IMG/VR virus record: IMGVR_UViG_3300023174_000731
Span: 1 to 20,996 of that record
DNA length: 20,996 bases
Direction: 5' to 3' (one strand)
Source: a virus
In this document: positions 1 through 20,996 of the stretch, in pieces
Layout of the letters: each line of letters opens with the position of its first letter
How positions within the stretch are numbered: the stretch's first letter is position 1
Program-made: the position numbers and the translations under genes
Notes under the pieces: generated by a model
The model's database searches: none
What the model saw: only the letters and a program-made list of their open reading frames with translations
Told to the model about the DNA's origin: nothing

Positions 1-2
1 AT

Positions 3-407
3 ATGAAAAGAATACTTATAGTTCTATTTGCGTTTAGTTTATCTGGATGTGCTTTGTTTGATGCCTATTTTATGGCCAAGTATGACACCAATGAATACTT
101 TATTGTTAACGATATCAAAACAAAGGCACAGGTAGCAGAAGAAAATTGTGGCAACCATATACTGGTTGTTACACAGGTAAACGAATTGTATATCAAAGCG
201 TTGGAGTTTAAGAACTTTACAACACATATACCAAGAAATAAAGATACCGATAATATGTCGACCAAGTTATTGACATTGACAAAAGACACAAAAGATTATT
301 TTAACAAAGCAGAAAAAATATCACCAATTTTTTGTAAAGCAAAATTACAACAAGTTGTTAAATCGGCCGACACCATTCAACACGTTTTAGGGAGCAAACC
401 AAGATGA
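3..407 (+). CDS. Putative phage lipoprotein
   Basis: 134 residues. The N-terminus is a short lipoprotein signal: basic MKR, a hydrophobic stretch from residue 4, then a lipobox L13-S14-G15-C16, so the mature protein would be lipid-anchored at Cys16. The remainder is mostly polar and helical with two further cysteines (about residues 49 and 111), compatible with a periplasmic disulfide. Its stop overlaps the next gene as ATGA, and it sits two genes before the endolysin. It could therefore serve in lysis (an outer-membrane spanin is one idea, though it lacks a typical Pro-rich short form) or in superinfection exclusion. The ATG at 3 lies at the very edge of the window, so its ribosome-binding site is not visible. 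Lipoprotein nature is well supported; function is unknown. Confidence 0.75.
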   Translation: MKRILIVLFAFSLSGCALFDAYFMAKYDTNEYFIVNDIKTKAQVAEENCGNHILVVTQVNELYIKALEFKNFTTHIPRNKDTDNMSTKLLTLTKDTKDYFNKAEKISPIFCKAKLQQVVKSADTIQHVLGSKPR

Positions 408-610
408 TATCAGAACAATTAAATGCTTACATTATTGAGTATAACAAAGCTCTTGAACAAGGCCAAATTACAAAAGAAGAATATGTCGAACTGTTGAAAG
501 GTATCAATATCATGGAAGGTATTGCTGATGATGCTGAAGGGTTGGCATTAAAAGAACAATTAAATGTAATTATCAATGCAGCTATTACTGCTGCTTCTTT
601 AATGGCGTAA
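404..610 (+). CDS. Small helical protein of unknown function
   Basis: 68 residues starting at an ATG that overlaps the upstream stop (ATGA). The sequence reads as two amphipathic helices, the first rich in Glu/Gln/Tyr, and ends in a hydrophobic segment rich in Ile, Ala and Asn (about residues 54-68), too short and polar to be a clear membrane span. It lies between the lipoprotein and the endolysin and is probably co-translated with both. I do not recognise a family. Confidence 0.65.
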   Translation: MISEQLNAYIIEYNKALEQGQITKEEYVELLKGINIMEGIADDAEGLALKEQLNVIINAAITAASLMA

Positions 611-612
611 AA

Positions 613-1239
613 ATGGAACTGACAAAAGACCAATTGAAGCAATTGCTTCCAAAGAATCCATATATTGACCAATGGCACAATGCATTGGCACAATTGTTAC
701 CTGACTATGGTATCAATACACCACAGCGTATTGCAGCCTTCATAGCTCAATGTGCTCACGAATCTGGTAATTTTGTATTTCTTAAAGAGAATCTAAACTA
801 CAAAGCAGCCACATTACGCAAACTGTTTGCAAAGTATTTTCCAACAGATGAGTTGGCGAATGAGTATGCAAACAAACCAAACAAACAAGAAGCAATTGCA
901 AATCGTATCTATGCTAATCGTATGGGTAATGGCGATGAGGCCTCTGGTGATGGTTTTAGATATTGTGGTCGTGGTCTAATTCAATTAACCGGTAAAGAAA
1001 ACTATTCTTGGTTTGCTGCCTCAATTGAAATACCCGTTGAACAAGCATCTGAATATCTACAAACATTTGAAGGTGCAGCTCAATCTGCTTGCTGGTTTTG
1101 GGAAACAAACAACCTAAATCAATGGGCAGATAAAGGCGACATACTAACATTAACAAAACGTATCAATGGTGGTACCATTGGACTTGAAGATAGAATTAAA
1201 CATTATGAACACGCACTTCATGTATTAGGAGTTCACTAA
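613..1239 (+). CDS. GH19 chitinase-type endolysin
   Basis: 208 residues, the usual size of single-domain phage endolysins of glycoside hydrolase family 19, which cleave the glycan strands of peptidoglycan. The segment FIAQCAHESGNF carries the catalytic acid Glu50. Glu59 in FLKENLNY fits the second catalytic Glu of the short-loop bacterial/phage GH19 enzymes. The family block GDGFRYCGRGLIQLTG (residues 112-127) and the C-terminal 'ITKRINGG'-like block (here LTKRINGGTIG) are both present. There is no signal peptide or membrane segment, so release to the periplasm would need a holin; candidates follow immediately downstream. No strong Shine-Dalgarno is visible, but the start is 2 bases after the previous stop, suggesting coupling. 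The enzyme class is secure. Confidence 0.93.
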   Translation: MELTKDQLKQLLPKNPYIDQWHNALAQLLPDYGINTPQRIAAFIAQCAHESGNFVFLKENLNYKAATLRKLFAKYFPTDELANEYANKPNKQEAIANRIYANRMGNGDEASGDGFRYCGRGLIQLTGKENYSWFAASIEIPVEQASEYLQTFEGAAQSACWFWETNNLNQWADKGDILTLTKRINGGTIGLEDRIKHYEHALHVLGVH

Positions 1240-1517
1240 TGAATGATAAAAGATTAGCCAAAGGCCTAATTATTTTATTATTGCTTCCATTGACATTGGC
1301 ATATTTTAGTGGCGATAAATTTCGTTACCCATGCCAAGACCCAGCAAATTGGGACAAAGATATATGCAAGTTGCCATATTGTGATGTAACAAGGACTTGT
1401 CCTCAACACATTTTTAAGGGTCAAAATGACCCACGCTTGGGACCAGATGGAAATAAACCCATTACACAAAATACACCAACACCAATAACGCCAACAACTG
1501 GAGCGAATTGCAAATGA
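1239..1517 (+). CDS. Small exported or membrane-anchored Cys-rich protein
   Basis: 92 residues, starting in a TAATG overlap with the endolysin. Residues 8-22 form a hydrophobic segment after a basic N-terminus, acting as a signal peptide or N-terminal anchor. The following domain has four closely spaced cysteines (in YPCQDP, DICKLPYC and RTCPQ), consistent with disulfides in the periplasm. The tail is low-complexity Pro/Thr and ends in Cys-Lys. Position directly after the endolysin suggests a role in lysis or the cell envelope, which is inference. I do not recognise a named family. Confidence 0.7.
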   Translation: MNDKRLAKGLIILLLLPLTLAYFSGDKFRYPCQDPANWDKDICKLPYCDVTRTCPQHIFKGQNDPRLGPDGNKPITQNTPTPITPTTGANCK

Positions 1518-2002
1518 ACTTGAATATTTTTAATAAAGAAGAAAAACAACCAGAAACTTTTATGTATACCGAAGAGCAGTTAATGGCTCGATTGAAATTC
1601 TTCATTGGTATTTGTTTAGCACTTACATTGTTCGGTATTGTATTTGTTGTGTTATATTCGTTAATATTTGTAACACAACCACTCAATGCTATTTCACCAA
1701 TTGACCAAAAGTTCTTTGAGTTGATTATACCTATTGCCACATTCTTAACAGGCACATTGTCTGGTATCATGTTGGCTGGTGGTGACAAAGATGCACAAAA
1801 GAAAGCATTAGAATTGGCTAACAGAACAACAACAGTATCGCCTGCACCAACGACACCATCCACACCAAGCCCATCAACAAGTTTTGGTGGCAATACTAGT
1901 CAATTTACTGTAACACCAACAGCATCACCATTTACACCAGCAGTTGTAACGGGATTTGGTGGTAAACCAGCACCAGTTCAACCACCTCAGCCGGAGTTAT
2001 AA
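1514..2002 (+). CDS. Two-span membrane protein with Pro/Thr-rich tail
   Basis: 162 residues from the ATG at 1514, which overlaps the previous stop as ATGA; a TTG two codons earlier is possible but less likely. Two hydrophobic spans are clear: about residues 28-53 (after LMARLK) and 67-87 (LIIPIATFLTGTLSGIMLAG). They are followed by a short charged segment (DKDAQKK) and about 60 residues of Pro, Thr, Ser and Gly-rich low complexity ending PPQPEL. Two spans next to an endolysin make it a possible holin or holin partner, but the long disordered tail is unusual for that. It could equally be a host-membrane modifier. Confidence 0.7.
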   Translation: MNLNIFNKEEKQPETFMYTEEQLMARLKFFIGICLALTLFGIVFVVLYSLIFVTQPLNAISPIDQKFFELIIPIATFLTGTLSGIMLAGGDKDAQKKALELANRTTTVSPAPTTPSTPSPSTSFGGNTSQFTVTPTASPFTPAVVTGFGGKPAPVQPPQPEL

Positions 2003-2003
2003 A

Positions 2004-2228
2004 ATGAATTGGTTAAATAGTATGTTATCGGATGGACACAATAGTTCCGTCAGCAGTAAAAGAGTTATAACATTTATGGCATTTTTAATATGTGGGTTTG
2101 CACTTGTTGCCGACATATTTGGTTATAAAGTAACACCATCACTATTTGATTCAATGATATACTTGGTGATTGCCGGATTGGGTTTCACCGCCTCAGAAAA
2201 ATTTGCTAAAAAGGAAGAACAGAAATGA
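2004..2228 (+). CDS. Holin candidate, small two-span membrane protein
   Basis: 74 residues from the ATG at 2004, chosen because GGAG at 1993-1996 lies 7 bases upstream; longer readings begin inside the previous gene. The SSKRVITF segment leads into a first hydrophobic span (about residues 21-39), a short loop (FGYKVTPSLFD), a second span (about 47-62, IYLVIAGLGFTASEKFA) and a charged tail KKEEQK. Size, two spans, charged C-terminus and position behind an endolysin that lacks a signal peptide fit a class II holin, which would let the endolysin reach the peptidoglycan. The family look is familiar from phage holin-like proteins; activity is inferred. Confidence 0.6.
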   Translation: MNWLNSMLSDGHNSSVSSKRVITFMAFLICGFALVADIFGYKVTPSLFDSMIYLVIAGLGFTASEKFAKKEEQK

Positions 2229-2425
2229 AAGCATTTAACACATTCGCATGGACATTTATTGCTGTAGCAGTAGCATTGACTGCCGTTAATACAGCACAAG
2301 CTGCCGAAACAAAGAAAGCCTGTGTCATGCAAAAAGACCAAAAAACAGGTAAAGAAAAAGAAGTTTGTAAAGAAATCAAAGTGCATAAGAAATTAGAAGG
2401 CACATCAGTTCCAGAAAAAAAATAA
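2225..2425 (+). CDS. Small secreted periplasmic protein
   Basis: 66 residues, starting as an ATGA overlap with the holin candidate and preceded by AAGGA at 2211-2215. Residues 1-26 form a classic Sec signal peptide ending in AQA-A, giving a mature chain of about 40 very Lys-rich residues with two cysteines (in KKACVMQ and EVCKE) that could form one disulfide. No domain is recognised. As an exported micro-protein in the lysis block it could act on the envelope or on lysis timing; this is inference. Confidence 0.65.
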   Translation: MKAFNTFAWTFIAVAVALTAVNTAQAAETKKACVMQKDQKTGKEKEVCKEIKVHKKLEGTSVPEKK

Positions 2426-2848
2426 ATGGCAGAGTTTGACGATACCGACATTAAAGTTGATATTGGTGTTTTAAAGACACAAGTATTGACTTTATCTGCT
2501 CTTTGTAATAAAATGGATCAGGTCATAGAAAAACTGGTGGATCAACACGACCGCCATATTGCAAAGGTATACACAGACATGGATAATCGCAGACTGGAGA
2601 CGGAGGCTGATATCAAAGAAATACATCAACGAATAGATACCGTTTTAGACAAAATGGAAACCTCTAACAAAGAAATTATGGAAGAGTTTAAATCTCTCCG
2701 TAAAGATATGAGTGAACACAATAAACAAGAGAAGGATGCTTTAGATGCCCTACTCAAATGGAAGTGGATGTTAGCGGGTGGTATTATTGCTATATCATGG
2801 TTGATTTCTCATGTTAATCCTGATACAATATCTAAGTTTATTAAATAA
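2426..2848 (+). CDS. Coiled-coil protein with C-terminal membrane anchor
   Basis: 140 residues; its ATG follows directly after the upstream TAA. Residues about 8-110 are highly charged and helical with heptad-like spacing (hydrophobics in VLKTQVLTLSALCNKMD and the IHQRIDTVLDKME region), predicting a long coiled coil. Residues 114-130 (WMLAGGIIAISWLISHV) form a single C-terminal span. The topology suggests a cytoplasmic coiled coil anchored to the inner membrane, opposite to the usual inner-membrane spanin with its N-terminal span. It ends the lysis/envelope block; 26 AT-rich bases separate it from the primase. Confidence 0.7.
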   Translation: MAEFDDTDIKVDIGVLKTQVLTLSALCNKMDQVIEKLVDQHDRHIAKVYTDMDNRRLETEADIKEIHQRIDTVLDKMETSNKEIMEEFKSLRKDMSEHNKQEKDALDALLKWKWMLAGGIIAISWLISHVNPDTISKFIK

Positions 2849-2874
2849 CTTTTCTTTTTTGAAATAAATATATT

Positions 2875-3888
2875 ATGAGTGTTTTTATCGACAGGAGTTT
2901 CCTGTTACAAGTATCGCCTAAATTACAAAGGTTTACCAAGAAAAAGGATGACCTTTATAATTTCAGGTGTCCGCTTTGTGGCGACTCACAAAAAAATAAA
3001 CTAAAATCTCGTGGTTATGTCTATCGCAAGAAGAATGATTATTTCTTCATGTGCCATAACTGTGGCGCATCGACCACATTTTATAATTTTTTAAAACAAG
3101 TGGATGAAACGCTGGTGAAAGAATATCAGTTAGAAAGATATAAGAATGGTGAAACAGGAAACAACAATTATCCCAAACCTGAATTCGAGGAGTATAAGCA
3201 AGAAACGCCTAAGTTCAAAAAAGCCTTGGAACTTCCATCACTTGACTCTTTACCAGAAGCGCATTTTGCTAAGAAGTATGTTCAGCAAAGAAAGATTCCG
3301 GAGACCTTTCACACACAATTATACTTTGCGGAGGACTTTGCAACCTTCATACAAGGTCTTGGGATTGAGAAAGAGGGACTTCATAAGGAAGACAAGCGGC
3401 TCGTTATTCCATTTTATGACAAAGAAAAAAATCTCATCGCCATTCAGGGTAGATCGTTAGCTGAATCCAAGTTGCGATACATAACATTAAAGTTGCATGA
3501 TGATAATAAAAAAATATTTGGGCTTGATAGAGTTGATACAGAAAAAATAATATATGTGTTAGAAGGTCCAATAGATTCAATGTTTTTAGAGAATGCAGTA
3601 GCAACAGCAGACTCCAATTTAGAATCAATTACCGATGTATTGGACAAGTCCAAGGTGGTTTTAGTGTTTGACAATGAGCCACGCAACAAAGAAATTGTTT
3701 CTAAAATGGAACATGCTATAGATAATCATTTCAATGTTGTTATATGGCCAGAAATGATTGAGGAAAAAGATGTTAATGATATGGTACTGTCTGGTTTTTC
3801 GCCAGATGAAATACAAGATATTATAAGTAAAAATACCTTTGTAAATCTTAGAGCAAAAATAGAATTCATGAATTGGAAAAAGATTTAG
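2875..3888 (+). CDS. 61: DNA primase, T4 gp61-like
   Basis: 337 residues, close to T4 gp61 (342). It makes RNA primers for lagging-strand synthesis together with the replicative helicase. An N-terminal zinc ribbon is visible: C32-x2-C35 in RCPLCGDSQ and C60-x2-C63 in MCHNCG. The C-terminal half holds the Toprim fold: E230 in IYVLEGPIDS (motif E-G-x-x-D, with D234) and the D266-x-E268 pair in LVFDNEPRNKE, expected metal-binding residues; the DNEPR block is characteristic of T4-type primases. No Shine-Dalgarno precedes the ATG at 2875; the leader is AT-rich. The gene is followed by the ribonucleotide reductase pair, so priming and dNTP supply are neighbours. Confidence 0.9.
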   Translation: MSVFIDRSFLLQVSPKLQRFTKKKDDLYNFRCPLCGDSQKNKLKSRGYVYRKKNDYFFMCHNCGASTTFYNFLKQVDETLVKEYQLERYKNGETGNNNYPKPEFEEYKQETPKFKKALELPSLDSLPEAHFAKKYVQQRKIPETFHTQLYFAEDFATFIQGLGIEKEGLHKEDKRLVIPFYDKEKNLIAIQGRSLAESKLRYITLKLHDDNKKIFGLDRVDTEKIIYVLEGPIDSMFLENAVATADSNLESITDVLDKSKVVLVFDNEPRNKEIVSKMEHAIDNHFNVVIWPEMIEEKDVNDMVLSGFSPDEIQDIISKNTFVNLRAKIEFMNWKKI

Positions 3889-3930
3889 TAATTAAAAATT
3901 TGTATTAACAATAACAACAATAAGGTGAAC

Positions 3931-5721
3931 ATGGAATATCTAGGGATTAACATAGATTTAGAGAGAGATAAATTATTCGATGAACTTGGAATTAAAAGAC
4001 TTAAAGAAAGCTACATGAAGGAAGATGAAGAATCACCACAACATAGATTCGCATTCGTATCAAAATCGTTTAGTTCCAATCCGGAACACGCACAGAGATT
4101 ATACGACTACTCTAGCAAACATTGGCTGTCTTATTCTACTCCCATTCTTTCTTTTGGTCGCAGTAAGCGTGGGATGCCTATATCATGTTTTCTTAATTAT
4201 ATTGAAGATACTGCGGAGGGACTAGTTGATAATCTATCAGAAACTAATTGGCTTTCTATGCTCGGGGGTGGTGTTGGTATTGGCTTTGGTATTCGTTCAG
4301 CAGACGATAAATCTACTGGTGTCATGCCTCACCTCAAAATCTATGACGCAAGTTCTTTGGCCTACCGCCAAGGTCGCACTCGCAGGGGCAGTTATGCTGC
4401 TTACCTCAGTATCTCTCATCCGGATATTATCTCTTTCTTAGAGATGCGGAAGCCGACAGGCGATCCCAATGTTCGTTGTTTGAATCTACATCACGGTATT
4501 AATATCACCGATGACTTCATGCAAATCATTGAAACATGTATGCTGGATCCTGAAGCAAAAGATGATTGGGAATTAAAAGATCCACATTCTGGTGAAGTAC
4601 GTGAAGTTGTATCAGCAAAAGAACTCTGGCAAAAAATTCTAGAGCTTCGTATGATGACAGGTGAACCATACATTCATTATATTGATACAAGCAATCGTGA
4701 AATGCCACAATTTCTAAAAAATAAAGGTTTAAAGATTCACCAATCAAATCTTTGTTCTGAAATTATTCTACCCACAAATGAAGAACGAACAGCGGTATGT
4801 TGTTTATCTTCTTTAAACTTGGAGAACTATGATGAATGGAAATCTGAACCACTATTTCTTAAAGACGTTGCCGAAATGCTTGATAACGTCCTTAATTACT
4901 TCATCACTAATGCTCCTGATGCTATTTCTCGTGCAAAGTATAGTGCCGAAAGAGAACGTTCTATTGGTATCGGTGCTCTTGGGTTCCATGCTTATCTACA
5001 GCGTAATGGCATTGCTTTTGAAGGAGTGATGGCTAAAGTTGCAAACAACAGAATATTCAAACATATCAGAGAGGGATTAGATAATGCAAATCTGGAATTG
5101 GGCACCGAAAGAGGTGAAGCTCCTGATGCACTCGGTACTGGTCGTAGGTTTAGTCATGTTATGGCTATTGCTCCCAATGCTTCTTCTTCCATTATCATGG
5201 GCAATACTAGTCCTAGCGTTGAACCTTATCGTGCCAATGCTTATCGCCAAGATACTCTATCGGGTTCTTACTTAAATAAAAATCGTTGGCTAGATGAATT
5301 GATTATTAAACTATCACATGATAAACCAGAAGATTGGTATAATGATGTTTGGTCATCTATTATTGCTAACGATGGTTCGGTTCAACATTTAGATTGGATG
5401 TCTGAACATGATAAAGATGTATTCAAAACATCTATGGAAATTGACCAACGCTGGGTAATTGAATTGGCTTCTGATAGACAACAATACATTGACCAAGCAC
5501 AATCACTCAATTTGTTCTTTAGACCAGATGTTAATTTGAAGTATCTCCATGCTTGTCATTTCCTTGCATGGAAAAAAGGATTGAAAACTCTATACTATTG
5601 TCGTTCTGAGAAAATTGGTAAAGCTGATAAAGTCGCCAAAAAGATTGAAAGAGAAGTGATTAAAGAATTAGATATGAGTGCTATTGCACAAGGCAACGAA
5701 TGTTTGGCTTGCGAAGGTTAA
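3931..5721 (+). CDS. nrdA: Ribonucleoside-diphosphate reductase class Ia, large subunit
   Basis: 596 residues from the ATG at 3931 (AAGG at 3922-3925, 5-base spacing); an upstream GTG at 3925 would sit inside that site. It reduces NDPs to dNDPs with NrdB. Active-site residues are in place: N273, C275 and E277 in QSNLCSEI; the redox pair C86 (PISCFLNY) and C290 (AVCCLSSLNL); the radical-transfer tyrosines Y555-Y556 (LKTLYYCR); and a C-terminal shuttle pair C591/C594 in ECLACEG. Compared with E. coli NrdA (about 760 residues), the N-terminal ATP-cone is absent, so dATP activity inhibition through that domain should be missing; substrate-specificity regulation may remain. nrdB follows after 18 bases. 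Confidence 0.96.
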   Translation: MEYLGINIDLERDKLFDELGIKRLKESYMKEDEESPQHRFAFVSKSFSSNPEHAQRLYDYSSKHWLSYSTPILSFGRSKRGMPISCFLNYIEDTAEGLVDNLSETNWLSMLGGGVGIGFGIRSADDKSTGVMPHLKIYDASSLAYRQGRTRRGSYAAYLSISHPDIISFLEMRKPTGDPNVRCLNLHHGINITDDFMQIIETCMLDPEAKDDWELKDPHSGEVREVVSAKELWQKILELRMMTGEPYIHYIDTSNREMPQFLKNKGLKIHQSNLCSEIILPTNEERTAVCCLSSLNLENYDEWKSEPLFLKDVAEMLDNVLNYFITNAPDAISRAKYSAERERSIGIGALGFHAYLQRNGIAFEGVMAKVANNRIFKHIREGLDNANLELGTERGEAPDALGTGRRFSHVMAIAPNASSSIIMGNTSPSVEPYRANAYRQDTLSGSYLNKNRWLDELIIKLSHDKPEDWYNDVWSSIIANDGSVQHLDWMSEHDKDVFKTSMEIDQRWVIELASDRQQYIDQAQSLNLFFRPDVNLKYLHACHFLAWKKGLKTLYYCRSEKIGKADKVAKKIEREVIKELDMSAIAQGNECLACEG

Positions 5722-5739
5722 TTTTAAAGGAAAACAATA

Positions 5740-6726
5740 ATGATAAAAAAAGTAGAATCAAATCTTTCGGAAGAACGCAATTATTTTAAACCTTTTAATT
5801 ATCCTTGGGCATATGAAGCTTGGTTAAAGCATGAACAATCTCATTGGTTACACACCGAAGTTCCTATGTCTGAAGATGTGAAAGATTGGAAGAAAAAATT
5901 ATCTAAAGAAGAAAAAACATTTTTAACACAAATATTTCGTTTCTTTACTCAAGGTGATATTGATGTGGCTGGCGGATACGTTAAGAATTATCTGCCGTAT
6001 TTTCCACAACCAGAAATTCGTATGATGTTAACAGGATTCGCTGCCAGAGAAGCATTACATATTGCAGCTTACTCACACCTTATTGAAACACTAGGTCTAC
6101 CTGAAACCACGTACAATGAGTTCCTAGAGTATGAAGCGATGAGAGAGAAACATGACTATATCATGGATATCTCCAGTAAAAATACCACAAGAGAAAATAC
6201 CGCAACACATATTGCCGTGTTCTCGGCCTTTACCGAAGGTATGCAGTTATTCAGTTCATTTATTATGTTATTGAATTTTGCTCGACACGGTAAAATGAAA
6301 GGCATGGGTCAGATTATCACATGGTCGATTGTTGATGAAACTCAACACGCAGAATCTATGATTAAATTGTTTAGAACATACATAGAAGAAAATCGTGAAA
6401 TTTGGAATGATGAACTTAAATCCAAAATCTATACGATTGCTGAAAGAATGGTTCAATTAGAAGATAAGTTTATTGATTTAGCATTTGGTGTAAATCAAAT
6501 GGAAGGTTTATCTTCAGAAGATGTTAAAAAATATATTCGTTATATTGCAGACCGCCGATTGATCTCTTTAGGACTCAAAGGTGTGTTTAAAGTGAAAAAG
6601 AATCCTTTACCATGGGTAGAGGAAATGATTAACGCACCAACACATACCAATTTCTTTGAGAACCGTGCTACCGATTATGCAAAAGGGGCTTTGTCGGGAA
6701 ATTGGGGTGATGTATGGGCTCATTAA
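5740..6726 (+). CDS. nrdB: Ribonucleoside-diphosphate reductase class Ia, small subunit
   Basis: 328 residues, preceded by AAAGGAAA. It carries the diiron centre and tyrosyl radical used by NrdA. By spacing against E. coli NrdB the ligands are D73 (in GDIDVAGGY), E104 and H107 (AAREALHIAAY), E166 (FTEGMQ), and E200 and H203 (VDETQHAES). Y111, four residues after H107, matches the radical tyrosine, so this is a normal class Ia/Ib type subunit rather than an R2c (Tyr-less) form. It is full length. It lies directly downstream of nrdA and is presumably co-transcribed with it. Confidence 0.96.
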   Translation: MIKKVESNLSEERNYFKPFNYPWAYEAWLKHEQSHWLHTEVPMSEDVKDWKKKLSKEEKTFLTQIFRFFTQGDIDVAGGYVKNYLPYFPQPEIRMMLTGFAAREALHIAAYSHLIETLGLPETTYNEFLEYEAMREKHDYIMDISSKNTTRENTATHIAVFSAFTEGMQLFSSFIMLLNFARHGKMKGMGQIITWSIVDETQHAESMIKLFRTYIEENREIWNDELKSKIYTIAERMVQLEDKFIDLAFGVNQMEGLSSEDVKKYIRYIADRRLISLGLKGVFKVKKNPLPWVEEMINAPTHTNFFENRATDYAKGALSGNWGDVWAH

Positions 6727-6735
6727 GGAATTATA

Positions 6736-6924
6736 ATGACAAACAAATCATTATCAGGTGAATGCTTGAGTTGTGAATCGACTTATAGTGTATCTTACAT
6801 AGAAGAAATGGTTTCACAAGATTTACCAGAACATTGTCCATTTTGTGGCGAAATTATTGATGAATTATCCGAGGACTATATAGAGGATGATGAAGATGAT
6901 TTGGACACTAAGGAATGGGACTAA
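6736..6924 (+). CDS. Small zinc-ribbon protein with acidic tail
   Basis: 62 residues with AAGGAA 5 bases before the ATG. Two CxxC knuckles, C10-x2-C13 (GECLSCES) and C34-x2-C37 (HCPFCGE), make a four-Cys zinc ribbon. They are followed by a run of Asp/Glu (residues 40-59). It sits immediately after nrdB, where T4-like phages often carry redox helpers. However, the paired CxxC spacing looks like a metal site rather than a glutaredoxin, which would need a thioredoxin fold that does not fit in 62 residues. Function unknown. Confidence 0.7.
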   Translation: MTNKSLSGECLSCESTYSVSYIEEMVSQDLPEHCPFCGEIIDELSEDYIEDDEDDLDTKEWD

Positions 6925-7352
6925 ACTGGCAATATAATGGTATAGATTTTACGGAAGACTTGATTGGTGATAATTACGGGTTCGTGTATCAGATAACCAA
7001 TCTGACGAATGGTAAAAAATACATAGGTAAGAAATTTTTTTATTCTACCAAAACCAAACAAGTCAAAGGGAAGAAGAAACGGACAAAGGTTTCTTCAAAC
7101 TGGCAAACTTACTATGGAAGTAGTGACAACCTAAGCAAAGATGTGTTACAATTAGGACATGAAAAATTTGTTCGTGAAATACTGCATCTATGTAAATCCA
7201 AAGGTGAATGTGGTTATCTGGAAGCAAAAGAACAATTTATTCGTGGCGTAATGGAATCAGACGATTACTATAACACATGGATAATGGTAAGAGTTAGAAA
7301 ATCACATATAAAGGAATACAATGTTAGACTTTCTCAGACCACTAAAAAATGA
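6915..7352 (+). CDS. GIY-YIG endonuclease, SegE-like
   Basis: 145 residues. The GIY-YIG signature is present in the variant form seen in phage SegE-like proteins: G22-F-V-Y25 followed by K35-Y-I-G38 in the stretch YGFVYQITN...KKYIGKK. A W63..Y66-Y67-G68-S69-S70 block and a conserved Glu (E103 or E106 in YLEAKEQF) follow, as expected for this nuclease fold. It probably nicks or cuts DNA, either as a homing endonuclease or in genome processing. A free-standing gene between nrdB and an unknown gene is a typical place for a phage homing nuclease. It overlaps the upstream gene by 10 bases and its AAGGA abuts the ATG, so the start is less certain than the domain. Confidence 0.82.
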   Translation: MGLNWQYNGIDFTEDLIGDNYGFVYQITNLTNGKKYIGKKFFYSTKTKQVKGKKKRTKVSSNWQTYYGSSDNLSKDVLQLGHEKFVREILHLCKSKGECGYLEAKEQFIRGVMESDDYYNTWIMVRVRKSHIKEYNVRLSQTTKK

Positions 7353-7665
7353 TAAGTTTGATTTCTTAACATTCTTAGATGGTGATAAAGAAAATTCAAT
7401 ACAAATCCAAGGACAGGATTATGCCAATCCCGGAGAAAAGATTGGTGGTAGCACGCTAGGTGATGCATATCACATAATACTATTTCGCAGTCATACAACA
7501 CAAGATAAGTATGTTGATTTGGACTGTTTTGATGCTATATTGCCTGATCCTTTAGAATACATTTCAGGCCTCATACCTGCAGGCTTTTTTGGTATAATTG
7601 CCAAAAAAACCACCACATCACAAAAAATCGTTGACAAGATAGTTGACAAAATGCAAAAAATTTGA
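7321..7665 (+). CDS. Unknown protein, 114 residues
   Basis: The ATG at 7321 has AAAGGA 5 bases upstream and lies 32 bases inside the preceding nuclease gene. The protein is globular-looking with a DFLTFLDGD stretch near the N-terminus and a Lys-rich helical C-terminus (TTSQKIVDKIVDK). I recognise no domain. Its 3' end carries a terminator-like sequence and the -35 region of the next promoter, so the last codons double as regulatory DNA. Confidence 0.65.
   Translation: MLDFLRPLKNDKFDFLTFLDGDKENSIQIQGQDYANPGEKIGGSTLGDAYHIILFRSHTTQDKYVDLDCFDAILPDPLEYISGLIPAGFFGIIAKKTTTSQKIVDKIVDKMQKI
7565..7590 (+). terminator. Weak terminator-like hairpin inside a gene end
   Basis: CAGG (7565-7568) can pair with CCTG (7576-7579), or GCCT (7569-7572) with AGGC (7581-7584), followed at once by six T (7585-7590). 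The stem is only 4 bp, so termination would be weak. It lies within the 114-residue coding sequence, about 50 bases before a strong promoter, which fits a transcription-unit boundary. Confidence 0.25.
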
Positions 7666-7671
7666 TACAAT
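7643..7671 (+). promoter_or_regulatory. Sigma-70 promoter for the RNase H unit
   Basis: TTGACA at 7643-7648, a 17-base spacer and TACAAT at 7666-7671: a perfect -35, optimal spacing and one mismatch in the -10. A second TTGACA at 7631 is 12 bases upstream. The predicted start near 7678 gives a leader of about 26 bases before the RNase H ATG at 7704. This suggests transcription by unmodified host RNA polymerase. Confidence 0.8.
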
Positions 7672-7703
7672 AGGATCTTATTGGAAACTATTGAAAGTTT
7701 ATT

Positions 7704-8549
7704 ATGATTTTAATTGATTTAAACCAAGTTTTACTTGCTGGTCTCATGGCGCAAATTGCCAATCACAAAGGTAAATTGGAAGAAAGTTTAATACGACATA
7801 TGGTATTAAACATCATACGCACTCATGTGAAAAATTTTAAAAATGAGTATGGTGAAGTTATCTTATGTTGCGATAACCGCAAATACTGGCGGAAAGAATT
7901 TTTTCCTTTTTATAAAGCTGGTCGAAAAAAGACAAGAGAAAAATCTGATTTGGATTGGCATCTTATCTTTGATATCCTTGCCAAATTAAAACAAGAACTC
8001 AAAGAAAATTTTCCATACAAAGTAATTGATGTTGAAGGTGCAGAAGCAGATGATATTATTGGCACTTTGGTACCAATATATGCTCCACACCAAAAGATTT
8101 TGATTCTATCAAGTGATGGAGATTTTTTACAATTACAAATGTATGGTAGTAATGTCAAACAATACAACCCATCACAAAAGAAGTATATAAAGTCACACGA
8201 TCCTCTTTTGGAATTGAAAGAGAAGATTATACGTGGAGATAAAGGTGATGGTATACCAAACGTATTCTCTCCATCAGATTGTTTTGTTCGTGACCTACGA
8301 CAAAAGCCAATCACTCAAAAGATTATTGAAAAATACATGACCGAACATTATGGTGATTGGGAAGATGAAAGTGCCAAAATTGGTTTTTCACGTAACCAAA
8401 CATTAATTGACCTTAGAAACATACCGGACGATATTAAAACAAAAATTATAAATACTTATGAAGAAACAAAACCCGCTAAAGGTAAGTTACTTAATTATTT
8501 TATGCAACACAAACTTAAAAATTTAATGGATGTGATAGAGGAATTTTAA
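7704..8549 (+). CDS. rnh: RNase H / 5'-3' exonuclease, T4 Rnh-like (FEN family)
   Basis: 281 residues (T4 RNase H is 305). This flap/5'-nuclease family removes RNA primers from lagging-strand fragments. The acidic metal-site residues are visible: D5 (LIDLNQ), D57 (CCDNRKYWR), E114/D116/D117 (EGAEADDIIG), D138 and D140 (SSDGDF), and D179/D182 (GDKGDGIPN). The CDNRKYWR...FYKAGRK segment is the helical-arch entry typical of the T4 type. It starts about 26 bases after the predicted transcription start, with GAAAG at 7693-7697. The C-terminal part is thinner than in T4 but nothing essential is lost. Confidence 0.92.
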   Translation: MILIDLNQVLLAGLMAQIANHKGKLEESLIRHMVLNIIRTHVKNFKNEYGEVILCCDNRKYWRKEFFPFYKAGRKKTREKSDLDWHLIFDILAKLKQELKENFPYKVIDVEGAEADDIIGTLVPIYAPHQKILILSSDGDFLQLQMYGSNVKQYNPSQKKYIKSHDPLLELKEKIIRGDKGDGIPNVFSPSDCFVRDLRQKPITQKIIEKYMTEHYGDWEDESAKIGFSRNQTLIDLRNIPDDIKTKIINTYEETKPAKGKLLNYFMQHKLKNLMDVIEEF

Positions 8550-8971
8550 TGAAAAATTTATATGAAATATTTGATGAGTTTGAAGTGGCTCCCACTAAAA
8601 AAGAAAAAATGGCGGTAATAGAAAAAAATCTGTCTAAAACATTAGTTCAGGTATTAGAATTAACATATCATCCACAGTATGAGTGGTTAATAAGAGAAAT
8701 GCCGGAAGAATACAAAATTCCAGACACTTTACCTGGAATTTCTAGATGTCAACTGTCAACAGAAATTAGAAAATTGTATTTGTTTAGAAAAGGTGATCCT
8801 ACAGCTGAAAAGTTGTCGGAAGAAAAAAGAAAACAACTGTTATTGCAATTAATTGAATCACTTGAACCTCGTGAAGCAGAAGTAGTTATTGGTATTCTAA
8901 ATAAAAATTTAGGTGTAAAAGGTTTAACTTATAAATTTATTAAAGAAGCTTTTCCACAACTTTTACCATAA
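8549..8971 (+). CDS. DUF6433-type T4-like conserved protein
   Basis: 140 residues, overlapping the RNase H stop by one base, with GAGG at 8538-8541. The pattern matches a family widespread in T4-like phages (named DUF6433 from memory): an N-terminal YEIFDEFEVAPTKKEK block, a central YLFRKGDP, then LESLEPREAEVVIGIL and a C-terminal KGLTYKFIKEAFPQLLP. It is soluble and helical. The function is unknown. Its constant company with replication genes suggests a DNA-related job. Confidence 0.75.
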   Translation: MKNLYEIFDEFEVAPTKKEKMAVIEKNLSKTLVQVLELTYHPQYEWLIREMPEEYKIPDTLPGISRCQLSTEIRKLYLFRKGDPTAEKLSEEKRKQLLLQLIESLEPREAEVVIGILNKNLGVKGLTYKFIKEAFPQLLP

Positions 8972-9342
8972 TGTATCCAAAAGATAGGATTATAGTAGTA
9001 TCAGGAAAATTTGATCCACTAAACAATCACGAATTAAAATTTTTACAGAAGTGTAAAAGAAAAGGTGATTGGTTAGCTGTCGGCATACATTCTGATTGGT
9101 ACTTGGCTTGGTCCGATGGTGGGTTTGTCCAAAATTATGAATCTCGTAGAAATATCATAAAAAGTCTAAAAACTGTTGACGAAGTATTTTCGTTCAATGA
9201 TTCAGATGGCACCGTCTGCCAATTACTCAAAATAATAAAAGCTTGTTATCCTGATGCAAATATAACCTATATTTCTGAGGATGATATGTTCAATATGCCT
9301 GAAACAAAAATAAAAGGCATTAATTTTGAAACCATGAAATAG
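8971..9342 (+). CDS. Cytidylyltransferase-like nucleotidyltransferase
   Basis: 123 residues, starting in a TAATG overlap. It has the Rossmann-like nucleotidyltransferase layout: beta strand IIVVSG, then GKFDPLNNHELKFL (residues 12-25) where the family has G-x-F-D-x-H-x-G-H; an AVGIHSD strand; a YESRRNIIKSL helix (residues 56-66); and FSFNDSDGTVCQLL. The HxGH motif is altered: N18-N19-H20, with the first His replaced and the Gly missing, so catalysis may be weak or lost. The family transfers CMP or AMP to small substrates; the substrate here is unknown. Confidence 0.75.
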   Translation: MYPKDRIIVVSGKFDPLNNHELKFLQKCKRKGDWLAVGIHSDWYLAWSDGGFVQNYESRRNIIKSLKTVDEVFSFNDSDGTVCQLLKIIKACYPDANITYISEDDMFNMPETKIKGINFETMK

Positions 9343-9351
9343 GAGATAGAA

Positions 9352-9534
9352 GTGACAAAATTTGTAGGTAAGTTTCGTAAAAATAAAGACTATAACGATG
9401 ACTACAATTACGCCAAGACAGTTTTACACAATAAAAAACGCCGAGGCGAACATCCAGAAGTAAAAAAACAATTGAAGCATTGGCAAGATGAAGCTTATGA
9501 AGAATTTGAAATTTCACATAGTAAGAATTCTTAA
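9352..9534 (+). CDS. Small basic protein, T4-like phage type
   Basis: 60 residues with a GTG start at 9352, supported by AGGAG at 9341-9345. The N-terminus FVGKFRKNKDYNDDYNY followed by a basic KKRRGEH patch resembles short hypothetical proteins of T4-like phages. It is Lys/Arg-rich early and acidic late, possibly nucleic-acid binding. It is the last gene of this unit; about 150 non-coding bases follow. Confidence 0.6.
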   Translation: MTKFVGKFRKNKDYNDDYNYAKTVLHNKKRRGEHPEVKKQLKHWQDEAYEEFEISHSKNS

Positions 9535-9608
9535 AAATACCAACACTTTTCACTTTTTTAAGTATAAGTAGGTATGCTGCCGTTTTATATAAAAGGTATT
9601 GGTATTAA

Positions 9609-9626
9609 TGTTGTATTCTTACAACA
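9609..9626. other. Hairpin just upstream of a promoter
   Basis: TGTTGTA (9609-9615) and TACAACA (9620-9626) form a perfect 7-bp stem with a 4-base loop, ending 6 bases before the next -35 box. No U-run follows. It may be a weak terminator for the upstream unit or a dyad operator. A related dyad (TGTTG...CAACA) lies before another promoter at 18707-18724. Confidence 0.4.
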
Positions 9627-9632
9627 CATCTA

Positions 9633-9661
9633 TTGACTTTCTTTTATTTCCGTAGTACAAT
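9633..9661 (+). promoter_or_regulatory. Sigma-70 promoter
   Basis: TTGACT (9633-9638), 17-base spacer, TACAAT (9656-9661), followed by GGTT. The leader to the ATG at 9687 is short and contains GGAGA at 9676-9680. This decides that the downstream gene starts at 9687 and not at the in-frame TTG at 9633, which is the -35 box itself. Confidence 0.75.
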
Positions 9662-9686
9662 GGTTCTTCTACACTGGAGAATTGTT

Positions 9687-10031
9687 ATGATGATTTATGG
9701 ATATATTCCAAAATGTAAAAAACGGAAAGTTTCAAAAGCAAAAAAACTTCAACACGAAGAATGGTTAGCTTCTATCAATTTGTTAACCACCAATTTCAGT
9801 AAAAATAAATCCACAAAGATTTCTAGCAATTTTCCATCTTACAAGATTCCTGCAGGTCGTGAAACACCTAGGTTTGCGTCCGTGGACACTGGTTTTGTCC
9901 CTTTAACAAAAAAACTTCCATTTTCTTATACTGGCGATAAAATGAAAGGTGTGGCTACAATGCACAAATCAAATGCCGTGCCGGTTTTTACAGATAATGA
10001 AGCAAAAGAAATTTCCAGTATGCGGAGATAA
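9687..10031 (+). CDS. Phage protein with GVATMHKSNAVPV block, function unknown
   Basis: 114 residues from the ATG at 9687 (GGAGA 6 bases upstream). The N-terminal half is very basic (KCKKRKVSKAKK). The C-terminal half carries GFVPLTKK and MKGVATMHKSNAVPV, ending EISSMRR. I recall this C-terminal block from many unrelated phage hypothetical proteins, so it is probably a widespread family, but I cannot attach a function. The basic N-terminus suggests nucleic-acid contact. Confidence 0.7.
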   Translation: MMIYGYIPKCKKRKVSKAKKLQHEEWLASINLLTTNFSKNKSTKISSNFPSYKIPAGRETPRFASVDTGFVPLTKKLPFSYTGDKMKGVATMHKSNAVPVFTDNEAKEISSMRR

Positions 10032-10038
10032 TGAAAAA

Positions 10039-10206
10039 ATGAATCCTAAAGGTTGGAATGACGAAGATTGGGACGATTATGAGGAATATTTGCAAAATTT
10101 GTCTGCCAAAGAGCTCGAAATTGAGTTAAAATTGCTTGAAACGCTCGGAAAAGCAAAAAAAGAAGGCAAAATTATTGTTCCGAGTGAAACTTTTTATATA
10201 ATGTGA
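10039..10206 (+). CDS. Small acidic protein, unknown
   Basis: 55 residues from the ATG at 10039. The reading frame is open further upstream, but that part lies inside the previous gene in another frame. GGAG at 10024-10027 is 11 bases away. The N-terminus is rich in Trp, Asp and Glu (GWNDEDWDDYEEY), followed by a helix alternating Glu and Leu and a Lys-rich helix. No recognised domain. Confidence 0.55.
   Translation: MNPKGWNDEDWDDYEEYLQNLSAKELEIELKLLETLGKAKKEGKIIVPSETFYIM
10175..10202 (+). promoter_or_regulatory. Possible weak promoter
   Basis: TTGTTC (10175-10180), 16-base spacer, perfect TATAAT (10197-10202). It overlaps the end of the small acidic gene. The predicted transcript would begin within a base or two of the GAGG ribosome-binding site of the next gene, which makes a functional role doubtful. 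Confidence 0.25.
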
Positions 10207-10213
10207 GGTAAAT

Positions 10214-10402
10214 ATGTTACAACAATGGGAAGAAACGCAAATTTATCGTGGAATTGACGAAATTATGCATAATTTGCGACACATACCAGCTGATGATGTT
10301 GCTTATTTCTTGGTAAAGTTCAATCCGAATCTTGCTGAAGCTCTAGCAACAGCAATTGAGCAAAGAATTTTTGATCAAAATGAAGGAAAAAACCATGGAT
10401 AA
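10214..10402 (+). CDS. Small helical protein, unknown
   Basis: 62 residues with GAGG at 10205-10208, 5 bases before the ATG. It is predicted all-helical, with the central segment IPADDVAYFLVKFNPNLAEALATAIEQRI resembling the short acidic host-interaction proteins common in phage early regions. It overlaps the next gene by 8 bases. No family recognised. Confidence 0.6.
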   Translation: MLQQWEETQIYRGIDEIMHNLRHIPADDVAYFLVKFNPNLAEALATAIEQRIFDQNEGKNHG

Positions 10403-10556
10403 CAATCCGGACTATATTTGGCTTAATGCTATTGCAGATGATGATGAAATTCCTGCGTGGAAACGTTTAGATATCGTAACTCGCAAGTGGGCAGTTTTAT
10501 CGGGAATGGAAAAAGATCACAATGACTACCAAAAACGCAAAGAATATTACCAATAA
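10395..10556 (+). CDS. Small protein, unknown
   Basis: 53 residues from the ATG at 10395, chosen for AAGGA at 10383-10387 with 7-base spacing; the open frame extends upstream only into the previous gene. The N-terminus MDNNPDYIWLNAIADDDEIP is acidic and the C-terminus basic and Tyr-rich (YQKRKEYYQ). No domain recognised. Confidence 0.55.
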   Translation: MDNNPDYIWLNAIADDDEIPAWKRLDIVTRKWAVLSGMEKDHNDYQKRKEYYQ

Positions 10557-10728
10557 AAAATATACCACCACAATCGTTGATGCAAATGATGGTACAGGTG
10601 ATGGTATTTTAATTCTTCCTGAAGAAGTTGTAGAATACAACCATTGGAAAGAAGGCCAAGCAATTGAAATGGAATATAGAGATGGAAAACTCTACCTAAA
10701 AGCCTTACCGGATCAGAGCGTTGTATAA
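10522..10728 (+). CDS. AbrB/MazE-like swapped-hairpin protein
   Basis: 68 residues. The core GDGILILPEEVVEYNHWKEG...IEMEYRDGKLYLK has the layout of SpoVT/AbrB domains: a strand, a Pro, a short helix, then W-x-x-G and paired strands. In bacteria such domains bind operator DNA as dimers, often as antitoxins; short stand-alone versions occur in T4-like phages. It starts 35 bases inside the upstream gene and is followed after 24 bases by the promoter of the HEXXH-VWA gene, so local transcriptional control is conceivable. No toxin partner is evident. Confidence 0.6.
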   Translation: MTTKNAKNITNKKYTTTIVDANDGTGDGILILPEEVVEYNHWKEGQAIEMEYRDGKLYLKALPDQSVV

Positions 10729-10752
10729 AAACAACAGCATGAAAGTTGCCGC

Positions 10753-10781
10753 TTGACGGTAGATGATTTTTGTGAGATAAT
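10753..10781 (+). promoter_or_regulatory. Sigma-70 promoter, extended -10, for the HEXXH-VWA gene
   Basis: TTGACG (10753-10758), 17-base spacer, GATAAT (10776-10781), with TG at 10773-10774 forming an extended -10. The leader to the ATG at 10805 contains CGGAG at 10795-10799. A strong individual promoter for a single large gene is notable here. Confidence 0.7.
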
Positions 10782-10804
10782 ACTATTATTAACTCGGAGA
10801 ATCT

Positions 10805-12916
10805 ATGGAATTAATTCAATCTAAATCATTACTTGCCAAACTAATGGCAAATGAAAACTTGACTATTGAGCAACGCAATACCAACACAGCCGCATTCGAT
10901 GTAAAGAACCGTGTGTTGACCGTTCCTGTTCTTGACAAAAACATCTCAGGTTATCTCTATGACCTTTTTCTAGGTCATGAAGTGGGCCATGCACTATACA
11001 CTCCCCTAGATGGCATGATGAAAGCACACGAAGAAAAGATACCAATGGGTATTATGAATGTGCTAGAAGATTCTCGCATCGAAAGAAAAATCAAAAACAA
11101 ATATCCAGGTATTCGTTCCTCTTTTGTTCGTGGTTACCGTGAACTAATCGAGAAAGATTTCTTTGGCACAAACGGCACGGATCTCAATGATATGAATTTC
11201 ATTGACCGTGTTAATCTTTATACAAAAGGCGGAGCCGCACAAAACATTCGTTTTAATGATTTTGAGAAATCACTAGTTCATCGTATTGAAAATACCGATT
11301 CTTATGATGATGTCATTGCGCTTGCATATGATGTCATGGCTTATATGAAAGAAGAAGCCGAACAGCGCAAAGCAAATGCCCCAGAAGAATTCAAAGAAGA
11401 TCCTGATGGCGAATTTGAATCCGAAGGTTATGAAGATTCCGATGACTATGATGATGAGGATGATACCATCGAAAAATATGGCCAACCAAACTCTGAAGCC
11501 GATGAATTGATGGATAAAGCTGAAGAAAAAAGAACGAATAAAATGTTTGGTAACGAAGGCGGCGATGTTGTTGGTGAACAATTGGATTCACACACCGATA
11601 AATCATATCGCCAAAACGAAAGCAAATTGTTTGAATTAAATAACAAACATTATTACTATGGTAACATTAATGATATTGATTTGAAACAGGCAGTTGTTCC
11701 ATACAAACAATTATGGACAAGTTATAAAGATGATTTAGGTCAATATAACATTTCTGGCATTGATACAACCGCTTTTATGAAAATTCGTAATGATGCTAAA
11801 AAAGTGGTTGGTTATTTGGCCAAAGAATTTGAATTGCGTAAAAATGCCGACCAGCAGAAACGTGCATCAATTTCTAAAACTGGTGAGTTGAACATGAACA
11901 AAGTTTATGCGTATAAATTTACCGAAGATATTTTTAAGAAGATGACAGTTTTGCCTGATGGCAAATCTCACGGCCTTGTTATGTTCCTTGATTGGTCTGG
12001 TTCTATGTCCGACCACATGGAAAATACCGTCAAACAATTAATCAATCTAGTAATGTTCTGTAAGAAAGTAAATATTCCTTACGAAGTATATGCTTTTACA
12101 TCCGAACATACAGATGCTTATTCCGTTAAGTTCAAAGATGGCGATTTAGACTTACATAAATTTAAATTAATGAATTTATTATCAAGCAAAATGTCGGCTT
12201 CAGAATTCACCTATGCCTGTTCTGCTTTGGTTCGTTGTGCTCAACCTAGAGCTTGTCGTCCAAACTGGATGCAATTAGGTGGCACACCACTCTATGAGGC
12301 CGTAATTGCTGCAATGAAGATTATACCTGAGTTCCAGAAAAATTACAAATTGCAAATCGTTAATACGGTATTTTTAACCGATGGCGAAGGCAATCCTGTA
12401 AGAAATGTTTATTATACAGCTGATGATGGCCGCACAAGATCAGGTTATAATAATCCAGATTTGGATTATAATAGTTCATATGGTAAAGAAAAGGTACTGG
12501 TGATTCGTGATCCAATTACTAAACACGAAGAAAAAGTTTATCAACCATATGGTCCAGAATTGATGTCAGCTTACATTAAAATGTTAAAGGCAAGAACACA
12601 ATGTAATGTTATTGGTTTCTATGTATTATCTGGTCGTGAGTTTGGCCGTGTGGCACACATATTCTATCCTAGAGTTAGTGACCATTACAAATTGAAAGCC
12701 GAGTTCCGTAAAGAAAAATATAAAGTTGTTACAAATGCCGGTTTCGATGAATATTATTTACTCCGTTCAGAAGGCCTAGATACTGATGACGATGTAGAAT
12801 TTCATGTCAAAGAAAATGCTACTACTCGTGGTCTGGTATCGGCATTCAGTAAATATGCCGGTAACAGATTGTCCAATCGTGTTGTACTAAATCGATTTAT
12901 AGGAATGATTGCATAA
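10805..12916 (+). CDS. HEXXH metallopeptidase-like + VWA domain protein (CobT-like)
   Basis: 703 residues, the largest gene here. The N-terminal domain has H58-E59-V-G-H62 in FLGHEVGHALYTP and downstream acidic residues E88 and E93 in NVLEDSRIERK, a gluzincin-like zinc site. Residues about 190-245 form a long acidic, probably disordered linker. The C-terminal half is a von Willebrand A domain with a complete MIDAS: D396-W-S398-G-S400 (FLDWSGSM), T494 (LGGTPLYEA) and D526 (FLTDGEG). The VWA part recalls CobT of the CobN-CobST cobaltochelatase, and T4-like phages of aquatic bacteria often carry a CobS-like AAA+ ATPase that could be its partner; none lies in this window. Peptidase activity and targets are inferred. 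It has its own promoter. Confidence 0.85.
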   Translation: MELIQSKSLLAKLMANENLTIEQRNTNTAAFDVKNRVLTVPVLDKNISGYLYDLFLGHEVGHALYTPLDGMMKAHEEKIPMGIMNVLEDSRIERKIKNKYPGIRSSFVRGYRELIEKDFFGTNGTDLNDMNFIDRVNLYTKGGAAQNIRFNDFEKSLVHRIENTDSYDDVIALAYDVMAYMKEEAEQRKANAPEEFKEDPDGEFESEGYEDSDDYDDEDDTIEKYGQPNSEADELMDKAEEKRTNKMFGNEGGDVVGEQLDSHTDKSYRQNESKLFELNNKHYYYGNINDIDLKQAVVPYKQLWTSYKDDLGQYNISGIDTTAFMKIRNDAKKVVGYLAKEFELRKNADQQKRASISKTGELNMNKVYAYKFTEDIFKKMTVLPDGKSHGLVMFLDWSGSMSDHMENTVKQLINLVMFCKKVNIPYEVYAFTSEHTDAYSVKFKDGDLDLHKFKLMNLLSSKMSASEFTYACSALVRCAQPRACRPNWMQLGGTPLYEAVIAAMKIIPEFQKNYKLQIVNTVFLTDGEGNPVRNVYYTADDGRTRSGYNNPDLDYNSSYGKEKVLVIRDPITKHEEKVYQPYGPELMSAYIKMLKARTQCNVIGFYVLSGREFGRVAHIFYPRVSDHYKLKAEFRKEKYKVVTNAGFDEYYLLRSEGLDTDDDVEFHVKENATTRGLVSAFSKYAGNRLSNRVVLNRFIGMIA

Positions 12917-13128
12917 TGGAACTATCTAAATTTATGAATGGCGATAAAAAAGCCATTGTCGAAAGGTCTGATTATAATTACACAATTGTTTATTATTTAA
13001 ATAATAAAGTAATTAAAAAAGAAGTTATTACTGATTATCAGAAAGCTGAAGATTTGGCAGAAGATTATGTTTTGGCCGAAGAAAAAAAAGGCCCAAATTT
13101 TTTAGTGGAGAAATGGAACAATGTCTAA
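12916..13128 (+). CDS. Small protein downstream of the HEXXH-VWA gene
   Basis: 70 residues, starting in a TAATG overlap with the large gene, so it is probably translated with it. The sequence alternates charged and aromatic residues (YNYTIVYYLNNKVIKKEV), suggesting a small beta sheet followed by an acidic helix (YQKAEDLAEDYVLAEEK). No named family. Tight coupling makes it a possible accessory of the VWA protein. Confidence 0.6.
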   Translation: MELSKFMNGDKKAIVERSDYNYTIVYYLNNKVIKKEVITDYQKAEDLAEDYVLAEEKKGPNFLVEKWNNV

Positions 13129-13387
13129 TATGATTGCTGAGGATGAGTTTAATCCTAAAAAAATTGCTGATGAAATGATTAAACGTTGTCTTGATGCCAG
13201 AGAATGGCACATTAAGTGTTACGTTAAAGAAGAATGGTTTATTAATGGCATTGTACCTTTTACAATTAGTATGAAAGATGGATTGTATACTTGTAAGGTG
13301 ATTGCATCAACTAGACAAGATGCAATTCGCAAAGTGGAAGAATACATGCCTGTTATTAAAATTATAGAAGATGAATGTGGAAAATAA
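13121..13387 (+). CDS. Small protein, unknown
   Basis: 88 residues, overlapping the previous gene by 8 bases, with GGAG at 13107-13110. It has an N-terminal helix (KKIADEMIKRCLDAREWH), then strands (WHIKCYVKEEWFI, FTISMKDGLYTCKVIAS), then a helix with RQDAIRKVEEYMP. The layout is like a double-stranded beta/helix mini-domain. I recognise no family. It is co-translated with its neighbours. Confidence 0.6.
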   Translation: MSNMIAEDEFNPKKIADEMIKRCLDAREWHIKCYVKEEWFINGIVPFTISMKDGLYTCKVIASTRQDAIRKVEEYMPVIKIIEDECGK

Positions 13388-13661
13388 AACAAAAGAAACA
13401 CTAATTATATTACAAGAAGAATGTGCCGAAGTAATTCAAGCAACCTCCAAAATATTTCGGTTCGGATTTGATTCCTGTTATCCAACAGAAGATTCACCAA
13501 CAACCAAAGAGTGTTTGACAATGGAACTTGGTCAACTAATGTGTATGGTAGGTTTATTGGTTGAACAAAAAATAATTGACGAATCTGAACTGATGGAATA
13601 TGCTGAGTTAAAGAAAAAGAAATTAGAAAAATGGTCGAGTATTTTCAAAGATGCATCCTGA
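13371..13661 (+). CDS. MazG-like NTP pyrophosphohydrolase
   Basis: 96 residues. It shows the all-alpha NTP-pyrophosphohydrolase pattern: E16-E17-x-x-E20 in LQEECAEVIQATSKIFRFGFDS, then a second helix with E52-L-G-Q55 (MELGQLMCMVGLL). MazG proteins have E-x-x-D at this second place, so Gln55 replaces the usual Asp and magnesium binding may be altered. The family hydrolyses non-canonical dNTPs or (p)ppGpp; phage versions may tune host starvation signals or clean the dNTP pool made by NrdAB. The ATG at 13371 overlaps the previous gene by 17 bases; a GTG at 13377 is an alternative. Confidence 0.72.
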   Translation: MNVENKTKETLIILQEECAEVIQATSKIFRFGFDSCYPTEDSPTTKECLTMELGQLMCMVGLLVEQKIIDESELMEYAELKKKKLEKWSSIFKDAS

Positions 13662-13770
13662 TGAACTATTAAAATTTTTAAAACACCTTTTGGTTTGGGC
13701 GCCACACGGCAGTTATATTAGAAATAAAATACAAGAAGTCATTGATCAGTTAAAGGCTCAGCGACAATAA
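13651..13770 (+). CDS. Micro-protein, 39 residues
   Basis: Open frame from an ATG 11 bases inside the MazG-like gene to TAA at 13768-13770. It begins MHPDELLKFLKHLLVWAPHG and continues with a basic helix. Only a weak AAAG precedes the ATG. It fills what would otherwise be a gap in a gene-dense region, which is the main argument that it is real. Function unknown. Confidence 0.45.
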   Translation: MHPDELLKFLKHLLVWAPHGSYIRNKIQEVIDQLKAQRQ

Positions 13771-13788
13771 TTTAACATATATAGAGGT

Positions 13789-13995
13789 ATGCTAGAATAC
13801 TTCAAACTTTGCCTCTTTATCGTTGCCTTTACAATGGTCTATGCCTTTGTATCGAATGATGATTACCATAAAAAGTTTGACAAACCTATTGTTATCGAGT
13901 ATAATTGTAGTATGTTAAAATATGAAACACCAAAAGACGTAATTGATTTGTGTAAAGATACCAACAGGAGATTTGTAATTGTTAAAACCTATTAA
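13789..13995 (+). CDS. Small protein with N-terminal membrane segment
   Basis: 68 residues. Residues about 5-21 (FKLCLFIVAFTMVYAFV) form a membrane span or signal anchor. They are followed by a polar domain with two cysteines (in YNCSML and DLCKDT) that would be periplasmic if the N-terminus stays inside. GAGG lies only one base before the ATG, so the true start might differ slightly. It overlaps the GroES-like gene by 17 bases. Function unknown. Confidence 0.55.
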   Translation: MLEYFKLCLFIVAFTMVYAFVSNDDYHKKFDKPIVIEYNCSMLKYETPKDVIDLCKDTNRRFVIVKTY

Positions 13996-14239
13996 AAATA
14001 ATGTAATCGTTGAACTGATTGAAAAAGAAAAGGTTACCAGTTCTGGTATCGTTCTTTCATCAGCCGATCCGGCAGAAGCCAATAAAAGTAAAATTGTATC
14101 CGTAGGTCCTGATGTTGACCTAGTTAAAGAAGGTGACATAGTGTTACCTAACTGGAATGCTGCACGTCAAATCAAATATAATGATTCTGAATATTATGTT
14201 GTTTCGGAAGATGAAATTGTTTTAATTTTTGGTGATTAA
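13979..14239 (+). CDS. GroES-like co-chaperonin (gp31 functional analogue)
   Basis: 86 residues, close to bacterial GroES (about 97). The start is a TTG at 13979, supported by AGGAG at 13966-13970 with 8-base spacing; there is no in-frame ATG nearby. It opens LKPIKNNVIVELIEKEK, then the mobile-loop motif SSGIVLSSADPAEANKS (GroES has GGIVL), then KIVSVGPDV and EGDIVLPNWNAARQI, and ends with EYYVVSEDEIVLIFGD. The family caps GroEL. In T4, gp31 replaces GroES to fold the major capsid protein, and this gene probably does the same with host GroEL. The rare start codon may limit its level. Confidence 0.88.
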   Translation: MLKPIKNNVIVELIEKEKVTSSGIVLSSADPAEANKSKIVSVGPDVDLVKEGDIVLPNWNAARQIKYNDSEYYVVSEDEIVLIFGD

Positions 14240-14248
14240 TCTCACCAA
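14229..14248. other. Hairpin spanning the co-chaperonin stop codon
   Basis: TTGGTGA (14229-14235) and TCACCAA (14242-14248) form a 7-bp stem with a 6-base loop that contains most of the TAA stop. No T-run follows, so it is more likely an mRNA 3'-end stabiliser or weak attenuator than a full terminator. Confidence 0.35.
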
Positions 14249-14289
14249 TACACACAAAATAAATTTAAAAAGAAAGGGCATATTTTATA

Positions 14290-14994
14290 ATGTTTAATTA
14301 CGGAAACACTTTTGACAAAGATTATATGAAGCCACATCAAATGAATGATCTTCCTGGGAATTTCATTCAAGGTTATTATCTATCTAAAGAAGATGAATTC
14401 ATCATCGAAGCAATAAGACACGCATCAAATGGTGCTGCAAGGCCTCATCCTACTATTGTACCAACTAGTAATTTGACTGATCCAAAACTATTGGACGTAT
14501 ATACTAAGTTGATTACAAAAATCACAAATAATTACTATAAAAAATTTGAACCAGCTTCATGTTTAGGTGCAATTAATTTAGAACAAGTTTTAATTCAAAA
14601 ATTTGAAAAATTAAATGGCCGAGGTATTAGTATAGAAAAAAATAGAGGTTGGAATGTGAGCTCACGCCACCTAGGATATATGACATTTTTAAATGATGTT
14701 ACTGATGAAGGTACTATTAATTGGTATTATCAAGGCCTACAAATTAAACCAGAAAAAGGTTTAACAATTGTGTTTCCTTGTAATTGGACTTATATTCATT
14801 CTATTTCTCCTTCACCAACACAAGAAAGTATGATCATATCTTCATGGTCAAGATTTAATGAAAATTCTTCCCAAAATGGAGATGGTGTTCCCCGTATAAA
14901 GTTGTCAAAGCCTAAAGGCACATATGACTATAATGATCCTGTTAAATATGATTTTGATGATTTACTTGATGGTGTCGAATTTAAAAAGTTTTAA
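14290..14994 (+). CDS. 2OG-Fe(II) oxygenase-like protein, altered metal site
   Basis: 234 residues with AAAGGG at 14273-14278. The C-terminal part resembles the prolyl-4-hydroxylase-type double-stranded beta helix of phages: RHLGYMTFLNDVTDEG, YYQGLQIKPEKGLTIVFPCNWTYIHS and IISSWSRF. The distal His is present (H170). The proximal H-x-D/E, expected where the sequence reads GWNVSSRH (residues 120-127), is not seen: N122 stands where the first His should be. The protein may be inactive, use H127, or have shifted to a binding role. It follows a 50-base gap after the co-chaperonin and precedes a methyltransferase. Confidence 0.6.
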   Translation: MFNYGNTFDKDYMKPHQMNDLPGNFIQGYYLSKEDEFIIEAIRHASNGAARPHPTIVPTSNLTDPKLLDVYTKLITKITNNYYKKFEPASCLGAINLEQVLIQKFEKLNGRGISIEKNRGWNVSSRHLGYMTFLNDVTDEGTINWYYQGLQIKPEKGLTIVFPCNWTYIHSISPSPTQESMIISSWSRFNENSSQNGDGVPRIKLSKPKGTYDYNDPVKYDFDDLLDGVEFKKF

Positions 14995-14996
14995 TA

Positions 14997-15599
14997 ATGA
15001 AAAATCACGAACTTATTCAAGAGATGTTAATGAAAACCGACAAGAGGAGTCCATCATTTGCAATGATGTTAAACCACTTGGATGGAATTGAAAATCCTTT
15101 AATTGTTGAAACTGGTTGTGCCAGAATGGAAGATAATTTTGTTGGTGACGGAATGTCCACCTTGATTTTTAATGAATATGTTAAAGAGTTTGGTGGAGAA
15201 TTTCATTCAGTTGATATAGAACAAGCAAATGTGGACTTTGTAAAACAGAGGTGTAACAATACACATTCCCATTGTTCCGATTCTGTAAAGTTTTTGTATG
15301 AGTTTAATGAACAATTAAGAAATCAAAATCGATATATTGATTTATTGTATTTGGATTCTTTTGATTTAGATATTCGAAATCCACATCCTTCTTCATTACA
15401 TCATATATTTGAACTGACTGCAATTACGGCTTCCTTAAAAAAAGGTACCATGGTCGTGGTTGATGACAATATTTTGTGTACCAGTGAAAAAACAAATGAA
15501 TTAAAAATAGTCGGCAAAGGTGAATATGTCGACCAGTATTTTAAAATGTTAGGTATAGAAAAAATATATGACGGATATCAATGGGTTTGGAAACTATGA
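14997..15599 (+). CDS. Class I SAM-dependent methyltransferase-like protein
   Basis: 200 residues. It has motif I in LIVETGCAR (residues 35-43), a GDGMSTLIF helix, the acidic end of strand 2 (HSVDIEQ, D73), LLYLDSFDLD (D120, D125) and VVVDDN (D156-D157) in the order expected for a Rossmann methyltransferase of the Methyltransf_24 type. The LHHIFELTA segment is typical of phage and aquatic bacterial members. The substrate is unknown; in this family small molecules, glycans or peptides are all possible. It starts 2 bases after the previous stop with no clear ribosome-binding site, so coupling to the oxygenase-like gene is likely. Confidence 0.72.
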   Translation: MKNHELIQEMLMKTDKRSPSFAMMLNHLDGIENPLIVETGCARMEDNFVGDGMSTLIFNEYVKEFGGEFHSVDIEQANVDFVKQRCNNTHSHCSDSVKFLYEFNEQLRNQNRYIDLLYLDSFDLDIRNPHPSSLHHIFELTAITASLKKGTMVVVDDNILCTSEKTNELKIVGKGEYVDQYFKMLGIEKIYDGYQWVWKL

Positions 15600-15757
15600 A
15601 TGATGACTTAAAAAAAGTATTTAAAGAAGCTGCAGCCAATAATGGAATTATTGTTGCACCAATACCAATGAAAAGGGCTTCTATGTCGGTAAATGTTGTT
15701 TCTAATTTACCTAAAATTATTTTAGAAGAATCTCCAAAGGAGAAAAATAATGACTGA
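15596..15757 (+). CDS. Micro-protein, 53 residues
   Basis: Starts in an ATGA overlap with the methyltransferase stop and ends at TGA 15755-15757, overlapping the next gene by 8 bases. It begins MNDDLKKVFKEAAANNGIIV and ends with a charged EESPKEKNND. Both overlaps support it as a real link of the operon. No domain recognised. Confidence 0.5.
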   Translation: MNDDLKKVFKEAAANNGIIVAPIPMKRASMSVNVVSNLPKIILEESPKEKNND

Positions 15758-15920
15758 AAGAAAATTTCAAATTTCAAAAGAACAGTATATTGCTGTGTTG
15801 GAAATTGAAAGAGCTACCTTACTGGAATATTATTATAAACCGGAAGAAGAAGGCACAGGCCATTTCAATACTGCTGCTGGCGTATTAGAAAAACGTATTA
15901 AGGAACTGGAGGAACAATAA
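15750..15920 (+). CDS. Micro-protein with HFNTAAG motif
   Basis: 56 residues; AAGGAG at 15737-15742 is 7 bases before the ATG, a strong site. The protein is a helix rich in Glu (ERATLLEYYYKPEEE), then GTGHFNTAAGVLEKRIKELEEQ, a likely coiled-coil end. A matching HFNTA-G motif occurs in the next gene, suggesting relatedness or a shared partner. Similar short proteins with a T-A-x-G-V-hydrophobic-E pattern occur in T4-like phages, from memory. Function unknown. Confidence 0.6.
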   Translation: MTERKFQISKEQYIAVLEIERATLLEYYYKPEEEGTGHFNTAAGVLEKRIKELEEQ

Positions 15921-16168
15921 TGACCACTTTCACTAGCGAAGATAGAGCCAATGCAACAAAATTGTTAGACGAAGCACCTTATCATCCTGGTTACGAAGGG
16001 GTTGTACCAGATACTCAACTTAAACTAGATTTACCCAGCACCGAAGAACAGAACTCTTTACTCAGAAAACGTATACTTGAACTAGAAAAAGAATTAGAAG
16101 AATATCGTTCTTACAAAACTCGTCATTTCAATACAGCACAAGGCATTATTAATTTTTTAAAAACATGA
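15920..16168 (+). CDS. Small coiled-coil protein with HFNTAQG motif
   Basis: 82 residues, in a TAATG overlap and preceded by GGAGG at 15908-15912. The middle (SLLRKRILELEKELEEYRSY) is a short coiled coil, followed by RHFNTAQGIINFLKT at the C-terminus, which repeats the motif of its neighbour. The N-terminal part, with PYHPGYEGVVPD, is polar and Pro-rich. Function unknown. Confidence 0.6.
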   Translation: MTTFTSEDRANATKLLDEAPYHPGYEGVVPDTQLKLDLPSTEEQNSLLRKRILELEKELEEYRSYKTRHFNTAQGIINFLKT

Positions 16169-16335
16169 TTACATTTTTAGGCATTTTTGGTTTTATTATT
16201 ACCATACTTGTGGCCATACCAGCAACATTGATTGCTCTCGCCACTCTTATAGAACATCCTATTCGTACCATTATTACTTTATGGATGACACTCATTGAAA
16301 CTTACAAAGAACTCTGGAATAATCTAACGAAATAG
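16165..16335 (+). CDS. Micro membrane protein, 56 residues
   Basis: Starts in an ATGA overlap and ends at TAG 16333-16335. Residues 3-28 (starting FLGIFGFIITILVAIPATL) are a strong hydrophobic span, and a second amphipathic stretch, IRTIITLWMTLIETYKE, follows. No ribosome-binding site is evident, so it relies on coupling. Membrane location is clear; function is unknown. Confidence 0.5.
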   Translation: MITFLGIFGFIITILVAIPATLIALATLIEHPIRTIITLWMTLIETYKELWNNLTK

Positions 16336-16360
16336 TTCTGGCGAAACGCAACACTATATC

Positions 16361-16549
16361 ATGGCGAAACCTCTAATAATAATACCTCTCGTTCTTCTCT
16401 GCTTTTCCAGCGCCTCCGGACAACCTAAGAAATTCAAAGAAGTTTCCGAAGAGGTTTACATTTGTCGTCCTCAGAAGCCTCTGAACTATACTTGGATTTG
16501 CATCGACCAAGACAATAAAGAACGCCATTACACCGTTAGAGAAAAATAA
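16361..16549 (+). CDS. Small secreted protein
   Basis: 62 residues. A Sec signal peptide is visible: KP followed by LIIIPLVLLCFSSASG, with cleavage likely before Q21. The mature part (about 42 residues) has two cysteines (YICRP and WICID) that could form one disulfide. No Shine-Dalgarno is evident. The 9-base string TGGCGAAAC occurs at 16339 and again across the start codon at 16362. Function unknown; periplasmic location predicted. Confidence 0.55.
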   Translation: MAKPLIIIPLVLLCFSSASGQPKKFKEVSEEVYICRPQKPLNYTWICIDQDNKERHYTVREK

Positions 16550-16551
16550 TT

Positions 16552-16710
16552 ATGCCTCGTCTATTACACATATTCCAATACTGGACCGATCCGTCACTTT
16601 GGCTGGCACCAAGGTTCTGGTACTATAACGAAGTCACTCCCAAAGGATTCCGATTATTCACTTTTTGTGGCATCTGTTTCGTCTTTGACCGACCAGAGAT
16701 ATCAATATGA
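16552..16710 (+). CDS. Micro-protein, 52 residues, aromatic-rich
   Basis: ATG at 16552, 2 bases after the previous stop, to TGA 16708-16710. Very rich in Trp, Tyr and Phe (FQYWTDPSLWLAPRFWYYN), ending FTFCGICFVFDRPEIS. The last hydrophobic stretch could dip into the membrane. It is adjacent to one secreted and one membrane micro-protein. No family recognised; coding status rests on gene packing. Confidence 0.45.
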   Translation: MPRLLHIFQYWTDPSLWLAPRFWYYNEVTPKGFRLFTFCGICFVFDRPEISI

Positions 16711-16713
16711 ATC

Positions 16714-17202
16714 ATGCCGGAAAAACCAGGTAAAAAATCAAATACTGCCAAAGGTCGACATAGTTTTGATGCCGACATAGGTGGAACTCTGGTACCTTTT
16801 CTTAACAAAAATATATCAGAATATCCCACAGAGGCAGGTGCAGTTAAATTTGAACTGGTACCTGTAACGCAACAAAAAGACTTGATGATTAATCATGCTA
16901 GGATGTATGCCCAGCAGGAATATGATAGAATCATGGAACTGGTCTCTGTATTACAAAAACAGGCTGACGATATTAAACGCAGATTGAATGTCACGGATGC
17001 TGTACATGCCGCAGTGTATCAGTTTTCACCAGTAATGGGTCATGTATATTGGTTAGTATGGGACAAAAGAAAACAACACATACTCTTAACACAGAATGGT
17101 CCAAATGATTGGTCGAGTGGTGCACCAGAAGATTATGAATACCAGACTCAGGTAAAGTATATGGGTGACCACACTTGGATGGAGATAATTAATGGAGAAT
17201 AA
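16714..17202 (+). CDS. DUF2452-family protein
   Basis: 162 residues. From about residue 44 the sequence matches the DUF2452 pattern as I remember it: FELVPVTQQKDLMINHARMYAQQEYDRIMELV (a long helix), a second helix with ADDIKRRLNVTDAVHAA, then strands FSPVMGHVYWLVWDKRKQHILL and a closing YMGDHTWMEI. The N-terminal 40 residues are basic and probably flexible. The family is found in bacteria and some phages with no known function. It starts 4 bases after the previous stop. Confidence 0.7.
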   Translation: MPEKPGKKSNTAKGRHSFDADIGGTLVPFLNKNISEYPTEAGAVKFELVPVTQQKDLMINHARMYAQQEYDRIMELVSVLQKQADDIKRRLNVTDAVHAAVYQFSPVMGHVYWLVWDKRKQHILLTQNGPNDWSSGAPEDYEYQTQVKYMGDHTWMEIINGE

Positions 17203-17386
17203 AATAATGAAAGAACTATTAAAGAAACACAGTATTAATGTTAACCAACAAACCATTCACATCTCTGGAGAACGAATGAGAAGCTTCTGTACCGATATCT
17301 CTGGTAAATGGGTACCAATACAAGATGTAGAGAAACTCGTGAACCGTATCAACGAATTAGAGAAACAAATCTATGGATCCCGTTAG
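17192..17386 (+). CDS. Small protein with C-terminal coiled coil
   Basis: 64 residues from the ATG at 17192 (GGAG at 17181-17184, 7-base spacing); an in-frame ATG at 17207, served by GGAG at 17194-17197, is an alternative. It contains ISGERMRSFCTDISGKWVPI, then a Leu/Ile heptad helix VEKLVNRINELEKQI. No recognised domain. Confidence 0.55.
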   Translation: MENKIMKELLKKHSINVNQQTIHISGERMRSFCTDISGKWVPIQDVEKLVNRINELEKQIYGSR

Positions 17387-17474
17387 ACAATACAGAGAAC
17401 GCTTCTGGACTCTGTGGACCGACCTGAAAAAAATTTTAGGATTCAATGATACTAAAAAAGATAATAACTCCTAG
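17373..17474 (+). CDS. Possible micro-ORF, 33 residues
   Basis: ATG at 17373 within the end of the previous gene to TAG 17472-17474, overlapping the next gene by 29 bases. It reads MDPVRQYRERFWTLWTDLKK, a basic aromatic helix, then a short polar tail. No clear ribosome-binding site. It bridges the 59-base gap between two supported genes, but could be chance. Confidence 0.3.
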   Translation: MDPVRQYRERFWTLWTDLKKILGFNDTKKDNNS

Positions 17475-17658
17475 TGCCAAGTGGAACTTTGAGGCAAACA
17501 CCTGGTCTGTAGGTCATACTGATGAATTTGCTTGGACTGATATGAAAGACTATGAGGTATCACCTAGAATGAAACTTGGAGATGCTCTCAAGTGGATCAT
17601 AGAACATGATATAGAAAAATCAAAATCCTCGCCGGAGCCCCAGAAAATAAAAAATTGA
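17446..17658 (+). CDS. Small protein, unknown; last gene before the non-coding tract
   Basis: 70 residues with AGGA at 17438-17441. It contains KWNFEANTWSVGHTDEFAWTDM and DALKWIIEHDIEKSKS, ending in a Lys/Pro tail. No domain recognised. The 330 bases that follow are non-coding and differ in composition. Confidence 0.55.
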   Translation: MILKKIITPSAKWNFEANTWSVGHTDEFAWTDMKDYEVSPRMKLGDALKWIIEHDIEKSKSSPEPQKIKN

Positions 17659-17927
17659 AAAAAAGAGTTTGACCTGGTGGCGCTTTTTTAGCTAACGCTT
17701 TACTATCCCCCTCCCCCCTTTACAATATAACAGTCAAACCAGAGCTGCTCGCACTGCGGAATCCGAGTCATACCACACACGGCTCCAGAGCTGCTCCTAT
17801 ACCCCTCCGAGCCTTATAACCACAAGGCATTCCTGTGCGTCCGTACCAGTCCGAGAGAATTCTCCATCCCTCCGGTCAAGTATTATCTGCAACCGGATCA
17901 ACCACTTACCGCAACGCAAAATACCAT
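17659..17927. other. GC-richer non-coding tract without ATG
   Basis: No ATG occurs on the + strand from 17659 to 17953. Base composition is visibly richer in C and G than the rest of the window. Contents: a pyrimidine run with C5-T-C6 at 17707-17718, 44-base spaced repeats (see next entry), and small dyads. The dyads are GCCTT/AAGGC (17811-17815 with 17824-17828), the palindrome GAGAATTCTC (17855-17864) and TCCGGT/ACCGGA (17871-17876 with 17892-17897). It ends at a consensus promoter. It could be a structured RNA, a protein-binding array or an origin-like site; I cannot decide from sequence alone. Confidence 0.6.
17739..17870. repeat. Three degenerate repeats with 44-base period
   Basis: TCCGAG occurs at 17762, 17806 and 17850, exactly 44 bases apart each time. 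CCAGAGCTGCTC occurs at 17739-17750 and 17785-17796, just upstream of the first two copies. After the first two TCCGAG the sequences also agree loosely (a CATACCACA/TATAACCACA stretch, then GG). The third copy is more diverged. GAGCTGCTC is itself a dyad. Confidence 0.6.
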
Positions 17928-17955
17928 TTGACAATTACCACCAAGCCTGTATAAT
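17928..17955 (+). promoter_or_regulatory. Consensus sigma-70 promoter
   Basis: TTGACA (17928-17933), 16-base spacer, TATAAT (17950-17955): both boxes perfect. The -10 overlaps an in-frame ATG at 17954, so the mRNA would start near 17962 and the gene must begin at the next ATG, 17990. Confidence 0.82.
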
Positions 17956-17989
17956 GTTTTCATTAACTCGAAAAAAGAAAGGAATTACC

Positions 17990-18265
17990 ATGTTTTCATA
18001 TATTGACACCATCCAGAACCTGCCTGTAGCCCAAAAGCGCTCCCTAGTCAAATCCATTAAGGAAATGATTAAGGAAGATATTGCGGCTAACCGCCAAGCT
18101 AATTTTGAGCGTAAGCAGAATAGCGCTCTCCTCCGTGCAACCAAGAAAGCAGAGCGCATTGCTAAGCTCGAAGCTAAATTGGCGGCGCTTCGCAATCCAG
18201 TAGGCACCAAAGCAATTAAGGCAAGCCGCAAACCTGGTAAAGTTGCGGTTACTAAATTCGCTTAA
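17990..18265 (+). CDS. Small basic protein with Lys/Ala-rich tail
   Basis: 91 residues from the ATG at 17990, chosen because AAAGGAA (17978-17984) precedes it and the earlier ATG at 17954 lies inside the promoter. The N-terminus is YIDTIQNLPVAQKRSLVKSI, which resembles the start of the next gene's product. The middle is a long basic helix (NRQANFERKQNSALLRATKKAERIAKLEAKLAAL). The C-terminus KAIKASRKPGKVAVTKFA is Lys/Ala/Pro-rich in the manner of histone-H1-like or nucleoid proteins. DNA or RNA binding is likely by composition only. Confidence 0.7.
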   Translation: MFSYIDTIQNLPVAQKRSLVKSIKEMIKEDIAANRQANFERKQNSALLRATKKAERIAKLEAKLAALRNPVGTKAIKASRKPGKVAVTKFA

Positions 18266-18279
18266 TATCGCTTAAGTGG

Positions 18280-18318
18280 TATTATCGTGGTACTTTTCAC
18301 AAGGTACCACCAATAATA
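18280..18318. other. Strong intergenic hairpin
   Basis: TATTAT (18280-18285) and GTGGTAC (18287-18293) pair with GTACCAC (18304-18310) and ATAATA (18313-18318), a two-part stem of 7 + 6 bp around a 10-base loop. There is no following T-run. It sits between two genes that may be related at their N-termini, and could be a processing site, weak terminator or operator. Confidence 0.5.
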
Positions 18319-18336
18319 ACATTTTACAGGTATAAT

Positions 18337-18546
18337 ATGATTGATAACATTAAAGCATTACCGTTAGAGGATAAAAAAACACTGCTGGCCATGCTTCAAG
18401 CGGACTTAGGGCTTACAGTAAAGGTGGATATTACAGTAGATAAACCTACATGGTATCAGGTGGAAACCCGCCGCTGTAATGAAATAGCCATAGTGAAGCG
18501 TAGTGGCGGACAGGTGATTTATACCGATTTGCAAAGCTGTGAATAA
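18337..18546 (+). CDS. Small protein related at its N-terminus to the upstream gene
   Basis: 69 residues with AGG at 18328-18330. TATAAT directly abuts the ATG (18331-18336), but no -35 supports a promoter there. The first 24 residues, MIDNIKALPLEDKKTLLAML..., share I-D-x-I-x-x-L-P-x-x-x-K-x-x-L with the upstream product (YIDTIQNLPVAQKRSL). The rest, VKVDITVDKPTWYQVETRRCNEIAIV, reads as beta strands. No named domain. Confidence 0.6.
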   Translation: MIDNIKALPLEDKKTLLAMLQADLGLTVKVDITVDKPTWYQVETRRCNEIAIVKRSGGQVIYTDLQSCE

Positions 18547-18759
18547 TTCTGCTTTTCTCTGAGGTGCTTAGAGGTTGCTCTAGGATATTCAGGAAAAGGT
18601 AGGAAATGTGCGGAGAATCGTGGTAACAAACTAAGAGCCGCAGGTAGCATATATGCGGCGATGGTGGTAGCGAGGTTATAACTAAAAGTTATATAGAGGT
18701 TTCTCGTGTTGTTTCCATACAACATATTGCGGATTTTTGTTGCTTTTCTCTACCATTTC
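18547..18759. other. Structured non-coding stretch, possible ncRNA or leader
   Basis: About 250 bases without a credible gene lie between 18546 and 18798. Dyads: GCCGCA (18637-18642) with TGCGGC (18654-18659); an alternative palindrome GCATATATGC (18647-18656); TATAACT (18677-18683) with AGTTATA (18687-18693), closed below by CGAG (18671-18674) and CTCG (18703-18706); and TGTTG (18707-18711) with CAACA (18720-18724), followed by a T-rich stretch. The + strand is purine-rich (GAGG, AGGAAAAGGTAGGAAA), unlike coding DNA here. It may be a small RNA, with the last hairpin as a terminator. No known RNA class recognised. Confidence 0.45.
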
Positions 18760-18767
18760 TGTATAAT
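18740..18767 (+). promoter_or_regulatory. Promoter with conserved TATAATGGTTG block
   Basis: TTGCTT (18740-18745), 16-base spacer, TATAAT (18762-18767). The stretch 18760-18780 matches 20476-20496 before another gene in 20 of 21 positions, so the -10 and initially transcribed region form a repeated unit. It drives the GP88-like gene. Confidence 0.7.
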
Positions 18768-18797
18768 GGTTGAATTATTTGATTAGGAATTTATATT

Positions 18798-19571
18798 ATG
18801 CGTTTATTATCTACTGGCAATCCTAAGGTTTTGAAAGGATTAGCACAAGGTTATAATACCTACATTTTGCATTTAGCACCTGCTGACCTATCAGGTTATA
18901 ATACCTGCCCTAAGGCCACTACAGGTTGCAAAAATGCTTGTTTGAATACAGCAGGTCGTGGTGGTATGTTTAAGCGTGGTGAATCCACCAACACTATTCA
19001 GCAGGCTCGTATTCGCAAAACGAAGCAATTCTATGAAAATCGTGCAGGTTTTATGGTTGATTTGGTTGCTGATATTGAATTAGGTATTAAACAATCGAAG
19101 CGGTTAGGTTTGGTGCCGGTGTTTAGGTTAAATGGCACCTCTGATTTATCATGGGAAAAATATGAGGTTGTGCGTAATGGTGAAGTTTTCACTAACATAT
19201 TTGCAGCTTTTCCTGAGGTACAATTCTATGATTATACCAAGGTTATTGGCCGTAAGGTATCAGGCATTAAGAATTACCATTTAACCTTTAGCATGGCTGA
19301 CGGTAATTATATGGATTGCAAGCGTGCGGTTGAAGAAGGATTGAATATTGCTGTGGTGTTTGGTATCAAGAAAGGTACCGAAATGCCTAAGAAATATTTT
19401 AATTACAATATGACCGTATTCAATGGTGATGATAGCGATTTGCGTTTTCTTGATCCAAAGAATTCCATTATCGGCCTATATGCCAAAGGTAAGGCCAAGA
19501 AGGATACCAGCGGTTTCGTAAAATATCCGTTTGGTGATTATCAGTTTACTATTAAAATGGAGGCCGTATGA
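18798..19571 (+). CDS. GP88-family phage protein with Cys cluster
   Basis: 257 residues with AGGA at 18785-18788. The N-terminus, LLSTGNPKVLKGLAQGYNTY followed by HLAPADLSGYNTCPKAT, matches the GP88 family first named from a mycobacteriophage. A cluster C37-x6-C44-x3-C48 (CPKATTGCKNAC) followed by AGRGGM looks like a metal or Fe-S site. Later segments VPVFRLNGTSDLSW, VQFYDYTKV, NYHLTFSMADG and LNIAVVFG have the alternating strand pattern of a partial TIM barrel. That would suit a radical-SAM-like enzyme, although the Cys spacing is not the classic C-x3-C-x2-C. Function is not established. Confidence 0.78.
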   Translation: MRLLSTGNPKVLKGLAQGYNTYILHLAPADLSGYNTCPKATTGCKNACLNTAGRGGMFKRGESTNTIQQARIRKTKQFYENRAGFMVDLVADIELGIKQSKRLGLVPVFRLNGTSDLSWEKYEVVRNGEVFTNIFAAFPEVQFYDYTKVIGRKVSGIKNYHLTFSMADGNYMDCKRAVEEGLNIAVVFGIKKGTEMPKKYFNYNMTVFNGDDSDLRFLDPKNSIIGLYAKGKAKKDTSGFVKYPFGDYQFTIKMEAV

Positions 19572-19711
19572 GCGGTATGAAGAATTTTCTGGATGAAGTC
19601 CAGGTATTATTGGAGTGTGGTTACAATGCCGACCAAATTTCCCAAGCATTAGGTTGTTCGTTGGACATGGCAGAGCAGGCAGTAGAGTATTGGACGGACT
19701 TTGCAGAATGA
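19568..19711 (+). CDS. Mini helix-turn-helix protein A, 47 residues
   Basis: ATGA overlap with the previous stop; GGAGG at 19559-19563. The sequence has the stretch FLDEVQVLLECGYNADQISQ, then ALGCSLDMAEQAVEYW: a helix, then an A-x-Q-I-x-x-x-L-G-C-S-x-x-x-A-x-x-x-V pattern typical of a trihelical HTH of the sigma-region-4/resolvase type. It is similar in plan to a second mini-HTH at 19970. Possibly a small regulator or domain-only protein. Confidence 0.55.
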   Translation: MSGMKNFLDEVQVLLECGYNADQISQALGCSLDMAEQAVEYWTDFAE

Positions 19712-19785
19712 CCTATTTTGAAAAGCAAATGCTAATTCGATTTAGTGTTGCTGTGGCATTATTATTAGTAGGAGTTTTATTATGA
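19708..19785 (+). CDS. 25-residue membrane peptide
   Basis: ATGA-type overlaps at both ends (start inside the previous stop, stop TGA inside the next ATG). It reads MTYFEKQMLIRF, then SVAVALLLVGVLL, one short span. The GGAG used by the next gene lies inside it. The overlaps make translation plausible; a 27-residue counterpart occurs at 20849. Confidence 0.45.
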   Translation: MTYFEKQMLIRFSVAVALLLVGVLL

Positions 19786-19967
19786 ATGTGTATATTGTAA
19801 AATCTGGCCAATTGGTCGATTTTAGTGGATGGGAATGGTTGAACCTACGAGCTTTTTCAAATTATGATAAAGCAGTAGCATTTATGAAAATTGTGCAAAA
19901 CCAGATACCAACCAAAAACCTTGGTGAAACCGAGGATGTGGAAATTGAAGAATTAACATTGGAGTAA
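19782..19967 (+). CDS. Small beta-alpha-beta protein (VYIVKSG type)
   Basis: 61 residues with GGAG at 19771-19774. It begins with a strand VYIVKSG, then a loop with Trp residues, RAFSNYDKAVAFMKIVQNQ (helix after a Phe-Ser-x-x-x-x-Ala pattern) and a closing acidic strand DVEIEELTLE. Two further genes (20507 and 20730) share this plan. It resembles short phage/bacterial proteins that start 'KVYIV..G'. Function unknown. Confidence 0.6.
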   Translation: MNVYIVKSGQLVDFSGWEWLNLRAFSNYDKAVAFMKIVQNQIPTKNLGETEDVEIEELTLE

Positions 19968-19969
19968 TT

Positions 19970-20125
19970 ATGACAGAAAAGCAATTAATATATTTGACCA
20001 TTGAAGAATTTTATTACAAAGGTCGCACCGATGAGCAAATAGCAAAAATACTGCATTTGCCATTGGATTATGTAAAGCAGCAATTGGAAGCAATTAATTT
20101 CCATTACCTAACTCGTGGAGTGTAA
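19970..20125 (+). CDS. Mini helix-turn-helix protein B, 51 residues
   Basis: ATG at 19970 with GGAG at 19961-19964, stop TAA 20123-20125. The core LTIEEFYYKGRTDEQIAKIL, then HLPLDYVKQQLEAI, gives helix, turn with G-R-T-D-E-Q-I-A-x-x-L, then a recognition-type helix: an HTH_23-like layout. It parallels the 47-residue protein at 19568. DNA binding is inferred from pattern only. Confidence 0.55.
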   Translation: MTEKQLIYLTIEEFYYKGRTDEQIAKILHLPLDYVKQQLEAINFHYLTRGV

Positions 20126-20126
20126 T

Positions 20127-20414
20127 ATGTTTGGTGGTAAAATCAAAACGAAGAGCAGGACAATGGTACCAGGCAGTCACCGCATGGAATCTTATCAGGA
20201 TACATGGTTGGATGGTGTGGATATTGAGTATGATGGTGAAATTACTGCTGAGGTTGAGCAGGCCATCATCAAAGCGTATAGGAGCGCCGGAAAACTTGGT
20301 GAAAACCAGAGCGGTTATGGTGCCTTACGATGGGCGAATGCTGACACCATTGTTGGTGTTGATAAGAATAGGCGCCAATTGATTTTGGCTTGTTCCGTCA
20401 ATTTGTGTGATTGA
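20127..20414 (+). CDS. Small protein, unknown
   Basis: 95 residues from the ATG at 20127 (GGAG at 20117-20120, 6-base spacing); a GTG at 20115 in frame lies before the ribosome-binding site. It contains DTWLDGVDIEYDGEITAEVE, AIIKAYRSAGKLGENQSGYG and RRQLILACSVNLCD. A globular alpha/beta look; no family recognised. A strong hairpin follows its stop. Confidence 0.6.
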   Translation: MFGGKIKTKSRTMVPGSHRMESYQDTWLDGVDIEYDGEITAEVEQAIIKAYRSAGKLGENQSGYGALRWANADTIVGVDKNRRQLILACSVNLCD

Positions 20415-20416
20415 CG

Positions 20417-20443
20417 AATAGTTGACCATTTTGGTCGACTATT
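20417..20443 (+). terminator. Hairpin terminator candidate
   Basis: AATAGTTGACC (20417-20427) pairs with GGTCGACTATT (20433-20443): 11 bp with one G-U pair and a 5-base loop, 2 bases after the upstream stop. The U-run behind it is poor, so termination may be inefficient or factor-assisted. It separates one unit from the promoter at 20455. Confidence 0.55.
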
Positions 20444-20454
20444 ATACAGGTCAT

Positions 20455-20483
20455 TTGCCATTTTGATAAGTGTCCTGTATAAT
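20455..20483 (+). promoter_or_regulatory. Promoter with conserved TATAATGGTTG block
   Basis: TTGCCA (20455-20460), 17-base spacer, perfect TATAAT (20478-20483), then GGTTGTATTATTT, nearly identical to the sequence after the promoter at 18740. The leader contains GGAG at 20497-20500 for the ATG at 20507. Confidence 0.78.
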
Positions 20484-20506
20484 GGTTGTATTATTTGGAG
20501 TAAAGT

Positions 20507-20725
20507 ATGAAAAACAAAAAAACTAAAGTTTGGATCGTTACCGGCCACAATGGTGAGGGTAAGGATCAATACAATCCAACCATTCTTGGTTTATATGCTG
20601 AAGAGCATACTGCAAGGTACCGTATTGAGGACTTGCAAGAAGAAGGTGCACCATATGAATGTATCCATGCAACCTGTGTGGAAACAGAATCGTGGGGTGT
20701 TGATTTAGAATTATTGATAAGGTGA
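20507..20725 (+). CDS. Small beta-alpha-beta protein (VWIVTGH type)
   Basis: 72 residues, GGAG 6 bases upstream. Strand KVWIVTGHNGEG, then NPTILGLYAEEHTARYRIEDLQEEG (helix) and ECIHATCVETESWGVDLELL (strands). The plan matches the products at 19782 and 20730, suggesting small paralogues or a shared fold. It has its own promoter. Function unknown. Confidence 0.62.
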   Translation: MKNKKTKVWIVTGHNGEGKDQYNPTILGLYAEEHTARYRIEDLQEEGAPYECIHATCVETESWGVDLELLIR

Positions 20726-20729
20726 TTAT

Positions 20730-20852
20730 ATGACTTTTTATGTGTGTGATGGTTTACTTTTTGATAGTTATCAGCGTGCTGTTGATTATGCCAATGACCA
20801 GTTCCGCAAGTTTGATATTGCTTTGAATATTGAACAGGTGGTCAAAGTATGA
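20730..20852 (+). CDS. Micro-protein of the same beta-alpha-beta plan, 40 residues
   Basis: ATG at 20730 with AAGG at 20719-20722; stop TGA 20850-20852. It reads TFYVCDGLLFDSYQRAVDYA, then NDQFRKFDIALNIEQVVKV: strand, helix after F-D-S-Y-x-x-A, strand. It is a shortened version of the neighbours' layout. Function unknown. Confidence 0.5.
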   Translation: MTFYVCDGLLFDSYQRAVDYANDQFRKFDIALNIEQVVKV

Positions 20853-20932
20853 TGTTGGCTATTAATATCTGTATTTTGTTGTATATGGTAGCATCAGCAT
20901 TATTAATTTATTTTGTGATTAAGGAGTTTTGA
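20849..20932 (+). CDS. 27-residue membrane peptide
   Basis: ATGA overlap with the previous gene; stop TGA 20930-20932. It reads MMLAINICILLYMVASALLI, then YFVIKEF, one span with a charged end. Its 3' end contains the AAGGAG of the next gene. It is the counterpart of the 25-residue peptide at 19708. Confidence 0.42.
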   Translation: MMLAINICILLYMVASALLIYFVIKEF

Positions 20933-20934
20933 AT

Positions 20935-20996
20935 ATGCCTAATTGGTGTAATAATACGATTGAGTTATCCCATGAGGATCCAGCAATGATTGAGCG
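20935..20996 (+). CDS. Api92/YubB-like ferredoxin-fold protein, partial
   Basis: Cut by the window end; 20 complete codons are visible. AAGGAG at 20921-20926 is 8 bases before the ATG. The start MPNWCNNTIELSHEDPAMIE matches the typical opening of Api92-like/YubB (DUF1281) proteins of phages and plasmids, which begin MPNWC-NT. The role of the family is unclear. Confidence 0.6.
   Translation, partial: MPNWCNNTIELSHEDPAMIE

Follow-up and report, generated by a model that had tools for sequence, protein, structure and literature searches.

The window analysed here is an entire virus record of 20,996 bases, in which a plus-strand open reading frame (10805-12916), read from an ATG, encodes a protein of 703 residues with a zinc-protease-like head and a metal-binding VWA domain (Table 1). 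The genes in its vicinity are of the T4-like phage type, i.e. a primase, both subunits of ribonucleotide reductase and an exonuclease/RNase H, and the window also encodes an endolysin, a Cpn10-like co-chaperonin and a MazG-like protein. When the sequence was read again, the reading frame, its coordinates and all of the residues named in a first-pass annotation of this DNA were found to be correct.

Table 1. Features of the VWA gene and its immediate flanks; positions are those of the window.
Feature	Position	Strand	Basis or comment
Sigma-70-type promoter, TTGACG-17-(TGA)GATAAT, extended -10	10753..10781	+	Consensus and conservation
Zincin-like and VWA protein, CobT-like	10805..12916	+	PHROG 459 match
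N-terminal zincin-like domain, residues 8-191	10826..11377	+	AlphaFold2 model, pLDDT ~80-92 over most of the domain
HEVGH, residues 58-62	10976..10990	+	Predicted zinc ligands H58 and H62; predicted general base E59
N85-V-L-E88-D89-S-R91-I-E93	11057..11083	+	E88 is the predicted third zinc ligand; the rest are supporting residues
Acidic flexible linker, residues 195-257	11387..11575	+	pLDDT <50, predicted disordered
Long helix, residues 321-359	11765..11881	+	DSSP of the model; candidate pore-entering element
VWA domain with complete MIDAS, residues 386-703	11960..12913	+	Structure matches and residue conservation
70-residue small protein	12916..13128	+	Overlaps the stop codon of the VWA gene (TAATG)

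The type of protein, a zinc-protease-like head joined to a metal-binding VWA domain, is already known and is widespread in T4-like phages of water, and the same architecture has previously been described for jumbo phages (PMC7824862). The PHROG 459 "peptidase" profile covers residues 5-703, i.e. the full length of the present protein (E 1.3e-196). Relatives are present in 463 GenBank phage records, nearly all of them of marine cyanophages and all less than 60% identical; the closest relatives, at 82-93% identity, are fragments from uncultivated phages. Searches of the 703-residue protein against Pfam and NCBIfam gave no usable family match, leaving unsupported its assignment to the DUF2201-type metallopeptidase-VWA proteins, which we take to be analogues. 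A known defence system was also dropped as a description, PADLOC giving no match for the VWA proteins and marginal ones only for two ATPases.

In the AlphaFold2 model of the protein (67-sequence alignment, mean pLDDT 79.8) the N-terminal domain has strands at residues 20-24, 30-32 and 37-41, then helices at 49-65 and 81-99; the order of three strands, an HExxH helix and a Glu helix is that of small zincins. HExxH lies inside the confident first helix and E88 inside the later one, i.e. sequence, conservation and model agree on the gluzincin-type arrangement of HExxH in a helix with a Glu ligand downstream. Among 92 non-redundant relatives (pairwise identity <75%), H58, H62, N85, E88, D89 and R91 are each kept in 91, position 93 is E or D in 91, and E59 is kept in all 92; the sole exception at the zinc site is a relative (L068) the first 250 residues of which have no match to the query. 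When the protein is shuffled, HExxH alone appears in 1.8% of the copies, and HExxH followed by N..ED.R in none of 20,000; more weight attaches to conservation as a test of the site. Judged by conservation and secondary structure, the zinc-protease-like site proposed by the first-pass annotation is intact.

Searches with the N-terminal domain matched none of the Pfam peptidase families and found no solved chain in the PDB by sequence, and a structure search with the whole model had no zincin among the matches listed, the VWA domain having filled that list. In zinc peptidases the Glu of HExxH does not bind the zinc but acts as the general base. A zinc site with a structural role alone could do without E59, and it is mainly from the invariance of this residue that we infer the site to be catalytic and the domain to be a putative active zinc peptidase. 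We know of no report of cleavage by such phage proteins, nor of a substrate for them.

The long acidic linker that had been described after the N-terminal domain is borne out, residues 195-257 being predicted to be disordered, as is the VWA domain with its complete MIDAS: D396-W-S-G-S400, T494 and D526 are all in place, with D396, S398, S400 and D526 kept in all 92 non-redundant relatives and T494 in 90. The best structural match of residues 283-703, which comprise the VWA domain and a helical extension, is NorD in its complex with NorQ (Z 15.8, 250 residues), and the second match of the VWA part is the Midasin MIDAS (Z 15.2). The complete MIDAS and the structural match to the VWA domains of MoxR partners place the protein with the MoxR AAA+/VWA pairs. 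In this regard, the earlier view that the domain is of the ATPase-partner type holds, since it is NorD-like with a helical extension, the type that plugs the MoxR ring. The helix at residues 321-359 falls within the NorD-aligned part, the match to which begins at residue 283, and by analogy may be the counterpart of the NorD finger.

The gene has a promoter, TTGACG-17-TGAGATAAT (10753-10781), ~24 bases upstream, with 10 of 12 consensus matches and a TG. Promoter-like sites of this kind show no excess in the region, where 13 were counted and chance alone would give 13.8. The position and hexamers recur, with -10 variants, in 31 of the 32 relatives examined, the other (L078) keeping the -10 only, and the promoter is conserved down to ~57% protein identity; it is through this conservation that the gene's own extended -10 promoter, as first annotated, is substantiated. 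The translationally coupled partner of 70 residues that had also been put forward fares less well. Its overlap with the stop codon of the VWA gene (TAATG) is real, and copies that are 60-89% identical are found in 19 of 24 close relatives; direct coupling is seen in 12 of these 19, the copies in the remainder being displaced by another small ORF, and in six of the 24 relatives the intervening small ORF is itself coupled. Because coupling varies in this way among relatives, the 70-residue ORF is a weak candidate for a dedicated partner. By eye, this ORF and the next one, of 88 residues (together 12916-13387, +), could be taken for divergent versions of a single small fold, and both resemble an ORF of 47 residues that occupies the corresponding position in Synechococcus phage QB2 (L039:10118-10261). 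Just upstream of the VWA gene, a 68-residue protein (10522-10728, +) shows weak similarity to antitoxins of the MazE/AbrB type (PF04014, E 3e-4, below the cut-off) and also matches phrog_661; no toxin was recognised beside it.

No AAA_5 ATPase gene is present in the window. This is to be expected, because merely 8,080 bases follow the VWA gene; in three close relatives represented by longer contigs (G001, G002 and G005) a CobS-like AAA+ gene lies on the same strand ~11 kb downstream, the gap between the two genes being 10,921 bases in one and similar, by coordinates, in the other two. At 69 related loci a CobS/MoxR-type AAA+ gene is within 2.2 kb of the VWA gene, and at 64 of these it is downstream on the same strand. 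Three loci (L133, L143 and L145) go against the usual order, with the CobS-like gene upstream (672 bases) and on the opposite strand. Thus, a CobS/MoxR-type AAA+ partner of the kind that the first-pass annotation had envisaged is present in relatives, including close kin, at positions outside the window, and the 703-residue protein very probably has a ring-forming ATPase as its partner.

The surroundings of the pair point to replication and recombination. In annotated cyanophages and in an Ochrobactrum T4-like phage the gene order is gp55, gp47, gp46, VWA protein, CobS, gp45, gp44, i.e. in marine T4-like phages the VWA/CobS pair is flanked by the recombination nuclease (gp46/47) on one side and by the sliding clamp (gp45) on the other. 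The HExxH-VWA type is also carried by 2,329 of 72,556 plasmid records, 1,928 of which are predicted to be conjugative. SXT/R391-like, IncC and IncHI2 elements (L207, L208 and L209) have it with AAA+ and DUF3150 genes nearby, and in the SXT/R391-like element and the IncC plasmid the gene adjoins ssb, bet and exo; in one E. coli phage and one Rhizobium phage it is beside CobS, with DNA polymerase III alpha in the same stretch. Deletion of bet, exo, s067, s068 or s070, SXT genes that are considered here by name only, reduces SXT transfer by at most 10-fold (PMC2791158). Given the gp46/47-gp45 setting and the plasmid relatives beside ssb, bet and exo, it is in a replication/recombination complex that a substrate should be sought first. 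This neighbourhood is a lead and no proof, and the argument from it is weaker in the window's own lineage, the two genes being far apart there. As to the host complex that had been suggested as the target, nothing found names a substrate.

The same surroundings bear on the proposal, made for group 2.2 jumbo phages, that such a MoxR-VWA pair is a chaperone for assembly of the phage particle, in which the peptidase would trim structural proteins (PMC7824862). The architecture described there is identical in kind, and a MoxR-VWA pair is, according to a citation in that paper, needed for tail assembly in an archaeal two-tailed virus. However, the present gene sits with primase, ribonucleotide reductase and exonuclease, and its relatives with gp46/47 and gp45, with no head or tail genes alongside; its promoter is sigma-70-like rather than late-type; 6 of 10 records encode a member of the T4 prohead protease family separately; and relatives are also carried by plasmids and integrative elements, for which there is no particle to assemble. 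A role in particle assembly is, on balance, improbable.

Two names are in use for the protein. In the study just cited, Iyer and others describe a MoxR-vWA pair in group 2.2 jumbo phages, the vWA of which is fused to a metallopeptidase domain (PMC7824862), and the same gene has elsewhere been called a mis-annotated CobT (PMC8651126); comparison of the N-terminal domains suggests that both saw one thing. Over 175 columns the phage domain is homologous (E 2.5e-16) to that of a family of HExxH-VWA proteins encoded on chromosomes and plasmids, and this family is in turn homologous to the CobT N-terminal domain (hhalign E 1.8e-7, 134 columns), its members matching the TIGR01651 CobT model (E 4.5e-10). 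Since direct hhalign comparison of the phage and CobT domains is weak (probability 7%), the link between them stands only via the chromosomal/plasmid proteins.

This homology, which is real through the intermediates, favours the published proposal that the protein is a true CobT, which with the phage CobS would recruit host CobN to form a cobalt chelatase and so give more vitamin B12 (PMC8651126); that CobS is the best family match of the partner ATPase also favours it. The match, however, is of only 63-95 bits, against a TIGR01650 equivalog cut-off of 558.55, and the 703-residue protein itself has no match to the CobT models TIGR01651 and PF06213/PF11775. HExxH is in none of 31 cellular CobT proteins from bacterial genomes and in essentially all of the phage ones; which CobT column corresponds to it is ambiguous, inspection by eye pointing to H[DN]xxxH and hhalign to D[AS]xAL, and HExxH is found in neither. 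No CobN (PF02514) was found in 10 large phage records, and the window carries genes for a ribonucleotide reductase of its own, one for the large and one for the small subunit (3925-6726, +); an enzyme with a separate small subunit is class I and B12-independent. Relatives occur, moreover, in phages of E. coli and V. cholerae and on E. coli plasmids, and these hosts to our knowledge lack an aerobic CobN route. With no CobT-model match, no CobN in the 10 phage records and a phage-encoded ribonucleotide reductase, the peptidase label is not simply mistaken and the B12 label is the weaker of the two. The intact predicted protease site likewise argues against the usual label of a vitamin B12 enzyme, and that the protein is a true CobT seems very unlikely.

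The extent to which the zinc site is retained across more distant proteins is informative as to catalysis. HExxH is intact in all eight divergent members examined, which are from a Salmonella island, from Roseobacter, Rhizobium, E. coli and Vibrio phages, from an SXT/R391-like element and from IncC and IncHI2 plasmids. Six CbbO-type cellular proteins (L154, L156-L159 and L161) keep both histidines and the ED pair and have lost the general base; their motifs, HMxxH, HTAAH or HCAAH and then EDxR, resemble the peptidase site without that residue, and catalysis appears to have been lost from their N-terminal domains. The N-terminal domains of NorD and CbbO have been called unrelated in the NorQ/NorD paper (PMC13036017). 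It may be that the phage protein, too, belongs to a remodelling machine without peptidase activity, in which the zinc site is structural and the N-terminal domain merely anchors the target, as proposed for NorD. The CbbO-type proteins imply that the domain can serve without catalysis, and the NorD domain is proposed to be a target binder; yet the general base is present in every one of the phage relatives compared and in all of the divergent mobile-element members, which makes a purely structural site a rather unlikely explanation.

The full best explanation, to which we assign a probability of roughly 0.6, is that of an ATPase-driven remodelling protease of the MoxR AAA+/VWA machine type, the gene product being its substrate-handling subunit. 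Six copies of the CobS-like ATPase, the gene for which is ~11 kb downstream in close relatives, would assemble into a ring, with part of the VWA domain inserted in its pore and the target bound at the MIDAS metal site. ATP hydrolysis would twist or pull the target across the flexible linker, and the N-terminal HExxH...E zinc peptidase would then cut the strained target. The ring, the pore insertion and the twisting are by analogy with NorQ-NorD, where the VWA protein inserts a finger into the ring pore and, according to the published proposal, rotation powered by ATP stretches the linker and opens up the target (PMC13036017); the cutting step is suggested solely by conservation. The overall interpretation of the first-pass annotation is thus upheld for the AAA+ partner, the type of VWA domain and the zinc site, and not for the host target, with the small coupled protein weak.

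Several known systems resemble the protein in part. The group 2.2 jumbo-phage pair (PMC7824862), likened by architecture, shares the N-terminal metallopeptidase-vWA fusion and the MoxR AAA+ gene partner, but is filed under particle assembly, whereas the present gene is on a freshwater T4-like fragment in a replication context and, in close kin, is ~11 kb from its partner. Members of PHROG 459 / T4-GC 146 of cyanomyoviruses match over the full length with identical sites and are CobS-adjacent in marine phages; by contrast, CobS is apart in the window's lineage, and identity to the marine members is mostly 30-40%. CobT (TIGR01651, PF06213, PDB 9uka) has the same layout of N-terminal domain, acidic linker and VWA, a CobS-type partner and distant homology in the N-terminal domain, but the cellular protein lacks HExxH and needs CobN, and the 703-residue protein fails both CobT models. 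NorD/NorQ (PDB 9qh6, 9qhd; PMC13036017) provides the closest solved VWA, a similar layout with a disordered linker and a MoxR-type partner; NorD, however, inserts iron into nitric oxide reductase, and the N-terminal domains are likened by layout alone. The HExxH-VWA proteins of SXT/R391-like, IncC and IncHI2 elements have an intact HExxH, a VWA with D.S.S, an AAA+ gene nearby and demonstrated homology in the N-terminal domain, and differ in that an extra DUF3150 gene lies between ATPase and VWA and that the elements are conjugative. CbbO-type proteins beside CbbQ-like ATPases have an H-x-x-x-H...EDxR block followed by a VWA, but with the general base replaced, so that they are probably not peptidases; the name CbbO rests on length and layout only.

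The assignment matters because marine T4-like cyanophages have cobS among their core genes, and viral ecology routinely lists it, together with cobT, as an auxiliary gene for vitamin B12. Should the partner be a zinc protease driven by an ATPase, the B12 reading of this very common pair of phage genes would not hold, and the link to CobT and the CbbO-type proteins would explain the origin of the N-terminal domains in such machines. More tentatively, and with the odds somewhat against it, phages and conjugative elements may share a class of ATP-driven HExxH-VWA protease that acts on replication/recombination complexes, the marine 'cobST' pair included, with the N-terminal domains of CobT and CbbO-type proteins being a worn-out peptidase.

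Two further genes of the window may be recorded. The co-chaperonin is a Cpn10/gp31-like protein of 86 residues (13979-14239, +; PF00166, E 1.6e-14), and a 140-residue protein (8549-8971, +) matches DUF6433 and, weakly, the N terminus of ATP-dependent DNA ligase.
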